Assembly (NCBI RefSeq): GCF_001941975.2
Contig: NZ_CP146991.1
Coordinates: 807,501-871,500 of the forward strand
Direction: 5' to 3'
DNA: 64,000 nt
From: Sporomusa sphaeroides DSM 2875
Lineage (GTDB): Bacteria > Bacillota > Negativicutes > Sporomusales > Sporomusaceae
In this document: piece after piece, positions 1 to 64,000 of the stretch
How positions within the stretch are numbered: the first letter of the stretch is position 1
Layout: each line of letters opens with the position of its first letter
Program-made: the position numbers and the translations under genes
The notes under the pieces: generated by a model
Told to the model about the DNA's origin: nothing
What the model saw: only the letters and a program-made list of their open reading frames with translations
The model's database searches: none

Positions 1-1437
1 GGTATCCTTGTACATCCCCGGTTACCGGAAGTTGTAGGTAAAATGAATTTTGCCGAGAAAAAAGTTAATCCTGAACTTAAGTTAAAAGAAACCGAACTAG
101 ACGACCGCTTCCTTGACCTGTTCACAGCAGCCGCTAAACAGGGACAGCAGGTTAAAGGTATCTACCGGTTTGCGGACGGTGTTACCAGAATCGGCGTATT
201 TACACCCATCGACCTGCCGGGAGAAAAACGCTGGGTCATGGTTGTAACTGCACCGGAAGCCGAAGCAAATCAGGCAGTATCATCACTGACACAGGCCATG
301 CTGCTGGGGGCACTGGTCTGCCTTGGGCTGGCTATTGCCTTTATCAGTATTATGAGTAACCGCCTGGCTGCGCCATTGACACTGATTCGTGATGAATGCC
401 TGCGATTGGCAGATGGTGACCTTAGGGAACGGCAGGCAGCGGTTACTTCCCATGATGAAATCGGCCAGCTGGCACAAGGTTTTCAAGCTATGCGTACTAA
501 CTTACACACGTTGGTAACCAAGGTGTTATCCCAATCGGTACAATTGGCTGCTGCCAGTGAGGAACTGACTGCCAGTGCGCAGCAGTCGGCAGAGGCTGCT
601 AACCAAGTGGCCGGATCGATTACCCAAATTGCCGAAGATACTGCAAGCCAGTCATCCTTTGCCGGTAATATTACTACCGTAGCGCAGGAAACAGCCGCCA
701 GGACGGAACAGATTTCGCTTGCCGCCCAGGATGTGAATACTATTGCACTTACAACATCACAGGCGGCAGAACAGGGGCGGGAGGCAGTTGCGCGGACGGT
801 AGCACAAATGAATGAAATTGGCAGAGAATCGGCGGCGCTGGAAACGGCGATAACAGAACTGAGTAAAGGCTCCAGTGAAATTGGTGAAATTGTAACCTTG
901 ATTTCCGCCATTGCCAAACAAACCAACCTCCTGGCGTTAAATGCCGCTATTGAGGCAGCCAGAGCCGGAGAGCAGGGACGCGGTTTTGCAGTAGTTGCCG
1001 AAGAAGTCAGGAAACTGGCAGAAGAGTCGAACCAGGCCGCACAGAAGATTGGTACACTTATTCAACAAAACCAGCTTAATATGGATCAGGCTGTTGTGGC
1101 CGCGCAAGCTGGGGCAGAAGGTATCCGCACAGGCATTTCACTGGTGCAGGCCACCGGTGAAACCTTTACTACGATTACCGGCGATATCTTCCGGTTATCT
1201 GATCAAATCAAAGGTATTTCCCAGTCCATCAGCCAGATGGCTAGCAGCAATCAGGAGCTGGTGACTGACATTGAAAAAATTGATGCTTTGAGTAAACATG
1301 CGGCAGCAGAATCACAAACAGTATCGGCAGCCACTGAGGAGCAATCAGCCTCAATGCAGGAAGTAGCATCCTCTAGTCAAAGTCTGGCCGTTCTCGCCAA
1401 TGACTTGCAGGCGGCGGCAGCGAAATTTACTGTATAA
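1..1437 (+). CDS. Methyl-accepting chemotaxis protein, 5' end outside window
   Basis: The reading frame is already open at base 1, before the first ATG (43). The in-frame residues [14 protein letters not shown] are typical of the distal part of a periplasmic Cache sensor domain, so the start lies upstream. A membrane segment follows ([19 protein letters not shown], bases about 303-360), then a HAMP domain to about base 500 and a long helical signalling domain. The signalling hairpin tip is the conserved stretch around [14 protein letters not shown] and [16 protein letters not shown] (bases 928-1030). The C-terminal [13 protein letters not shown] is the usual MCP end region. Role by family: inner-membrane chemoreceptor that controls CheA; the ligand cannot be read from the sequence. 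The gene ends ahead of a hairpin and stands alone. Confidence 0.93.
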
Positions 1438-1450
1438 TGCCACCAATTAG

Positions 1451-1484
1451 AATATCCTCCGAAGACAAATCGGGGGATATTTAC
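1451..1484 (+). terminator. Hairpin after chemoreceptor gene
   Basis: AATATCCTCCG (1451-1461) pairs with CGGGGGATATT (1471-1481) with one G:U pair. The T-tract behind it is weak. A near-identical stem with a good T-run occurs at 19367-19402, which supports a terminator role. Confidence 0.5.
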
Positions 1485-1505
1485 TATCCTTCCAGGTAAT
1501 GGAAG

Positions 1506-1534
1506 TTGACTTTCGTGTCTGTTATTATTAAGAT
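1506..1534 (+). promoter_or_regulatory. Candidate sigma-A promoter of the exopolysaccharide operon
   Basis: TTGACT (1506-1511), a 17-base spacer and TAAGAT (1529-1534). The -35 box is good and the -10 box has 4 of 6 matches. It would give a leader of about 140 bases before the start at 1680. That leader contains AGTACTT and AAGTACT as a 7-base inverted pair about 60 bases apart. I recognise no known riboswitch class in it. Confidence 0.35.
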
Positions 1535-1679
1535 AAAAAGTATTAATGAATAGTACTTATGTTAATCAATTGTTTTTTTAATACATATTATTCCAGGATA
1601 ACTGCCGTATAGAAAGTACTATCAACTATAAGGACAGAGTCAACTATGTTTAAATTTTTACTAAATCACAGAGGGTCGC

Positions 1680-3302
1680 ATGATGACAAATAAAACTTTC
1701 GTTAAATCACTAATCCTTTTTTTAGTTGCAACCGGGGCTCTTCCTGTTGAGGCAGCAATGATGCCAACAAGTGCTCCGGCTCTTTTCTCTTCTCCCACTG
1801 AAGCGAAAAAGGCGGAAGAATATGTCTATGCATTTGCCGTAAAGTTGATGGCAGAAAAAAAATTCGCACAAGCGGCAGCTATTTTGAAGGAATTGTTGGA
1901 CTCAGGTTCAGAGGTTCCTTCACCTGATGAATTTGTAAGGCTGCTGAATCAGCTTGACGATCATGCCGGTATTATTCAATATTATGAGAAAAACCGTACA
2001 CGCGCCTTTGCCGGTGAAACCTATGGATATATTGGTATTGCCTACATGGAGCAAAGGGATGTGGCAAATGCCGCTGTTTGTTTTAACAAGGCTGCAGCCA
2101 GTAGTCCTGCCAGTCGACAGGCGGCATATAGTGCACCAGCCAGGAACAACCCGATTAGTGCCAATCCGCCCTTGGAGGAGGGCTACAGGTCAAGTGCCTA
2201 TGTGCAGTCAGCCCCTGCACCAGTGTTTGGCAGTACTGCTACCGGCGTGGTCAATCCTTACGATCTGCCACAGGCAACCTACAATTCTTTGATTGATGAT
2301 TTGATGCAGGTGGGACAGACCAAGCCGCCAGTGGACAAAAAGTTGAATCTTTCAACCGAGCTTCGGTACCATTATGCGGCAAACAGCGGCTCTGAACGCC
2401 TGGATAAGGATAATTCCGGCCTGCGGTTCTATCTGGGTGCCGATACTGCCCTGAATCAGGATTGGCGTTTCTATGCCAGAGGGGAAGCTAAGCAAAACAT
2501 TAAGAATTATGATAACATGTTTGATCTTACCCGCTACTATGTTGAGGGCAAGACGGGAGCAACCAGGCTTACGGCCGGGAAATTCAGCTACCTTATGGCT
2601 GACGGCAATATCTACGACAGCGGTTTTACCGGTGTCCGTGCCGACTTCGGCAAGGCGGTAAAGTACACTGCTGCCTTGGGCTATACCAACGATGAAAAGA
2701 CCAGGTCTATAATAGGGACGGGTTCAGTTGCAGGAATACCGCTTTTTTTGGACTATGTCAAGGATAATGAGCTTACAGCGATCGGTACAGCTCGTTACAG
2801 CGATTATGATTATGATCTGGAGGCCGGAGTTTACGCTCAACGGCTTAACGAAGAAATTGGTGTTGGGATTCCTGATTTGATTCGTATAAAGCTGATGGAT
2901 AGTGATAAAACGCATACCATCAAAACCGTAAGCGGAAAATATAATTTCAGTAATTTCAGCCTGGGTGGAAGGCTCTTGCGATCTAATATGGCTGATGCAA
3001 AGGGAAACAAGACAGGCTATGTCTTAAGTCTTGATTACGGTGAATTGAAAAGCTGGCGGCCTCATACCTATTCTTTATTTGCCAACTATTACGACCAACC
3101 GCGCTATACTTATTTCTCCCATGGTATGAACGGTCTGGGCAACCGGATGGAAGGCTTTAAAGGGTGGGGTTTAGGTGCCAATTACACCTTGCAAGAAGAC
3201 TTGATCTTCGGCATAGAACATTACCGTCTGACCGATAAAGTGACCAATGAAAAAGCCAATACATGGTGGACATATCTGACACATTACTTTTCTAATAAAT
3301 AA
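1680..3302 (+). CDS. Outer-membrane TPR/beta-barrel protein, probable polysaccharide export porin
   Basis: A 540-residue protein. A Sec signal peptide (SLILFLVATGALPVEA) ends near residue 26. Residues about 40-140 are helical with TPR-like repeats (YGYIGIAYMEQRDVANAAVCFNKA). A Pro/Ser-rich linker follows to about 205. From about 225 to the end the sequence is alternating aromatic/polar strands (LNLSTELRYHY, WRFYARGEAK, LSLDYGELKSW) closing with WWTYLTHYFSNK, as expected for an outer-membrane barrel. A TPR part followed by a barrel of about 300 residues is the plan of PgaA-type exporters, though with a much shorter TPR part. It is first in an operon with a sugar dehydrogenase (14 bases downstream), deacetylases and a PilZ synthase, so export of the polymer across the outer membrane is the likely role. 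This is inference from architecture and context; a general porin is the alternative. ATG 1680 or 1683 both follow GAGGG. Confidence 0.75.
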   Translation: MMTNKTFVKSLILFLVATGALPVEAAMMPTSAPALFSSPTEAKKAEEYVYAFAVKLMAEKKFAQAAAILKELLDSGSEVPSPDEFVRLLNQLDDHAGIIQYYEKNRTRAFAGETYGYIGIAYMEQRDVANAAVCFNKAAASSPASRQAAYSAPARNNPISANPPLEEGYRSSAYVQSAPAPVFGSTATGVVNPYDLPQATYNSLIDDLMQVGQTKPPVDKKLNLSTELRYHYAANSGSERLDKDNSGLRFYLGADTALNQDWRFYARGEAKQNIKNYDNMFDLTRYYVEGKTGATRLTAGKFSYLMADGNIYDSGFTGVRADFGKAVKYTAALGYTNDEKTRSIIGTGSVAGIPLFLDYVKDNELTAIGTARYSDYDYDLEAGVYAQRLNEEIGVGIPDLIRIKLMDSDKTHTIKTVSGKYNFSNFSLGGRLLRSNMADAKGNKTGYVLSLDYGELKSWRPHTYSLFANYYDQPRYTYFSHGMNGLGNRMEGFKGWGLGANYTLQEDLIFGIEHYRLTDKVTNEKANTWWTYLTHYFSNK

Positions 3303-3316
3303 AAAGGGAGCGGAAT

Positions 3317-4642
3317 ATGCCTTATAATATTTTACAAAAACTACAAACAGGCGAAAAGGCCTTGGCCGTAGCCGGTCTTGGTTATGTGGGGCTGCCGCTG
3401 GCTGTTGCCTTTGCCGACAAGGTTCGCACCATTGCTTTTGATATTGCTCAGGAAAAAATTGCCCTGTACAAACAAGGGATTGATCCAACCCAGGAAGTGG
3501 GCAACGACAAGCTTGCGGCCGTCACTATGGACTTTACCGCCGATCCCTCGCGCCTCAAGGAGGCCGGTGTTATCATTACTGCTGTGCCGACCCCGGTCAA
3601 CCGCGATAAAACCCCGGATCTTGCGCCTGTCATCAATGCCAGCCGGATTATCGGCGAAAATCTGTCGCCAGGAACTATTGTCATTTTCGAATCAACGGTA
3701 TATCCGGGCGTTACCGAAGACATTTGTTTGCCGATTTTGGAAAAAAATTCCGGGCTTATTGGCGGCAAAGACTTCTTTATTGGCTATTCCCCGGAGCGGA
3801 TAAATCCGGGCGATAAGGTGAACCGACTGCAAAATATCCAAAAGATTGTTGGCGGCATGAATGCAGCAACCACCGAAGTTATGGCAGCGATTTATGATCT
3901 GGTTATTACCGCCGGTACCCATAAGACTTCCTGTATCAAGGTGGCGGAAGCGGCAAAACTGGCGGAAAATGCGCAAAGGGATATCAATATTGCATTTATG
4001 AATGAACTGGCCATGGCCTTTGACAGAATTGGAATCAGTACCAAGGAAGTGCTTAATGCCATGAATACCAAATGGAATGCGCTCGGGTTTCAGCCGGGGC
4101 TGGTAGGCGGCCACTGCATTGGTGTTGATCCTTATTACCTCATTTATCAAGCGACAATGCTTGGCTATCACTCCCAGATTATTAGCGCCGGTCGCCGTAT
4201 CAATGATGTAATGAGCCGCTTCGTTACCGACAAGGTCATCCGGCATCTGATTCTGGCCGGCAAAAATGTGCAAGAGGCCAATGTGTATATCTTTGGTGTC
4301 ACCTTCAAGGAAAACTGTCCTGATATGCGCAATTCCAAGGCGGCGGAGATTTACCATCAGCTAGCCGCCTATGGAATGAATCTGAAGATTATTGATCCGG
4401 TTGTTGATACCGGCGAGTTTCACCGGGAGCTTGCTATGAATCCTGCAAGTCTCTCAGAAGTCGCCGATGCCGACTGCCTGGTTTTTCTCGTGGCACATGA
4501 TGCGTTCAGGCAGCTTGCAGCAACTGATTTCGATCGTATGTTCGGCGAGCGCAGGGACTCATCCCGTATAATTATTGATGTGAAAAGCATATTCTCCCGT
4601 AAGGAAATGGAGCAAAATGGCTATGTCTATTGGAGTTTGTAG
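3317..4642 (+). CDS. UDP-N-acetyl-hexosamine 6-dehydrogenase (TviB/WbpA-like)
   Basis: A 441-residue nucleotide-sugar dehydrogenase, which oxidises C6 of a UDP-sugar to the uronic acid with NAD. Visible are the N-terminal Rossmann motif AGLGYVGLP (about residues 19-27), the FESTVYPGVTED and SPERINPGD signatures, the central KVAEAAKLAENAQRDINIA helix and the catalytic-Cys motif GGHCIGVDPYYL (around residue 262). The C-terminal part has GVTFKENCPDMRNS. SPERINPGD and the QRDINIA form are those I associate with UDP-GlcNAc/GalNAc dehydrogenases (TviB, WbpA) rather than UDP-glucose dehydrogenase. The product would be UDP-HexNAcA for the synthase two genes downstream. Full family length. The start follows GGGAG at good spacing. 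Confidence 0.9.
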   Translation: MPYNILQKLQTGEKALAVAGLGYVGLPLAVAFADKVRTIAFDIAQEKIALYKQGIDPTQEVGNDKLAAVTMDFTADPSRLKEAGVIITAVPTPVNRDKTPDLAPVINASRIIGENLSPGTIVIFESTVYPGVTEDICLPILEKNSGLIGGKDFFIGYSPERINPGDKVNRLQNIQKIVGGMNAATTEVMAAIYDLVITAGTHKTSCIKVAEAAKLAENAQRDINIAFMNELAMAFDRIGISTKEVLNAMNTKWNALGFQPGLVGGHCIGVDPYYLIYQATMLGYHSQIISAGRRINDVMSRFVTDKVIRHLILAGKNVQEANVYIFGVTFKENCPDMRNSKAAEIYHQLAAYGMNLKIIDPVVDTGEFHRELAMNPASLSEVADADCLVFLVAHDAFRQLAATDFDRMFGERRDSSRIIIDVKSIFSRKEMEQNGYVYWSL

Positions 4643-4663
4643 CCTGCATGGGAGGGCAATAGA

Positions 4664-7279
4664 GTGAAACCTAGAATTATTATTATGATAGTGTTTCTAA
4701 TCCTTGTAAGTGCCGGTCTTGCCTTCTGGTTTTGGCAAAAGGACAATGATGCATCACCGCGGCATGTAGACAAATACAAAAATATTACCGACTTAGACGA
4801 TGCTTATGATGCCACAACCGAGATTGCCCTTGCTCTTGAAAAGCTAGGCCAAGACGAGACCAAGGCTGCCGTTATTTCCCCGGCTAAAAAAAACGCGCGC
4901 CAGATTGCGCTGACTTTTGATGGCTTGTCTGATCAAACCACCATCCAGCAATTGCTAGATATATTGCAAAAATACAATGCTAAGGCCACTTTCTTTGTTG
5001 AAGGCTTGCAAACAGCACAAGAACCGGAGATTGTCGTTGGCATTAAGCAGGCAGGACATGAAATTGAAAATTACTCCATGTTCGGTATGGCCAAACAGGA
5101 AAGGTTGCCTGGCGAACGCCTTGTCAGTGATTTTGCCAAATCGCAAAAAATTATTAAAGTCACGACAGACCGGGCGCCGACCCTCTTAAAGTTAAATGAC
5201 ACTGCCTATACGGACACTGTGCTTAAAGCAGCCAGTGCCTGCGGCATTACCGGCGTGGTGAAAAGCACTGTTTATCTGAATGTCAAAAAGATAACAGCCG
5301 CGCCTGCTGCCGATCAATTTGTCAGAAGTCTCTCCCCGGGGAGTATTGTGTCGGTGAAGCTTAGTTCCATGGAGGAACCCATCACGCCGGAGGCAGGAAA
5401 AACAGATGAACGCCCTGCCTATGACAAACAGCCTGGTCTAAAGGTTCTTCCTAAGGTTGCGGAAACTGACAAAAAAGAGATTATTACTGCTGTTGACAAT
5501 CTGCTAGCCGCCCTTAAAAAAGCCAATTATACAACCATTGATATGGAGACCTATCGTGCACCCTCCCTGCCGACTGCTCCGCCCAAGACCGGCTTCGTGT
5601 CGCCGCTTGGCTCACTCCGCGAGATGTTAGCCGCTTTGTTTAGACCGGCGGTTGCTTATGCGGCAGAAGCTCCGCCTCAGGAAATCAAAACAGTGTATAC
5701 CACCGAGCCTGCGATTGCTTATACTTTCGGCGGCTTGACCAATGAAACTTCGGCGCGGTATGTATTAGAGCGCTTGCAAAAGCTTAACATTAAAGCCACC
5801 TTTTTTGTTACTGAACTTGAAATGAAACGCTATCCCCAACTGGTACGCCAAATTATCCATAGCGGCCATGAAATAGGTGTCTCCATTCGCCCTAAGGACG
5901 AGGAGACAGAGGCGGCAACCCGGCAGACCCTGCTCAGGAGCTTTACTCTGCTCACAAGCCAGTTTGGCATCAAAACGACGCTTGTTCATCAGTCCTCAGG
6001 AGCAATTACCGATGCAACCCGGCAGGCAGTCGCCGGCGTGGGCGGCAGATTAGTCGCCCAATCCTTCAATGCCGTACAATCCAAACATAAGGACTATCAA
6101 ACCGCTGAACAGGTAATGGGCGAACTATTTGGCAAGGCTGTACATTCCCTAAACCGGGGGCAGATTGTATATTTCCGCACAGACTTCTACACCAATCCCA
6201 AGCTGACTGCCGATATGCTGGAAATTATTAAGCAACGGAAAATTGACAATATTGCGTATCGGGTATCTTTTGACAATCCGGTGACCAATCCGGCCAATGA
6301 TTCTGCCTATCGTATCAAACCGGTTGGGGCCATGTTGAAAAATACGGCGTTCCTTTATGAATATCCGGTGCCGCTGGACAAAATGGTTCCCCGGCTCAGG
6401 CCGATTGATACCGCCAGCCCTCCGCCGCAGGGACAGCTTATGAGCGAAGCTATGAAACGTTATATCGGCAGCCCGGAAGTAAACCTGGAAGACCGCATGT
6501 ACGGCTTTTCCAAGATGGAAGAGCGCCGTATGGATAAAAATGGTCTTATCCATACAGAGGAACCGGTTATTTTCCTGACATTTGATGACTGGGGGACAGA
6601 TGCCGCCATCAATAAGCTTCTGTATGTATTGCGTAAACATCGGGCGGCAGGCAATTTCTTTGTTATTACTAATAATGTTTTGCATAATCCCAACCTGTTG
6701 CGTGCCATTGCGGCAGAGGGGCATGATATTGGCAGTCACTCCGACAAACACCAGCCTATGAGCTTCCGCGATCCTAAAAGCGGTAGGCAAAAGCCCACCC
6801 AGTCTCCGGCTGAATTTTTTCAGGATGTCACTACCTCTTATCAGAAACTGGCCAGTGTCACCGGTGATGTTGTGGTCGGCGGCAAGTCTTCTCTCACTCG
6901 CTTTTTCCGTCCGCCAACATTAGCTGTCAGTAAACCAGGGTTTGAAAAACTGTTTGAGGCCGGTTATGATTATATTATATCCGGCTCGGTCAGCAGCTAT
7001 GATTACAAGGCCGAGAGTGTTGCCGAACTTGTTCATACCATTAAAAACGGGATTTACACTCCGGATGGCAAGCTGAAAAAAGGAGCCGTTCTGGTATTGC
7101 ATATGAGTGACACCACCGTATATGTAGCAATGGCGCTTGATATTATCTTAACCGCCAATGCTGCCAAGCCTGACAACGATCCCACTAAATTCAAGACCGG
7201 CCGCCTTTCCGACTACGTGAAGGACGGCTACTATCAGATGGATCGCAGCCGCTCGCTCAGACTGTCTGCTCCTCACTAA
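4664..7279 (+). CDS. Membrane-anchored polysaccharide deacetylase with three NodB-like domains
   Basis: An 871-residue protein with an N-terminal membrane anchor (IIIMIVFLILVSAGLAFWFW) and three NodB-like units. The third (about residues 635-830) looks catalytic: TFDDWG at about 639, GSHSDKH at about 690, RFFRPPT at about 745 and VLHMS at about 811 match motifs 1, 2, 3 and 5 of carbohydrate esterase family 4. The first unit (TFDGLSD at about 84, GHEIEN at about 130) and second unit (TFGGL at about 353, GHEIGV at about 400) keep the fold signatures but lack the metal-binding Asp and the His pair, so they are presumably non-catalytic. Likely role: N-deacetylation of the nascent polymer outside the inner membrane. 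GTG start after GGGAGGG, 21 bases behind the dehydrogenase. Confidence 0.85.
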   Translation: MKPRIIIMIVFLILVSAGLAFWFWQKDNDASPRHVDKYKNITDLDDAYDATTEIALALEKLGQDETKAAVISPAKKNARQIALTFDGLSDQTTIQQLLDILQKYNAKATFFVEGLQTAQEPEIVVGIKQAGHEIENYSMFGMAKQERLPGERLVSDFAKSQKIIKVTTDRAPTLLKLNDTAYTDTVLKAASACGITGVVKSTVYLNVKKITAAPAADQFVRSLSPGSIVSVKLSSMEEPITPEAGKTDERPAYDKQPGLKVLPKVAETDKKEIITAVDNLLAALKKANYTTIDMETYRAPSLPTAPPKTGFVSPLGSLREMLAALFRPAVAYAAEAPPQEIKTVYTTEPAIAYTFGGLTNETSARYVLERLQKLNIKATFFVTELEMKRYPQLVRQIIHSGHEIGVSIRPKDEETEAATRQTLLRSFTLLTSQFGIKTTLVHQSSGAITDATRQAVAGVGGRLVAQSFNAVQSKHKDYQTAEQVMGELFGKAVHSLNRGQIVYFRTDFYTNPKLTADMLEIIKQRKIDNIAYRVSFDNPVTNPANDSAYRIKPVGAMLKNTAFLYEYPVPLDKMVPRLRPIDTASPPPQGQLMSEAMKRYIGSPEVNLEDRMYGFSKMEERRMDKNGLIHTEEPVIFLTFDDWGTDAAINKLLYVLRKHRAAGNFFVITNNVLHNPNLLRAIAAEGHDIGSHSDKHQPMSFRDPKSGRQKPTQSPAEFFQDVTTSYQKLASVTGDVVVGGKSSLTRFFRPPTLAVSKPGFEKLFEAGYDYIISGSVSSYDYKAESVAELVHTIKNGIYTPDGKLKKGAVLVLHMSDTTVYVAMALDIILTANAAKPDNDPTKFKTGRLSDYVKDGYYQMDRSRSLRLSAPH

Positions 7280-7312
7280 GGAATATTCTATATAAGTGCG
7301 AGGATGGTGCGC

Positions 7313-9151
7313 ATGAAGAAACCAAATTCTCAGCCGGAGGCTGAAGAAAAGGATATTTTGCTGGTAACAAAAGCCGATCGGCGCATTCTATCCAAAGTAC
7401 CGGATAAGGAAGGCGGTCGCTCCAATCTCGACAGGCGCCGGCCTAAAAATGCCGATATTTCACAGGACATGAGCGACTTGATCACAGCCGAAAATATGGG
7501 GAAACGTTATGTTGTCAATTATCCGGTGTTGCTTATCTACCAGACCGCCTATGGAAAAACCGTTGCGCACGGTCAAGCACTGGATATTTCCTCCACCGGT
7601 ATTTTAGTCGATGTTTCGCCATCTGTCGCCGCTGAGCTCACCGGGGCGGTTCAGATCAGCTTAAAATTTGAAATTACTCCCGGCTCTATGCCGGAAGGCT
7701 ATGAAATGAAGGTCAACAATATTGCCGCCCAATATGTTCGTACTGTCCAGGCCGGTGACAAAACATATATTGCGTTTGAATTTATCGAAACACTGGCTGA
7801 ATATACACAGCGCAGACGGGGGCGATACCGGCTGACCTTAGCTTCGCTATTTTTATTTTTTATTACTGCCGCTATAGTGCTGATGCGGACAGAAAGTATC
7901 GTTTATTTCAAATTCAACAAAGTCTTGTATACCTACAGCATTATTGCCGCCACCTTTCTTCTTACCCGTTATCTTTTCGGTTCCTTCTACCGGTCTGTGC
8001 CTATTGACAAGGATTACACACCAGGCGTTACTATTATCATTCCCTGCTTTAACGAAGAAAAGTGGATTCAGCGGACAATTACCGGCTGCATCAACCAGGA
8101 TTATCCGCTTGACCGCCTGGAGGTCATCGTTGTGGATGACTGCTCCACCGACAAATCGTTTGAGCGAATTAAAGAGTTTGTAGAAGAATTGAAGCTCAAG
8201 GAAAAACGCTATGACATTGACCAACGGCTCTTATATGTCCGCCAGGAAAAAAATGCCGGCAAGCGTGAGGCAATGGCCAGAGGTGCTTTGATGGCCAAGC
8301 ATGAGCTCCTGGTATTTGTTGATTCTGACAGCTTTTTAGATCCATTTGCTGTCCGCCATATCGTCCAGCCGTTTAAAGACGCCAGGATGGGTGGTGTCTC
8401 CGGGAGGACTGACGTAGCCAACACCTACACCAATACTCTGACAAAAATGCAGTCTGTGCGGTATTACATTGCTTTTCGTATCATGAAGGCAGCGGAAAGC
8501 TATTTTGATGCAGTCACCTGCCTGTCAGGTCCCCTTTCCTGTTACCGCAAGGATTTAATTCTTAAATATATGAAACCCTGGCTAGAGCAAACCTTTTTAG
8601 GAGAAAAGGCCACTTTTGGCGATGACCGCAGCATGACCAACTTCATCCTGCGCCATCATCACACCGGTTATCAAGATTCGGCTATCTGTTACACCATCGT
8701 TCCCAACAAATACAACGTCTTTTTACGGCAGCAAATGCGCTGGAAACGTTCTTGGCTCAGAGAGTCGCTGATCGCTTCACGGTTCATGTGGCAAAAAGAG
8801 CCGTTTATGGCCTTATCTTTTTATATGGGGGTCATAGTGCCGTTTCTCGCACCCATTATCGTGCTGTATAACTTAATCTATATTCCGTTGTTGCACCGGG
8901 TATTTCCCAGCAACTTTTTACTTGGCATTCTCTTAATGGCTCTGCTCATGAGTATGGCTCAGCTATTGCTCAGGAAAAGCTCCACCTGGATTTACGGCAT
9001 GTGGTTTTGCGTATATTATGAGGCAGTGCTGCTTTGGCAGATGCCGATCGCTTGGTTTACTTTCTGGAAATCCAACTGGGGAACCCGGCTGACTCCTGCT
9101 GATGTGCTCGAAAAAATAAAAAAGAATCCCAAAGCGAAAATGAGGGGTTAG
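7313..9151 (+). CDS. PilZ-GT2 processive polysaccharide synthase (hyaluronan-synthase-like)
   Basis: About 612 residues. A charged N-terminus is followed by a PilZ-like domain (about 60-170) with LDISSTG at about 89. Then come two membrane segments and a family 2 glycosyltransferase core: VVDDCSTD (about 274), DSDSF (about 336), GDDRSMTNF (about 435) and QQMRWKRSW (about 472). These are the substrate-binding and Q-x-x-R-W motifs of processive synthases. The GDDR..TN and QQ.RW..S..RES pattern is closest, from memory, to HasA-type hyaluronan synthases. Several C-terminal membrane segments follow. It should polymerise UDP-sugars and extrude the chain, with c-di-GMP as the expected PilZ ligand. 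The first Arg motif is weak (KRYVVN instead of RxxxR), so binding is uncertain. ATG 7313 has GAGG 9 bases upstream; ATG 7304 in the same frame is the alternative. Confidence 0.87.
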   Translation: MKKPNSQPEAEEKDILLVTKADRRILSKVPDKEGGRSNLDRRRPKNADISQDMSDLITAENMGKRYVVNYPVLLIYQTAYGKTVAHGQALDISSTGILVDVSPSVAAELTGAVQISLKFEITPGSMPEGYEMKVNNIAAQYVRTVQAGDKTYIAFEFIETLAEYTQRRRGRYRLTLASLFLFFITAAIVLMRTESIVYFKFNKVLYTYSIIAATFLLTRYLFGSFYRSVPIDKDYTPGVTIIIPCFNEEKWIQRTITGCINQDYPLDRLEVIVVDDCSTDKSFERIKEFVEELKLKEKRYDIDQRLLYVRQEKNAGKREAMARGALMAKHELLVFVDSDSFLDPFAVRHIVQPFKDARMGGVSGRTDVANTYTNTLTKMQSVRYYIAFRIMKAAESYFDAVTCLSGPLSCYRKDLILKYMKPWLEQTFLGEKATFGDDRSMTNFILRHHHTGYQDSAICYTIVPNKYNVFLRQQMRWKRSWLRESLIASRFMWQKEPFMALSFYMGVIVPFLAPIIVLYNLIYIPLLHRVFPSNFLLGILLMALLMSMAQLLLRKSSTWIYGMWFCVYYEAVLLWQMPIAWFTFWKSNWGTRLTPADVLEKIKKNPKAKMRG

Positions 9152-9155
9152 CCTT

Positions 9156-11045
9156 ATGTTAGCTAATGAAAACTGGACAATGCAAAAACAAAAGCAAAAA
9201 CGGCGGCGTGTCATTGTGCAGGTCGGTATTTTGCTTATCATTGCATTTTTTTCCATCAATGCCCTGCTAACGTTAAAAACATACAAGCCATATGCCGAGC
9301 AAAACGTCGCCATGTCCTCCACGCTGGATACAGGTTTTGTCGCTTTGTCCTATTTCGGGGTAGCGCGTAAAAGCGAACAGCCCCTGATTGGCATAGATCG
9401 GCTGCATGAACATCTTAAGGCACTGAAAGATCAGGGCTATGTCACCATAACTCAGGCTGATATTCTTGCATATTATCAGTCAGGCAAGCCGCTGCCGGCG
9501 AAAGCATTGTTTTTGATGTTTGAAGACGGACGGCGTGATACGGCTATTTTTTCGCAAAAAATTTTAGAAGAACTTAATTTTAAAGGGACAATGCTCACTT
9601 ATCCCGAAAATTTTAAGAAAAAAGACCCGAAATTCCTGGTGCCTGATGATCTGATTGATTTAGAAAAGACAACCTTCTGGGAAATGGGTACAAACGGCTA
9701 CCGCTTGGCCTTTATTAATGTCTTTGACCGGTATGACAACTATCTGGGCGAGCTTGACCCCTTAAAGCACGCTAAGGTCGCGCCTTATCTTAGTCGCAAA
9801 TATAACCATTATCTGATGGATTATATCCGGGATGAATACGGCGTGCCGAAGGAAAGCTACGCCAGAATGCGCGAACGCATTTCCTATGATTATGAAATTC
9901 TGGAGGATATTTACGCAAAACAGCTTGGCTATGTGCCCCGCCTGTATATTCTCATGCATTCCAACACCGGCAGTTTTGGCAACAATGATCGGGTAAGTGC
10001 TGTAAATGAGTACTGGATTAATAAGCTATTTACTATGAATTTCAACCGTGAGGGTTATTCATTTAACAAGCAGGGCAGCAGCTTATATGACTTGACCCGG
10101 ATGCAGCCCCAGGCCTATTGGCATACTAATCATCTTTTGATGCGGATTAAATATGACATCAATCAGAATGTCGAGTTTGTCCAGGGCGATGCTGATAAGC
10201 ATCGGAACTGGGAAACGATCAAGGGCGCAGCCGAGATGATGGATGAAACCATTGTTCTTACTTCCCTGCCGCAGGATCGAGGCTTACTGCGTTTGAAAAA
10301 CGACAAAACCTTCCGGAACGTCAGCCTGTCGGTAAATTTAAAGGGAAATAGGCTGGGAATGCAGAAGATTTATTTACGTGCTGATAAAGATTTAACCCAT
10401 TATGTTGCTGTTGCCATTTTTAACAATAGCCTGTACGTCACCGAGAAAACCGGTGGTGCTGAGCAAGAGCTATATAAGTTAGATCTTGACAGCCACGATG
10501 GGAAAATCCCTGTTTCCATTCCCCAGGATAAAAAAGCTGCAGAAATGAAAGCACTGGAAGTCTTTGCCCGATATGCGCCTTCCGCCAGCCAGGCAAAAAT
10601 ATATACTGAACGCCTGCAGGAAAAGAGCGGGGAGGATGCGCCAACAGTTGATGAAGGTGCCGATCAGTACGTGCCTGTCATCAGTCCGCATCAAAAAGGC
10701 AACAGAAATGTAAATCTGACGCTTAAGGGGAAAGACCTGCGCGTTGTAATTGATGAGAAGGAAGCCGCTGCCGTGAAGGTATCGGCGCTAAATACCGGTT
10801 TGGTATATCTCGAAACAGCCTGGGGCGGCTGGGGCTTTAGCCAGCGGAATCTGGCCGATGATGTTTATGATGGTGTGTTTGAACAGCTTGTTATTATGGA
10901 AAATACCGGGGCTGAGCAGGAAGCCGTCGTGTTTGACAGCCGCCGTAAAAGCTTTGATGGCATGATATTTAAGGCCAAACAATATTGGAATATAGTGCTC
11001 GACTGGTTTATGCCCCGTACCCCGTTTGATGAACAGGATAAATAG
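9156..11045 (+). CDS. Polysaccharide deacetylase-like membrane protein with C-terminal beta-sandwich
   Basis: A 629-residue protein with one N-terminal membrane segment (VGILLIIAFFSINALLTL). Residues about 60-330 resemble the deacetylase half of PgaB/IcaB proteins: LHEHLKALKDQGYVTIT and then FLMFEDGRRDT, where classical enzymes have TFDDG. The next motif is WEMGTNGY instead of a His-pair motif, so zinc-dependent catalysis is doubtful. Residues about 345-600 (FRNVSLSVNLKGN, HYVAVAIFNNSLYV) read as a laminin-G/concanavalin-like beta-sandwich, which could bind carbohydrate. It follows the synthase by 4 bases and precedes the GH18-like lipoprotein. A polymer-binding or modifying role in the same secretion complex is inferred; an active hydrolase or esterase is not excluded. 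Confidence 0.7.
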   Translation: MLANENWTMQKQKQKRRRVIVQVGILLIIAFFSINALLTLKTYKPYAEQNVAMSSTLDTGFVALSYFGVARKSEQPLIGIDRLHEHLKALKDQGYVTITQADILAYYQSGKPLPAKALFLMFEDGRRDTAIFSQKILEELNFKGTMLTYPENFKKKDPKFLVPDDLIDLEKTTFWEMGTNGYRLAFINVFDRYDNYLGELDPLKHAKVAPYLSRKYNHYLMDYIRDEYGVPKESYARMRERISYDYEILEDIYAKQLGYVPRLYILMHSNTGSFGNNDRVSAVNEYWINKLFTMNFNREGYSFNKQGSSLYDLTRMQPQAYWHTNHLLMRIKYDINQNVEFVQGDADKHRNWETIKGAAEMMDETIVLTSLPQDRGLLRLKNDKTFRNVSLSVNLKGNRLGMQKIYLRADKDLTHYVAVAIFNNSLYVTEKTGGAEQELYKLDLDSHDGKIPVSIPQDKKAAEMKALEVFARYAPSASQAKIYTERLQEKSGEDAPTVDEGADQYVPVISPHQKGNRNVNLTLKGKDLRVVIDEKEAAAVKVSALNTGLVYLETAWGGWGFSQRNLADDVYDGVFEQLVIMENTGAEQEAVVFDSRRKSFDGMIFKAKQYWNIVLDWFMPRTPFDEQDK

Positions 11046-11118
11046 GTGATAAACTGTACATCGAACAGGGGACGCTGCATTATTGTCAATTTGTAAAAGA
11101 TAGGCAGGAGGTGGTAAC

Positions 11119-12156
11119 GTGAAACATACTAAATGGAAAACGGCATTTATAATGCTGTTTTTGTTTATCCCGCTGATCTTGCTGGCAGGCTGTGTTGGCA
11201 ATCCGGCATCGGCAATTTCGCCTGTCCCCAAGGCACCGCTAAAACTGTCAGCCTGGATTGCCTATTGGGATATTCCCGCTGGGGAAAAAGACCTGCGTCG
11301 CATAGGCAGGAAATTGGACAAGCTGTCCTATTTTGCCGCAGCTTTTGATCAGGATGACAGGCTTGTTATACCACAAGAATTGACAGCCCTTAGGGAGAAG
11401 CATAAAAAAGACAAGGTAAAAGCTCAAGGCTATCTAACCTTTGTCAACGACAAGACTAATGCTGACGGTTCATTTATCCTCAAAGACACGGAGGTTCTTT
11501 GCCGCTTGTTGGCAGACGAAGCAGCCATGGATAAGCATATTGCCGAGATCATTGGTCTGACCCGGCAATATGGCTATGACGGCATTGAAATTGACTATGA
11601 ACGGATATGGAAAGATGATTTTGTCCGGCAGGTATTTCCTGTGTTCATCAGCAAACTGTACCTTGCTTCATCAAAGCAAAATATCCCGCTCAGGGTGGTG
11701 CTTGAACCGGGTATACCTTTTAAGGAGGCTGCTTTTACCCAAGGACCTGAGTATGTGGTCATGCTCTATAACCTTTACGGCATTCACAGTGACCCCGGCC
11801 CTAAAGCTGACCCCGCTTTCATCAAGCGAACAATCAATCGTATGGAAGCATTGCCCGGCCCTAAAGCCATTGCTTTGGCGACCGGCGGCGCCAGTTGGGG
11901 TGATAACGGTGAGAAAAAATTTATAACAGAGCAGGAAGCCAAGACATTGGCCGCAGTCTATGATGTTGAACCTGTCAGAGATGAAGCCAGCCAATGTCTG
12001 GTATTTACGTACACGAAAGCCGGTGTTTCCTATCAGGTATGGTACGCGGATGTCAAAACCCTGAGTTATTGGGCAGCCACTGCCAATGAACAGGGCATTG
12101 CAAATATTACTATTTGGCGTCTTGGCGGCAATATTGATCTTCACGAAATAAACTGA
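11119..12156 (+). CDS. GH18-like glycosidase lipoprotein
   Basis: A 345-residue protein with a lipoprotein signal (LFIPLILLAGC, Cys about 25). The body is a TIM-barrel-like glycosidase. YDGIEIDYERI at about 152-162 is the GH18 motif DGxxxDxE with the catalytic Glu kept. MLYNLYGIHSD, YQVWYAD and ANITIWRLGG are the other strand-end signatures of this family. GH18 enzymes cut beta-1,4-GlcNAc polymers; close relatives act on peptidoglycan or spore cortex. As the last gene of the operon it probably trims or releases the exported polymer, like the hydrolase half of PgaB but on a separate lipoprotein. GTG start behind GGAGGTGG. A strong terminator follows. Confidence 0.82.
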   Translation: MKHTKWKTAFIMLFLFIPLILLAGCVGNPASAISPVPKAPLKLSAWIAYWDIPAGEKDLRRIGRKLDKLSYFAAAFDQDDRLVIPQELTALREKHKKDKVKAQGYLTFVNDKTNADGSFILKDTEVLCRLLADEAAMDKHIAEIIGLTRQYGYDGIEIDYERIWKDDFVRQVFPVFISKLYLASSKQNIPLRVVLEPGIPFKEAAFTQGPEYVVMLYNLYGIHSDPGPKADPAFIKRTINRMEALPGPKAIALATGGASWGDNGEKKFITEQEAKTLAAVYDVEPVRDEASQCLVFTYTKAGVSYQVWYADVKTLSYWAATANEQGIANITIWRLGGNIDLHEIN

Positions 12157-12200
12157 TTTGGTTAACCAAACGTAGAACCAGCTGACCGACCGGTACCGGC

Positions 12201-12255
12201 AAAGGGGCTTCTGTGACTGTATTTCCTACCGTCACAGAAGCCCCTTTACTTTTGT
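12201..12255 (+). terminator. Terminator of the exopolysaccharide operon
   Basis: A perfect 17-bp inverted repeat, AAAGGGGCTTCTGTGAC (12201-12217) and its complement (12231-12247), followed by ACTTTTGT. It separates the operon from the receptor-regulator gene at 12330. Confidence 0.85.
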
Positions 12256-12329
12256 ATCTCTGCTTAGCTTATTGAATATTTTTTTTATAGTTGGTAAACT
12301 AAAGGCACACTGTAAGATCGGAGATAAAG

Positions 12330-15146
12330 ATGAGAAAAAGTTGGCTTATGCCGGTTTTTATCTGTTTGACGCTGGTGGCCGGACTGATCCTGCTTGCTTT
12401 CTACGGAGAAGTGGACCCGGCGAATCACCGTTTTTTAACAAATGACTGGGAGTATTCATGGGGGGACCGCGATCCACAGCACCCGGAAGCCGGTGAGTGG
12501 CTGCCAAAGCAGGGCTCCGGCCGGCCGGAGGGCTACAACGGTCAAAACTACTTGTGGCTGCGTGTGCCTTTGCCGCCGGCGTCGGTCAAAACTCCTACTG
12601 TGTTTACGGAATTTGTACACCAGAGCCTGCAGGTGTATGTAGACGGCACGGCTGTATATCAATATGGCCCTATGCCGGTCCCGCCGGGAGAAAAGCTGCG
12701 CCTCTGGCTTCCTTATCATATTATCCCGCTGCCGGACGATGCTCCCGGTAAAATGCTGTATTTCCGTATTTCTTCGTCCTCTCCGTCTATCGGCATTTTC
12801 GGCGGTGTGGAATATGGTCCCATGTGGGGCATGTACAAATATAAAAATATGATTGAATTTCTGAAATTCTGCGTGTTCTCGCTGCTCACGGCGGCAGGCT
12901 TGTGGTCGCTGATTGTCTACCTGTATGACCGCAAAAAGACGGTGTATCTGGCCTTTGCCGCCAATGCTCTGTGTGGGGCCGGCATCCTTTTTTGCACTAC
13001 CTATAGTTCATTTTTGTTTTATCCGAATCCTGACTTCTGGAATAACTGGATTATTGTGACCAGCCTAAGCTGGAAGATTGTATGGCTACAGTTTCTTATG
13101 TATATCGTAACAGATGTCTGGCGCCGGACGGTGCGGCGTCTGGTCTGGCTGACAGTGGCTTTTTCCTGCCTGCAGATGGCGGCCGCAGTCATGAATCCGC
13201 TGTGGATACAAAGCGTTATGGTTGTTAATATGGTATACAGTATTGGCTGTTACCTGGCTGTGTTGTATTTCTGCCGCTCGCAATTGCGCTTTAACCGGGA
13301 AGCGCAGCTTTATGCCGGCGGCATATCGGTCTGGATGGCGGCAAGTACGGTTGACGCTTTTAATATCGTGGGTGTTATTCATGCACACCTGCTCATTGGC
13401 TGGCTGGGGCAACTGGCTGAAACGTCAAGTCTGGCTGCCATTTTAGCGCTGCGCTACGTGAGCACCCGCAGCCGCCTGCAAAGGTATGCACAGGAACTGG
13501 AAGAGCTTGCGGCCACTTTAGAGACTAAGGTGACCGAGCGCACTGAGAAGTTATCCATCCAAAAAGCCTGTCTGGAACAACTGTTTGCCAACTCGCCTGA
13601 TGCCATTGTCACGCTTGATCCAGAGTACCGGGTCACCAAGGTCAATCCGGCGTTTACCGCCCTGTTCGGCTATACGGCCCGGGAGGCGGAAGGCCGGAGC
13701 ATTGGCCGGCTGCTGTGTGTGCCAGGCGATACACCGGCGGAAGAACATATTCTTGATTGTCCGGACCGGGCTTCGGGCGTTCCGCTGGATATTGTGCGGC
13801 GGCATAAAGACGGTAATTCAGTGGCCATAGCGCTTACGGCGTTTCCATTTGTCACGGAGAGTGGTGAAACCGGCGTTTGTGCCGTCTACCGGGATATTTC
13901 GCGGTGGGCTCTGACCAAGCGCAATCTTATGGACAGTGAGCGCAAATACCGGCTGCTGGCGGAAAATCTCGACGCCGTCGTCTGGCTGATAGATTTTGAT
14001 CAGCGGCCGATTTACATCAGTCCCTCGCTGGAACGACTGACCGGGTATACGCTGACCGAATACCTGCGGCAGCCGCTGCTTAAAGAGAAAAACCGGCGGT
14101 TGCAGGCAGCTGTCGATGAGGTGTGGGACGCATACCGGCAGGGGAAAAAACGGGATACCCCGGTGGTGCTGGAGGAAGAGAAACGCACCAGGGACGGCTG
14201 CCTGATCTGGATTGAATCAACGGTGAATATCGCCTATGACGAAAACGGGGAAGCTCTGGGCATTCTGGGAGTCAGCCGCGACATCACGGCAAGAAAACGT
14301 ACGGAGAAATTGCTGTCGCTTGCCTATGAACGGAAGCGGCTCAACCACTTCTTCAACGATCTACTGGACGGCGTACTGCCTTTTGAGCAGGATATCTATA
14401 ACCGCGCGCGTCAATTGCGCGTGAATTTGCCGCAATCTTTCGCTGTATGTTTCTGTCAGGTGGAAGACAGCCGGCACAGTGCCGGCTCCGAAGGACAGGA
14501 CATGCTGCTGGATGAGGTGGCTGACCGTCTGAACCGGCAGGACGGTCTGGCGGCGTGGAACTTCTCCGGCGGCATTGGGGTAATATGCCGCCTGCCCCTG
14601 CCTTATGGCGGCCGGCAGTCAGAACAGGCAGAGGCCGCCCTCTGTCTGAAGCTGCTGCTGGAGGAGTTTCCCGGCGTGCGTTTCAGCATCGGCGTAGCCG
14701 ACTATTCTACTTCCCTGGCGGACTTTAACAACCGGTTCCGGCATGCTGTCACTGCCGCCAGGATCGGCCGCCGGCGCCGGGAAGACAGTTGTATCCAGTA
14801 CTATGAAGAGTGCGGCATTGACGAGATATTTGATAACTTCGCCGGTACCCGGGAAGCCGAAGCCTTTGTCCGCCGGGTTCTGGGACCCTTGTATGATTAT
14901 GACCGGGATAATGGCACCGAGCTGGTGGAAACGCTGAGCCATATATTATCGCGGGGCACTTTGCGGGAGATTGCGGACATGATGCATATTCATCCTAAAA
15001 CGATTGCCGCCCGCAAGCAGCGTATTGAGCAAATATTAAACATTTCATTGGATTCCTTTGAGGAGCGGATGACTCTTGGAGCGGCTTTGCAGATTGATAA
15101 ATGCAGACTTGATTCAGGTGGAGTCTTAACTCCAGCTGAATCCTAG
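12330..15146 (+). CDS. 7TM receptor fused to PAS domains and a PucR-type DNA-binding domain
   Basis: A 938-residue protein. After a first membrane segment (LMPVFICLTLVAGLILLAFY) there is an extracellular domain (about 30-165) with the look of the jelly-roll sensor of 7TMR-DISM receptors. Seven hydrophobic helices follow (about 170-395), then a coiled coil, two PAS domains (about 415-530 and 540-655), a CdaR/PucR GGDEF-like region (about 665-840) and a C-terminal PucR HTH. The HTH includes TLREIADMMHIHPKTIAARK and QRIEQILNIS (about 880-915). A membrane-bound one-component transcription factor is the simplest reading. The C-terminal half is clearly homologous to the protein at 18300. The target is unknown; the adjacent exopolysaccharide operon and Sia-like operon are candidates. 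ATG behind GGAG. Confidence 0.85.
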   Translation: MRKSWLMPVFICLTLVAGLILLAFYGEVDPANHRFLTNDWEYSWGDRDPQHPEAGEWLPKQGSGRPEGYNGQNYLWLRVPLPPASVKTPTVFTEFVHQSLQVYVDGTAVYQYGPMPVPPGEKLRLWLPYHIIPLPDDAPGKMLYFRISSSSPSIGIFGGVEYGPMWGMYKYKNMIEFLKFCVFSLLTAAGLWSLIVYLYDRKKTVYLAFAANALCGAGILFCTTYSSFLFYPNPDFWNNWIIVTSLSWKIVWLQFLMYIVTDVWRRTVRRLVWLTVAFSCLQMAAAVMNPLWIQSVMVVNMVYSIGCYLAVLYFCRSQLRFNREAQLYAGGISVWMAASTVDAFNIVGVIHAHLLIGWLGQLAETSSLAAILALRYVSTRSRLQRYAQELEELAATLETKVTERTEKLSIQKACLEQLFANSPDAIVTLDPEYRVTKVNPAFTALFGYTAREAEGRSIGRLLCVPGDTPAEEHILDCPDRASGVPLDIVRRHKDGNSVAIALTAFPFVTESGETGVCAVYRDISRWALTKRNLMDSERKYRLLAENLDAVVWLIDFDQRPIYISPSLERLTGYTLTEYLRQPLLKEKNRRLQAAVDEVWDAYRQGKKRDTPVVLEEEKRTRDGCLIWIESTVNIAYDENGEALGILGVSRDITARKRTEKLLSLAYERKRLNHFFNDLLDGVLPFEQDIYNRARQLRVNLPQSFAVCFCQVEDSRHSAGSEGQDMLLDEVADRLNRQDGLAAWNFSGGIGVICRLPLPYGGRQSEQAEAALCLKLLLEEFPGVRFSIGVADYSTSLADFNNRFRHAVTAARIGRRRREDSCIQYYEECGIDEIFDNFAGTREAEAFVRRVLGPLYDYDRDNGTELVETLSHILSRGTLREIADMMHIHPKTIAARKQRIEQILNISLDSFEERMTLGAALQIDKCRLDSGGVLTPAES

Positions 15147-15152
15147 TCGGAA

Positions 15153-15245
15153 TTATCCAGGGGCTTACTCGCTCGCCTGTGCCCGTAGGGGTATAACTTC
15201 CGCTTATAGAAGCGGGAGTCTTAGAGCGAGTTGGCCATCGGATAA
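15153..15245 (+). ncRNA. Three-helix structured element, class not recognised
   Basis: Nested complementary arms: TTATCC (15153-15158) with GGATAA (15240-15245), ACTCGCTC (15167-15174) with GAGCGAGT (15224-15231), and CTTCCGCTT (15197-15205) with AAGCGGGAG (15210-15218, one G:U). The element begins 7 bases after the receptor-regulator stop codon. It could be a structured RNA, a mobile-element end (some IS200/IS605-type ends fold like this) or a complex terminator. No T-run follows. Confidence 0.45.
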
Positions 15246-15383
15246 ATGTTGCCGGCAGGAAATGGGGAGAGAGTCATGACCAATTGTTGTTTCCTATGCT
15301 TTTTATCCCAATATTAGGCGGATATGGATCACAGGGATAATGGCAGGGTCTATTTTAGGGTACTTTTTTATCCGCACGGATAA

Positions 15384-15413
15384 TGGACAGTAATGATAGT
15401 ATTTTTCTATAAT
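15384..15413 (+). promoter_or_regulatory. Candidate promoter of the Sia-like operon
   Basis: TGGACA (15384-15389), an 18-base spacer and TATAAT (15408-15413), about 80 bases before the V4R gene. It lies in the 347-base gap 15147-15493. Apart from this promoter, the three-helix element and a short hairpin (TTATCCGCACGGATAA, about 15369-15384), I see nothing else in that gap. Confidence 0.5.
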
Positions 15414-15493
15414 TAAGATTAATGCCAAAAAAACTTTGTGTCCGGTTTTTCTTGACACTTCCAATCAAATTATGAGGATGGAGAGTGGATTGT

Positions 15494-16027
15494 ATGTATA
15501 AATTTAAAGCCGACAATCAAACCGAACCTTTCAACTGGGAAATGCTTGGTGATGTTGGTATCGGCAGAGCTAATCTGGGGGCCGACATGCCGGTGCTGGT
15601 GTACCGGTTGTTTCAATTTACCTTGCGGGATGTGCTGACACGGACATATGGAGCACAGCAGGCAAGTTCCCTGCTGCGCGCCGCCGGCAAGCTGGCCGGT
15701 GAGGAGTTCTGCAAAAATCTGCTGGATAAAAGCCTTGATTTCGAAGGGTTTGTGGCCCAGCTGCAACAGAAATTATCTGATTTAAAAATCGGGATCCTGC
15801 GCCTGGAATCAGCCGATATGGAAAAAATGGAATTTGTCCTTACGGTGGAGGAGGATTTGGATTGTTCCGGGCTGCCCATTACCGAGGAATCGGTTTGTGA
15901 TTACGATGAAGGGTTTATTGCCGGAATTTTAAATGTATATACGGGAAAAAGTTTCACAGTAAAGGAAATTGACTGCTGGTCTACCGGTGATCGAACCTGC
16001 CGTTTCCGCGTTACCTGTGATAATTGA
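15494..16027 (+). CDS. V4R (4-vinyl reductase) domain sensor protein
   Basis: About 177 residues. LGDVGIGRANLGADMPVLVYRL and GAQQASSLLRAAGKLAGEEFC, then CDYDEGFIAGILNVYTGKSFTVKE and CWSTGDRTCRFRVT at the C-terminus, match the V4R fold used as a small-molecule-binding domain. No enzyme domain is attached. As first gene of an operon with a PP2C phosphatase, SiaB-like kinase and SiaC-like protein, it is the likely input sensor (inference). The final Cys residues (CW..GDRTC) could bind a metal or ligand. ATG 15494 has GGAG 10 bases upstream; GTG 15485 in frame is also possible. Confidence 0.8.
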   Translation: MYKFKADNQTEPFNWEMLGDVGIGRANLGADMPVLVYRLFQFTLRDVLTRTYGAQQASSLLRAAGKLAGEEFCKNLLDKSLDFEGFVAQLQQKLSDLKIGILRLESADMEKMEFVLTVEEDLDCSGLPITEESVCDYDEGFIAGILNVYTGKSFTVKEIDCWSTGDRTCRFRVTCDN

Positions 16028-16039
16028 GCAGCAGTCTGG

Positions 16040-17272
16040 GTGAAGGATATGAAGAATGCAGAATTAGATACATTAGAACAACTGCGGGCTGGCATACGGC
16101 TATTGGCAAAAGGAAGGTATCCGGAGACAGTTTCTGCCGATGGCTGCAGCGAACTGGTAGGAGAGATTGTTTACCTGTTCAACCAGATAGCCGGACATTT
16201 CAAGGAATTATATGAATATGCCGTGCCGCTGGCACGCGGCAATCTGCAAGTGGAACGGCCGGGTAAAACCAACTTTCTGGCAGGCAGTTTGAAGGAGCTT
16301 CATTCCAAGCTCAACCATTTAACCTGGCAGGCGCAGCAAATTGAAAAAGGCGACTATAAACAGCGGGTTGATTTTATGGGAGAATTCTCCCAGGCGTTTA
16401 ACTCCATGGTTAGCAAGCTGGAAGAACGCGAACTGCGCTTAAAGGAAGAGATTCTGGTCCGCCAGCAGGCCGAAGCCGAGGTACGGGAGCAGAATAAACT
16501 GATTACCGACAGTATTCATTATGCGGCTGTTATTCAGCAGTCAGTCTTGCCTGAACCGGCATTTTTGCACAATTATCTTGCCGAGTCTTTTATTATTTGG
16601 CGGCCCCGGGATATTGTCGGCGGTGATTTTTACTGGTACGCGCCCTGTGCCGGCGGCTTCATGGCTGCCGTCATTGACTGCACCGGCCATGGAGTGCCGG
16701 GAGCTTTTATGACGCTGGCCGTTAATCAGATGTTAAAACAACTGCTGGATGAAGACCGGGATTATCAACCGTCTGCTGTCCTGACTTTTTTGGATGAAAA
16801 ATTTCATGAGACCTTTTACGCGAATACTGTGACCAAAGAGCGGCTGTACGCCGGTTTGGATATGGGGCTGGTGAAGGTGGATACGGTTGCGCAAAAGGTT
16901 GTATTTGCCGGTGCCAGGCTGCCGCTTTTTCATGTTCACGACGGGAACCTCAGGGAAATTCCCGGATCGCGCCGTAGTGTAGGTTATGAAAAGAAGAGCC
17001 GCCTGGGCAGAAAAGCCCGGAGTGTTCCTTTTGAGAACCGGGAATTCTATTATGAGCCCGGAGACGGGCTGTATTTATCTACAGATGGTTTTTTTGATCA
17101 ACATGGAGAGAACCCTGATCCTTTCGGCATCGACAGGTTTGCCGAACTAGTAGCAGAATATTTCCCGCTGGCCATGAAAGACCAGAAAACGGCATTGTTA
17201 CAGAGTCTTGAAGCCTATATGGGGATGGAAGCACAGCGGGATGACATTACCGTTATGGGGCTCAAGTTTTAA
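16040..17272 (+). CDS. SiaA-like PP2C (SpoIIE-type) phosphatase, soluble
   Basis: A 410-residue protein. The N-terminus has HAMP-like helices (LARGNLQVERP, QQIEKGDYKQRVDFMGEF) but no membrane segment, then a coiled coil (about 125-165) and a PP2C/SpoIIE domain. Metal-site motifs are visible: IVGGDFYW (about 193), VIDCTGHGVPGAFM (about 211), LSTDGFFDQHG (about 347) and QRDDITVMG (about 398). By family it dephosphorylates a SpoIIAA-like partner, here SiaC (17873). Unlike P. aeruginosa SiaA it has no periplasmic sensor; the upstream V4R protein may supply the signal. The GTG start at 16040 has a poor ribosome site 13 bases behind the V4R stop, suggesting translational coupling. Confidence 0.87.
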   Translation: MKDMKNAELDTLEQLRAGIRLLAKGRYPETVSADGCSELVGEIVYLFNQIAGHFKELYEYAVPLARGNLQVERPGKTNFLAGSLKELHSKLNHLTWQAQQIEKGDYKQRVDFMGEFSQAFNSMVSKLEERELRLKEEILVRQQAEAEVREQNKLITDSIHYAAVIQQSVLPEPAFLHNYLAESFIIWRPRDIVGGDFYWYAPCAGGFMAAVIDCTGHGVPGAFMTLAVNQMLKQLLDEDRDYQPSAVLTFLDEKFHETFYANTVTKERLYAGLDMGLVKVDTVAQKVVFAGARLPLFHVHDGNLREIPGSRRSVGYEKKSRLGRKARSVPFENREFYYEPGDGLYLSTDGFFDQHGENPDPFGIDRFAELVAEYFPLAMKDQKTALLQSLEAYMGMEAQRDDITVMGLKF

Positions 17273-17291
17273 GGAGGTTGGGGAAATAAGT

Positions 17292-17852
17292 ATGATCAAT
17301 GAACAACTACATCGGCTTATTGGCGAGTTAAGCAGTTATGGCATCATTGTCAGTTTTAACGGTTCTTTTACTCAGGGAATTATTGAGGAAATCGGAACAG
17401 CCATTACATCCTATCTGCAGGAAGAAAAGAATACGGAAGAGACAGACATTCATAATGTATTTTCGGTTTATATTGAGCAGTCTCAGAATATCAAAAATTA
17501 TTTTCTGAAAAGCGACGGACCGGACAAACACGAAATCAGCCGCAGGGCTTTTGAAAGTATCATTGTCATCGGTCGTCAGACAGACCGCTTTTTTGTTTGT
17601 TCAGGCAATCTGGTCAGCCATGAAGATGCCAAAGTGTTAAAGGAAAAGATTGATTATATTAACTCAATGGATAAAGACCAGCTGAAAAAATACTATAAAG
17701 AAAAGCTTAAAGCCAGGAGGTCAGATAGTAACTACGATAGCGCCGGTCTGGGGATTATTGATATGGCTCGCAAAGCGACGGCTCCGCTCGATTATATGTT
17801 TGTATCGCGCGATGAGAAGTATTCTTTTTTCACTTTAAAAGTCAGTCTGTAG
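17292..17852 (+). CDS. siaB: SiaB-family protein kinase (DUF6272)
   Basis: 186 residues. ISYGII-type beginning with SSYGIIVSFNGSFTQGIIEEIG, a central VIGRQTDRFFVCSGNLV and a C-terminal LGIIDMARKATAPLDYMF. Family assignment is by overall pattern, length and position between a PP2C phosphatase and a SiaC protein. In P. aeruginosa SiaB is the Ser/Thr kinase that phosphorylates SiaC and opposes SiaA. The G-L-G-I-I-D-M-A segment near residue 155 resembles the G-box of GHKL-type kinases. ATG 17292 follows AAGGAGG; the earlier in-frame ATG at 17208 lies inside the phosphatase gene and is not used. Confidence 0.85.
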   Translation: MINEQLHRLIGELSSYGIIVSFNGSFTQGIIEEIGTAITSYLQEEKNTEETDIHNVFSVYIEQSQNIKNYFLKSDGPDKHEISRRAFESIIVIGRQTDRFFVCSGNLVSHEDAKVLKEKIDYINSMDKDQLKKYYKEKLKARRSDSNYDSAGLGIIDMARKATAPLDYMFVSRDEKYSFFTLKVSL

Positions 17853-17872
17853 CCGGCAAGGAGGGTTTATTA

Positions 17873-18259
17873 ATGGAAAGGTTATATCGGGCGGGTACAA
17901 AATCTTCGCCGGAGGTTGACTTTAACCCCGGTACCGGCATATTGAAGGTATCTGGTCAGTCTTATCCCGAAAATGCCTCCGGGTTTTATCAGGACATTTT
18001 TATTTGGTTGAAAGACTATCTAACAGCTAACCACGGCAGGGTTGTCATGGAACTTAATATTTCCTATATGAATACCAGCAGTACCAAATGCCTGATGGAT
18101 ATTATCTATATGTTGGAAGATGCATTTGCTGAAGGCAGCGATATTTGCATCAATTGGTATTATTCCGCAAAGAACAGAAGTATGCTTGAATGCGGGGAAG
18201 AATTCCGGGAAGAGCTGAGTATGGAATTTAATTTAATTCCCCAGAACTCCGGGCAATGA
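17873..18259 (+). CDS. siaC: SiaC-family regulatory phosphoprotein (DUF1987)
   Basis: 128 residues, the usual length. PEVDFNPGTGILKVSGQSYPENA at the N-terminus and MELNISYMNTSSTKCLMDI in the middle are the family hallmarks. The Thr of the NTSS motif (about residue 61) corresponds to the phosphorylated Thr of P. aeruginosa SiaC. There, unphosphorylated SiaC binds and activates the diguanylate cyclase SiaD. Here the next gene is a PucR-type regulator rather than a GGDEF protein, so its partner may be that regulator. Good ribosome site (AAGGAGGG). Confidence 0.9.
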   Translation: MERLYRAGTKSSPEVDFNPGTGILKVSGQSYPENASGFYQDIFIWLKDYLTANHGRVVMELNISYMNTSSTKCLMDIIYMLEDAFAEGSDICINWYYSAKNRSMLECGEEFREELSMEFNLIPQNSGQ

Positions 18260-18299
18260 TCAGCACTATTGCGAGTACTTTTACTATTGAGGTGTTGTT

Positions 18300-19382
18300 G
18301 TGAGCGACGAAATCAGCCGGTTGTTCCAGGAGGAACTGGAGCAGTTGGAGCAGTTTAAAAGCCGGTGCAGTGATGAACAGTATCAGGGGAATGCATTGAT
18401 GGTTCACTATGCCGATATGGCAAGGATATTTGAAAAAAACCTTCGCTCCATGATGAAGATGACAAAAATCAGCGATTCGCAGCAACTATATTTACAGGAG
18501 ATACAGCAGGAACTGGAACGTGAGATTGAAGAGCGGATTAAGGTGGAAGAAAAATTGGCCGAGTCCTATAAACGGCACCGGCGCAACCAGTTCCTGCTCG
18601 ACCTGGCGGAGGGACATCGGGTCTTTGATGATTCGGCGTGGAATACGGCCAGGCAGCTGATGTTATACTTGCCCACAATATTTCATGTTTTTTATTTGCG
18701 GTTTACTGGTTGGTGCGGCAAATCCTTAAACTGGACGGCGGAAAATGCCGCCGAAGTGCAGACCGATATTGATGCGATGGTAGACAATCTGAATCGGTGT
18801 CAGGGCATTGTCGCCTGGGAATGGGACGAAGGTATCGGCCTCTTGCATTTTGCTTTACCGAAAGACACTAAAGAACAGCAACTGGCTATCGGGACGACTC
18901 TGAAAAAGCAGCTGGCTGTCCGTTTTCCCCGGATCGGGATTGCGGTCGGTATTGCCGGGAAACTAGGCGCATTCGACCGTTTCGCCCATTACTGCAAGCA
19001 GGCACGGGCGGCTGCAGCAGTAGGGTGCCGCCTTTGGCCGGGTATGGATGTCTACCATTACCAGGATGGAGGGGCGTATCAATTGCTGTATCCACTGGCC
19101 GATAGTCAGGATACTGAGGAATTTATTGAAAGAATGATTGGCAATCTGCTGGTGTTTGACCGGGAAAATGGTACCGATTTGCTGCCAACGCTGGAAAAAA
19201 TCCTGCAATCTCCCAACCTCAAGGTGGTGGCGGAGGAAATGTATTTGCACCACAAAACCATAGTGTCCCGGAAACAGCGGATCGAAACTATTTTAGGAAT
19301 TTCACTGGATGCTTTTGATGTCCGGTTTAATATATCTATAGCCCTGCATTTGCTGCGGTTTCGTGAAAATATCCTCCGATGA
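18300..19382 (+). CDS. PucR/CdaR-type transcription regulator with helical N-terminal stalk
   Basis: A 360-residue soluble protein. Residues 1-100 are almost entirely helical and charged (HYADMARIFEKNLRSMMK, ISDSQQLYLQEIQQELE). This resembles, from memory, the N-terminal stalk of SiaD-type cyclases that SiaC binds. Residues about 105-285 match the GGDEF-like region of the PucR/CdaR protein at 12330. The C-terminus (about 295-355) has the PucR HTH, PNLKVVAEEMYLHHKTIVSRK then QRIETILGISLDAF. It probably binds DNA under control of SiaC; both points are inference. The last codons overlap the left arm of a terminator. GTG start 18300 behind GAGGTG. Confidence 0.82.
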   Translation: MSDEISRLFQEELEQLEQFKSRCSDEQYQGNALMVHYADMARIFEKNLRSMMKMTKISDSQQLYLQEIQQELEREIEERIKVEEKLAESYKRHRRNQFLLDLAEGHRVFDDSAWNTARQLMLYLPTIFHVFYLRFTGWCGKSLNWTAENAAEVQTDIDAMVDNLNRCQGIVAWEWDEGIGLLHFALPKDTKEQQLAIGTTLKKQLAVRFPRIGIAVGIAGKLGAFDRFAHYCKQARAAAAVGCRLWPGMDVYHYQDGGAYQLLYPLADSQDTEEFIERMIGNLLVFDRENGTDLLPTLEKILQSPNLKVVAEEMYLHHKTIVSRKQRIETILGISLDAFDVRFNISIALHLLRFRENILR

Positions 19383-19402
19383 TAGGTCGGAGGATATTTT
19401 TT
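19367..19402 (+). terminator. Terminator of the Sia-like operon
   Basis: AAATATCCTCCGA (19367-19379) pairs with TCGGAGGATATTT (from 19387), followed by TTTT. The left arm covers the last codons of the PucR-type gene. The stem is nearly the same as that at 1451-1484. Confidence 0.85.
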
Positions 19403-19422
19403 ATCTTCGCAGGCAATGGATT

Positions 19423-19451
19423 TTGCGGCAGATATCTGGCATGATTATACC
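19423..19451 (+). promoter_or_regulatory. Candidate promoter of the diguanylate cyclase gene
   Basis: TTGCGG (19423-19428), a 17-base spacer and TATACC (19446-19451), about 70 bases upstream of the cyclase start. It lies behind the terminator of the Sia-like operon, so the cyclase has its own transcription start. Confidence 0.45.
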
Positions 19452-19521
19452 ATATACAAAAAAATGGTGCCTTCCCGACTTTTGGGAGAAATGATCGTGT
19501 AAGGCGGGTGATGTTGCTATA

Positions 19522-20583
19522 TTGATTTTCTCTGAATTTGAAGAATTTTTCCAGGATAAATGTATTCCCGTCGGTATATTGGGCATCGTTGGGGTTGCTT
19601 TTAGTGTGAAACAACCATGGGCAGGTATTTTTATTCCCGGGCTATTGATGCTTATACTGCTCAGTATCCTCTATTTCCAGGGAATGGAGGATACTGAGCA
19701 GTCATCACGTGAATGTTCCTACAGTCAGGATGAGATTAAGCGGCTGCTTAACCTGGTTCCTACCCCGGTGGTGCTGATAACCAAAGCCGATTGGCAATTG
19801 GTGCAGCTAAACCGGGCGGCGTCCGATTTGTTTGCTCTTGCGCCGGCAGTGGCGGCGGGAAAATATATGACCGATTTTTTCGGTACAGACCAGAAAGTCT
19901 GGTCTGCCTGGCGTGAACTGCTTCATTACGGTGTCGTGCAGGAGGAACTTCCCCTTTACCGCCACACCGGGGTTGCTTTGGTGATGGCAGTGACCGGCAA
20001 TGTCAGTCTGATGGGTAAGCCTCATCTGATTCTTAGTATGACCGACATTACCGCAAAACATATAGAGGCCAAACGCCTGGAGCAGCTTGCCACCATCGAC
20101 GGCATGACCGGGTTGTTGAACCGGCAGGCCTTTCAGGAAAAACTGGTATTGGCGCTGAAGGCTGCCGGTGAGGAAAAACGTGGACTTTGTTTGGCCTATA
20201 TGGACCTGGATGGTTTGAAACAAGTTAATGATACTTACGGACACCGGGAGGGAGACTGGTATATTAATATTTTCGCAACCTTGCTGCGCAATGGAGTTAG
20301 TGAAAACGATTTTGTTGGCAGAGTGGGCGGCGATGAATTTGCCATAGTCTTTACCAAATGTTCACAGCAGACGGTAGAAGTTTGTATCAGGAAAATGCAG
20401 CAGCAATTGGAATTGACGGCTTCGCGCCTGGAAAAACCTTATACTATGCAAGTCAGTGTGGGCATGATCGCGGTACCGGACGGCGAGAATATTGATGTCG
20501 AGAGCCTGTTGCATAAAGCCGATTATGCCATGTACCAGCAAAAATATGTACGGCAGCCGTCGCCGGTAAAAACAACTTCCTAG
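19522..20583 (+). CDS. Membrane PAS-GGDEF diguanylate cyclase
   Basis: 353 residues. Two short membrane segments (GILGIVGVAFSV and AGIFIPGLLMLILLSILYF), then a PAS domain (about 70-185) and a GGDEF domain. The catalytic motif RVGGDEFAIVF is intact (GGDEF about 269-273) and MDLDGLKQVNDTYGH precedes it. The product-inhibition site RxxD, expected five residues before GGDEF, reads SEND, so its Arg is missing. It should make c-di-GMP from GTP at the inner membrane. Likely clients are the PilZ synthase at 7313 and other targets. The start is TTG 19522 (ATG 19511 runs into a stop); no strong ribosome site is visible and ATG 19648 is an alternative that would remove most of the membrane part. Confidence 0.88.
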   Translation: MIFSEFEEFFQDKCIPVGILGIVGVAFSVKQPWAGIFIPGLLMLILLSILYFQGMEDTEQSSRECSYSQDEIKRLLNLVPTPVVLITKADWQLVQLNRAASDLFALAPAVAAGKYMTDFFGTDQKVWSAWRELLHYGVVQEELPLYRHTGVALVMAVTGNVSLMGKPHLILSMTDITAKHIEAKRLEQLATIDGMTGLLNRQAFQEKLVLALKAAGEEKRGLCLAYMDLDGLKQVNDTYGHREGDWYINIFATLLRNGVSENDFVGRVGGDEFAIVFTKCSQQTVEVCIRKMQQQLELTASRLEKPYTMQVSVGMIAVPDGENIDVESLLHKADYAMYQQKYVRQPSPVKTTS

Positions 20584-20606
20584 CTCATAGTCTGTAAATG
20601 CGAAAG

Positions 20607-20645
20607 AGACCATGTTGAAAGAAAAAGTTCAACATGGTCTTTTTT
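20607..20645 (+). terminator. Terminator of the diguanylate cyclase gene
   Basis: AGACCATGTTGAA (20607-20619) and TTCAACATGGTCT (20628-20640) pair perfectly and are followed by a T-run. Confidence 0.9.
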
Positions 20646-20665
20646 GCATTTGTGGCATTTTACCG

Positions 20666-20746
20666 TCATACAACGCGGCGCCGCTGACGTACCCTTCGCT
20701 TATGGATAACGGCCGCTTGCGCCGTAGAGATGTTCTTGTTGTATGA
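20666..20746. repeat. GC-rich inverted-repeat element with TCATACAAC ends
   Basis: TCATACAAC (20666-20674) and GTTGTATGA (20738-20746) are perfect inverted ends around a GC-rich centre (GCGGCGCCGC) that can itself fold. The size of 81 bases and the location between a terminator and a promoter fit a small non-coding repeat element. No second copy with these ends was found in the window. Confidence 0.35.
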
Positions 20747-20766
20747 GTAAATTTTCTAAAAATGAC

Positions 20767-20795
20767 TTGCAAGAAATAATGATTATTGTTAGAAT
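20767..20795 (+). promoter_or_regulatory. Promoter with PerR-like box (Cys-rich protein / rubrerythrin operon)
   Basis: TTGCAA (20767-20772), a 17-base spacer and TAGAAT (20790-20795). Inside the spacer is the perfect palindrome AATAAT-G-ATTATT (20775-20787), the core of the PerR box (TTATAATnATTATAA). A repressor bound here would block the polymerase. This fits peroxide control of the rubrerythrin gene downstream. Confidence 0.65.
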
Positions 20796-20851
20796 ATACC
20801 TAACACCTGGATAGAAATAGGTACAAGCGGAAGTTAGAGGAGGAATGGGTT

Positions 20852-21274
20852 TTGCAGATTGATGCTCTTATATCGGAACTAGGCCACTGTTGTCTGGAAG
20901 AAGAGTTTTGCTTGACATGCAAAAAGGAAAAATGTCTAATCGGGTTTTGCAAGAAATCGCTGATGACAGTACTTAAACAAAAGGATGAATTCATAACCGA
21001 CGGCCTCCGGGATATTCCCTATAGCGACACCAAGGTATATGATACTGATTCGGTGGTGAACGCTATCGGTTTTTTGTTGAACCAATGCCGTAACTGTAAT
21101 GTGTATCATGATGAGGAATGTATTATTAATATCATCCGCTCCAGCCTGGAAATTATTTTGTTAGGCGAAGTTCAGGAATACAAAGGCAGTATGCTGCTGT
21201 ACTTAGGAGATATTAAAAATGTCAATCCCGAGGTAGCAGATCAAGTTTTTCAAAGTGTTCAACAGCGGAAATAG
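20852..21274 (+). CDS. Cys-rich protein of unknown function
   Basis: 140 residues with a TTG start (20852) behind GAGGAGGA. The N-terminal third carries CC, CLTC, C and C spaced over residues 13-33. A second group, CRNCNVYHDEEC, lies at about 79-90. These could bind iron, zinc or a cluster. The rest is helical, with no membrane segment. It is co-transcribed with a rubrerythrin 15 bases downstream under a PerR-like box, so a role in oxidative stress or iron handling is plausible. I do not recognise the family. Confidence 0.75.
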   Translation: MQIDALISELGHCCLEEEFCLTCKKEKCLIGFCKKSLMTVLKQKDEFITDGLRDIPYSDTKVYDTDSVVNAIGFLLNQCRNCNVYHDEECIINIIRSSLEIILLGEVQEYKGSMLLYLGDIKNVNPEVADQVFQSVQQRK

Positions 21275-21289
21275 GAAGGGGTATGCAGT

Positions 21290-21715
21290 ATGAAAAGAGA
21301 ATTGACAGTGGAGAACATTATCGGTGAAACGAAAGGAACTGAAATCGAACGGATTGTTAAACAAAACTTTACCGGCGAAACTACCGAGGCCGGACTGTAT
21401 TTGGCTATGGCCAGACTGGCTCAGCGGCAAGGCTACCCGGAAATTGCCGAAGTGTTGAAGACTATCGCCTGGGAAGAAGCAGAGCACGCCGCCCGCTTTG
21501 CCGAGTTTAACGGTATGATTCAGGAAGATTTGTTTGAAAATATCAAGCAAATGCTGGAAGGAGAAACCTTTGCCAACCAGGGCAAGAAACAAGCAGCTGA
21601 GAAAGCGCAGGAACTGGGCCTGGAGACAGCAAGAGATTATTTTAATGAGTCGGCCAAGGATGAAGCAAGACATGCCAGGATGTTAGAAGGAATTTTACGC
21701 CGTTTTAGTGAATAA
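21290..21715 (+). CDS. Rubrerythrin-family diiron protein without rubredoxin domain
   Basis: 141 residues of a ferritin-like four-helix bundle. Diiron ligands are visible as [35 protein letters not shown] and [11 protein letters not shown] (E..H pairs). The usual C-terminal rubredoxin domain is absent, so an external electron donor is needed. By family it reduces hydrogen peroxide in anaerobes. It follows the Cys-rich gene by 15 bases and shares its PerR-box promoter. ATG 21290 has AGGAAGGGG upstream. Confidence 0.88.
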
Positions 21716-21743
21716 TTGGCTTTAGGCCATCACAAAATATGCT

Positions 21744-21804
21744 AGCCCTTTAGCAGACAGGAAGTATGATTAAAACGTACAACTTGCTGTTAAGGGGCTT
21801 TTAT
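21744..21804 (+). terminator. Possible terminator after rubrerythrin gene
   Basis: AGCCCTTTAGCAG (from 21744) pairs with TTGCTGTTAAGGGGCT (21784-21799), with a bulge and a 28-base loop, followed by TTTTAT. The 489-base gap 21716-22204 otherwise holds the activator sites, sigma-54 promoter and leader ORF listed below. Confidence 0.45.
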
Positions 21805-21870
21805 ATGCCTGGAGAGCGTTAGTAAAAAAAGTATCTCGTGTAATGGTGGCTAGGGGAAATAGTGGATAAT

Positions 21871-21949
21871 GGTGAAAAAAAGCACCAATTGGTGATAAAA
21901 TAAACCACACTTTGTGAATAAACCAACAGTCATGGTGAAAAAAAGCACC
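21871..21949. promoter_or_regulatory. Upstream activator sites GGTG-N8-CACC (two copies)
   Basis: GGTGAAAAAAAGCACC occurs at 21871-21886 and again at 21934-21949, 63 bases apart (about six helical turns). The second copy sits in a perfect 20-bp inverted repeat (21918-21937 / 21946-21965). It lies 69 bases before the -24 GG of the sigma-54 promoter. The same half-sites and the same 69-base spacing recur before the MFS gene (27615), so these are probable binding sites for the activator encoded at 25793. Confidence 0.7.
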
Positions 21950-22001
21950 ATGACTGTTGGTTTATGTTTAAAAAGACTTGAAATCCCTGGATTTTTGAGA
22001 T

Positions 22002-22018
22002 TGGCATAAAAAATGCAT
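22002..22018 (+). promoter_or_regulatory. Sigma-54 promoter of the CoA-transferase/etf operon
   Basis: TTGGCATAAAAAATGCATG fits the -24/-12 consensus: GG at 22003-22004 and GC at 22015-22016, with exactly 10 bases between. It leaves a leader of about 110 bases to the short ORF at 22138. Confidence 0.8.
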
Positions 22019-22137
22019 GTTATTAAAACAAAAGCAGAAAAGGCAAAAATGTATTTCAAAGCTGCTTCCGTATAAAAGAGGTTTAACGGGGGTGATGGCA
22101 AGAGTCGCAGATACATACTAACCGGGAGGGCGATTTT

Positions 22138-22221
22138 ATGAGAAGAGACAAAGATTATATCGGCAGTGTAGGACAGCAGGAAAGCAAGGTAGTAGAAGGC
22201 AGATATGAAGATCGAGACTAG
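22138..22221 (+). CDS. Short leader ORF (27 codons) before CoA-transferase
   Basis: ATG 22138 has a better ribosome site (GGGAGGG) than the CoA-transferase itself. It encodes 27 mostly charged residues (begins MRRDKDYIG, ends GRYEDRD). The stop at 22221 lies 17 bases inside the CoA-transferase gene in another frame. It could couple translation of the downstream gene. I know no family for it and it may be chance. Confidence 0.35.
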   Translation: MRRDKDYIGSVGQQESKVVEGRYEDRD

Positions 22222-23500
22222 CTGGAGGAATATCCACGATTTTAAGCTGGTTACAGCAGAGCAAGCTATGCAGATGGTTAATTCCGGAGACCGCGTGGTC
22301 GTAGGCAGTGCCTGTGGCGAACCTAAATCACTTATGGCAGCATTAGCTGCCAGAGGTTCTGAATTGAAGGCTGTTGAAATCGTCCAACTACCAGCGATGG
22401 AAGCAAATCAATATGTACGGCTGGGAATGGAGAAAACCTTTCGCTATAATACTCTCTTCGTTAGCCCTTCTATCATTAATATGCTGGAAGAGCAGTCGGC
22501 AGATTATACGCCCTGTTTTTTTTCCGAGATTCCCTGTTTATTCCGCAATAAGGTATTGCCGGTAGATGTAGCATTGATTCAAGTTACTCCGCCCGACGAA
22601 CAAGGGTTTTGCAGTTATGGTATAGCGGTTGACTATACTAAGCCGGCTGCCGAATGTGCCAGAATAGTAATTGCGCAAATAAATGGTAATATGCCGCGAA
22701 CCGGTGGCGCAAAGATAGCATTGGAAGCTATCAACTATATTGTAGAAAAGGATGAACCGATACTTGAGTTAAATCCGGTGCAAATCAGTGAAGTTGAGAA
22801 GCAGATAGGGAAAAATATTGCCGCACTTATTCCTGACGGAGCTACTTTACGATTAGGTATAGGAGCCGTCGACAACGCAGTAACACTGTTTTTGCAGGAT
22901 AAAAAGGATTTAGGCATTCATTCTGAAGTTTTTTCTGATCATATAGTTTCACTGGCACAAGCCGGAGTTATCACTAACCGGAAAAAAACAATTAATGCCG
23001 GAAAGTTTTGTGCCGCATTTCTGCTGGGAACGTGCAAAACCTATGACTTTGTTCATAACAATCCAGATGTTGAGATGCATTCGCTGGAGTATATTAATGA
23101 TCCATATATCATTGGTCAGCATGAAAAATTTATTGCTGTCAACTCGGCTCTACAGGTAGATTTGACAGGGCAGGTTAATGCTGAAACCATTGATTCCAAA
23201 CAGGTAAGCGGTGCTGGCAGTCTGGCGGATTTTGTTCGCGGCGCTTCACGCTCCTTTGGCGGGAAGTCTATTATTGCGCTCCCATCTACGACTGCCAATG
23301 GTCAGATATCCAATATTTGTTGTGAACTTGACCGCGGAGCTGCAATATCCATTTCCCGCAATGAGGTTCATTATGTAGTAACAGAATATGGTGTGGCCGA
23401 GCTTAAAGGCCGCAGCCTGCGTCAGCGCGCGCAAGCTTTAATTGCTGTAAGTCATCCTGAATTCCGGGAGAGGTTAACGGCACAGGTACGAAATTTTTAA
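22205..23500 (+). CDS. Acetyl-CoA:4-hydroxybutyrate-type CoA-transferase
   Basis: A 431-residue member of the acetyl-CoA hydrolase/transferase family, which includes 4-hydroxybutyrate and butyrate CoA-transferases. VVVGSACGEPKSLMAALAAR at the N-terminus, SYGIAVDYTKPAAECA, LRLGIGAVDNAV and SEVFSDHIVSLAQAG are family signatures. The Glu of SEVFSD (about residue 240) aligns with the catalytic Glu of the Clostridium aminobutyricum enzyme. The C-terminal YVVTEYGVAELKGRSLRQRAQALI is typical. With 4-hydroxybutyryl-CoA dehydratase nearby, activation of 4-hydroxybutyrate using acetyl-CoA or butyryl-CoA is the most likely reaction. Sigma-54 controlled. Confidence 0.85.
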   Translation: MKIETSWRNIHDFKLVTAEQAMQMVNSGDRVVVGSACGEPKSLMAALAARGSELKAVEIVQLPAMEANQYVRLGMEKTFRYNTLFVSPSIINMLEEQSADYTPCFFSEIPCLFRNKVLPVDVALIQVTPPDEQGFCSYGIAVDYTKPAAECARIVIAQINGNMPRTGGAKIALEAINYIVEKDEPILELNPVQISEVEKQIGKNIAALIPDGATLRLGIGAVDNAVTLFLQDKKDLGIHSEVFSDHIVSLAQAGVITNRKKTINAGKFCAAFLLGTCKTYDFVHNNPDVEMHSLEYINDPYIIGQHEKFIAVNSALQVDLTGQVNAETIDSKQVSGAGSLADFVRGASRSFGGKSIIALPSTTANGQISNICCELDRGAAISISRNEVHYVVTEYGVAELKGRSLRQRAQALIAVSHPEFRERLTAQVRNF

Positions 23501-23564
23501 ATCATGTAAATGATAGTCTGTTTCTAAGGTATTCCGTAACAAGTTATATAAGGAGGACTGAAAA

Positions 23565-24350
23565 ATGCATATTTTAGTTTGTGTCAAGCAAGTACCTGAC
23601 ACTACCGAGGTTAAGATTGATCCGGTTACCAATACGCTGATTCGTCAAGGGGTGCCAAGTATTGTTAATCCTTTTGACAAGAATGCCCTGGAAGCGGCGC
23701 TGCAACTTAAAGAAAAACATGGCGGCAGTGTCACGGTTATTTCCATGGGGCCGCCCCAGGCTAAAGAGGCACTGAAAGAGTGTATTGCCATGGGGGCTGA
23801 TGAGGCCTTGCTGGTTAGTGACAGAGCCTTTGGCGGGGCTGATACGCTGGCTACAAGCTATACTTTGGCGGCTGCTGCCAAAAAGCTAGGTAATGTTGAT
23901 ATGATTATTTGCGGTAAACAGGCAATCGACGGTGACACAGCGCAGGTAGGTCCTGAGATGGCCGAGCATCTCAATATGGTTCAGGCAACTTGCGTGTCCA
24001 AGATTGAAGTAGCCGGAAATGTTGTGCGCTTAGAGCGTGAACAGGAAGAAGGGTATGAAGTGCTTGAAACCCGATTGCCTGTACTTATTACAGTAATTAA
24101 ATCCATCAACGAACCGCGCCTGCCTACCGTAAAGGGAACAATGAAAGCCAATCGTAAAGAAATTCCCGTGTGGACTGCCGCTGACTTGGATGTTAAAGAA
24201 GGGGCTATCGGCCTAAAAGGATCACCTACCCAGGTACGCCGCATTTTTACCCCCGGGCAGCGCGTTCAAGGACAAATTATTCAGGCAGATACTGCCCGGG
24301 AAGCGGCAGCCGGTTTGGTAAATAAATTGATAGAAGCAAAGATTGTATAA
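23565..24350 (+). CDS. etfB: Electron transfer flavoprotein beta subunit
   Basis: A 261-residue EtfB/FixA protein. MHILVCVKQVPDTTEVKIDP at the start, NPFDKNALEAALQLKE, VISMGPPQAKEALKECIAMGADEALLVSD and GKQAIDGDTAQVGPEMAEHL (the AMP/FAD-binding signature) are all present. It pairs with the ferredoxin-type EtfA 14 bases downstream. Together with the butyryl-CoA dehydrogenase at 36016 it should oxidise NADH and reduce crotonyl-CoA and ferredoxin by flavin-based bifurcation. This is known for such Etfs; bifurcation here is inferred. Strong AGGAGG ribosome site. Confidence 0.93.
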   Translation: MHILVCVKQVPDTTEVKIDPVTNTLIRQGVPSIVNPFDKNALEAALQLKEKHGGSVTVISMGPPQAKEALKECIAMGADEALLVSDRAFGGADTLATSYTLAAAAKKLGNVDMIICGKQAIDGDTAQVGPEMAEHLNMVQATCVSKIEVAGNVVRLEREQEEGYEVLETRLPVLITVIKSINEPRLPTVKGTMKANRKEIPVWTAADLDVKEGAIGLKGSPTQVRRIFTPGQRVQGQIIQADTAREAAAGLVNKLIEAKIV

Positions 24351-24364
24351 CGGAGGTAATTAGA

Positions 24365-25558
24365 ATGGCAATTTGGGTAGACAAAGAACAGTGTGTTGCC
24401 TGTGGAGCCTGTGAAAGTGCATGTCCATTTGGCGCGATTGTTATGGAAGCGGATAAAGCGGTAATTACGGAAGCCTGTACCGCCTGTGGTGCTTGTGTAT
24501 CGACATGTCCGGTAACAGCCATTATCCGGGATGTGGAAGAGGCCGTAACTGCGATTGATAAGGCGGCTTACAAAGATGTCTGGGTGTACATTGAACATGC
24601 CGATGGACAAGCTAGAAATGTCGGTTTTGAACTATTGGGTGAAGGCCGGAAACTGGCTGATAGCATGGGGCAAAAGCTGGCAGGCATAATTGTCGGCGAT
24701 AAAGTGGAACAACTGGTTAAGGCTGTATTTGCCAATGGTGCGGATAAGGTTTATTTGGTTGAAGGAAAAGAATTTGCGAAATACACCACAGACGCCTATA
24801 CCGCCGTATTTACTGATCTAATTACTGATTACAAGCCTTCAGTCATTCTTATGGGCGCTACAATTAATGGCAGAGACCTTGGTCCGAGAGTTGCCTGCCG
24901 GGTGGGTACCGGCCTGACTGCCGATTGTACCGACCTTGGCATTGATGAACAAACAGGGCTGGTTGCCTGGACCCGTCCTGCCTTTGGCGGCAATATTATG
25001 GCAACAATTCTTTGTCCGGAGCATCGTCCGCAAATGGGAACAGTACGTCCGAATGTATTTAAAAGACCGCAGCCGGACTTTGGGCGAACCGGTGAGGTTA
25101 TACGGGTAAGCAGTACGGTTAAGCCGGAAGCTGTCAGGACTAAGGTAATTGAAGCCGTACAAGTATGCACCGGCTCTTGTAATTTGGAAGAATCCGAAAT
25201 TATTGTTTCAGGCGGGCGGGGAATGGGCAAACCGGAAAACTTCGTATTAATTGAAGAATTAGCCGCAGTGCTGGGTGGTGCCGTAGGTGCATCGCGGGCA
25301 GTCATTGACGCCGGCTGGAAGCCGCACCCGCACCAGGTTGGCCAAACAGGTAAAACAGTAGGTCCGAAAGTATATATTGCCTGTGGCATTTCCGGTGCCA
25401 TCCAGCATGTGGCGGGAATGTCGTCGTCAGATACAATTATCGCCATTAATAAAGATGCGGATGCTCCGATATTCAAAGTAGCTGATTATGGTATTGTTGG
25501 TGATGTTATGGAAGTGTTGCCGGCGCTTACCGAAGAATTTAAAAAAGCTAAGCAGTAA
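24365..25558 (+). CDS. etfA: Electron transfer flavoprotein alpha subunit with N-terminal 2[4Fe-4S] ferredoxin domain
   Basis: 397 residues. The first 60 carry two cluster motifs (CVACGACESACP and CTACGACVSTCP). An EtfA domain follows, including LGPRVACRVGTGLTADCTDL and a C-terminal FAD site (VGASRAVIDAGW, HQVGQTGKTVGPKVYIACG, SGAIQHVAGM). The extra ferredoxin part is found in bifurcating Etfs of acetogens (CarE-like) and lets ferredoxin exchange electrons. The operon ends here at a terminator. Confidence 0.93.
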   Translation: MAIWVDKEQCVACGACESACPFGAIVMEADKAVITEACTACGACVSTCPVTAIIRDVEEAVTAIDKAAYKDVWVYIEHADGQARNVGFELLGEGRKLADSMGQKLAGIIVGDKVEQLVKAVFANGADKVYLVEGKEFAKYTTDAYTAVFTDLITDYKPSVILMGATINGRDLGPRVACRVGTGLTADCTDLGIDEQTGLVAWTRPAFGGNIMATILCPEHRPQMGTVRPNVFKRPQPDFGRTGEVIRVSSTVKPEAVRTKVIEAVQVCTGSCNLEESEIIVSGGRGMGKPENFVLIEELAAVLGGAVGASRAVIDAGWKPHPHQVGQTGKTVGPKVYIACGISGAIQHVAGMSSSDTIIAINKDADAPIFKVADYGIVGDVMEVLPALTEEFKKAKQ

Positions 25559-25566
25559 GCTGGTGA

Positions 25567-25604
25567 AGCCCGGACACTTACAGGATGAGTGTTCGGGCTT
25601 TTTA
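25567..25604 (+). terminator. Terminator after etfA
   Basis: AGCCCGGACACT (25567-25578) pairs with AGTGTTCGGGCT (25588-25599, one G:U), followed by TTTTT. Confidence 0.88.
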
Positions 25605-25651
25605 TATAGCAAATTACTACAAAATGTAAGATGACATAATGCGACAGATGA

Positions 25652-25680
25652 TTGACTTAATTTGTCGAAAACCATACAAT
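25652..25680 (+). promoter_or_regulatory. Promoter of the sigma-54 activator gene
   Basis: TTGACT (25652-25657), a 17-base spacer and TACAAT (25675-25680). CGACA (25642) and TGTCG (25662) flank the -35 box as an inverted pair and could be an operator. Confidence 0.6.
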
Positions 25681-25792
25681 TATCATAAGGTGATGTTGCA
25701 GTCAAAGCTCAGGAGTGCTCTTTTTTTATTTAAGTTGTTTTCTGATTAGTGAAACAAATGTGGACTAAAACAGAGAAAAGGGAAGGGATGAT

Positions 25793-27469
25793 GTGAACAT
25801 TTCGCAAGATAATACTGTCAAGTTTTTTTTAAGTACAGAGGACGGAACCATCATTTATGCCCATCCGATGCTTCCACAAGAGGATTTTTCAGTGGGGTCA
25901 CCGATTTTTGCGATGCCGGATCAGGGAGAACAAGAGTTAGATACGACACTGGTTATAAAAGATGAGCAACATGGCGTCTTTGACTTGTACCGTTTGGATA
26001 ACCGCTATTTTAAAGGAATTATCGGGATTTTGCGCAAAGACAGGGTTCGAGAGAATGCCATTGGCCAGCTTGAGGAAGAGCATAGAGATTTGAAGGCCAT
26101 TTTTGAATCGTCGCATGATGGGATCGTGGTTGCAGATGGGACCGGGCTTTTTGTTCGCATCAACAATAGTTATCAGCAGATTACCGGTATTGCAAAAGAA
26201 AATATTATTGGTTCAACAGCTGCCGAGATCGTCAAAAAAGGAATTGTTTCCGACTCGGGTACGCTGGAAGTCTTAAAAACAGGTCAGCCATATACCATCC
26301 ACCAGACTTTCCGTTCCGGCAGGCAGAGTGTAGTGACGTCTACGCCGATTTTTGACGAGAATAACAATATCTTCCGGGTAGTGACCAATGTCCGTGACAT
26401 GACTGAGATTAACCGGCTGCGGGAAGAACTGGCCCAGTCCAAAGAAAAGCTGGATGAGTACACAAAAATCCTGGAGACCCTTACGGCAGAACAAAAACTG
26501 GCTCATAGCCTCGTGTTCCGGAGCAGAAAGATGTCGATAGTTACTGATGCTGCCCTGAAGTTTGCCAAAGTGGATGCCCCGCTCTTAATTGGCGGGGAAT
26601 CGGGAGTAGGTAAGGAAGTTATTGCCGATCTTGTGTATAAAAACAGCTCGCGCAGCAATGCCCGGTTTTTGAAGATTAATTGCGGTGCAATTCCGGAGAA
26701 TTTACTGGAATCAGAACTGTTTGGTTATGTCGGGGGAGCCTTCACGGGGGCTAAGCGGGATGGTGTGGCAGGTCTGTTTGAAACAGCTCACGGCGGCACA
26801 GTATTGCTGGATGAGATTGGTGAGCTGCCGCTGGCATTGCAGGTTAAGCTGCTCAGGTTTGTCCAGCAGCGTGAATTTTATCGTGTCGGCGGCAAAAAAT
26901 TAATCCAGGTTGATGTGCGGATTATTGCCGCCACCAACCGGGATTTGCAAGAGATGGTCAGCCAAAAACTGTTTCGCTCAGATTTGTTCTACCGGCTGAA
27001 TGTTCTTAAGATAACCATTCCGCCGCTCCGGGAGCGGGCAGAGGATATTATCCCGCTGGCAAACTTTTTCCTGGAGAAATATAATAAAAAATATTCGCTA
27101 AAAAAGCGGATTAGCGGTGAAGTATACCGGATTCTGACCAACTACACCTGGGTCGGGAATGTGCGTGAACTGGAAAACCTTGTTGAGCGGCTGGTAGTTA
27201 TATGTGAACGTGATGAAATTACGGGTGAATATCTGCCGGAAGAGCTAAGAAAGACTGTAGCCGGAGCCCCACCGGTTATTATACCGGGAGAAAGTAGTCA
27301 AAAAACCTATAAGGAAGCTAAAGAAGAATTCGAAAAGGAGTTCTTCCGGCAGGCAATAGCGAAATATAAGACTTCCCGGCGTGTAGCCGAACAATTAGCG
27401 GTGGACCATTCTACGGTAGTAAAAAAAGCGGCCAAATATGAGCTAAGCTTATCGCAAAAACCGGGGTAA
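25793..27469 (+). CDS. Sigma-54-dependent transcription activator (PAS-AAA+-HTH)
   Basis: 558 residues. An N-terminal domain of about 95 residues (VKFFLSTEDGTIIYAHPM, not recognised) may sense the effector. A PAS domain (about 100-205) and a coiled coil follow. The AAA+ domain has Walker A GESGVGKE (about 268), the sigma-54 contact loop GAFTGA (about 315), Walker B TVLLDEIGE and the arginine-finger region FRSDLFYRLNV. The HTH near the C-terminus (SRRVAEQLAVDHSTVVKKA) is TyrR-like rather than the common Fis type. It lies between two sigma-54 promoters with shared GGTG-N8-CACC sites and is the obvious regulator of both. GTG 25793 follows GGAAGGGA. Confidence 0.93.
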   Translation: MNISQDNTVKFFLSTEDGTIIYAHPMLPQEDFSVGSPIFAMPDQGEQELDTTLVIKDEQHGVFDLYRLDNRYFKGIIGILRKDRVRENAIGQLEEEHRDLKAIFESSHDGIVVADGTGLFVRINNSYQQITGIAKENIIGSTAAEIVKKGIVSDSGTLEVLKTGQPYTIHQTFRSGRQSVVTSTPIFDENNNIFRVVTNVRDMTEINRLREELAQSKEKLDEYTKILETLTAEQKLAHSLVFRSRKMSIVTDAALKFAKVDAPLLIGGESGVGKEVIADLVYKNSSRSNARFLKINCGAIPENLLESELFGYVGGAFTGAKRDGVAGLFETAHGGTVLLDEIGELPLALQVKLLRFVQQREFYRVGGKKLIQVDVRIIAATNRDLQEMVSQKLFRSDLFYRLNVLKITIPPLRERAEDIIPLANFFLEKYNKKYSLKKRISGEVYRILTNYTWVGNVRELENLVERLVVICERDEITGEYLPEELRKTVAGAPPVIIPGESSQKTYKEAKEEFEKEFFRQAIAKYKTSRRVAEQLAVDHSTVVKKAAKYELSLSQKPG

Positions 27470-27533
27470 AAATTAATTTAATAACTTAATGCTGAAATCT
27501 TCGTTTTGTTTGCAGAGTTGTGCGATGCTCAGA

Positions 27534-27584
27534 GGAAAAGCGGTGAATATTGTCACCAACGGTGACAATATTCACCGCTTTTTT
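27534..27584 (+). terminator. Perfect palindrome: terminator and double activator site
   Basis: A long perfect inverted repeat (about 20 bp, up to 24 bp with the flanking A/T run) with the loop AAC (27558-27560), followed by TTTTTT, so it looks like the terminator of the activator gene. Its two arms are themselves GGTG-N8-CACC sites (27542-27557 and 27561-27576), matching those before the CoA-transferase operon. Confidence 0.7.
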
Positions 27585-27614
27585 CGACAATATCTTCTGA
27601 AAATTTCAAAAAAT

Positions 27615-27630
27615 GGTGAATATTATCACC
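27615..27630. promoter_or_regulatory. Upstream activator site GGTGAATATTATCACC
   Basis: A 16-bp palindromic site of the GGTG-N8-CACC type, 69 bases before the -24 GG at 27684. This is exactly the distance seen at 21934/22003. It lies 54 and 73 bases from the two sites in the palindrome upstream. Confidence 0.7.
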
Positions 27631-27682
27631 GGAACCTGCTGATTGCAGGCTTGCGAAGCGCAAAGCGTTGGTTTTTGGGGGT

Positions 27683-27699
27683 TGGCATGGAAGTTGCAT
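27683..27699 (+). promoter_or_regulatory. Sigma-54 promoter of the MFS/abfD operon
   Basis: TTGGCATGGAAGTTGCATA matches the -24/-12 consensus almost perfectly: TGGCAT at 27683, TTGCAT at 27694, 10 bases between GG and GC. Confidence 0.87.
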
Positions 27700-27763
27700 A
27701 TTATAGTAATTGAAAACCTGATGGCGCCATCGGTTAAGCAGTAATAGCGAAAGGGGATATGTA

Positions 27764-29095
27764 ATGAGTCTGGTACAAACTGGAGCCAAAAAAATGTGGG
27801 GATACCGTCATGTTATCTTGATTGTTCTTTGGTTAGTCTACATCATCAACTATTTTGACCGAATCAGTGTGTTGACCTTCCTGCCGCTTATCAGGGCAGA
27901 TTTGGATTTATCCCATGAGCAAATAGGTTTTGCTGCCTCCATCTTCTTCTTTGCTTATGCAGTAGCGCAAGTGAGCGCCGGTTATTTGGCAGATAAAATC
28001 GGGTCAAAACGTGTAATGTATCTTGCGATTGTGGTATTCACCGCGGTTACCTTTGTCACCGGTTTGGTTCGCAACTACACTCAGTTTATTTTGCTGCGTT
28101 TAGGCTTGGGCTTAGGCGAAGGCCATCACTTTTCTCCGGCAAATAAAACTATTTCCGATTGGTTTCCCAAAAGTGAAAAGGGAAGGGCCACTGCGTTTTT
28201 CTCTACTACCTGGGCATTTGCTCCGGCCATTATTCCCGTATTGATAACCTATATTGCCGCGGCTATGGGCGGCAGTTGGCGTGAAATATTCTTTGTTTTG
28301 GCTATCCCCGGGCTTGTCGGCATAGCAATTCTGTGGTATTTCGTATCCGATAAGCCGGAAGAGATGCTGGCCAAAGGACGCTTATCCCAGGAAGAATATG
28401 ATTACATTAAATCAGGACTTGTTACTGCAGATGAAGATAATGTAAAAAAACTGGGTATCGGCGTTATCATCAAAGATCCCAGCCTGTGGCTCTACTCTTT
28501 GCAACTTTTCTGTTTGCTTGCAATCTATTGGGGCAGTACCTCGTGGATATCCTCTTTTCTCTTTGAACAACATGGTTTCAGTCTCAAAACCATGGGCTTG
28601 CTGGCATCATTACCGTATGCTGTTGCCATTATTTCCACAATGCTTGGCGGAACCTTGATGGACAAGGTGTTCCACCGTACCAAACCGGTAGCCCTGATTT
28701 CCTTCTTAGCTGCCATTCCCATTCTTATCTACATGGGGCAAATCCCTAAAGGCAGCACCAACCTGCTGATTCTGATGCTAATTCTCAATGGTTTCTTTGT
28801 TAATATGGTTTGGGGTGTAATCTATGCCTACCCGCAAATGCGTTATCCTAAAGAAGTAATTGGTTCGGCTGTTGGCTTGACCAATGGTCTTGGTCAATTA
28901 GGTGCATTTATATCGCCATTGGCTGCCGGTTATCTGGTACACAAGACTGCCGCCGGAATTTCTTATGACAATGTATTTCTCATGTTTGCCGGTTTCGCGG
29001 CTGTCGCGGCCCTGGTAACCTTCTTCCTGAAGGAAGAGCCATTTGTTATCAAAGAGGATGATGGTAACAAACAAGAGGCATCTGCTTCTTTATAA
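27764..29095 (+). CDS. MFS transporter, anion:cation symporter type
   Basis: A 443-residue membrane protein with 12 predicted helices. YIINYFDRISVLTFLPLIRADLDLS and GYLADKIGSKRVM are the ACS-family (sugar acid and hydroxy acid symporter) signatures. LGLGEGHHFSPANKTISDWFPKSEKGRA is the conserved helix 4-5 region. As first gene behind a sigma-54 promoter and ahead of abfD, it probably takes up the pathway's organic acid, perhaps 4-hydroxybutyrate or a precursor; the substrate cannot be read from sequence. Confidence 0.88.
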   Translation: MSLVQTGAKKMWGYRHVILIVLWLVYIINYFDRISVLTFLPLIRADLDLSHEQIGFAASIFFFAYAVAQVSAGYLADKIGSKRVMYLAIVVFTAVTFVTGLVRNYTQFILLRLGLGLGEGHHFSPANKTISDWFPKSEKGRATAFFSTTWAFAPAIIPVLITYIAAAMGGSWREIFFVLAIPGLVGIAILWYFVSDKPEEMLAKGRLSQEEYDYIKSGLVTADEDNVKKLGIGVIIKDPSLWLYSLQLFCLLAIYWGSTSWISSFLFEQHGFSLKTMGLLASLPYAVAIISTMLGGTLMDKVFHRTKPVALISFLAAIPILIYMGQIPKGSTNLLILMLILNGFFVNMVWGVIYAYPQMRYPKEVIGSAVGLTNGLGQLGAFISPLAAGYLVHKTAAGISYDNVFLMFAGFAAVAALVTFFLKEEPFVIKEDDGNKQEASASL

Positions 29096-29119
29096 AATTT
29101 ATAAAATGGGGGTAATAGT

Positions 29120-29887
29120 ATGAAATTTCCGAGTGCAGACCTAACAGGTAAGGTGGCAATAGTGACAGGTGGCAGCAAGGGTATCGGCTTGGGCATTGCT
29201 CAGGCGCTGGCTCAGGTAGGCGCTGATGTTGTCATTGTAAGCAGAAATCTGTCTGAAGGCGAGCAAGCTGCCAAAGAAATACAGGCATTAGGACGCAAAT
29301 CTATAGCTATATCCTGTGATGTGAGCTCTGTCAGCTCGGTTGACAACATGGTGCAGACAGCCGTAAACGCCTTTGGCAAAATTGATATTCTGGTAAATAA
29401 CGCCGGCATGAATATCCGCAAGCTGGCAGTCGATGTGGAAGAAGCGGATTGGGACAAAGTAATTGGCACCGATCTGAAAGGTGTCTTTCTGGTAGCGCAG
29501 CGTGTGGGTAAAGAGATGATTAAGCAACAGAGCGGTGGTAAGGTAATTAATGTTGCTTCCGTTATGGGGGTAATCGGCATGCCGTGGCTTGCAGCCTATT
29601 GCTCCAGCAAGGGGGGCGTTGTCCAGCTTACGAAGGTGCTGGCCTTAGAGTGGGCTCAATACAACATTAATGTCAATTGCCTGGCTCCGGCCTATATCCG
29701 TACCCCGATGACCGAAGGCTGGCTGAATGACGAAGCCAGACTGAAGCCGATCTTAGACAGCACGCCGCTGGGCAGAATCGGCACCCTCGAAGAGGTAGCC
29801 GGACCGGCTGTTTTCCTGAGTTCTGACTGGTCAAATTATGTAACCGGTCACACTCTGTTAGTTGACGGCGGGTGGGCGGCCAGGTAA
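29120..29887 (+). CDS. Short-chain dehydrogenase/reductase
   Basis: 255 residues of a classical SDR: TGGSKGIGLGIA cofactor motif, NNAGMN, active-site Ser in NVASVMG, YCSSKGG (Tyr-x3-Lys) and the C-terminal VTGHTLLVDGGW. It resembles the KduD/FabG group. The position between the transporter and abfD suggests oxidation or reduction of the imported hydroxy acid, but the substrate is unknown. The GSKGIG loop with Ser and no basic residue does not settle NAD against NADP. Confidence 0.88.
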   Translation: MKFPSADLTGKVAIVTGGSKGIGLGIAQALAQVGADVVIVSRNLSEGEQAAKEIQALGRKSIAISCDVSSVSSVDNMVQTAVNAFGKIDILVNNAGMNIRKLAVDVEEADWDKVIGTDLKGVFLVAQRVGKEMIKQQSGGKVINVASVMGVIGMPWLAAYCSSKGGVVQLTKVLALEWAQYNINVNCLAPAYIRTPMTEGWLNDEARLKPILDSTPLGRIGTLEEVAGPAVFLSSDWSNYVTGHTLLVDGGWAAR

Positions 29888-29945
29888 GCCGCCGGCTCTG
29901 CGCCGGATCAAATATAAATAACGAACGAAACAGGAGGGCAAACAC

Positions 29946-31400
29946 ATGAGAACAGGCAAAGAGTATATAGAAAGTCTAAAACAACGGAATATCAAAGTAT
30001 ATATCAAAGGCCAATTGCTTAAAAGTGAAGAGGTTGTCGACCATCCCTTTATCCGCGGGCATGTAAATTCAGCGGCGCTGACCTTTGATTTGGCCCATGA
30101 CCCGGCATACGAAGATTTGATGACCACCACCTCGCATCTTACCGGCAAAAAGATCAACCGGTTCACCCATATTCACCAAAGTGTGGATGATTTGCTGAAG
30201 AAAGTAAAAATGCTGCGGATGATTTCCCAAAAGACGGGAACCTGTTATCAGCGCTGCGTAGGCTTTGACGCCATCAACGCTCTCTATACCGTTACCTATG
30301 AAATGGATAAGAAACTAGGCACCGAATATCATGAACGCCTGAAAAAATACCTGATCAACTGGCAGGAAAATGACTTGATGGTAGCCGGCGCCATGACTGA
30401 TCCGAAAGGCGACCGCAGCCTGCGTCCCGGGCAACAGCCGGACCCGGATATGTTTGTCCGGATTGTTGAAAAAAATGACAAAGGCATTATTGTCCGCGGT
30501 GCTAAAGCCCATATGACCGGTATGGTCAATTCCCATGAAATGCTGATTATGCCGACAATGGGAATGGCGCCTGATGATAGCGATTATGCCGTATCATGCG
30601 CCATACCGGTAGATGCACCGGGAGTAATCCATATCTTTGGCCGCCAAACCAACGATGACCGCAAATGTGAAGGTGACATCGATCAAGGCAATGCCCGGTA
30701 TGGTATTGTTGGCGGCGAATGCCTGACTGTGCTGGAAGACGTCTTCGTACCCTGGGACAAGGTCTTTATGTGTGGGGAAACGGAATTTTCCGGTTTGCTG
30801 GTAGAGCGATTTGCCTGCTATCATCGTCAGAACTATGGTGGCTGCAAAGGCGGAGTTTCAGACGTGGTTATTGGTGCGGCAGCCGTCATGGCCGATATGA
30901 GCGGTTATGGCAAAGCCGGACATGTCAAAGAAAAAATCAATGAAATGATTCATTTGACAGAAAGCCTGTATGCTTGCTCCATTGCCTGCTCGGCGGAAGG
31001 AAAACCGACAGCCTCCGGCGGCTACTTTGTCGATCCGCTGTTGGCCAATGTGGGTAAACACAATGTCACCCGTCTGATTTATGATATTGACCGGCTGGCA
31101 CAGGACATCGGCGGCGGCCTGACTGCCACTTTGCCTTCAGAATCTGATTTGCGGCATCCAGAAATCGGGAAGTATGTGGATAAATATTTCAAAGGAGTAG
31201 CCGGTGTGTCGACAGAGGACAGAATGAGGGTGGCCCGGCTGATCGAGAATATGACAGGCGGTACTGCCCTGGTAGAGAGTATGCATGGCGCCGGTTCGCC
31301 GCAGGCACAAAAAGTTATGTATTCCAAGCTGGGCAACCTTGAACACAAAAAGAAATTAGCCCTGCATATTGCCGGGGTTGCTGCAAACAAAGATAAATAG
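29946..31400 (+). CDS. abfD: 4-Hydroxybutyryl-CoA dehydratase / vinylacetyl-CoA isomerase
   Basis: A 484-residue member of the 4-hydroxyphenylacetate 3-hydroxylase family. The [4Fe-4S] ligands of the C. aminobutyricum enzyme are all present: CYQRC (Cys100, Cys104), YHRQNYGGC (His293, Cys300). AMTDPKGDRSL, VVRGAKAHMTG and the C-terminal ESMHGAGSPQAQK also match. The radical enzyme uses FAD and the cluster to convert 4-hydroxybutyryl-CoA to crotonyl-CoA. Crotonyl-CoA can then be reduced (36016 with Etf) or hydrated and oxidised (35081, 34208, 32997), so this gene defines the pathway. Strong ribosome site AGGAGGG. Confidence 0.95.
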   Translation: MRTGKEYIESLKQRNIKVYIKGQLLKSEEVVDHPFIRGHVNSAALTFDLAHDPAYEDLMTTTSHLTGKKINRFTHIHQSVDDLLKKVKMLRMISQKTGTCYQRCVGFDAINALYTVTYEMDKKLGTEYHERLKKYLINWQENDLMVAGAMTDPKGDRSLRPGQQPDPDMFVRIVEKNDKGIIVRGAKAHMTGMVNSHEMLIMPTMGMAPDDSDYAVSCAIPVDAPGVIHIFGRQTNDDRKCEGDIDQGNARYGIVGGECLTVLEDVFVPWDKVFMCGETEFSGLLVERFACYHRQNYGGCKGGVSDVVIGAAAVMADMSGYGKAGHVKEKINEMIHLTESLYACSIACSAEGKPTASGGYFVDPLLANVGKHNVTRLIYDIDRLAQDIGGGLTATLPSESDLRHPEIGKYVDKYFKGVAGVSTEDRMRVARLIENMTGGTALVESMHGAGSPQAQKVMYSKLGNLEHKKKLALHIAGVAANKDK

Positions 31401-31413
31401 CAGGACAGGCAGC

Positions 31414-31707
31414 ATGAGGATAGGCGTCAAATTTTGCGGAAACTGCAATCCTCGCCTGGATATGCCGGAACTTTTCCAAGCACTGGCCGTAGAAGCAGCG
31501 GCAGAGGAAGTACACTTTGTCCGCTGGGATGACCCGGGTGGCTATGAAGTGTTGCTGGTTCTCAATAGCTGTCAGGTGGGTTGTGCAACCCTTCCGGAAT
31601 TCACCGGGCCACGTATTGCCGTGACCAGTGAAAGTGTCCGGAATTGGCCTGTCCGGGAGGAAGATTTACCTGCTGCTATACTGGATGCCATTCGGGATGC
31701 TCAGTAA
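31414..31707 (+). CDS. Small CGNCNPR-motif protein
   Basis: 97 residues. It starts MRIGVKFCGNCNPRLDM; later Cys residues lie in LNSCQVGCATLPEF. The CGxCNPR.D start recalls small proteins next to radical or Fe-S enzymes in anaerobes, but I know no assigned function. It sits 13 bases after abfD, so a role in dehydratase maturation, cluster delivery or reactivation is a reasonable guess. ATG 31414; the ribosome site (GGACAGG) is weak, suggesting coupling to abfD. Confidence 0.75.
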   Translation: MRIGVKFCGNCNPRLDMPELFQALAVEAAAEEVHFVRWDDPGGYEVLLVLNSCQVGCATLPEFTGPRIAVTSESVRNWPVREEDLPAAILDAIRDAQ

Positions 31708-31730
31708 TTGAATTAACAGAACAATAAAAT

Positions 31731-31753
31731 AGGGTGCAGCAACCACTGCACCC
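31731..31753. promoter_or_regulatory. Hairpin between small protein and CoA-transferase genes
   Basis: AGGGTGCAG (31731-31739) pairs with CTGCACCCT (31745-31753). No T-run follows, so it is more likely an mRNA processing or stability site than a terminator. It ends 11 bases before the next ribosome site. Confidence 0.45.
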
Positions 31754-31776
31754 TTAACCATACAGGAGTGGTGAAA

Positions 31777-32979
31777 ATGGCAGAAAAAAATTTGGCCGGA
31801 CTGCGGGTGCTGGATTTTACCCGCGTATTGGCCGGGCCCTATTTAACGCAAATGCTCAGGGATTTGGGAGCCGAAATCATTAAGGTTGAACAGCCGGGCA
31901 AGGGCGCTGATGAGCGGCAGATGTCCCCGATTGTCAACGGACAAAGCGGTTATTTTATGATGCTTAACCGGGGAAAAAAATCAATTGCCTTAAATTTAAA
32001 AGATCCCAAGGCCAAAGAAATTATCTTTAAGCTTGCCAAGCAGGCTGATATCATTACAGAAAATTTCAAGCCAGGTGTTATGGAATCGCTCGGGTTTTCC
32101 TATGAGGCTTTCAAAGCAGTAAAACCTGATATCATCATGTGTTCTATTTCCACCTTTGGTCAAAAAGGCCCGCTTTCGCAGCGGGCAGGTTATGATATTA
32201 TCGCTCAGGCCATGAGCGGTTTAATGTGGATGGCCGGTGATCCGGACCGCCGGCCGGCCCGCAGCGGTACTTCCATTGGTGACGTAAATGCCGGTTCTCA
32301 TGCCCTTGGCGCTATTTTAGCCGCCTTATATTATCGCGAAAAGACCGGTAAAGGACAGTATATCGATATTTCGCTGCGAGACTGCCTGAGTGCCATTATT
32401 GAAACGGCTATTCCCCGTTACACGATGAGTGGTGGCACAGATAAACCGGGCCGCTCGGGTCCGCACCATGCTACTATGGGTCCCTACGGCGTTTTTGACG
32501 CCGGACGGGAAAGATATATTGTCCTCGGAGCGCTCAATGAGGCAATATGGGCCAGGCTTTGTACCGCAATGAACCGGCCGGAGTATATTAATGATCCCAG
32601 GTTCAGCTCCACAACTCTCCGGGCGCAGAACTTAAACGAAACTGTGGCAATCATTGAAGAATGGCTGCAGGGTTTTGAAGATGTCAACGAAGCATTGGAC
32701 ATTTTAGAAGCCAGCAGCGTGCCGTCGGCTCCGGTGCTGGATATAGAACAATTGATGCAGGATCAGCAATTCCTGATGAGAGATATGATTGTAGAAGTCG
32801 AGGATCCCATTTTTGGCAAAGTAAAATTACCGGCAACGCCGATGCGCTTTTCCGGGACCAGTGTAATTAATAATGAGGCGCCTCCTTTGCTTGGCGGCAA
32901 TACTGAAGCCGTGCTGAAAGAGTATGCCGGGATGAGCGGGGAAGAAATAGCTGAACTGCGAGCCAGAAAAGTCATTTGA
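31777..32979 (+). CDS. Class III (CaiB/BaiF) CoA-transferase
   Basis: 400 residues. LRVLDFTRVLAGPYLTQMLRDLGAEIIKVEQP, NRGKKSIALNLKDP, DIITENFKPGVMESLG and GYDIIAQAMSGLM are the family signatures. SIGDVNAGSHALGAILAAL carries the catalytic Asp. These enzymes move CoA between carboxylic acids. The cluster therefore holds two unrelated CoA-transferases (see 22205), perhaps for different acids or for uptake and release. ATG 31777 has AGGAG 8 bases upstream, preferred over GTG 31768. Confidence 0.9.
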   Translation: MAEKNLAGLRVLDFTRVLAGPYLTQMLRDLGAEIIKVEQPGKGADERQMSPIVNGQSGYFMMLNRGKKSIALNLKDPKAKEIIFKLAKQADIITENFKPGVMESLGFSYEAFKAVKPDIIMCSISTFGQKGPLSQRAGYDIIAQAMSGLMWMAGDPDRRPARSGTSIGDVNAGSHALGAILAALYYREKTGKGQYIDISLRDCLSAIIETAIPRYTMSGGTDKPGRSGPHHATMGPYGVFDAGRERYIVLGALNEAIWARLCTAMNRPEYINDPRFSSTTLRAQNLNETVAIIEEWLQGFEDVNEALDILEASSVPSAPVLDIEQLMQDQQFLMRDMIVEVEDPIFGKVKLPATPMRFSGTSVINNEAPPLLGGNTEAVLKEYAGMSGEEIAELRARKVI

Positions 32980-32996
32980 TAAAGTGAGGTAATGAT

Positions 32997-34175
32997 ATGC
33001 GTGAAGTTGTAATTGTCGGAGCAAAGCGTACACCGATTGGTGATTTTCTTGGTAAGCTGAAAGGCGTAAACGCGGTTGAACTAGGAATAACGGCTGTAAA
33101 TGCAGCACTGGCTCAGGCGCAAATCAAACCGGCCCAAGTTGAGGAATTAGCCTGCGGCATGATTTATAAAGCAGGTGTCAAAGGAAATCCCGGCCGGCAG
33201 ATTCAGTTAAAATGCGGTATGCCGGCAGAAGGGTATGCCTATACCGTAGATCAGCAATGCGGCTCAGGGATGAAGGCTTTTGAATTAGCCAGTCAATCCA
33301 TCCTGCTGGGCAAAGCCGAAATTGCCGTTGCAGTCGGGGTTGAAAGCATGTCCCAGGCTCCTTACCTGTTAAAAGGAGCAAGAGAAGGGTACCGTATGGG
33401 GCCAAGCGATGTACAGGATTCTATGCTGTATGACGGACTAGTCTGCGCGATTATGGGTTATCATATGGGGCTTACGGCTGAAAACCTCGCAGAGCGCTAT
33501 AACATTACCCGGGCAGAGCAGGACGAATTGGCCCTCAACAGCCACCAAAGAGCGGTCACAGCCATTCAAAACGGAATTTTTAAGGATGAAATTGCACCTG
33601 TCACCATAGAGACTAAAAAAGGGGCAATGCTTGTTGACACCGATGAGCATCCTCGCGCCGATGTCACCTTAGAGAAACTGGCGTCTATGAAACCTGCCTT
33701 CAAAAAAGGAGGTACGGTCACCGCCGGCAACGCCTCCGGCGTAAATGACGGGGCAGCCGCTTTGGTACTTATGAGTGCGGAAAAAGCGCATGAGCTTGGA
33801 ATAAAGCCGCTGGCTAAACTACTCTCTACCGCAAGTGTGGGGGTTGAAGCTGAAATTATGGGTATAGGTCCTGCATATGCTGTGCCGAAGGCCATTAGTT
33901 ACGCCGGGCTCACGGCGTCAGACATCGGTTATTATGAACTGAACGAGGCATTTGCCGCCCAATTTTTGGCCGTAAACAGGGAGCTCAAACTGGATATGAG
34001 CAAAGTTAACGCCAATGGCTCAGGTATCGGTTTGGGGCATCCGGTAGGTTGTACCGCAGCCAGGATTATTGTATCGCTTATTTATGAGATGGGACGCAGA
34101 GGCGAACGGTATGGTCTGGCCTCCCTGTGTGTGGGCGGCGGCCCGGCGATAGCAACTGTTATTGAAAAGGTTTAA
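32997..34175 (+). CDS. Acetyl-CoA acetyltransferase (thiolase)
   Basis: A 392-residue thiolase. Active-site Cys in [12 protein letters not shown] (about residue 88), [11 protein letters not shown], the His of [14 protein letters not shown] and the second Cys of [11 protein letters not shown] are all present. It cleaves acetoacetyl-CoA to two acetyl-CoA, or runs in reverse. With 34208 and 35081 it completes the oxidative branch from crotonyl-CoA. Confidence 0.94.
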
Positions 34176-34207
34176 CTGTATAGGATTGTGTGGAGGAGGA
34201 TATGCAT

Positions 34208-35062
34208 ATGGCCATTAAAAAGTTGTTGGTTATCGGAGCCGGTCAGATGGGCAGCGGTATTGCCCAGATAGCATCGACAGCAGGAATAGAAGTAATTATT
34301 AACGACATTAAGCTTGAATTTGTTGAACGCGGTCTTAAGGGAATTGAGAAAAATCTGAGCAAACTTGTGGAAAAGGGTAAACTGGCGGAAGCTGAAAAGC
34401 AGGAAATTATGGGCCGGATTAGTGGCAGTATTGATTTAAAAGCCAGTGCAGCCGATGTGGATTTCGCCATCGAAGCCGCTGTAGAAAACTTTGAAATCAA
34501 AAAGGGGATTTTTACTACCCTTGATGCGGTATGCCCTGCGCATACAATACTTGCCAGCAATACATCCTCGCTGCCGATAACACAAATTGCTGCCGTAACC
34601 AAGCGCCCGGACAAAGTTATTGGCATGCACTTCTTTAACCCGGTGCCTGTGATGCAGTTAGTGGAAATCATTATGGGCCTGGCTACTTCGAACGAGACTT
34701 ATGAAACCATCCGCGAGTTCGCGGTTACTCTGAAGAAATCACCGGTAAAAGTAGAAGACTTCCCGGGGTTTTGCGGCAACAGAATCATGGTTCCTATGAT
34801 TAATGAAGCGGTATATGCGCTCATGGAAGGCGTTGCCAGTGTAGAAGATATTGATAATGTAGCCAAATTAGGCTTTAACCACCCGATGGGACCGTTGGCG
34901 CTGGCGGATTTGATTGGTCTTGATACTATTTTGTATGTTATGGAAGTATTGTATAAAGGTTATGGTGACTCCAAATACAGACCCTGCCCGCTGCTGCGCA
35001 AGTATGTTGACGCCGGCTGGTTAGGACGCAAATCCGGCCGCGGCTTTTATACATACAACTAA
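34208..35062 (+). CDS. hbd: 3-Hydroxybutyryl-CoA dehydrogenase
   Basis: 284 residues. The N-terminal Rossmann site is LLVIGAGQMGSGIAQIAS. ASNTSSLPITQIA, GMHFFNPVPVMQLVEII (with catalytic His) and DFPGFCGNRIMVPMINEA follow; the C-terminal domain ends GWLGRKSGRGFYTYN. NAD-linked oxidation of 3-hydroxybutyryl-CoA to acetoacetyl-CoA. ATG 34208 has GGAGGAGGA at good spacing. ATG 34202 is close and the GTG at 34190 overlaps the ribosome site. Confidence 0.94.
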   Translation: MAIKKLLVIGAGQMGSGIAQIASTAGIEVIINDIKLEFVERGLKGIEKNLSKLVEKGKLAEAEKQEIMGRISGSIDLKASAADVDFAIEAAVENFEIKKGIFTTLDAVCPAHTILASNTSSLPITQIAAVTKRPDKVIGMHFFNPVPVMQLVEIIMGLATSNETYETIREFAVTLKKSPVKVEDFPGFCGNRIMVPMINEAVYALMEGVASVEDIDNVAKLGFNHPMGPLALADLIGLDTILYVMEVLYKGYGDSKYRPCPLLRKYVDAGWLGRKSGRGFYTYN

Positions 35063-35080
35063 AACGGAGGAGGTTCGTCC

Positions 35081-35866
35081 ATGCAGGCATATAACAACCT
35101 GATTGTTGAAAGAGACGGGGCCGTGGTGGTCATCACTATTAACCGGCCCAAGGAATTGAATGCTCTTAACCGGGCAACCGTGCTGGAACTTGACAGTGTG
35201 TTTAAAGCGTTAGAGGCTGATTCGGCAGTAGGCGCGGTTATCCTTACCGGTAGTGGTGAAAAGGCCTTTGTCGCAGGTGCAGATATTGCCGAGATGGCAA
35301 ATATATCTGCTGTTGCCGCCAGGGATTGGGCGAGATTAGGTCAGCAGGTTTTTTCCCGGATCGAGAACTTCCCCCGGGTAGTAATTGCCGCCATTAACGG
35401 CTTTGCTCTGGGCGGCGGCTGCGAACTGTCCATGGCTTGTGATATCAGGGTGGCGTCCGAAAAAGCCAGGTTTGGCCAGCCGGAAGTGAATTTAGGTATT
35501 ACCCCGGGATTTGCCGGCACGCAGCGGTTAGCAAGACTGGCAGGCAAAAGCCAGGCCAAACTGCTTATCTTAACCGGTGACATCATTGACGCGCAGGAAG
35601 CGCGGGCCATTGGCCTGGTTGATAAAGTAGTTGGGCATGCAGAACTTTTGACTGCCGCCAAAGACCTGGCCGGAAGGATTATAACCAAAGCACCCATTGC
35701 TGTCAGTCAAGCCAAGACTGCCATTAACCGGGGTGTGGAACTGGATTCTGAGCAGGCCTATGCTTTTGAGGCCGAGCTGTTTGGTATGTGCTTTACCACC
35801 GATGACCAGACAGAGGGAATGAGCGCATTCCTTGAAAAAAGAAAGCCTGTTTTTAAAGGACAATAG
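35081..35866 (+). CDS. crt: Enoyl-CoA hydratase (crotonase)
   Basis: 261 residues with the crotonase oxyanion-hole segments AFVAGADIAEMA and ALGGGCELSMACDIRVASEKARFGQPEVNLGITPG cut in two parts here: GGGCELSMACDI and FGQPEVNLGITPGFAG, which carry the two catalytic Glu residues. It hydrates crotonyl-CoA to 3-hydroxybutyryl-CoA. It follows hbd by 18 bases with an AGGAGG site. Confidence 0.93.
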   Translation: MQAYNNLIVERDGAVVVITINRPKELNALNRATVLELDSVFKALEADSAVGAVILTGSGEKAFVAGADIAEMANISAVAARDWARLGQQVFSRIENFPRVVIAAINGFALGGGCELSMACDIRVASEKARFGQPEVNLGITPGFAGTQRLARLAGKSQAKLLILTGDIIDAQEARAIGLVDKVVGHAELLTAAKDLAGRIITKAPIAVSQAKTAINRGVELDSEQAYAFEAELFGMCFTTDDQTEGMSAFLEKRKPVFKGQ

Positions 35867-35893
35867 GGCTTACTGCATAGATTGGGTTGGTTA

Positions 35894-35922
35894 ATTCAGG
35901 TGGGGATACTCCTCACCTGAAT
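35894..35922 (+). promoter_or_regulatory. Hairpin between crotonase and acyl-CoA dehydrogenase genes
   Basis: ATTCAGGTGGGG (35894-35905) pairs with CCTCACCTGAAT (35911-35922) across a 5-base loop. There is no T-run, so read-through into the dehydrogenase gene is likely; a processing site is possible. Confidence 0.4.
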
Positions 35923-36015
35923 ACCCGCTTATATTCCCCAAAACCCAGTGGGTCTGTGCCCAGCAAAAACCTTGATAAAGGTACAAGATAAATTAGGTTA
36001 TAGGAGTGTTATGTG

Positions 36016-37155
36016 ATGCAATTTGAATTAAATGCAGATCAACAAATGATGAGAAAAATGGTGAGGGAATTTGCCGAGAAAGAAGTGGCGCCAGGTGTTG
36101 TCAAACGGGATGAAGAGAGTCTGTTTGACCGTTCTTTAATTGATGCTATGGGAGAAATGGGATTAAACGGCATTTGTTTCCCGGAAAAGTATGGCGGAGC
36201 AGACGGCGATTATCTCAGCTATCTCCTGGCTGTTGAAGAATTGTCGAAAGTCGATGACGGTATCGGTATTACTTTATCTGCTACGGTATCATTATGTGCC
36301 TGGCCAATTTTTGCTTTTGGCACAGAAGACCAAAAAGAGAAATACCTGCGCCCGCTGTTAGAGGGCCAGCATATGGGAGCATTTGGCCTTACAGAGCCAA
36401 ATGCCGGTACTGATGCTGCCGGACAGCAGACAGTAGCCGTTTTGGCAGGCGACCATTATCTGATCAATGGCAGTAAAATTTTTATTACCAATGCCGGAGA
36501 AGCCGAAACCTACATTGTCTTCGCCATTACCGACAGGGCAAAAGGTGTAAAAGGCATCACCGCTTTTATTATGGAAAAAGGCATGCCCGGTTTTACCTTT
36601 GGCAAAAAGGAACATAAAATGGGCATTCGCTCCTCCATTACGATGGAATTAGTATTCCAGGATGTTAAAGTGCCGAAAGAGAACATGCTGGGCAAAGAAG
36701 GCGAAGGCTTTAAAATTGCCATGGCTGCTCTTGACGGCGGTCGGCTGGGGGTAGCCGCCCAAGCACTCGGGATAGCTCAGGCTGCGCTTGATGCCGCAGT
36801 AAAATACTCTAAAGAGCGGGTACAGTTCGGCAAACCAATTGCCAATAATCAGGCAATCGGCTTCATGCTTGCCGATATGGCCACCAAAGTTGATGCAGCA
36901 CGTCTCCTGGTTTACCGGGCTGCCTGGCTTAAGGACCAAGGCTTGCCCTATTCTAAGGAATCGGCGATGGCTAAAATGTATGCTTCCGACATTGCTATGG
37001 AAGTAACCACAGATGCTGTTCAGATTTTTGGTGGTTATGGATACATCTGCGAATACCCTGTTGAACGTTTAATGAGAAATGCGAAAATTACCCAGATTTA
37101 CGAGGGAACCAACCAGGTTCAACGTATGGTCATCTCCGGGGCGTTGTTGCGATAG
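36016..37155 (+). CDS. bcd: Butyryl-CoA dehydrogenase (acyl-CoA dehydrogenase)
   Basis: 379 residues of a short-chain acyl-CoA dehydrogenase. [68 protein letters not shown] and [22 protein letters not shown] are the FAD and substrate signatures. Catalytic Glu in [14 protein letters not shown] (about residue 363). With EtfBA it should reduce crotonyl-CoA to butyryl-CoA, coupled to ferredoxin reduction. ATG 36016 lies 9 bases from AGGAG; GTG 36013 is possible. Confidence 0.93.
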
Positions 37156-37178
37156 TGCCATTATAGTCAGAGCGGTTT

Positions 37179-37265
37179 CAGTGGTCCGCCTGCGTTGAAA
37201 GGGTAAAGGCGTTTGCGGGAAAAGTCCCGTGAAGTCATTATGATTTCCGCGTAGGCGGGCCACTG
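37179..37265 (+). ncRNA. Structured element between bcd and hydC, class not recognised
   Basis: CAGTGGTCCGCCTGCG (37179-37194) pairs with CGTAGGCGGGCCACTG (37250-37265) over 16 positions, two of them G:U. The 55 bases between contain a GGGA/TCCC hairpin (37217-37228). No T-run follows directly. G:U pairs in a long stem suggest an RNA rather than a DNA palindrome. It does not match any riboswitch consensus I know. Confidence 0.4.
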
Positions 37266-37386
37266 GGTTTATGCAGTCGCTAAACGATCGGACAACCCTG
37301 GGGCCTTTTTGCATAAGAACGGCTTCTTTTAATAGCCAGTCTGGCTAGGGTGCCAGTCAGTTTCAGGAAAGGGTGAGATAACAAGC

Positions 37387-37911
37387 ATGTGTTGTTCAAA
37401 AGTAACAAAAGATCAGGCATTGGAAATCATCAGAAGATACGAGCAAGTCTTGGCCATTATCAATCAATATGGTAAAGCCAAAGAGCAGTTGTTATCAATA
37501 CTATTAGATATTCAGGCAACCTCCGGCGAAAACTACGTAGCCGAAGAATGGGCCGAAGTCGTCGCCTGCCAACTGGATGTGCCCATCAGCAAAATCCATG
37601 ATGTTCTTACCTTCTATGCCATGTTCAGTACGGTGCCCCGGGGCAAATATGTCATTGAAATCTGTAAAAGCACACCCTGCCATGTAACCAAAGCCGATGC
37701 CGTAGTGGCCCTGTTTGAAGCAGAATTGGGCATTAAGCTGGGTGAGACCACTCCTGACAATCAGTTTACCCTGCTGCACACCAGCTGTGTAGGCGCCTGT
37801 GATATTGGTCCGGTAGCCAAAATCGGCGATGAAGTCTATGGTAACCTGACCGCAGCCAAGGTAGCCGAAATTGTGACAAGTTACCGGGGGGTGTCGTCAT
37901 GTCAAAAATAA
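37387..37911 (+). CDS. hydC: [FeFe]-hydrogenase subunit HydC (NuoE-like, 2Fe-2S)
   Basis: 174 residues of a NuoE-like thioredoxin-fold protein. The four 2Fe-2S ligands are in CKSTPC and CVGAC; FYAMFSTVPRGKYVIEIC and VYGNLTAAKVAEIV match. In electron-bifurcating hydrogenases this subunit works with the NuoF-like HydB to link NAD(H) to the HydA subunit. It overlaps the next gene by 13 bases. Confidence 0.92.
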   Translation: MCCSKVTKDQALEIIRRYEQVLAIINQYGKAKEQLLSILLDIQATSGENYVAEEWAEVVACQLDVPISKIHDVLTFYAMFSTVPRGKYVIEICKSTPCHVTKADAVVALFEAELGIKLGETTPDNQFTLLHTSCVGACDIGPVAKIGDEVYGNLTAAKVAEIVTSYRGVSSCQK

Positions 37912-39200
37912 ACCAACTCATTTCCGGCAATTGCGGCGTCATTCGTCCTGACTGTACCGAAGCCTATGTAAAGTCCGGCGGGTATGAAGGTCTGAAAAAA
38001 GCCTTTACCATGAAACCGGAAGACATTATCGGCGAAGTGAAAAAGGCCAAGCTCTTAGGCCGCGGCGGCGCGGCGTATCCGGCCGGTTCCAAATGGGAAC
38101 AGCTGCTGGAAATCCCCGAATTCCCCAAATACATTGTCATTAACGCCGACGAAGGCGAGCCAGGCACCTTTAAGGATAAAATCCTTTTAGGCCAGGATCC
38201 GCTCCGGGTCATCGAAGGCATGACCATTGCCGGTTATGTGTTCAACTCCCACGACGGCTATATTTATATTCGCGGCGAATACCGCGCCATTCAGAAAGTC
38301 TTCCAAAGCGCCATCGACAACGCCGTCAAAGCCGGTTATCTGGGCAAAAACATCCTGGGCAGCGGCTTTGAATTCAACATCCACATCATGACCGGCGCCG
38401 GCGCCTATGTCTGCGGCGAAAACTCCGCCCTCCTAAACTCCATCGAAGGCAAGGCCGGCCGCCCGCGCATCAAACCGCCCCATCTGGCCGAAGTCGGCCT
38501 GTTCCTCCTGCCCACCCTCGTAAACAACGTAGAATCCATTGCCAACATCCCCACCATCGTCTTAGAAGGCGGCGACAAATACCTAAGCTATGGTACCAAA
38601 GACAGCGGCGGCACCAAGCTCGTCTGTCTGTCCGGTAACGTCGTTAACCGCGGCGTATACGAAATCCCCTTTGGCGTCAGCCTGCGCGATGTCATCTATG
38701 ACCCTGAACTGGGCGGCGGCATCCCTGACGGCAAAAAACTTAAATTCTTCCATTTAGGCGGCCAGTCCGGCCCCATTGGCAGTGAAGCCCAGCTTGACAC
38801 CCCCTATTGCTACAAAGCCCTCCGCAATGCCGGTTTAAGCGTTGGCTCCGGTGCCGTCGTCGTTATGGACGAAGACGTGTGCGTCATCGATTACCTCAAA
38901 GGCGTAACCGAATTCTTCATCCATGAATCCTGCGGCAAATGCACCCCCTGCCGCGAAGGCAACAAGCAAATCTATGAGATACTGGGCAAAATTTCCGCAG
39001 GTCAGGCAACCCAGCACGACATGACCGTGCTGCGGCGGTTAATTGACACCATGACCAATGCCTCCTTCTGTGGTTTGGGCCAATCGGCAGCCGTAGCCCT
39101 CAACACCTGCTGGAAGCTCTTTAAAGCCGAATTCGAAGATCACCTGAACCAGAAATGTCCGGCACAAATTTGCTTTACTGAACAGGAAAGAGGTGAGTAG
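37899..39200 (+). CDS. hydB: [FeFe]-hydrogenase subunit HydB (NuoF-like), short form
   Basis: 433 residues. FMN/NAD-binding signatures GRGGAAYPAGSKWEQ, NADEGEPGTFKD and GAGAYVCGENSALLNSIEG, then the 4Fe-4S site ESCGKCTPCREGN with a later Cys in NASFCGLGQ. It has neither the N-terminal 2Fe-2S domain nor the C-terminal ferredoxin domain of the roughly 600-residue HydB of Thermotoga or Acetobacterium. It is the NAD-reducing flavin subunit. Codons are strongly C-ending. Confidence 0.92.
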   Translation: MSKINQLISGNCGVIRPDCTEAYVKSGGYEGLKKAFTMKPEDIIGEVKKAKLLGRGGAAYPAGSKWEQLLEIPEFPKYIVINADEGEPGTFKDKILLGQDPLRVIEGMTIAGYVFNSHDGYIYIRGEYRAIQKVFQSAIDNAVKAGYLGKNILGSGFEFNIHIMTGAGAYVCGENSALLNSIEGKAGRPRIKPPHLAEVGLFLLPTLVNNVESIANIPTIVLEGGDKYLSYGTKDSGGTKLVCLSGNVVNRGVYEIPFGVSLRDVIYDPELGGGIPDGKKLKFFHLGGQSGPIGSEAQLDTPYCYKALRNAGLSVGSGAVVVMDEDVCVIDYLKGVTEFFIHESCGKCTPCREGNKQIYEILGKISAGQATQHDMTVLRRLIDTMTNASFCGLGQSAAVALNTCWKLFKAEFEDHLNQKCPAQICFTEQERGE

Positions 39201-39201
39201 T

Positions 39202-40947
39202 GTGGGTCATCATGCATCCGATCCCAACAAAATCGTCAACATTACCATAGACGGCATCCCCGTATCATGTCCTGAAACTACCCTGATCTTAGATGCCGCC
39301 AAAATGGTCGGCATCGACATTCCCGTACTCTGCTACCATCCGGACCTTAAAGTGCGAGCTACCTGCCGCCTGTGCGTAGTCGAGCTTAAAGGCCAGAAAA
39401 AACTCAAAACCGCCTGCAGCAACGAAGTCTGGGACGGCGCCGAATTCATCACCAACAGCCCGGCTGTCCGCCAGGCCAGAAAAGACGTGCTTGAACTCAT
39501 ATTGGCCGAACATCCCCAGGACTGCCTCCAGTGCATCAGAAACACCAACTGTGAACTCCAGCAGCTGGCCCGTGACTTTGGCATAGCTAAGCCCCTGTTT
39601 GAAAACCAGCCCAAACAAATCCCTGTCGAAGCCTCCAACGGCGTCATCGTCCGCGACATGTCCAAATGCGTCAAATGCGGCCGCTGTGTCGAAATGTGCC
39701 AGGAAGTCCAGACCGTCGGCGCCATCAACACCGCCCACCGGTCTGTGGACTACGAAATCACCACCGCCTTCGACCGGCCGCTCCAGGACAGCACCTGCGT
39801 CTACTGCGGTCAGTGCATAGCCGTCTGTCCTGTCGGCGCCCTCTACGAAAACGACGAAACCGAAAAAGTCTGGCAAGCCATTGCCGACACCGATAACCAT
39901 GTACTCGTCCAAGTCGCCCCCGCTGTCCGGGTAGCCCTCGGCGAAGAATTCGGCCTCGCGCCAGGCAGCATCACCACCGGCAAAATGGTAGCCGCCCTGC
40001 GCCGCTTAGGCTTTGACAAAGTCTTTGACACCGACTTTGCCGCCGACGTCACCATCATGGAAGAAGGCAGCGAACTCCTCGAAAGAATGAGCCAGGGCGG
40101 CACCCTGCCCCTCATCACCTCCTGCAGCCCGGGCTGGATCAACTTTGTCGAAACCTTCTATCCCGACCTGCTGGACAACGTCTCCACCTGTAAATCGCCG
40201 CAGCAAATGTTTGGCGCTTTAGCCAAAAGCTATTACCCTCAAAAAGCCGGTATCGACGCCGCCAAAATCGTATCTGTCTCCATCATGCCCTGCACCGCCA
40301 AGAAATATGAAAGCGCCCGTCCCGAAATGAACGGCAGCGGCTACCGGGATGTCGACATCGTCTTAACCACCCGTGAACTGGCGAGAATGATCAAACAAGC
40401 CGGCTTTGACTTTAATAAACTGACCGAAGAAGAATTTGACGCACCCCTTGGCCTGTCCACCGGTGCCGCCGTCATCTTCGGCACCTCCGGCGGTGTTATG
40501 GAAGCCGCGCTGCGTACCGTCTACGAAGTAGTCACAGGCAAAGAACTGGCCAACGTCGATTTCGAAGGCGTACGCGGCCTCACCGGCGTTAAAGAAGCCG
40601 AAGTGGACCTTGACGGCAAGAAAGTCAAAGTGGCCATTGCCAACGGCCTGAAAAATGCCCGGGTCATTTTGGATAAAATCCGCGCCGGCGACTGTGAGTA
40701 TCAGTTTGTGGAAATCATGTGCTGTCCTGGCGGCTGCATTGGCGGCGGCGGTCAGCCCTGGGGCACCACCAAGGCTACCAAGGAAGCCCGGATGGCCGGT
40801 CTGTATCAGGCTGACCGCGAGCTGCCTATCAGGCAGTCGCACAAAAATCCGGCAGTGAAGGCGCTGTATGATGAGTTCCTGGGTAAACCCTTAAGTCACA
40901 AATCCCATGAGCTGCTGCATACCCATTATCATCCCAAGCATAAGTAA
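39202..40947 (+). CDS. hydA: [FeFe]-hydrogenase catalytic subunit HydA
   Basis: About 581 residues. N-terminal 2Fe-2S domain (CYHPDLKVRATCRLC), the His/Cys 4Fe-4S site (HPQDCLQCIRNTNC) and a 2[4Fe-4S] ferredoxin domain (CVKCGRCVEMC, CVYCGQCIAVCP). The H-cluster domain has all three motifs: TSCSPGW (about 306), MPCTAKKYE (about 362) and MCCPGGCIGGGGQP (about 506). A His-rich tail ends the protein (HELLHTHYHPKHK). It makes or uses hydrogen with NADH and ferredoxin, balancing electrons from the neighbouring acyl-CoA pathway. GTG 39202 has GAGG 8 bases upstream; GTG 39193 is the alternative. Confidence 0.95.
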   Translation: MGHHASDPNKIVNITIDGIPVSCPETTLILDAAKMVGIDIPVLCYHPDLKVRATCRLCVVELKGQKKLKTACSNEVWDGAEFITNSPAVRQARKDVLELILAEHPQDCLQCIRNTNCELQQLARDFGIAKPLFENQPKQIPVEASNGVIVRDMSKCVKCGRCVEMCQEVQTVGAINTAHRSVDYEITTAFDRPLQDSTCVYCGQCIAVCPVGALYENDETEKVWQAIADTDNHVLVQVAPAVRVALGEEFGLAPGSITTGKMVAALRRLGFDKVFDTDFAADVTIMEEGSELLERMSQGGTLPLITSCSPGWINFVETFYPDLLDNVSTCKSPQQMFGALAKSYYPQKAGIDAAKIVSVSIMPCTAKKYESARPEMNGSGYRDVDIVLTTRELARMIKQAGFDFNKLTEEEFDAPLGLSTGAAVIFGTSGGVMEAALRTVYEVVTGKELANVDFEGVRGLTGVKEAEVDLDGKKVKVAIANGLKNARVILDKIRAGDCEYQFVEIMCCPGGCIGGGGQPWGTTKATKEARMAGLYQADRELPIRQSHKNPAVKALYDEFLGKPLSHKSHELLHTHYHPKHK

Positions 40948-40951
40948 ACCA

Positions 40952-41045
40952 GGTTATTAGGAGCAGCGCGACGCTGGAACTTGTGTGAATCGCTTAGTTC
41001 CAAGCGGAGCGCGGAACTTCCTTTATACTCCTTGTTATTAAACCT
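40952..41045. other. Imperfect inverted-repeat region after hydA
   Basis: GGTTATTAGGAG (40952-40963) faces CTCCTTGTTATTAAACC (41029-41045) imperfectly. Inside, GGAACTT and AGTTCC/AAGCGGAGCGC segments can pair. It is GC-rich, non-coding and may be a terminator region or degenerate repeat element. Confidence 0.3.
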
Positions 41046-41073
41046 CACACACCTTAAAGCTGCAAAATAAGAG

Positions 41074-41109
41074 CCGCTGTTGCAGCCAGGTCGTCTACTG
41101 CAACAGCGG
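41074..41109 (+). terminator. Hairpin before chemoreceptor gene
   Basis: CCGCTGTTGCA (41074-41084) pairs perfectly with TGCAACAGCGG (41099-41109). Only TGTTCTGT follows, so as a terminator it would be weak. Confidence 0.45.
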
Positions 41110-41152
41110 TGTTCTGTAACCTATATCAAACGTATAAGAAAGGGGTGGACTC

Positions 41153-43165
41153 ATGTTTTGCAAACTGGATAATATCATCAAGCTTGACTCAATTAGGTCG
41201 AAGATGTTGCTGTTTGTACTGACTCCGGTGATCGTTTTCTTTGCTTTATCTTCCGTAGTATCCTATTACATTGCCGATGAGGCAGTGGTCAAGTATGTAA
41301 ACTCCTCTATGACTGCTGACGGTCTCCAGCGGGCTAAGGATGCCGAAGCCGAATTCGAGCGGATAAAAGGGCTGGCGATGACGCTGGTGCAGGTATTGGC
41401 TGTACCTGTGCCTGATAACGAAGCGGAGGCATTATTCAAGCGCATACATAAGAGCGCCGACAATATTGATAACGTCTGTGTCGGTTATGCGGATAAGCGC
41501 TTTATCAAATCGGCGCCAGGCTCTATGCCTCCCGGATACGACCCTACGGTGAGAGGCTGGTATACGAATGCGGTTGCCAACCCGGATAAATTTTTGGTAA
41601 CCAACGCCTATGTAAGTCAGACAACCGGCAAGATGATTGTTACCGTTGCCAAGGCGGTTGTCCGTAACGGCATGACCGTGGGTGTTGCTGCTATTGAGGT
41701 TAATCTTGATGAGGTTAAGGAGCTGGTATTGGCGACAAAGGTGGCTAAGACCGGCTATGGTTTTATTCTGGACAGCAACGGAATGTTTGTTATTCATCCG
41801 ACAGTAAAAGCCGGTGAATATATGCAGAAGCTTGATAACGGTGTGTTGGAGTCGCTTTACAATCACCTCAAGGCTGAACCCGGCACGATTGTAACAGGTG
41901 CTTTTGGAGGTGAGGACAAGTCCTATTGTGCGACGGCTATCGAAGGGACGCCGCTATTGTTTGTAACAACCGCTCCAACGCGTGAATTCTTCGAAGATTT
42001 GGTAACTATGCGCAACTACAGTATAGGTATTGGCATAGTTACTATTGCGCTTCTCGGATTTATAATCGTTCTGGCTGCCGGCAGGATTTCCAACCCGCTG
42101 AATGCGCTAAGCAGATTTATGCAGGAAATGGCTAATGGCAATCTACAAGTTAATGTAAACCAAGCAGGTATTAATAGTAATGATGAGGTCGGGCGGTTGT
42201 CTGGCAGTTGTTTGCAAATGGCAGGAAATATTCGTAACTTGGTACGGCAAGTATCGCAGGCTGCAGAACAGGTGGCTGCTTCGTCGGAGCAGTTGACTGC
42301 CAGTGCTGATCAAACAGCCAAAACAGCTAACAATGTGGCTGAGTCTATTTCGGCAGTAGCTGCAGGCACTGAAACTCAGAGTAAAGCTTTGGATCAGACC
42401 GCTGTCGCGGTTGGGCATATGGCAGCAAGCTTAGACCAGGTAGCCGAATCGGCCCAAACCATTACCACGGGGGCTGATACTGCACTGGCTGCCACTAAAA
42501 ACGGAGTTGTATTCGTAACAAATGCCGTACAAGAGATGGAGCTTGTGAGGACAAGCACCAAGCATGTGGGGATGGCTGTTGACAAGCTGGCAGTAAGCTC
42601 TAAACAAATCGGCGAAATTGTTAATGTCATAACAGATATTGCCGGGCAGACCAATCTGCTGGCACTGAACGCGGCTATTGAAGCCGCCCGTGCCGGCGAG
42701 AATGGCAGAGGCTTTGCCGTAGTTGCCGATGAGGTACGCAAACTGGCAGAGCAGTCTGCCAATGCGGCAAAAGACATTAAAGAGCTCATCAATGCCAATC
42801 AGGCTGATGTTAAGGCGGCTGTAGAAGGAATGTCCGAAACCGGCGTAATCGTAAATAACAGTACCGAGGCTGTAAATAAAGCCGGGGACGCATTTGCGGA
42901 GATTACAGCCCTTGTCGGCAATATAGTAACCAATATAAATCAGGTAAACGAGGCGTTGGCAATCGTGTCGACGGACAGCGCAACGGTTAGCTCGGCAACT
43001 ATCCATATAGATGAGGCAGGTAAAGCAGCGGCGGCTCAGGTCCAAACTATTTCTGCCGCAACAGAGGAGCAATCGGCGTCCATGGAAGAAATCGCCGCTT
43101 CCAGTCAGGCACTGGCAAAAATGGCTGAAGAATTAATCCAGGCGGTTAATAAATTCAAAGTATAA
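41153..43165 (+). CDS. Methyl-accepting chemotaxis protein with dCache sensor
   Basis: 670 residues. Membrane segment near residues 18-45 ([23 protein letters not shown]), a double-Cache periplasmic domain (about 46-280; [14 protein letters not shown] and [18 protein letters not shown] are typical), a second membrane segment ([20 protein letters not shown]), HAMP and a full signalling domain with [35 protein letters not shown]. The ligand is probably a small organic acid or amino acid, as for many dCache receptors, but is not determined. No che genes lie nearby. Ribosome site AAAGGGGTGG. Confidence 0.95.
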
Positions 43166-43326
43166 AACAGTTACCAGTACTAAGCCTCTCATTTCATGCA
43201 ATACATATATAAATAACGGATAAAATAAGTTGTACATTTTTGCGGAAAAGCAGGCAATCAGAACCGGCTTGCAGAAATAATACAACAGATATCCACGGCA
43301 ATTTGGTATGGAGAGGCAGGGGTAAT

Positions 43327-44286
43327 GTGAAAAAAATTGCAGTGATTACCAGTGGCGGCGACTGCCCGGGAATGAATGCGGCTATCCGTGCGGCAGTTCG
43401 TGTGGCTTTAGCCCATGGGGTTGAAGTCTGGGGAATTAGAAACGGTTATGCCGGCATGATTGCGGATAATATGACAAAATTGGATTCGCGCTCAGTGGGT
43501 GATATTATTCAAAAAGGCGGGACGTTCCTGGGAACAGCCCGCAGTGAGGAATTTAAAACATTACCCGGACGTCAGAAAGCGGTGGCTAACTTACAATCCC
43601 ATGGGATTGAGGGGCTTATTGTAATTGGCGGTGATGGCTCTCTGACCGGCGCTAAGCAGTTGGGCGACATGGGAATAAAGATGGTGGGCCTCCCAGGCAG
43701 TATTGATAATGACATCTGGGGCACCGATTATACTATTGGGTTTGATACGGCGGTAAATACTGCGCTTGAAGCCATTAATAAATTACGGGATACAGCCTCT
43801 GCCCATGGCCGGGTCATGCTGGTCGAGGTTATGGGGAGAAATTGCGGCTGGATTGCCCTTACTGCCGGCTTGGCGGGCGGTGCTGAGAGTATCCTCATTC
43901 CGGAAGTGCCATTTTCCCGGGAGGACATTTGCAAGCAATTGCTGGAATCGAGAGCTAAGGGCAAGCAATACAGCATTATGGTGGTTGCCGAAGGGGCAGG
44001 CAGTGCTATTGAATTAGGTCAATACATTCGTACTAAAACCGGTTTGGAAACCAGGGTATCGGTACTTGGCCATATTCAGCGCGGCGGGGCGCCCACGGTT
44101 GCCGACAGGCTGCTGGCCAGCCGGCTGGCCGAAACAGCTGTCAGATCACTGCTAGCCGGGAAGAGTGGTATTATGATTGGCTATCATAATCAACAATGTG
44201 TGGAAGTGCCGATTGCAGATGCTGTCGGCAAGAAGAAAGATATTGACCCGGAATTGTACCGCCTGGCCGACGTTTTGTCACAGTAA
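43327..44286 (+). CDS. pfkA: 6-Phosphofructokinase
   Basis: 319 residues. ITSGGDCPGMNAAIRA (ATP site), VIGGDGSLTGAKQL, the catalytic PGSIDNDIWGTDYTIGFDTA, VEVMGRNCGWIAL and GHIQRGGAPTVADRLLA are all in place. Phosphorylates fructose 6-phosphate with ATP. GTG 43327 follows AGGGG and gives the standard family length; the open frame from 43240 would add 29 non-homologous residues. Confidence 0.94.
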   Translation: MKKIAVITSGGDCPGMNAAIRAAVRVALAHGVEVWGIRNGYAGMIADNMTKLDSRSVGDIIQKGGTFLGTARSEEFKTLPGRQKAVANLQSHGIEGLIVIGGDGSLTGAKQLGDMGIKMVGLPGSIDNDIWGTDYTIGFDTAVNTALEAINKLRDTASAHGRVMLVEVMGRNCGWIALTAGLAGGAESILIPEVPFSREDICKQLLESRAKGKQYSIMVVAEGAGSAIELGQYIRTKTGLETRVSVLGHIQRGGAPTVADRLLASRLAETAVRSLLAGKSGIMIGYHNQQCVEVPIADAVGKKKDIDPELYRLADVLSQ

Positions 44287-44300
44287 CCTTATTTCAACAT

Positions 44301-44340
44301 AAAAACCCGCATTATTTCCTGGGAAATAATGCGGGTTTTT
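44301..44340. terminator. Bidirectional terminator between pfkA and cupin gene
   Basis: AAAAACCCGCATTATTT (44301-44317) and its complement (44324-44340) form a perfect stem flanked by A and T runs, so it can end both pfkA on + and the cupin gene on -. Confidence 0.92.
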
Positions 44341-44351
44341 GTCAATTGACG

Positions 44352-44687
44352 TTACATAACAAGTACTAACAGCATTTTGAAGTTCTCGACAGCGTCTAAT
44401 GCGTGAGGAACTTCGGCTGGCATAACAACCACCTGCCCGGTTGTTGCAGTGACTGTCTCGCCACCGATAGTGATTTCCGCCTTGCCGTCAAGGATGTACA
44501 CCATAGCATCGCCGGGAGCCGAGTGACTGCTGATGGCTTCACCTTTGGCAAAGGCGAACAGTGTCATACTGAGGGTTTTATTCTGTGATAAGGTCAGGCT
44601 CACAACTTTGCCAGGCTGATAGTCTACCAGGTTGACCATATCCAGGGCTTTACTGAATTCGATATTTTTTATGAATTGCTTTTCCAT
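44352..44687 (-). CDS. Small cupin-domain protein
   Basis: 111 residues of a single cupin barrel. SSHSAPGDAMVYILDGKAEITIGGETV and the second motif GQVVVMPAEVPHAL are seen; metal-binding His residues are only partly kept. By family it may bind a small ligand or metal; no specific function is assignable. The start ATG at 44687 has AAGGAGG 8 bases upstream; longer upstream frames to 44768 lack this. A CRP/FNR-like palindrome lies about 75 bases upstream. Confidence 0.85.
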   Translation of the reverse strand: MEKQFIKNIEFSKALDMVNLVDYQPGKVVSLTLSQNKTLSMTLFAFAKGEAISSHSAPGDAMVYILDGKAEITIGGETVTATTGQVVVMPAEVPHALDAVENFKMLLVLVM

Positions 44688-44760
44688 GCAAAGAACCTCC
44701 TTATATTTGGGGATTTTGGTTATCTTTGTACTTAGTTTAGCAAATAAATGCACTATAAGC

Positions 44761-44776
44761 TGTGACAAAAGTCACT
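44761..44776 (-). promoter_or_regulatory. CRP/FNR-family-like operator upstream of cupin gene
   Basis: TGTGACAAAAGTCACT matches TGTGA-N6-TCACA at 9 of 10 positions. On the minus strand it lies about 75 bases upstream of the cupin start, a place suited to activation. Confidence 0.45.
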
Positions 44777-44785
44777 GTTCGCGGA

Positions 44786-44812
44786 AAAAACAGGCCGTAC
44801 AGGCCTGTTTTT
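44786..44812. terminator. A/T-flanked hairpin upstream of cupin gene
   Basis: AAAAACAGGCC (44786-44796) and GGCCTGTTTTT (44802-44812) form a perfect stem. It can act in either direction; on the minus strand it would end the small gene at 44943. Confidence 0.7.
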
Positions 44813-44825
44813 CCGACTTTTTTAC

Positions 44826-44945
44826 CCTAACAGAAAGTATTTCTTAAGAACAGGATAAGGGTCAACATCGGCTTCCGCTGCGACGCGCCTGGATGGCATA
44901 GCAATTCGGCCCGCCAAAGGCTCGGCGCAAGCCGTGTTTTCTTTA
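44826..44945. repeat. Dispersed repeat, copy A
   Basis: It begins CCTAACAGAAAGTAT (44826-44840), shares TCAACATCGGCTTCC (44862-44876) and GCAAGCCGTGTTTTCTTTA (44927-44945) with copy B at 48530-48617, and carries a CGGCTT/AAGCCG inverted pair. It follows a T-run. Its right end includes the stop codon of the small minus-strand gene. Confidence 0.7.
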
Positions 44946-45224
44946 CCTTACATCATCATTTAAATCTAAGGAGCCATCTTCGGACACCCGCATATTAAGA
45001 TTGACCTTTTCTTCATGTCCCCACAGCATTCTGGCTACTAAATTATTTGTGGCATGCTGATTGCCTGCCTTTAGATGGCTTGTCCGGAGGGTATCCTGGG
45101 TGGCGTCAAGACCGCTTTCCTGGTAGAGGTTACCGGCATTATCAATATCAGCGCCTTGAACATCAGACTGTGCAGTTGTCTGTGATGTTGTGACTGCTTC
45201 GGAAGCTTGTCTGGTTTCGTTCAT
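44943..45224 (-). CDS. Small hydrophilic protein of unknown function
   Basis: 93 residues, very polar, rich in Asn, Asp, Thr, Gln and Glu, without Cys or membrane segment (begins MNETRQASEAVTTSQTT; contains ARMLWGHEEKVNLNMRV). A good ribosome site (GGGAGGA) supports translation. No known family. Its composition resembles small spore or stress proteins, but this is only an impression. It is divergent from asnB and ends at the edge of repeat copy A. Confidence 0.65.
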   Translation of the reverse strand: MNETRQASEAVTTSQTTAQSDVQGADIDNAGNLYQESGLDATQDTLRTSHLKAGNQHATNNLVARMLWGHEEKVNLNMRVSEDGSLDLNDDVR

Positions 45225-45367
45225 AGCAATTCCTCCCTAATTGAATCGGGTGATTAAAACTAGCGTATCCGCGGATACGCCGTACCATACATATTTTTTT
45301 ACCGATAGTGACAATTGTTTGCCTTAATGCATATCTATAAGCAGGTAATGTAATATGTGAGGCAAAG

Positions 45368-45421
45368 TTGCCTGTGGAGCGTGCCGGTTTACCGGCTTGG
45401 CGCCACAGGCAATACTTTTTT
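45368..45421 (+). terminator. Terminator-like hairpin just before asnB
   Basis: TTGCCTGTGG (45368-45377) pairs with CCACAGGCAA (45403-45412) around an inner CCGGT/ACCGG stem, followed by TACTTTTTT. It ends about 18 bases before the asnB start codon. It could be a transcription attenuator; no T-box motif was seen. Confidence 0.6.
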
Positions 45422-45438
45422 AGGGAGATGATGAATAT

Positions 45439-47283
45439 ATGTGCGGGATTACCGGCTGGATTGACTGGGATGGAAATCTAACAGAGAAAAGCCATATTGT
45501 ATCAGCTATGGTTGCTACACTGGCTGCACGCGGGCCGGATGCGCAGGGGACCTATATTACGCCACATGCGGCACTTGGGCATCGGCGGCTTAGCGTTATT
45601 GACCCTGTGGGAGGTGCGCAGCCGATGATTCGTTGTCGCGGTGCGCAGCAATTTGTCATTACTTATAACGGTGAACTGTACAACACGCCGGAAATCAGGC
45701 AGGAACTTGAAACAAAGGGGTATACCTTCAGTACCCATTGTGATACGGAAGTACTGCTGCAGGCTTTTATTGAATGGGGGCCGGCGTGTCTTGAGAAGTT
45801 TAACGGTATATATGCCTTTGGTATTTGGGATGAAGCCAGGCAAAGCTTATTTTTAGCCCGTGACCGTATTGGAGTTAAGCCGTTGTTTTACGCTGAACGT
45901 GGCAGCAGTTTTATCTTTGGTTCAGAGTTAAAAACTTTGCTTGCCAATCCTCTGATTCGGCCGGAGCTTGATGAAGAGGGACTGGCGGAAGTGTTTATGC
46001 TTGGGCCGGCCCGGACACCGGGACATGGCGTGTTCCGCGGTGTCAGGGAATTAAAGCCTGGACACTTTATGGTTTACAACCGGCAGGGACAATGGATTAA
46101 ACCCTACTGGCAGCTGGTATCCAAACCTCATACCGAGGATTTCGCCGCAACGGCGGCTCAGGTTCGGGAGCTTTTGCTTGATGCTGCCAGACGTCAGCTT
46201 GTGTCAGATGTACCTGTTTGTACATTATTGTCCGGCGGCCTTGATTCGAGTGTGCTTACGGCGTTAGCGGCCAACTCTTTTAAACAGGAAGGATTAGGCA
46301 GTCTGCCTACTTATTCGGTAGATTATCTGGACAATGATCTATATTTTAAGGCAAATAGCTTTCAGCCCAATGCGGATGCTCCTTGGGTCACAAGAGTAGC
46401 CGAACATTTTGGCACCTGCCACCACAATATTGTATTAGATAATCCGGAATTGGCAGCCAGTCTGAAGCCTGCTGTTTTGGCCCGGGACCTGCCGGGCATG
46501 GCCGATATTGATACTTCACTATACTTGTTTTGTCGTGAAATCAAAAAAAGAGCCACAGTGGCTTTATCCGGTGAATGTGCCGATGAAGTGTTTGGCGGTT
46601 ACCCCTGGTTTCAACGGGAAGAGATGATTCAGGCAACGACTTTTCCCTGGTCGCTCCAGTCGGAATTTCGCATTTCCTGGCTAAATCAAGACCTGCACAG
46701 CAGAATTAAGCCAGCCGACTATGTAGCTCAGCGGTATCAGGAGGCGCTGGCGGAAGTGCCGTGCCTGCCGGGAGAGGATGCGCGTTCGGCCAGAATGCGT
46801 GAAATATTTTATCTCAGCCTTACGCGATTTATGCCCACCCTGCTGGACCGCAAAGACCGCATGAGTATGGCCTTTGGCCTGGAGGTCAGAGTACCCTTCT
46901 GCGATCACCGGCTGGTGGAATATGTGTGGAATGTCCCCTGGAGCATGAAGCATTATCAAAATAGAGAAAAAGGCCTGTTGCGCCACGCTATGGAGGGAGT
47001 TTTGCCGGACGATGTGCTATGGCGGAAAAAGAGTCCTTACCCCAAAACGCATAACCCTGCCTATACCGAGCTGGTTGTTGGGGAGGCCTTGGCTATTTTG
47101 CACGACCCGGCATCCCCCTTGCAGCAAATTCTGAATGTTGAAAAGCTTAAACAACTGGCTCAGGCTCCTATGACTGCCGCAAATATTCCCTGGTTTGGTC
47201 AATTGATGAGCGGGCCGCAGTTGTTTGCCTACCTTATCCAGGCAGATCATTGGCTGCGCGAGTATAAGGTTCAGGTAGTGTGA
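45439..47283 (+). CDS. asnB: Asparagine synthetase (glutamine-hydrolysing)
   Basis: 614 residues. The mature N-terminus starts at catalytic Cys2 (MCGITGWIDW). The glutaminase domain has GHRRLSVIDP, TYNGELYN and FNGIYAFGIWDE. The synthetase domain has the ATP loop LLSGGLDSSVLTAL (about 265) and LSGECADEVFGGYPWF. It converts aspartate, glutamine and ATP to asparagine; members of this family can also amidate other substrates. It is a single gene between an upstream attenuator-like hairpin and a downstream terminator. Confidence 0.93.
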   Translation: MCGITGWIDWDGNLTEKSHIVSAMVATLAARGPDAQGTYITPHAALGHRRLSVIDPVGGAQPMIRCRGAQQFVITYNGELYNTPEIRQELETKGYTFSTHCDTEVLLQAFIEWGPACLEKFNGIYAFGIWDEARQSLFLARDRIGVKPLFYAERGSSFIFGSELKTLLANPLIRPELDEEGLAEVFMLGPARTPGHGVFRGVRELKPGHFMVYNRQGQWIKPYWQLVSKPHTEDFAATAAQVRELLLDAARRQLVSDVPVCTLLSGGLDSSVLTALAANSFKQEGLGSLPTYSVDYLDNDLYFKANSFQPNADAPWVTRVAEHFGTCHHNIVLDNPELAASLKPAVLARDLPGMADIDTSLYLFCREIKKRATVALSGECADEVFGGYPWFQREEMIQATTFPWSLQSEFRISWLNQDLHSRIKPADYVAQRYQEALAEVPCLPGEDARSARMREIFYLSLTRFMPTLLDRKDRMSMAFGLEVRVPFCDHRLVEYVWNVPWSMKHYQNREKGLLRHAMEGVLPDDVLWRKKSPYPKTHNPAYTELVVGEALAILHDPASPLQQILNVEKLKQLAQAPMTAANIPWFGQLMSGPQLFAYLIQADHWLREYKVQVV

Positions 47284-47315
47284 ACAGAAAGTTGTTGTAT
47301 CTTGTTTTCATTAGA

Positions 47316-47358
47316 ACCTGCTGTGCGTCTGGCTGCAGACACACAGCAGGTCTTTTAT
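47316..47358 (+). terminator. Terminator of asnB
   Basis: ACCTGCTGTG (47316-47325) pairs with CACAGCAGGT (47342-47351), followed by CTTTTAT. Confidence 0.8.
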
Positions 47359-47389
47359 ATTTTGCAAAATGGAATTTTTTCGGAAATAA

Positions 47390-47443
47390 TTGCGTTATTG
47401 AGAGATATAAGCTATAATCGATAAATGAGAATGATAATCTTTA
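47390..47443 (+). promoter_or_regulatory. Promoter with Fur-like box, first iron locus
   Basis: TTGCGT (47390-47395), a 17-base spacer and TATAAT (47413-47418). Directly downstream, GAGAATGATAATC (from 47427) matches the core of the Fur box. It would place the AraC gene at 47518 under iron repression. Confidence 0.65.
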
Positions 47444-47517
47444 TATATACTACATATCATTTCATCACATGACGCGACTAGCTTAATTGTTTCAGCCGCA
47501 TACGGGGGGAACAGGAC

Positions 47518-48483
47518 ATGAACGGATGGAACCCGTCAGGTGTTAATAACCGGGCCGAAGAACACTGGGTACTGTACAACAATTGCAAATATCTCCTGTA
47601 CTCTCCACGGGATGCAGACAGCAGCAGCGAGGTTTCCCACCGGTTCGGCAGCGGACAGGTGAAACAGCTGCTGCGTTGTCCCTTTGCGGAGATTAAAGAA
47701 TCGGAATTTGTTTTTCCCGAGCGAATATGCGGCGGCGCTGATTTCAGCGGGCCGCGCATGCTGCTGTATTTTTGCCTGGCAGGGGATTTCGCGCTGGAAG
47801 AGAAAGAACTTGTGGTGGATACCGAGAATTTTCTGGCGTTTAACGCCAACGGTATCAGACGGGTTACCTTCCAACCCAACTTTCAGTACCGGATTGTCAC
47901 GGTGGAAGTCTATCCGGAAATATTCCGGGCCTTTACCGGCGAATACCTGCCGGACGCCGACAGGCCGCAGGCGGCTTTTTCCACCTACAAGCTGTCGCCG
48001 GCGCTGAAAACCCTTCTGTACCAGTTAATCCACTCTCCTTGCCGGGAGCCGGTAAGAACCGTTTACCGGCAGGGAAAATTGCTGGAATTGCTGGCCGTTT
48101 ATGCCGATGAAATCTTGTACAGGCAGACGGCGCCCGGCGGTTATCCCGGCCTTTCCCGCCAGGATATCGCCAGTATTCATGAAGCCCGGCAGTTTCTGGA
48201 TCAGCATTTTGTCGCTCCGCCGACTCTGGCCGGTTTGTCCAAAATCATCTGCCTGAATGAATTTAAGTTGAAACATGGCTTTAAGCAGCTGTTCGGCCAG
48301 ACGGTGCATGCCTACGTTATCAGCAAGAAGCTGGAACTGGCCAGGTATCTGTTTGAAGAAAAGCAATTGAATGTCGGCGAAGCCGCCGCTTATATCGGCT
48401 ATGCCAATGCCAGTTACTTTACCGCGGTCTTCCGCAAGAAATTCGGCGTGAGTCCGAGCGAATATCTGGCGCAGAAAAAATGA
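47518..48483 (+). CDS. AraC-family regulator, first iron locus
   Basis: 321 residues. The N-terminal 200 residues form a sensor part (CPFAEIKESEFVFPERICGG, ARMLLYFCLAGDF-type strands). The C-terminal double HTH is clear: FVAPPTLAGLSKIICLNEFKLKHGFK and NVGEAAAYIGYANASYFTAVFRKKFGVSPSEY. It is related to PchR/YbtA-type regulators that activate siderophore uptake when the ferric chelate is present. It precedes an ECF transporter, TonB receptor and ABC genes. A homologue lies at 60413. Confidence 0.9.
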   Translation: MNGWNPSGVNNRAEEHWVLYNNCKYLLYSPRDADSSSEVSHRFGSGQVKQLLRCPFAEIKESEFVFPERICGGADFSGPRMLLYFCLAGDFALEEKELVVDTENFLAFNANGIRRVTFQPNFQYRIVTVEVYPEIFRAFTGEYLPDADRPQAAFSTYKLSPALKTLLYQLIHSPCREPVRTVYRQGKLLELLAVYADEILYRQTAPGGYPGLSRQDIASIHEARQFLDQHFVAPPTLAGLSKIICLNEFKLKHGFKQLFGQTVHAYVISKKLELARYLFEEKQLNVGEAAAYIGYANASYFTAVFRKKFGVSPSEYLAQKK

Positions 48484-48496
48484 ACAGATTTTCAAA

Positions 48497-48527
48497 GGCT
48501 GTACCCATAAGGGGTATAGCCTTTTTT
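48497..48527 (+). terminator. Terminator after AraC gene
   Basis: GGCTGTACCC (48497-48506) pairs with GGGGTATAGCC (48511-48521), followed by six T. Confidence 0.88.
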
Positions 48528-48529
48528 AT

Positions 48530-48617
48530 CCTAACAGAAAGTATAACTTTTTTAAAAGCAGGATCAACATCGGCTTCCACCTTCGCCAAAGGCTTGGTGC
48601 AAGCCGTGTTTTCTTTA
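48530..48617. repeat. Dispersed repeat, copy B
   Basis: CCTAACAGAAAGTATAACTT (from 48530), TCAACATCGGCTTCC (48564-48578) and GCAAGCCGTGTTTTCTTTA (48599-48617) match copy A (44826-44945). Copy B is about 32 bases shorter in the middle. It follows a terminator T-run directly, as copies A and C do. Confidence 0.7.
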
Positions 48618-48698
48618 TAAAAAATCCGTTTACTGTTCATAAAATCCGCTTACAGGTAGAGATAAAATAAATTTGTGTAGTATGCTTTAGTACGAGAT

Positions 48699-48718
48699 AG
48701 AGAATCATTATCAATTCG
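48699..48718 (+). promoter_or_regulatory. Fur-like box upstream of first ECF operon
   Basis: AGAGAATCATTATCAATTCG resembles the Fur consensus (AT-rich, GATAAT-like inverted hexamers: GAATCATTATCAATTC). It lies 25-44 bases before the EcfT start at 48743. Confidence 0.6.
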
Positions 48719-48742
48719 AGAAATAATCTGCAGGAGGTGGAG

Positions 48743-49483
48743 ATGAAACCGGGGATAATTTCGTTTAAGGCGGCCAGGCCGGATCCGCGCGTATGGCTGT
48801 TTCTGGTTGTCTGCATACTGTTGCTGACTTTTCCCTGCGGGAGCCGACTGGAACTTTTTATTATGTTTACCCTGCTGGCTCTGATTATGCTCGGACAGCA
48901 AATGACGGCAGCGGTTGTCCGTTTTGCGGCAATATATACCCTGTTGCTGCTGGCGGCAGAACTGTGCCGGTTTATCCCCTGGCCGCCGGCCGAAATGCTG
49001 GTTGGTATGCTGACGCTGTTATTGGGCAGGCTTATCCCCGTTTATATGGCCTGCGTCATTTTGCTGGAGAAAGTGCAGATGAACGAGCTTATCACCGCTC
49101 TGGAACAAATGCATGTGCCGTCCGCGCTGATTATCCCCCTGGCGGTGGTTTATCGTTATCTTCCCACCCTGCGGCGGGAAATGGGGCATATCAGTGACAG
49201 TCTGAAAATGAGAGGTTTGCGGTTCTCTCCGGTCGGCCTGATGTTGCAGCCGGTGGCCACTGTCGAAAGGTTTATGATTCCCTTGCTGATTCGCAGCGGC
49301 AAACTGGCCGATGAACTGGCGGCAGCAGCGCTGTGTAAGGGATTGGACGCCGGGCAGCGGCGAAGTTCCTGCAGCGATGTCCGCTTCCGCCGGCAGGACG
49401 CCGCCTGGTGCGTGCTGTGCGGAGCGGTGGCCGCGGCGCTACTCTGTTTTCACTATTATCCGCTCACATTGCTGAACGGTTAG
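48743..49483 (+). CDS. ECF transporter T component (first locus)
   Basis: 246 residues with about six membrane helices. The cytoplasmic coupling region holds PLAVVYRYLPTLRREMGHISDSLKMRG, and the C-terminal ALCKGLDAGQRRSS corresponds to the Ala-Arg-Gly type coupling motif. It links the S component (50955) to the ATPases (49505). ATG 48743 has AGGAGG 5 bases upstream, preferred over GTG 48737. Confidence 0.87.
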   Translation: MKPGIISFKAARPDPRVWLFLVVCILLLTFPCGSRLELFIMFTLLALIMLGQQMTAAVVRFAAIYTLLLLAAELCRFIPWPPAEMLVGMLTLLLGRLIPVYMACVILLEKVQMNELITALEQMHVPSALIIPLAVVYRYLPTLRREMGHISDSLKMRGLRFSPVGLMLQPVATVERFMIPLLIRSGKLADELAAAALCKGLDAGQRRSSCSDVRFRRQDAAWCVLCGAVAAALLCFHYYPLTLLNG

Positions 49484-49504
49484 AAAGGGGAATCCCTAAC
49501 ACCC

Positions 49505-50941
49505 GTGATTCAGTTTCAGAATGTCCAGGTAACTTACCGGCACAGGCGCCGGCCCAGTTTACGCAATTTCAACCTGGCGATTAGGCCGGGTGAGTTTGTG
49601 CTGTTGACCGGAAAAAGCGGTTGCGGCAAAACGACCGTGACCCGGTTGATCAACGGTCTGATCCCACATTTTTTTGATGCCGACCTGCAGGGCGAGATTG
49701 CAGTTGGTGCGCTGAACACCAAAACAGCCTCCCTGCGCGATCTTGCCCGCAAGGCAGGGTCTGTTTTTCAGGACCCGCGCTCCCAGTTTTTCACTCTGCA
49801 TGTGCGGAGCGAAATTGCCTTTCCCAGTGAAAATTACGGGATTGCGCCGGACATTATGCAGGCGCGGATCAGCAGAACAGCTCAGGAACTTGAACTGGCC
49901 GAACTGCTCGCCAAATCCATTTTTGCGCTTTCCAGCGGGGAAAAACAAAAAGTTGCCGTGGCGTCGGTCTATGCTCTGGATCCGGACATGTATGTTCTGG
50001 ATGAGCCGTCCGCCAATTTGGACGGCGACGGCAGTGCCCAACTGCGGGCTGTGCTTAAGGCGCTTAAGAGCAAAGGCTGCACGGTTATTATTGCCGAACA
50101 CCGGCTCGGCTACCTGCAGGGGCTGGCGGATCGGGTCATTTTCCTGGAGGATGGACAATTCCAGGCAGAATTCAGCGGTCAGGATTTTTTTGCCAGGCCG
50201 GATGGCTGGTTCCGGGAGCAGGGCCTGCAGCCTCCGACCAGTGGGTCACCGCCTCCGGCGGCCGGACGGCGTATGGCCGCCACGGTTCCCTTCTTGCAGG
50301 CCGCGAACATATCGTTTGCTTACCAACAGGACCAGCCGGTGCTGCATGCAGTTTCCCTTACCGCCGGACACGGGGAGGTTACTGGTATTATGGGGCAAAA
50401 CGGTGTGGGCAAGAGCACGCTATTGCGAATCCTAATGGGACTGGAAAAAGCCGGCAGCGGCGCAATCTGCCTTGCGGGCCGGGCGGCCGGCCGCCGGGAA
50501 CGCCGGCAAAGGTCGTTCTATGTTATGCAGGATGTGGATTATCAGCTGTTTGCGCCCAGCGTATGGGAAGAACTGCTGCTGGGCGGGCCGGTGTCGCCGG
50601 ACAGGGAGGTGCAGGCAGAGTATTGTCTGCGGTTTTTCGAACTGGACGACTACCGGGAGTGCCATCCGGCCGCTTTGTCCGGCGGGCAGAAGCAGCGCCT
50701 GGCTGTGGCCCTGGCCTGGATGAGTCGGGCGGAGCTGGTGTTTTTCGATGAACCGACCAGCGGCCTGGATGGGGACAATATGGACAAAGTCAGCCGGTTG
50801 ATCAGAGCGCTGGCCCGGCAGGGGCGCTGCATTTTTGTTATTACCCATGATGCCGCCTTTGCCGCCGCTACCTGTGACATCATCCTGCTTATGGGCGCAG
50901 ACGGCACACTGACCGGCAGGCCTGAGCAGGCCGGCATATAA
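49505..50941 (+). CDS. ECF transporter double ATPase (fused A1-A2, first locus)
   Basis: 478 residues with two ABC ATPase domains in one chain. First: Walker A GKSGCGKTT (about 36), FQDPRSQFF, signature LSSGEKQK (a variant of LSGGQ) and VLDEPSANLD. Second: GQNGVGKST (about 300), VMQDVDYQLF, LSGGQKQR and FFDEPTSGLD. The domains correspond to EcfA and EcfA'. GTG start, ribosome site distant. Overall base composition is GC-rich compared with the homologue at 58858. Confidence 0.9.
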   Translation: MIQFQNVQVTYRHRRRPSLRNFNLAIRPGEFVLLTGKSGCGKTTVTRLINGLIPHFFDADLQGEIAVGALNTKTASLRDLARKAGSVFQDPRSQFFTLHVRSEIAFPSENYGIAPDIMQARISRTAQELELAELLAKSIFALSSGEKQKVAVASVYALDPDMYVLDEPSANLDGDGSAQLRAVLKALKSKGCTVIIAEHRLGYLQGLADRVIFLEDGQFQAEFSGQDFFARPDGWFREQGLQPPTSGSPPPAAGRRMAATVPFLQAANISFAYQQDQPVLHAVSLTAGHGEVTGIMGQNGVGKSTLLRILMGLEKAGSGAICLAGRAAGRRERRQRSFYVMQDVDYQLFAPSVWEELLLGGPVSPDREVQAEYCLRFFELDDYRECHPAALSGGQKQRLAVALAWMSRAELVFFDEPTSGLDGDNMDKVSRLIRALARQGRCIFVITHDAAFAAATCDIILLMGADGTLTGRPEQAGI

Positions 50942-50954
50942 GGAGGGGATTTCT

Positions 50955-51560
50955 ATTAAGGCGGCACCGAATAGCAGCCAGACTGTTCGCTATCTGATTA
51001 CCATCGGGGTTTTCAATGCCCTGATGATTGCAGTTTTTTTTCTCTTAGGCTTTACCATCGGCCTGATTCCGCCGGTTTTAGTCTTTATGCCGGCAATTTT
51101 GGCGGTGCCGGGCGGCATTATCTTTATGCTGATGCTGGCCAAAGCGCCGCTGCGCGGCAGTTTCGTCATTAGCGGCGCTCTGCTGGGACTATTTTTTTTG
51201 AATATGGCTCCGGCCGGCATATTCGGCCTGAGCATTCTGGGGGGCGGCATCCTGGGTGAGTTGGTATTTAACTGGCTGGGCCGGGAAAAATTTGCCGCGG
51301 CGGTCGGCGGCTTTATTTGCTACATGCTGGGCTTTGCCGTGGGCGAAGGGTTTCCGCTGGTCTTTATGAAGGAAGCCTATCTTGCCCAGGAGGCAACCAA
51401 AGGCGCGGAACAACTGGCTATATTAGAGCAGTGCCTGGCGCTGATGAATCCGGCCATGTTTGCCGTGGTCTGCCTGACTACCGTACTGACAGCCTATGCG
51501 GGCTGCGTATGGGGCAGGCGGCTTTTACGCACGCATTTTACCAAAGCCGGTATTGCCTGA
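50955..51560 (+). CDS. ECF transporter substrate-binding S component (MptD-like), probable ATT start
   Basis: About 201 residues with six membrane helices (LMIAVFFLLGFTIGLIPPVL, AILAVPGGIIFMLMLA, GGFICYMLGFAVGEG). It is homologous to the S component at 57359 over its whole length. That alignment (NSSQTVRYLITIGVF against NNRLQVKDLVTLGVL) extends upstream of the first ATG (51024). No ATG, GTG or TTG exists in that stretch, while ATT 50955 lies 6 bases behind AGGAGGGG. The S component captures the substrate, presumably a metal chelate, haem or its precursor. Confidence 0.8.
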   Translation: MKAAPNSSQTVRYLITIGVFNALMIAVFFLLGFTIGLIPPVLVFMPAILAVPGGIIFMLMLAKAPLRGSFVISGALLGLFFLNMAPAGIFGLSILGGGILGELVFNWLGREKFAAAVGGFICYMLGFAVGEGFPLVFMKEAYLAQEATKGAEQLAILEQCLALMNPAMFAVVCLTTVLTAYAGCVWGRRLLRTHFTKAGIA

Positions 51561-51590
51561 TCATTATCGGGTGGAAGTTGCATCAACACA

Positions 51591-53591
51591 ATGAATGAGG
51601 TGAGGTTATTGAAGAAGAAGCAAAAGCAGCGGCTTGTCGGCATTCTGCTAAGCGGCACCTTATTGGCGGCCGCGCCGGCGGCGTATGCCGAGGAACAGGA
51701 GTTCAGCCTGGACGAATATGTGGTGACGGCCAGCCGGATGCCGGTGAAAAAGACGGAAACGGCGGCCAGTGTAACGGTGGTCACCCGGGAGGAGATTGAA
51801 AGGAGCGGCGCGGTCAATGTTCCCGATATTCTAAAAAATACCACCGTGACCATCCAGAATGACCGGACGGCCAGCGTGCCGACTCTTAACGGCGATGTGC
51901 GCGTGCTGGTCCTGGTCGACGGCCGGGAAGTCAACTGGAAAGGCGGCGGCATGCATATGGGCCAGTCGGGTGCCAATCTCGATTATCTGCCCAATGTGGA
52001 CAGCATCGAACGGATTGAAATCGTGCGGGGGCCGGCTTCCGCCCTGTACGGCAGCGATGCGGTCGGCGGCGTTATCAATATTATTACACGGCAAGCTTCA
52101 GGTCCGTCTGTCCGCTATACGGCGGAAGCCGGCAGCTGGGGGCTGCGCCGCTATAAGCTGGCGACTGAGGACAAAATAGGCGACTGGAGCTTCCGGCTCA
52201 ATCTGGAGCGGGAACGCCAGGATGACTATTACTATCACAGCGGCTACAGCGGCGACAAGGACGCCAGGGCCGTCAACACGGACCTGAACCAGGATAAGCT
52301 GAACTTCCGCCTGGATAAAGACTTTGGCCGAGAGCGGTCGCTTACCCTGACCGTTGACCATACCGACGGCAGGAAAGGTTTTAACGTCATGCCGGACTAC
52401 CATGCTTTTCTGGATTCCGGCGGTGGTACCAATTATTTCGCCAACATTGTCCAGACCTATGTGGAGAATAATGTTTCTCTGACTTACAGTTGGAACCAGG
52501 GCGAACAGGCCAATAATTTTATCCGCTTGTATCGCAACTATCTGACTTATGACTACAATAACCATATGGATATGACTTATCCGGACTATTACTTCAACGG
52601 CCTGTCCTATACCAATCAGGCCGACGGGGCGGAATGGCAGCAGACCTGGAAAATCAGTGATCGCCACACCCTGCTGGGTGGTGCTGCCTGGCGCCAGGTC
52701 ACCGCCGATTCGCTGGAGTACGCCATTCCCTTTATGAATGTTCCCGGCTATACTTACAGTGACAAAAAGATTTCCAACCGGGCTTTTTTCCTGGAAAATA
52801 ATTGGCGTCTGCCCAAGGACTGGTCACTATCCGCCGGGGCCCGCTATGACGATTATACCTTGTTCGGCTCCAAAACCACGACCCGGGTTACGGCCAACCG
52901 CAAGCTTAATGAGTTTACCAATGTTTATGCCTCCTGGGGGCAGATATTCAAAACCCCGTTTATCGCCGATGTCTATGGCGGCGGGTTCATGGTGCCCAGC
53001 CCGAACCTCAAGCCGGAAACCGGTGACGTGATTACCCTTGGACTGAACACCCGTCTGGCGTCCGGGACCGAGCTTCAGGCCAGCCTGTTCAGCAGCCGGC
53101 TGGACGACGCGCTTGACTACATCATGGTCGGCACGAACAAGTACCAGTGGCGAAATGTCAATGAACTGAAAAGGAAGGGATTGGATTTAAGCCTGAAACA
53201 CCGTTTATCACCGCAGTGGCAGGTAACAGCCGGCTATTCGTACACCGATGTCAAGGAAGAGGGGGCGACCCGGCGGGATGAGTTCAGTAATAATGAACCG
53301 CATGGCTATCGACTGGGACTGCAGTACGGCCAGGACAAATGGAATGCCGACTTTTCACTCCGGGGCGCAACCGGCCGCAGCCGGCAGGCCTTTTCCGCCT
53401 CTGATTACTGGGTGACCGACCTGGGGGTCAATTACCGGCCTGATTCCCTTACCCGTGTTTATGTGAAAGCCTATAACCTGACCAATGAAGCGTATGAGCT
53501 GCATGGCTCGTACGGGGATGCCAGCGGTTTTACCGGTCTTTATCCAATGGCAGGCCGGCAGATTGTTTTTGGCATCGAGCAACGGCTCTAA
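51591..53591 (+). CDS. TonB-dependent outer-membrane receptor
   Basis: 666 residues. Signal peptide (LVGILLSGTLLAAAPAAYAEE), a TonB-box-like DEYVVTASR, the plug domain with VTREEIERSG, LVLVDGREVNW and EIVRGPASALYGSDAVGGV, then a 22-strand-type barrel ending in MAGRQIVFGIEQRL with the terminal aromatic/Leu pattern. It imports a large chelate (siderophore, haem or cobalamin) across the outer membrane and proves a diderm envelope. It lies inside an ECF/ABC operon. No tonB-exbBD genes are in the window. ATG 51591 lacks a clear ribosome site; TTG 51609 with GAGGT upstream is an alternative. Confidence 0.93.
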   Translation: MNEVRLLKKKQKQRLVGILLSGTLLAAAPAAYAEEQEFSLDEYVVTASRMPVKKTETAASVTVVTREEIERSGAVNVPDILKNTTVTIQNDRTASVPTLNGDVRVLVLVDGREVNWKGGGMHMGQSGANLDYLPNVDSIERIEIVRGPASALYGSDAVGGVINIITRQASGPSVRYTAEAGSWGLRRYKLATEDKIGDWSFRLNLERERQDDYYYHSGYSGDKDARAVNTDLNQDKLNFRLDKDFGRERSLTLTVDHTDGRKGFNVMPDYHAFLDSGGGTNYFANIVQTYVENNVSLTYSWNQGEQANNFIRLYRNYLTYDYNNHMDMTYPDYYFNGLSYTNQADGAEWQQTWKISDRHTLLGGAAWRQVTADSLEYAIPFMNVPGYTYSDKKISNRAFFLENNWRLPKDWSLSAGARYDDYTLFGSKTTTRVTANRKLNEFTNVYASWGQIFKTPFIADVYGGGFMVPSPNLKPETGDVITLGLNTRLASGTELQASLFSSRLDDALDYIMVGTNKYQWRNVNELKRKGLDLSLKHRLSPQWQVTAGYSYTDVKEEGATRRDEFSNNEPHGYRLGLQYGQDKWNADFSLRGATGRSRQAFSASDYWVTDLGVNYRPDSLTRVYVKAYNLTNEAYELHGSYGDASGFTGLYPMAGRQIVFGIEQRL

Positions 53592-53606
53592 AGGCAGGAT
53601 GAGTTG

Positions 53607-55409
53607 ATGAAAACAATTTCCTGGCCGGAAACTGTATTCACCTTTGCGGCGGAGTGCAAAGGGAAAATGGCCGCTTCGGTGCTGTTTGCCATTGTTAGTG
53701 TAGCCGGCGGGCTGGTACCGTATCTTGGAGTATACCAGATTCTGCTTTTATTCCTGAACGGGGCGGCGACGCCCGGAGATATCTGGTTCTGGGCGGCGGT
53801 ATGCCTGGGCGGGCATGCCGGTCAGCTGCTGTTTTATGCTTTGTCCACCATGCTGGCGCATTTTTCGGCCTACAGTATCCTGGAGAATATGCGGCTTAAT
53901 ATTGCTGACCGGCTGATGCGGGCACCGCTGGGCAGTGTGCTGAATGAGCCGGCCGGCCGCCTGAAAAACATTATGGTTGACCGGGTGGAAGCCATTGAAG
54001 TGCCGTTGGCCCATATGATTCCGGAAGGTATTTCCAGCTTGCTGCTGCCGGTCGGTGTATTTATTTACTTGCTGCTGATCGACTGGCGGATGGCACTGGC
54101 ATCCCTGGTCACTATCCCGGCCGCCGCCTTTATCTATGCCGTCATGATGAAGGCCTTCAACCGGCAGTACGCCGATTACATGGCGGCCAGCAATCATATG
54201 AACAGTGTCATTGTCGAATATGTGGAGGGAATCGAGGTCATTAAGGCTTTCAATCAGTCGGCCTCATCCTATGAAAAGTATGTCCAGGCTGTGAGCACTT
54301 TTAAAGAATATACGCTGAACTGGTTCCACAGCACCTGGAAGCTGATGAATCTGGGCGGCGCGGTTTTGCCGTCATCCCTGTTAGGCACCATGCCGCTGGG
54401 CATGTATCTATACAGTAGTGGGTCACTGACGCCGGCCGACCTGACGATGTGCCTTATCCTGTCGCTGGGGCTGGTGACACCGCTTAGAAACTTCGCGATA
54501 TTCGTCAATGAGGCCAAGTCGATTGAATATGCCGTGAAAGATGCAGCCACCCTGCTGGCACTGCCGGTACTGGACGAAGCCGGTCAGCCGGTTCGGCTGG
54601 CCCATCACACAGTAGAACTCAAACAGGTTTGTTTTGCTTACGGTGACGGAAATAAAAGCGCAAAACCAGGAGCAGACAGCGTGCTGCACAACCTGAATCT
54701 TACACTGCCTGAGGGAACGTTTACGGCGCTGGTCGGCCCGTCGGGCGGCGGCAAGTCCACCGTCGCCCGGCTGATTGCCCGCTTTTGGGACGTAACCGGC
54801 GGGGAAATCACTATCGGCGGGGAAAATATCAAAAACCTGCCGCTCGATCAGCTGGCTGACACGGTAAGTTTTGTTACTCAGGATAATTTTCTGTTCAATT
54901 GTTCGATTAAGGATAATATCCGGCTGGGCAAGCCCCTGGCGACAGATGAGGAAGTGCGGGCCGCCGCCCGGGCGGCCTGCTGCGACGGCTTTGTCAGCCG
55001 GCTGGAACAGGGTTATGACACTCTGGCCGGTGAGGCCGGCGGCCGTTTGTCCGGGGGAGAAAAACAACGGCTGGCCATTGCCCGGGCCATCCTAAAGAAT
55101 GCGCCGGTTGTGATTCTGGATGAGGCGACAGCCTTTACCGATCCGGAGAATGAAGCCGCCCTCCAGCAGTCCATTGCCGCCTTGACAAGAGGGAAAACGC
55201 TGCTGGTGATTGCCCACCGTTTATCCACCATCGCCCGGGCCGACCGGATTGTCGTGTTGGACCACGGGCAGATCGTCCAGGCCGGCACCCAGGCCGAGCT
55301 TCTGGCAGGCTGCGTGCTGTACCGGCAGATGTGGGCGGCGCATACGGGAGCCAAAAGCTGGGCTGCTGGCCGGCAGCAGGGAGGTGGGGAACATGTTTCG
55401 TGCGGTTAA
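53607..55409 (+). CDS. YbtP/IrtA-like ABC half-transporter (first locus)
   Basis: 600 residues: six-helix ABC exporter-type membrane domain (to about 320) and ATPase (GPSGGGKST about 380, LSGGEKQRLAIARAILKNAP, VVILDEATAFTDPENE). The ATAFTDPENE Walker B region is typical of the YbtPQ/IrtAB group, which import siderophores despite an exporter fold. It overlaps the next half-transporter gene by 17 bases, so a heterodimer is expected. ATG 53607; TTG 53604 just before it is less likely. Confidence 0.9.
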   Translation: MKTISWPETVFTFAAECKGKMAASVLFAIVSVAGGLVPYLGVYQILLLFLNGAATPGDIWFWAAVCLGGHAGQLLFYALSTMLAHFSAYSILENMRLNIADRLMRAPLGSVLNEPAGRLKNIMVDRVEAIEVPLAHMIPEGISSLLLPVGVFIYLLLIDWRMALASLVTIPAAAFIYAVMMKAFNRQYADYMAASNHMNSVIVEYVEGIEVIKAFNQSASSYEKYVQAVSTFKEYTLNWFHSTWKLMNLGGAVLPSSLLGTMPLGMYLYSSGSLTPADLTMCLILSLGLVTPLRNFAIFVNEAKSIEYAVKDAATLLALPVLDEAGQPVRLAHHTVELKQVCFAYGDGNKSAKPGADSVLHNLNLTLPEGTFTALVGPSGGGKSTVARLIARFWDVTGGEITIGGENIKNLPLDQLADTVSFVTQDNFLFNCSIKDNIRLGKPLATDEEVRAAARAACCDGFVSRLEQGYDTLAGEAGGRLSGGEKQRLAIARAILKNAPVVILDEATAFTDPENEAALQQSIAALTRGKTLLVIAHRLSTIARADRIVVLDHGQIVQAGTQAELLAGCVLYRQMWAAHTGAKSWAAGRQQGGGEHVSCG

Positions 55410-57141
55410 GCGGCTGATAGACTGGACCGGCCCCTACCGGCGGCGCTTATATCTGGGGTTTGTTTATTCGTTTTTTTATAATCTGTTTACAGCTTTGCCC
55501 GTGCTGGGGGCTGTTTACGGCCTGCACCTGATTCTGGCCGACCGGCAGGGACTTATTACCCTGACCCCGGACAGGGCGTTTTATATGCTGGGCTTTATGC
55601 TCCTGACGGTGGCCGGCCGGTTCTGGTTCGGTTATCTGCGGGCCGTTGCCCAGGAGAGTATTGGCTATGAACTGGCGGCCGAACAGCGTATCGCTATCGG
55701 CGAAGTCTTGAAGCGGGTTTCCCTGGGATTTTTCCGCCGGCGGAACACCGGTGAAATCACGGCGGCCGTTACCACCGACTTATCTTTTATAGAACTGTTC
55801 GGCATGAAAATGATTGATCTGATTGTCAACGGCTACGTTGGCGCCCTGGTCATAGTGGTCTGCCTGCTGTTTTACAACGGGACGGTAGTCGTCGCGGCGC
55901 TGGCCGGGCTGCTGGGGTCGGCCTGGGCGTTGCAACTGCTGGGCAGCAAAAGCAGAGCCAACGCGCCGGTGCAACTGGCGGCGCATAGCCGCCTTGCGGC
56001 GGCCGTCATCGAATATATCCGGGGCATGCCGGTCGTCAAGGCCTTCAAACAGGCCGGTGCGGCCCGGGAAGGCATTTGCGCCGCCTGCCGGAGCAGCAAA
56101 ATCATTAATATCAAAATTGAAAAAAATTATGTTCCGTATAATTGCCTGCATCTCTTTTTCCTGAAAGCCGCCTCGGTGGCCGTCATGCTGACAGCAGCGC
56201 TCTTTACCCTGCAGGGTGATATGACGCTTCCGACATTTTTGCTTGTGGCGATTTTCTCGTTCAGTATTTTTGATCCGGTCAAACCCCTGAACGAAGGGAC
56301 CCATATCCTGGAGATTCTTGATCAGACGCAGGATAAGCTGCGCTCTATCACCACAGCCGAACCTATTGACAAGGACGGCCGGGATATCGTTCTGTCTTCC
56401 TATGATATTGAATTCCGGAATGTGACCTTTGCCTATGAAGCGCAGCCTGTCCTGAAAGAAGTATCTTTCCTGATTCCGGCCAATACGACAACCGCCATTG
56501 TCGGTCCGTCAGGCAGTGGTAAATCGACCATTTGCAGTCTGATGTCCCGCTTTTACGATGTGAATCAGGGCAGTGTGCTGATCGGCGGCGTCAATGTGAA
56601 GAACCTGACCAGCGACAGTCTGATGAAACATATCAGCATGGTTTTTCAGAGAGTCTATTTGTTTCAGGACACGGTGCTGAATAACATTCACTTCGGCAAG
56701 CCTGCCGCCAGCATGGAAGAAGTGGTGGCGGCGGCCCGGCAGGCCTGCTGTCATGAATTTATCTCCAAACTGCCTCAGGGGTATGAAACTGTTATCGGCG
56801 AGGGTGGTTCTACGCTGTCCGGCGGGGAAAAGCAGCGCATTTCCATTGCCAGGGCTATCCTGAAAGATGCGCCTGTTATCATTCTGGATGAGGCCACTGC
56901 CAGCGTGGACCCGGAGAATGAGCATATGATCCAGCAGGCCATCGGCGCGCTGGTAGCGGGCAAAACTATGGTTATCATCGCCCACCGGCTGGCCACCATT
57001 CAAAACGCCGACCAGATCCTTGTCGTCGACGATGGCCGTATCGTTCAGCGCGGCACCCATGCCGAACTTAGCCGGCAGGAAGGTGTATACCGGCGTTTCT
57101 TATCGGTCCGGCAGGCTGCCGAAGGGTGGCGGCTGGGGTAG
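55393..57141 (+). CDS. YbtQ/IrtB-like ABC half-transporter (first locus)
   Basis: 582 residues: membrane domain (RRLYLGFVYSFFYNLFTALPV onward) and ATPase (GPSGSGKST, LSGGEKQRISIARAILKDAP, VIILDEATASVDPENE). It is the partner of the half-transporter at 53607. ATG 55393 follows GGAGGTGGGG and starts inside the previous gene. Together they should move the incoming chelate across the inner membrane. A strong terminator follows. Confidence 0.9.
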   Translation: MFRAVKRLIDWTGPYRRRLYLGFVYSFFYNLFTALPVLGAVYGLHLILADRQGLITLTPDRAFYMLGFMLLTVAGRFWFGYLRAVAQESIGYELAAEQRIAIGEVLKRVSLGFFRRRNTGEITAAVTTDLSFIELFGMKMIDLIVNGYVGALVIVVCLLFYNGTVVVAALAGLLGSAWALQLLGSKSRANAPVQLAAHSRLAAAVIEYIRGMPVVKAFKQAGAAREGICAACRSSKIINIKIEKNYVPYNCLHLFFLKAASVAVMLTAALFTLQGDMTLPTFLLVAIFSFSIFDPVKPLNEGTHILEILDQTQDKLRSITTAEPIDKDGRDIVLSSYDIEFRNVTFAYEAQPVLKEVSFLIPANTTTAIVGPSGSGKSTICSLMSRFYDVNQGSVLIGGVNVKNLTSDSLMKHISMVFQRVYLFQDTVLNNIHFGKPAASMEEVVAAARQACCHEFISKLPQGYETVIGEGGSTLSGGEKQRISIARAILKDAPVIILDEATASVDPENEHMIQQAIGALVAGKTMVIIAHRLATIQNADQILVVDDGRIVQRGTHAELSRQEGVYRRFLSVRQAAEGWRLG

Positions 57142-57173
57142 GCAAAAGGAATTTAGCGGCGGAATTACAAAAG

Positions 57174-57217
57174 AAAAGTACTGTTTGTCTACCAATCGGC
57201 AAACAGTACTTTTTTTG
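57174..57217 (+). terminator. Terminator of the first iron locus
   Basis: AAAAGTACTGTTTG (57174-57187) pairs with CAAACAGTACTTTT (57200-57213), continuing into a T-run to 57217. Confidence 0.93.
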
Positions 57218-57218
57218 T

Positions 57219-57240
57219 CCTAACAGAATGTATAAGTTTT
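57219..57240. repeat. Dispersed repeat, partial copy C
   Basis: CCTAACAGAATGTATAAGTT (from 57219) matches the left end of copies A and B with one change, and again follows a terminator T-run. Confidence 0.5.
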
Positions 57241-57282
57241 GCGCACCTCAGCGGCTTTTTTTGACCTGTCAAATGGAAAGGG

Positions 57283-57342
57283 TTGCCAATCAAACCAGGA
57301 TTCGCTATAATAATATAAATGAAAATGATTATCAATTTCTAT
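57283..57342 (+). promoter_or_regulatory. Promoter with Fur box, second ECF operon
   Basis: TTGCCA (57283-57288), a 17-base spacer and TATAAT (57306-57311). The box GAAAATGATTATCAATTTC (57321-57339) is close to the 19-bp Fur consensus. This is the best Fur box in the window. Confidence 0.75.
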
Positions 57343-57358
57343 AATGGAGGATTGTATT

Positions 57359-57958
57359 ATGATTGCAGGAGGAAATAACAGGCTTCAGGTTAAGGATTTG
57401 GTTACCTTAGGTGTGCTTACGACGGTATTTATTGTTATTTTTGCTGTTGGCGGGATGCTCCTTGGTGTGCTTCCGGTCATGTATCTGTTTATGCCGGCGG
57501 CGGTGGCCGTACCATTGGGAACGGTATTTATGCTGCTGATGGCCAAGGTTGCCAAAACAGGCACATTTTTGCTCAGCGGTATTTTACAGGGAACGGTACT
57601 CTTGCTGTTGGGCGTTTACTGGCCGATGGTCCTGGCGATCATCATTGCGGCATTATTGGGTGAAATCATTATTGGCGGCTCATACAAGAGCTTTAGGCGA
57701 ATTGCAGTGGGTTACGCGGTTCTGATTTGCGGCTACTCCCTGGGTTCGTTTGTGCCGCTGATGTTTTTTGCTGATTCCTACAAGGTCATGGCGGTAAACC
57801 GGGGATATGAGGCGGCATATATTGATAAGCTTATTGAACTGTTAAACGGACCGGTGCTTGCGGGTGTATTGGCAGTATCCATAACGTGTGCCTTGCTGGG
57901 AGCTTTCCTGGGTCGGCGGATTTTGAAAAAACACTTTGAAAAGGCCGGAATTGTATGA
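57359..57958 (+). CDS. ECF transporter S component (MptD-like, second locus)
   Basis: 199 residues with six membrane helices (TTVFIVIFAVGGMLLGVLPVMYLFMPAAVAVPLG region). It is homologous to 50955, including the C-terminal GAFLGRRILKKHFEKAGIV. First gene of the second iron locus under a strong Fur box. ATG 57359 has GGAGG 8 bases upstream; an earlier in-frame ATG at 57344 overlaps that ribosome site. Confidence 0.88.
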   Translation: MIAGGNNRLQVKDLVTLGVLTTVFIVIFAVGGMLLGVLPVMYLFMPAAVAVPLGTVFMLLMAKVAKTGTFLLSGILQGTVLLLLGVYWPMVLAIIIAALLGEIIIGGSYKSFRRIAVGYAVLICGYSLGSFVPLMFFADSYKVMAVNRGYEAAYIDKLIELLNGPVLAGVLAVSITCALLGAFLGRRILKKHFEKAGIV

Positions 57959-58036
57959 CAGGGTACGGAGGGTTATGAAGCTATTCATTGCTTGGCTGGA
58001 AGCAGAATTAATGTAAAAAGTTGTGAGGTGTAAGAG

Positions 58037-58861
58037 GTGCAGCAGTTAGAAACAGTTATCCGGCAGGAAGCGTCCGGCAGTTTTGACACAGTTCAAGGCC
58101 GCTGCTTTTTCCCGGATGAGAGAAGAAAAGGTTTACAGGACGCAGATCCCAGGATAAAAATTCTTATGTCCCTGGTGTTTAGCACTATGGTTTTTCTTAC
58201 CGCCCAGAAAATTACCATGCATGCATTTTGTCTGGCGGCGTTTGTGCTGATTTTATTTTCCGGCCGGCAGAGAATCGGGGTAAAATTCCTGCTGGCATAT
58301 GCTTTCTGTTCCATACTGGATGTTGTTACCGCCTTGGTTGCTGCGGAAAGTTTCCGGGTTGTGCTGGGAATCATTGTTTACAGTTTTATGAAGTTTATTC
58401 CCGTCATTATGCTGGGAAGCTGGCTGGCGTCCACCATTAAGGTCAATGAATTTATGGCCGCTTTGGAACAAATGCGGCTGCCAAAGCCGGTTATTATACC
58501 GCTGGCGGTGCTTTTGCGGTTTTTGCCCACGGTAAAAGAGGAATTGGGGTACATCAGCGATACTATGAAAATGCGCAATATCGAGTTGTCGTGCCGGGGG
58601 ATACTGCTCAATCCGGTCAGAACCATGGAGTACATTCTGGTGCCCCTCTTAATGCGGAGCGTTAAAGTGGCCGATGAGCTGTCGGCTGCGGCGCTGACGC
58701 GGGGCATTGACAGTGAGAACAGAAGAACCTCTCTGCGCGAGGTGCGGATTTTACCGTCCGACGGGATGATTGCCGCCGGCTTTATTCTTCTGGTCGTAAG
58801 TCTCTGGTATCTTGACAAAAATGTGTTTCCCGGTCTGACGTTAGGGGGGCTGGGCGCGTGA
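58037..58861 (+). CDS. ECF transporter T component (second locus)
   Basis: 274 residues. LADPRIKILMSLVFS-type start (DADPRIKILMSLVFSTMVFL), membrane helices, and the coupling motifs PLAVLLRFLPTVKEELGYISDTMKMRN and AALTRGIDSENRRTSL, here with the more standard Arg-Gly. It is homologous to 48743. GTG start. The stop overlaps the ATPase start by 4 bases. Confidence 0.88.
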   Translation: MQQLETVIRQEASGSFDTVQGRCFFPDERRKGLQDADPRIKILMSLVFSTMVFLTAQKITMHAFCLAAFVLILFSGRQRIGVKFLLAYAFCSILDVVTALVAAESFRVVLGIIVYSFMKFIPVIMLGSWLASTIKVNEFMAALEQMRLPKPVIIPLAVLLRFLPTVKEELGYISDTMKMRNIELSCRGILLNPVRTMEYILVPLLMRSVKVADELSAAALTRGIDSENRRTSLREVRILPSDGMIAAGFILLVVSLWYLDKNVFPGLTLGGLGA

Positions 58862-60333
58862 TTGAGCTAAAGAATGTGCATTTCAGCTATCAGGAGGACC
58901 GGGCTGAAAGTGTTTCAGGTATTAATTTGCAGATCAAACCGGGGGAATTCGTCCTGCTGTGCGGTCGCAGCGGCTGCGGTAAGACCACCGTTACCAGGCT
59001 GTTGAACGGCCTGATTCCACATTTTTATGAAGGAACTTTGCACGGGGAGGCGTTTATTGACGGAAAAAGTATCCGGGATATGAAGCTGCACCAGCTTGCC
59101 CGGCTGGTCGGCTCGGTATTTCAGGACCCGCGTTCGCAGTTTTTTACCGTGGACACCACCTCGGAGATTGCCTTTTCCTGCGAAAATATGGGCGTGCCCA
59201 GAGTGGAAATGCTCCGGCGTCTTACACATACGGTAACGGCCATGAAACTTGAGCCGCTGCTGGAAAGAAGTCTGTTTAAGCTGTCCAGCGGCGAAAAACA
59301 GAAAATTGCCATCGCTTCCGTTCATGCGGCAGGTCCCACGGTGTATGTGCTGGACGAACCTTCGGCCAATCTGGATCACCAAGCCACGGAAGAACTCAGG
59401 CAGGTCCTGGCCTTGCTGAAGAGTGCGGGCCATACGGTCATTATTGCCGAACACCGCCTGTATTACCTGAAAGACCTTGTTGACAAAGTAGTTTATATGG
59501 AGGGCGGGACAGTTGCTGCCGAGTATGACCGGCAGAGTTTTATGGCTATGTCTGATAATGAGCGGATTGATAAAGGACTGAGATGTATTTTTCCAGAAAA
59601 ACTGTCTTTGCAGTGCAGCGGCAAAGATTCAGCTGTTCCGCCGGCTTGTTTGCAACTGGAGGATGCAGCGTTTTGGTATGAGGGGGGCCCCCGGATTCTT
59701 GACGGCTTGTGCCTTATGGCCGGACAGGGAGAAATTATTGGCATTACCGGCTTAAACGGCGCCGGCAAAAGTACCTTTGCGAAAATTCTCTGCGGACTGG
59801 TAAGCGAGCGACAGGGGAAAATATGCATTGGCTCCAGGCCGGCAAAAGCCGGCGAGCGCCTGAAAAAATCCTACTTTGTTATGCAGGATGCCGACTATCA
59901 GTTATTTACTGAAAGCGTCGAGGAGGAACTGGGGCTGGGCAATGAGCGTTTGCCGAATTTGGCGGAACTAGTGACGGAAACAATGGAAACACTCGGGTTG
60001 TCCACCTTTAAGGACCGTCACCCCGCCTCCCTTTCCGGCGGCCAAAAGCAGCGGGTGACCATTGCCGTGGCCATCGTCAAGGGGGCGGACATATTGATTT
60101 TTGATGAGCCCACCAGTGGTCTGGATGCGGAAAATATGCGGCGGGTGGCCTCCCTGCTGCAACAGGTTGCATCCCAGGGAAAAACGGTGTTTGTCATCAC
60201 GCATGATTATGAATTTATCGTGCATACCTGTACCCGGATCGTCAATCTGGCGGATGGCAGAGTCGGTGCCGATTTTTTCCTTAATAGCAGCAGTCTGGCA
60301 GAACTGAAAAAACTTTTTTGCTTTACGGATTAA
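58858..60333 (+). CDS. ECF transporter double ATPase (fused A1-A2, second locus)
   Basis: 491 residues, two ABC ATPase domains. First: GRSGCGKTT (about 37), LSSGEKQKIAIAS, VLDEPSANLD. Second: GLNGAGKST, VMQDADYQLF, LSGGQKQRVTIAVAIVKGAD and IFDEPTSGLD. The LSSGE variant signature in the first domain is shared with the homologue at 49505, so it is a feature of this group. GTG start overlapping the T-component stop. Confidence 0.9.
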   Translation: MIELKNVHFSYQEDRAESVSGINLQIKPGEFVLLCGRSGCGKTTVTRLLNGLIPHFYEGTLHGEAFIDGKSIRDMKLHQLARLVGSVFQDPRSQFFTVDTTSEIAFSCENMGVPRVEMLRRLTHTVTAMKLEPLLERSLFKLSSGEKQKIAIASVHAAGPTVYVLDEPSANLDHQATEELRQVLALLKSAGHTVIIAEHRLYYLKDLVDKVVYMEGGTVAAEYDRQSFMAMSDNERIDKGLRCIFPEKLSLQCSGKDSAVPPACLQLEDAAFWYEGGPRILDGLCLMAGQGEIIGITGLNGAGKSTFAKILCGLVSERQGKICIGSRPAKAGERLKKSYFVMQDADYQLFTESVEEELGLGNERLPNLAELVTETMETLGLSTFKDRHPASLSGGQKQRVTIAVAIVKGADILIFDEPTSGLDAENMRRVASLLQQVASQGKTVFVITHDYEFIVHTCTRIVNLADGRVGADFFLNSSSLAELKKLFCFTD

Positions 60334-60412
60334 GAATGACAGCGCCACAACCGGACAAGTTTGGCATATATCTTCCATTTGATGGACTTACCGCTACCAA
60401 GGGGGGATCGAT

Positions 60413-61411
60413 ATGATAAAAAATGCCGTGTCAAACAATCAGATATTTAATCCGCAGGACGGGACTTGCCCGGTATGTGCCGGCCTTGATCATATTTACC
60501 GAACCAGTTCGTTTCAAACGGAAATGAGAGTACCGGAAACAATTGGTGCAGGCTATTTCCGGCGGATTGTTGTCAAACCCTCCCTGCGGCTATCTGTCAG
60601 TGATATGACTTTTTATGAAAAGATAACAATGGGGGAAAAACAGAGAAGCTCCCTGTACAGTCTGGCCTTTTGCCTGGGAGAGGAGTTTTGCTGGCAGGTA
60701 GAGGGGAAGCCAAAGCAGGAATATGGGATTGGCTGCGGGGAAAGCTGTATGTTCAACCGCAACCAAGACATCAGTGTCAGCAGCTATCATCCGGGTTCGC
60801 GCTTTTGGGGGATTAGTGTGGAGTTTGATCTGGGTATTATTGCTAGTTTTATGCAGCACAGGGGCAAGGAACATGCGTGTCAAAGCCTGTTTTCCGGCTG
60901 TAATTTCTTATGTAATGGCAAAACTTCCCCGGGTATTCGCCTGATTCTCAACGAAATGATCAATTGCCGTTATCAGGAACAATTGAAAAAAATCTATCTT
61001 GAAGGAAAAATACTGGAGCTGGTGGCCGTCTATCTGGATGAAACTGTTTTTGAAGACAGTGCCGGCACCTTGACAGGCGATGTTTCCGCCTATGACCGGG
61101 AGGCATTATATACAGCCAGGAAGCTTCTGGATGAAAATCTTGTGGCCCCGCCTACGCTGGGAAAACTGGCAAAATTGATCTGCCTGAATGAATATAAACT
61201 GAAAACCGGCTTTAAGAAATTATTCGGAATGCCGGTTCATACCTATATTATTGACAGGCGGCTGGAACTTGCACGTCTGCTGCTGGAAGAAAAAAAACTC
61301 AGGGTTACGGAAGCGGCTTCACTGGTTGGCTATAATGATTTAAGTTATTTTGCGGAAAAATTCCGGGGAAAATATGGCGTTAATCCGTCACAATACAGTA
61401 AAACCCGGTAG
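60413..61411 (+). CDS. AraC-family regulator, second iron locus
   Basis: 332 residues. The N-terminus has a CPVC motif (about 21-24). The C-terminal double HTH is LVAPPTLGKLAKLICLNEYKLKTGFK then RVTEAASLVGYNDLSYFAEKFRGKYGVNPSQY. It is homologous to 47518 over the HTH and the ECLK..GKILELVAVYLDE-type linker. It probably activates the second locus with the ferric ligand as effector. Strong ribosome site GGGGGG. Confidence 0.9.
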   Translation: MIKNAVSNNQIFNPQDGTCPVCAGLDHIYRTSSFQTEMRVPETIGAGYFRRIVVKPSLRLSVSDMTFYEKITMGEKQRSSLYSLAFCLGEEFCWQVEGKPKQEYGIGCGESCMFNRNQDISVSSYHPGSRFWGISVEFDLGIIASFMQHRGKEHACQSLFSGCNFLCNGKTSPGIRLILNEMINCRYQEQLKKIYLEGKILELVAVYLDETVFEDSAGTLTGDVSAYDREALYTARKLLDENLVAPPTLGKLAKLICLNEYKLKTGFKKLFGMPVHTYIIDRRLELARLLLEEKKLRVTEAASLVGYNDLSYFAEKFRGKYGVNPSQYSKTR

Positions 61412-61435
61412 CTTTGTTTTTAAATAGAGCTGGTT

Positions 61436-61478
61436 TAAGGCACAAAGAATGATGCATTCTTTGTGCCTTAAATACTTT
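61436..61478 (+). terminator. Terminator after second AraC gene
   Basis: TAAGGCACAAAGAATG (61436-61451) and CATTCTTTGTGCCTTA (61455-61470) form a perfect 16-bp stem with a 3-base loop. The following AATACTTTTC is a weak T-tract. Confidence 0.65.
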
Positions 61479-61499
61479 TCACCATGAAATTTATCCTGT

Positions 61500-61571
61500 T
61501 TGACCTAGAAGCAAGACCGCAATATGCAGTATGATTTCTTTGTTACCGGTAATGAGAATAAATATCATTTG
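61500..61571 (+). promoter_or_regulatory. Promoter with Fur-like box before ABC genes, second locus
   Basis: TTGACC (61500-61505), a 17-base spacer and TATGCA (61523-61528). AATGAGAATAAATATCATTTG (61551-61571) is a Fur-like inverted repeat just downstream. The ABC pair thus seems separately transcribed and iron-repressed. Confidence 0.6.
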
Positions 61572-61622
61572 AAAGCAGCTGGACTAACCAGGCATTGGCG
61601 GGGATGAATTGGAGGATGGAAC

Positions 61623-63377
61623 ATGGATGGATTTAAAAAAGTTTTATTTTATGCCAGGGAACATCGCCGTAAGATATATTTCGCGTTGCTGCTTATTTTG
61701 GGCAGTGTTATTGCGGGAATCTGCCCGTATTTTATTGTGTATGATATTATTTTACGCTTTGTGGAGACACATACCGCCACGACAAAGTATGTACTCTTTA
61801 TGAGCGGTGCCGTTGTCGCCTGTTTGTTATTACAGTCATTTCTGCATTACAAGGGCTTGGCCTTATCGCATGAGGCGGCTTATGACACTTTGATGGGAAT
61901 GCGCATACAATTTGCCGATAAGCTGACCAAATTGTCGTTGGGGGATATCCAGGCGAACGGGACGGGAAGTTATAAGAAAAACTTTGTCGATGACATTGAA
62001 AGCGTGGAACTGCTCCTTGCCCATATGTTGCCGGAAGGTATACCTTATGTTCTCACGCCGGTTGCCATGTATCTTATCTTTTTTATTCTGGACTGGCGTC
62101 TGGCCCTGCTTTCGATTGCCGCAATGGCCGTTGGCCTCGTAGCTGTTATTATCATGGCGAAGAGTGAAACGAAAAAAATGGAACGCTATTATAGCGCTGC
62201 GAGAAAAATGAACGCGACTATAATCGAATATATTTCAGGCATGGAAGTCATTAAAATCTTTAACCGGACGACAAGTTCTTACGAAAACTATGTGTCGTCG
62301 GTGGAGGATTATAAAAAGTATACATTGGTGTGGTTCCGTGAATCGTGGACGTATATGGCGATTTACGGCGCGGTTCTTCCCTGTACCATACTGTTTTTGC
62401 TGCCTGTAGGCACAATATTTTATCTTGATGGAACCTTAACCCTGTACACCTTTGTCTTTGCCTTGCTGTTATCTATGAGCCTGGGGCAGCCGTTTATCCG
62501 GCTGGTGGAATTTTTCCCTACGATTCCTATTCTTAAACATAAAATAGGCCAACTGGAAAAAACCTTTACCGGTGAAGAATTGACGTTTATTGATCAGGGA
62601 ATTGTCCCGGAAAATTATGACGTGGAATTTCAGGATGTTACCTTTGCCTATGATCAAAAAGAAGTCATTGAGCAGGTTTCCTTCTGCGCTAAAGAAAACA
62701 ATGTTACGGCCATTGTCGGCGCGTCAGGGAGCGGCAAAAGCACCCTGGCCAAATTGCTGGTGCATTTTTGGGATGTTAAAGCCGGCCGGATTACGATCGG
62801 CGGCGTCAATATTAACGACATGTCTTTTGAACGGCTGATGAATCTAATCAGCTATGTCTCGCAGGACACCTTTTTGTTTAAGGATTCGCTGAGGGAGAAT
62901 ATTCGCGTCGGCAGACCTGGCGCCAGTGACGACGAGGTGATGACGGCGGCGAAGCTGGCAATGTGTCATGAATTTATTATGAAAATGGAAAAAGGGTATG
63001 ACACCAATGCCGGTGAGGCGGGAGATAAGCTTTCCGGCGGGGAAAAACAACGTCTTACCATTGCCAGGGCAATCCTGAAAAATGCTCCTATTATCATTTT
63101 GGATGAGGCCACTGCCTTTACCGATCCGGAAAATGAGGATAAAATCCAGGCAGCGTTAAATCAGCTGATTATCGGTAAAACCGTGATTGTTATAGCTCAC
63201 CGGCTTTCCACGATTGTGGAGGCCGATACGATCCTGCTGATGGATAAAGGGCGTCTGCTTATGCAAGGTACTCATACCGAACTGCTGGAGAGATCAGGAA
63301 AATACCAGTCGCTATGGGATTCTCACCGGCAAACGCTGGACTGGGGAATTCAGGTCAAGGAGGGGCAAAATGCTTAG
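61623..63377 (+). CDS. YbtP/IrtA-like ABC half-transporter (second locus)
   Basis: 584 residues, homologous to 53607. Membrane domain with MRIQFADKLTKLSLGDIQANGTGSYKK-type intracellular loop, then ATPase: GASGSGKST, LSGGEKQRLTIARAILKNAP, IIILDEATAFTDPENED. The Walker B region is again the YbtPQ type. ATG 61623 follows GGAGGATGG. It overlaps the next gene by 8 bases. Confidence 0.91.
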   Translation: MDGFKKVLFYAREHRRKIYFALLLILGSVIAGICPYFIVYDIILRFVETHTATTKYVLFMSGAVVACLLLQSFLHYKGLALSHEAAYDTLMGMRIQFADKLTKLSLGDIQANGTGSYKKNFVDDIESVELLLAHMLPEGIPYVLTPVAMYLIFFILDWRLALLSIAAMAVGLVAVIIMAKSETKKMERYYSAARKMNATIIEYISGMEVIKIFNRTTSSYENYVSSVEDYKKYTLVWFRESWTYMAIYGAVLPCTILFLLPVGTIFYLDGTLTLYTFVFALLLSMSLGQPFIRLVEFFPTIPILKHKIGQLEKTFTGEELTFIDQGIVPENYDVEFQDVTFAYDQKEVIEQVSFCAKENNVTAIVGASGSGKSTLAKLLVHFWDVKAGRITIGGVNINDMSFERLMNLISYVSQDTFLFKDSLRENIRVGRPGASDDEVMTAAKLAMCHEFIMKMEKGYDTNAGEAGDKLSGGEKQRLTIARAILKNAPIIILDEATAFTDPENEDKIQAALNQLIIGKTVIVIAHRLSTIVEADTILLMDKGRLLMQGTHTELLERSGKYQSLWDSHRQTLDWGIQVKEGQNA

Positions 63378-64000
63378 GATTATCGGCAGGATATTACGAC
63401 TCTCCGGCAAATATGCCGGGAGAATAAAACTAGCCTTTGTTGTCAGCATCTTTGAGGCCATCTTTACACAGGTCCCTATTCTCGCGGTGTTATTTATCCT
63501 TATTAAACTGGTGGTCGGCACGCTTGAAAGCCGTGACGCCTGGATTGCGGGCGCTGTTGTCGCCGCCAGCGTGGTGCTGAGGGCCTTGGCCAAACGCCTG
63601 GTTGACGGTTTGCAGAGCAGTGCCGGGTACGAAGTTTTCGCCGAAGAAAGAATCAGGCTGGGCGATCATTTAAAAAGACTGCCGATGGGGTATTTTTCCG
63701 AGGGCAATATTGGCAATATTACGGCGGTGATTACCTCGGATCTGGTTTTTATCGAAGAACACTCCATGTCGATGCTGGCCCGCGTAATTTCCATTTATTT
63801 AAGTGCGCCGATCGGCTGCATCATAATGACTGTTTTGGATTACAGAATCGGTCTGATTTCCGCCGTTACCCTGCTGGTGGCCTTTATTGCCCTGGAGCGG
63901 GTTCACCGGGTGGCAAAACGGCAGACCGTGCTCAAACAGGAAGGCCAATCCCGGCTGATTGGCGCCGTGCTGGAATATGTGAAGGGGATTTCTGTAATAA
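63370..64000 (+). CDS. YbtQ/IrtB-like ABC half-transporter (second locus), 3' end outside window
   Basis: The first 210 residues of a second half-transporter (begins MLRIIGRILRLSGKYAGR), homologous to the membrane domain of 55393 (EERIRLGDHLKRLPMGYFSEGNIGNITAVITSDLVFIEE). The ATPase domain lies beyond the window end. ATG 63370 has AAGGAGGGG upstream. Partner of 61623. Confidence 0.88.
   Translation, partial: MLRIIGRILRLSGKYAGRIKLAFVVSIFEAIFTQVPILAVLFILIKLVVGTLESRDAWIAGAVVAASVVLRALAKRLVDGLQSSAGYEVFAEERIRLGDHLKRLPMGYFSEGNIGNITAVITSDLVFIEEHSMSMLARVISIYLSAPIGCIIMTVLDYRIGLISAVTLLVAFIALERVHRVAKRQTVLKQEGQSRLIGAVLEYVKGISVI

Follow-up and report, generated by a model that had tools for sequence, protein, structure and literature searches.

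A Sia-type partner switch in Sporomusa sphaeroides with a PucR-type transcription factor as its probable direct output

We analysed a 64,000-nucleotide stretch of the Sporomusa sphaeroides DSM 2875 genome (hereafter the window), in which six genes, all open reading frames on the + strand, encode a V4R protein, a PP2C phosphatase, a SiaB-family kinase, SiaC, a PucR-type regulator and, downstream of a terminator, a diguanylate cyclase (Table 1). The first five genes are spaced by 19-40 bp given the chosen start codons, which are uncertain (alternatives at 16040 for the PP2C and 15485 for the V4R protein). A previous sequence-only reading of this DNA had placed these five genes in a single operon followed by a cyclase, and each family was indeed recovered by profile match, the cyclase with 127.9 bits against PF00990 (cut-off 23.8).

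Table 1. Positions of the genes and predicted elements of the locus, numbered from the first nucleotide of the window.
Feature	Position	Strand	Basis
Operon promoter, predicted	15368..15413	+	palindrome abutting -35/-10 pair
V4R protein	15494..16027	+	PF02830
SiaA-like PP2C	16049..17272	+	PF07228, NCBIfam SiaA
SiaB-family kinase	17292..17852	+	NF038262, PDB 6kko chain A
SiaC	17873..18259	+	PF09345; T68 codon 18074-18076
Output regulator: stalk + GGDEF-like domain + PucR-type HTH (putative output)	18300..19382	+	
Putative SiaC-docking stalk, residues 2-81	18303..18542	+	profile homology
Stalk core ISDSQQ, residues 57-62	18468-18485	+	
PucR C-terminal helix-turn-helix (HTH_30)	19179..19349	+	profile match
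Intrinsic terminator	19366..19400	+	stem-loop prediction
Candidate regulator-binding element + extended -10-like element	19401..19445	+	conserved in four loci
PAS-GGDEF diguanylate cyclase	19522..20583	+	PF00990

The V4R protein scored 61 bits (cut-off 31) and the phosphatase 81 bits (cut-off 25) against their Pfam families, and the phosphatase also matched the NCBIfam SiaA model over residues 88-407 (E 7e-75); since this match reached 252.8 of the 700 bits set as equivalog cut-off, the PP2C is not a SiaA equivalog, and its HAMP-like part scored under the HAMP cut-off. The kinase exceeded the NF038262 cut-off (181.6 bits versus 85), stayed under that of the P. aeruginosa-type equivalog (140.9 bits, cut-off 225) and matched chain A of PDB 6kko with an E-value of 3.5e-26. 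Similarly, SiaC obtained 141.4 bits against its Pfam family (cut-off 24.5) and 117.1 bits against the NCBIfam SiaC equivalog, under the cut-off of 150, and its ungapped alignment with the solved SiaC proteins (6kko/6kkp/7e6g; E 6.7e-22) showed T68 to be conserved, the NTSS site being kept as Y65-M-N67-T68-S69-S70.

The regulator carries an HTH_30 domain (42.5 bits, cut-off 27) and a middle domain that matched GGDEF_2 under the cut-off (18.7 bits versus 24.5). Its residues 73-353 align with the product of the neighbouring gene at 12330-15146, and the fold predicted for it is similar to those of solved regulators and of GGDEF chains; in a Foldseek search with the regulator model (pTM 0.53; pLDDT 55-72 across residues 1-90), two solved regulators ranked at the top and SiaD next (E 3e-4). 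As judged from sequence profiles, residues 2-81 are homologous to the helical stalk by which P. aeruginosa SiaD binds SiaC. The N-terminal parts of cyclases linked to SiaC matched residues 2-76 with a best-domain E-value of 1.7e-7, a profile-profile comparison of the stalks gave an E-value of 1.6e-14, and a 15-row cyclase-stalk profile searched against the 230 open reading frames of the window retrieved the regulator at 8.7e-16, the runner-up at 0.87, and no stalk on the cyclase at 19522. Among PDB chains, SiaD (7e6g) was the best match of a 22-row profile built without regulators (E 1.4e-7), with both SiaC-binding motifs covered. Because the regulator-only stalk profile (4 rows; E 2.4, rank 10) and the 15-row Bacillota cyclase-only profile (E 0.063, rank 3) did not reach SiaD with significance, the link between the regulator and the solved SiaC-SiaD complex passes via intermediate stalks. 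The window regulator itself matched the NCBIfam SiaD model weakly (0.018), and phmmer with the full regulator against the PDB returned chance-like matches only. The sequence-only reading, guided largely by the order of the genes, had raised the possibility that a DNA-binding protein is under SiaC control; a homologue of the SiaC-docking stalk on the regulator largely supports this proposal.

In the complex described in PMC8457831, SiaD residues S82, D83 and Q86 contact SiaC T68 and its neighbours, and these correspond in our alignment to S58, D59 and Q62 of the regulator, with a one-residue numbering offset set by letter matching. The SiaD contacts R74, R84, Y85 and R90 are not conserved. E12, S58 and D59 are invariant across 26 stalks from Bacillota and Proteobacteria.

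When SiaC neighbourhoods were searched for linkage to PucR-type genes, as the sequence-only reading had suggested, the same arrangement was recovered in four of 35 SiaC loci, belonging to a single clade and four genera. The four regulators share 65-77% identity, and their most conserved segment is residues 51-105, which holds the SiaC-contact motif (47 of 55 columns identical, versus 85/185 in the GGDEF-like segment and 40/65 in the HTH segment). Of the 35 loci, 30 are stalk-cyclase Sia loci from other Bacillota, which carry SiaC, a stalk protein and nearly always SiaB and PP2C; stalk and GGDEF lie in one frame in 29 of the 30, the frame of L037 being broken by unresolved letters (this locus was excluded from alignments A1, A3 and A7). 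L047 and L048, both without SiaB, were omitted from the tree.

Stalks were found at E<1e-8 in 22 of the 380 genomes of a class survey, 21 of which encode SiaC, and after removal of the 14 genomes that had contributed profile rows SiaC was present in seven of eight stalk genomes (Fisher 1.6e-11); in the S. sphaeroides genome the single stalk match is the regulator. In a phylum sample, the stalk occurred in 10 of 398 genomes, the same 10 with SiaC over the cut-off, and four of these had given no profile row; G393 was dropped (SiaC E 6.9e-4, under the cut-off, and internal stops). G346 and G347 showed no stalk in the genome survey, and their loci L044/L045 matched a wider profile at about 1e-7 (1022 open reading frames). 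A plasmid sample included 11 of 19 plasmid records with SiaC, and in two Bacteroidota plasmid loci, L083 and L084, SiaC was present and no stalk was matched. An exact-peptide-pattern scan of genome contigs with the window SiaC confirmed nothing, and a scan of the same type with the regulator alignment returned Anaerospora hongkongensis only, which is G293, a 4-kb stretch of the regulator-type locus L043 being identical in L060; such scans have a short reach, and their few matches are therefore not evidence of rarity.

On the input side, a simple hydropathy test detected TM-like segments in none of the four PP2Cs of the regulator-type loci, versus at least one in 28 of 29 other PP2Cs. The stand-alone V4R protein is presumably a soluble ligand or redox sensor that provides the input of the switch. 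The soluble input put forward earlier also holds on this test in all four loci. The V4R protein is not universal: it is intact in three loci and reduced to a 40-residue remnant in L046, where the other genes are kept.

Regarding the non-coding elements, the predicted operon promoter consists of a perfect 16-bp palindrome, TTATCCGCACGGATAA (15368-15383), abutting a TGGACA/TATAAT -35/-10 pair at 15384-15413; the palindrome also lies upstream of the L046 operon, with flanks similar by eye, and was not found in L041 or L043 with up to two mismatches. The terminator previously noted at the end of the operon was recovered as a 15-bp stem followed by a T-run (-20.9 kcal/mol, z -6.3); it is missing from the list of a simple scanner, and visual inspection showed comparable stem-loops in L041 and L043 and a degraded one in L046. 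Rfam gave only miRNA and ctRNA matches, far under gathering scores. Abutting the T-run lies a candidate element, TTATCTTCGCAGGCAATGG (19401-19419), a putative regulator-binding site that is weakly dyad-symmetric in the window (6 of 19) and ends 20 bp upstream of the hexamer of a TGN-extended -10-like element, TGGCATGAT (19437-19445), with counterparts at equal distance and fixed spacing in all four loci. An own promoter for the cyclase, as claimed in the earlier reading, is plausible from this conserved element, and the promoter scan lists none at that position. Genome-wide, YTATCTTYSCRRSCRATRG with up to two mismatches yielded 16 matches versus 11 for a reversed control, which is not clear enrichment, and the sole other match with fewer than two mismatches is intragenic; the palindrome yielded 33 sites per strand versus 21. 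No regulon emerged from either motif.

A generic coiled-coil likeness irrelevant to SiaC is a very improbable account of the stalk match. Helical profiles do draw unrelated proteins, such as 1xx7 (4.1e-5 with the 22-row profile and top in the 15-row search) and the IF-2 alpha model of NCBIfam (1.9e-4 with the L046 regulator), and four SiaC-less genomes of the class survey gave weak stalk matches (1.4e-4 to 6e-4); however, strong matches are almost confined to SiaC genomes, even when profile-row genomes are removed, SiaD ranked top in two profile searches, and three stalk residues are invariant. We also consider it unlikely that SiaC directly controls the cyclase at 19522, with the regulator as a passenger sharing the operon. 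This idea draws on the known SiaC partner SiaD being itself a cyclase (PMC8457831) and on a GGDEF cyclase following the regulator in all four regulator-type loci, yet the stalk was detected on the linked regulator and not on the cyclase, which the terminator separates from the operon. Moreover, the cyclase N-terminus is not common to the four loci, two having a hydrophobic extension, as in the window, and two lacking it (alignment, by eye), and the SiaC-contact segment is what the regulators conserve most.

A different alternative, which we regard as a real if less favoured possibility, accepts that SiaC binds the regulator and places its targets elsewhere, in its own operon or in metabolic genes, or holds that the candidate element serves a different factor or belongs with the terminator. 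In its favour, metabolic genes are the usual targets of PucR/CdaR-type regulators, the element lies directly against the terminator and shows no clear genome-wide enrichment, and the palindrome of the operon promoter in the window and L046 offers a second candidate site. Against this, the regulator-cyclase order is kept in four genera, the element derived from these loci has no counterpart with up to one mismatch in any of the remaining 31 SiaC loci, and the spacing to the -10-like hexamer is fixed, so that the downstream cyclase is likely the transcriptional target of the regulator.

Given the full set of parts, the stalk homology and the conserved linkage, we favour, with a probability of about 0.78, a Sia-type partner switch in which a transcription factor would be the direct output and the neighbouring cyclase its likely target. 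The V4R sensor would presumably tune the activity of the soluble PP2C, which together with the SiaB kinase would determine the phosphorylation of SiaC at T68. By analogy with the SiaD stalk, we infer that SiaC in its unphosphorylated form binds the helical stalk at the regulator's N-terminus, where it would align the two stalks of a dimer and thereby pair the GGDEF-like domains, as a scaffold rather than an enzyme, and the C-terminal HTH domains on DNA. The regulator would then act, with a sign that we leave conjectural, on the next gene via the conserved element, and c-di-GMP would be controlled by synthesis of the stalk-less cyclase rather than by its activation. The control of a cyclase in addition to a DNA-binding protein, also raised previously, would probably be indirect, the cyclase being a transcriptional target.

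In the literature consulted, including PMC8457831 and PMC7647112, the Sia switch is described as activating a diguanylate cyclase. As in SiaABCD of Pseudomonas aeruginosa, the window encodes PP2C, SiaB, a T68-containing SiaC and a putative output protein bearing a stalk side by side, and the SiaD contacts S82/D83/Q86 are retained; the putative output here is a PucR-type transcription factor instead of the cyclase SiaD, the PP2C is soluble, a V4R gene is added and one ISD motif is seen in the stalk versus two in SiaD. The stalk-cyclase loci of other Bacillota likewise encode SiaC and a stalk protein, with PP2Cs that, unlike that of the window, mostly bear TM-like segments. HsbA-HsbD and BgrV-BgrR, described in PMC8457831 as partner switches with cyclase outputs, share the control of an output by a STAS-like phosphoprotein and differ in using other STAS proteins. 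The regulator resembles PucR/CdaR/AdeR-type proteins, including its neighbour at 12330-15146, in its HTH_30 and its predicted GGDEF-like domain, and has the putative SiaC stalk where this neighbour has 7TM-DISM and PAS. In the RsbU/RsbV/RsbW-type switches of Bacillus, a comparable PP2C/kinase/STAS logic ends in transcription through a sigma factor that the kinase binds, whereas in our case SiaC would dock directly on the transcription factor. We found no description of a SiaC-PucR pairing in the open-licence PMC literature. If correct, our reading implies a PP2C/kinase switch acting directly on a classical transcription factor with no sigma factor involved, and the existence of both a GGDEF enzyme and a regulator with a GGDEF-like domain as docking partners of SiaC would represent a natural experiment, allowing the SiaD dimerisation model to be tested on a non-catalytic protein.

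Since stalks occur on cyclases, on the regulator and on histidine kinases, they may constitute a portable SiaC receiver, comparable to the receiver domain of two-component systems, a view towards which we lean and under which c-di-GMP control would have moved in this lineage from cyclase activation to transcription. The Sia switch would thereby be a plug-in module with exchangeable outputs, and the outputs of SiaC systems would become recognisable from sequence if the receiver is general. At L057, which is a second SiaC locus in G694, the PAS histidine kinase carries no stalk. Apart from cyclases and histidine kinases, the suggested outputs comprise the regulator, whose GGDEF-like fold would be non-enzymatic, and GGDEF-HD proteins, this architecture being seen in the one 540-residue protein scanned, that of the stalk-cyclase locus L029.

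The sequence-only reading had proposed that V4R, PP2C, SiaB, SiaC, a PucR-type regulator and a terminator are followed by a diguanylate cyclase, and the analysis confirmed this arrangement. In a gap-free alignment, the Y-x-N-T-S-S site of SiaC, the sole SiaC match in the 5.0-Mb genome, lies in register with that of the solved P. aeruginosa SiaC; the GGDEF_2 score of the regulator fell under its curated cut-off in the domain search. A perfect palindrome (TTATCCGCACGGATAA, window 15368-15383), also found in L046, a related locus, lies immediately 5' of the -35 of the predicted operon promoter and is a possible operator of some factor.

Components of the Sia operon and the following cyclase, in window coordinates
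Feature	Position	Strand	Remark
V4R protein	15494-16027	+	score over curated cut-off
PP2C	16049-17272	+	SpoIIE/PP2C domain score over curated cut-off
SiaB	17292-17852	+	SiaB family score over curated cut-off
SiaC	17873-18259	+	domain score over curated cut-off
PucR-type regulator	18300-19382	+	HTH_30 over curated cut-off
Terminator	19366-19400	+	overlaps last codons of regulator
Diguanylate cyclase	19522-20583	+	downstream of terminator

According to PMC8457831, P. aeruginosa SiaC docks on the helical stalk of SiaD, with its phospho-site T68 touching S82 and Q86, and the neighbours of T68 touching Q86 and D83. The first hint of such a stalk in the regulator was a weak match of NCBIfam SiaD to its N-terminus (E 0.018); the regulators of three relatives matched at E 1.8e-4, 1.1e-3 and 0.086, and the NCBIfam IF-2 alpha model also scored E 1.9e-4 on one of them. 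By phmmer, residues 2-76 match the N-termini of SiaC-linked cyclases from other loci, and no Pfam family was found over the stalk. F9, E12, L16, I57, S58 and D59 are invariant in 19 aligned stalks, and E12, S58 and D59 remain so once seven proteobacterial stalks are added. Among 230 window ORFs, a 15-row profile of Bacillota cyclase stalks retrieved the regulator at 8.7e-16 and all others at 0.87 or above, with no match to the cyclase at 19522 up to E 10; the regulator-only profile recovered cyclase stalks (best 5.5e-11). The E-values of both searches apply to sets that ranged from a few hundred ORFs to 1022. When the two profiles were compared with each other, regulator and cyclase stalks matched at E 1.6e-14. 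In the PDB, a 22-row profile without the regulators placed SiaD of the SiaC-SiaD complex (7e6g) on top (1.4e-7), aligning to both of its SiaC-binding motifs, and the 19-row profile also ranked SiaD first (3.5e-4). Because the four-row regulator profile reached SiaD at E 2.4 only and the 15-row profile at 0.063, after two unrelated proteins, and because the unrelated protein 1xx7 obtained 4.1e-5 with the 22-row profile, the regulator is linked to the solved complex via intermediate stalks. In the ungapped alignment (paper numbering taken as one below chain numbering, matched by residue letters), SiaD K77, I81, S82, D83 and Q86 correspond to identical K53, I57, S58, D59 and Q62, while V78, R80, M88 and D91 are replaced by M, K, Y and E, and R74, R84, Y85 and R90 are lost.

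AlphaFold2, run with three rows, predicted helices at 2-23, 32-53 and 59-103, followed by the GGDEF-like domain and a helix-turn-helix part (mean pLDDT 74.7, pTM 0.53; stalk lower). Foldseek ranked highest two solved regulators, Rv2242 and BAD_0249 (best 2.4e-7), which we take to be of the PucR/CdaR type, and next the two SiaD chains of 7e6g (3.0e-4 and 6.1e-4, at low TM-scores and with large rmsd); VIA-align returned numerous GGDEF chains and ranked 7e6g 48th. These model comparisons suggest that regulator and SiaD have in common a layout of stalk plus GGDEF-like fold, whereas the regulator differs in carrying HTH_30 and in the absence of a GGDEF enzyme family match from its sequence.

In genome surveys that scored just 13-14 candidates per genome after an initial pass, so that a missing match is not absolute absence, 28 of the 380 class genomes matched the stalk with E no higher than 1e-3, and 22 with E below 1e-8. 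SiaC is present in 21 of these 22, the exception (G316) being 73% complete; part of this overlap is by construction, since 14 of the 21 supplied profile rows. With row-supplying genomes excluded, SiaC occurs in 7 of 8 strong-stalk genomes versus 4 among the other 358 (Fisher 1.6e-11). Of the six weaker matches, two fall within SiaC loci and the other four come from genomes that lack SiaC; the one match in the window's own genome is the regulator. In the phylum sample of 398 genomes, which contains the window's own genome a second time, the stalk was found in exactly the 10 with SiaC over the cut-off, four of which supplied no row.

SiaC occurs in 25 of the 380 class genomes, and surroundings were compared for 35 SiaC loci from 34 genomes. 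A wider profile detected a stalk protein in 34 loci (19 supplied rows, 15 did not); it is a cyclase in 30, in a single frame in 29, that of L037 being interrupted by unresolved letters. The order SiaC, PucR-type regulator, cyclase is found in four loci from four genera: the window, L046 from the same family, and L041 and L043 from the same order, the relatives' regulators being 77, 72 and 65% identical to the window's. Anaerospora hongkongensis (G293) is a relative from the same order, class Negativicutes, which points to that class for the window as well. In a tree built from SiaC and SiaB of the 33 loci that have both, the four form one clade (ultrafast bootstrap 100). The arrangement is patchy, since the window's genus holds three further genomes with cyclase-type SiaC and five without SiaC. 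L057, the second SiaC locus of its genome, has PP2C, SiaB and a PAS histidine kinase, and a profile search of the locus detected no stalk protein, that kinase included. At L047 and L048, SiaC adjoins a stalk-cyclase, and neither SiaB nor PP2C was matched within about 12 kb; enzymes encoded elsewhere or of another kind may operate the switch there.

As far as sequence tells, outputs other than cyclases carry the stalk too. On four Azospirillum plasmids (L077, L097, L098, L099) SiaC precedes a protein annotated as a histidine kinase as well as a cyclase, and each carries a stalk (kinases 2.7e-11 to 3.2e-10, cyclases 2.5e-9 to 6.1e-8, with a profile lacking proteobacterial rows), so that one SiaC may serve two outputs; HisKA and HATPase_c were confirmed on one of these kinases. 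Divergent stalk-bearing histidine kinases, identified by domain matches in L055 and by similar sequence in L052, adjoin two Sia loci of one Bacillota genus that have a stalk-cyclase as well (L052:3514-4542, 3.9e-15; L055:3484-4497, 2.9e-14). The typical 540-residue stalk protein of L029, the one of that length scanned, carries GGDEF and HD. Among plasmid records, a stalk adjoins SiaC in six of eight tested first (two weak, 1.5e-4 and 2.7e-3) and in all three tested later; on two Bacteroidota records with SiaC among these, the profile search found none.

In the proposed mechanism, V4R would give input to the switch, PP2C and SiaB would set the state of SiaC-T68, and unphosphorylated SiaC would dock on the regulator stalk; the docked regulator would dimerise, bind DNA and drive transcription of the cyclase. 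Sequence establishes which parts are present, that the stalk is homologous and that the genes are linked; the remaining steps are inferred from SiaD as described in PMC8457831. Three of the four loci have an intact V4R gene, and L046 has a remnant of it (tblastn 4.8e-4 across 40 residues). There, around 8250-8500, V4R is degraded while the other operon genes have kept their reading frames, an instance in nature of the presumed sensor being lost. A simple hydropathy test found no transmembrane-like segment in the PP2C of any of the four loci, versus at least one in 28 of 29 other PP2Cs.

The cyclase is kept after the regulator in all four loci. The best common 20-mer between the two genes reached 51 of 60 identities, and none of 60 Markov shuffles exceeded 39; part of this 20-mer is the terminator T-run. 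The element at 19401-19419, a candidate regulator-binding site, has 11 of 19 columns identical in the four loci, versus 11 of the following 100; built from these loci, it was not found at up to 1 mismatch in the 31 other SiaC loci. In all four it ends 20 bp upstream of a TGN-preceded hexamer (CATGAT, TATAGT, TATAGT, CATCAT), which would place it near the -35 region of a candidate extended -10 promoter, a position that would suit an activator. Because the element shows weak dyad symmetry (6 to 10 of 19) and no clear enrichment was found across the genome, we keep the downstream cyclase as the regulator's target as a working hypothesis, with odds even or slightly better.

PMC8457831 suggests that DUF1987 proteins in general may modulate adjacent proteins, and other PP2C/STAS pathways with merged outputs have been proposed, with SiaABCD cited as an example (PMC9239204). 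The open-licence literature yielded no paper on SiaC together with PucR and, in the portions available, no description of a SiaC-regulated transcription factor. We file a Sia switch with transcription-factor output as a new variation on the known Sia switch; compared with strict SiaABCD, the window system misses one feature, the stalk-bearing cyclase.

A long hairpin with a T-run 3' of the cyclase (window 20592-20657), with weak miRNA-family matches, is probably the cyclase terminator. Further on, a 140-residue cysteine-rich protein (20852-21274), without a Pfam match, lies directly 5' of an ORF taken by eye for a rubrerythrin. Upstream, the protein at 12330-15146 carries, besides a 7TM-DISM-like part and two PAS domains, the PucR-type output module that the Sia regulator also has (residues 73-353 of the latter, E 5.5e-43); since a tail remnant of it, recognised by eye, precedes the L046 operon, the neighbourhood may be old.
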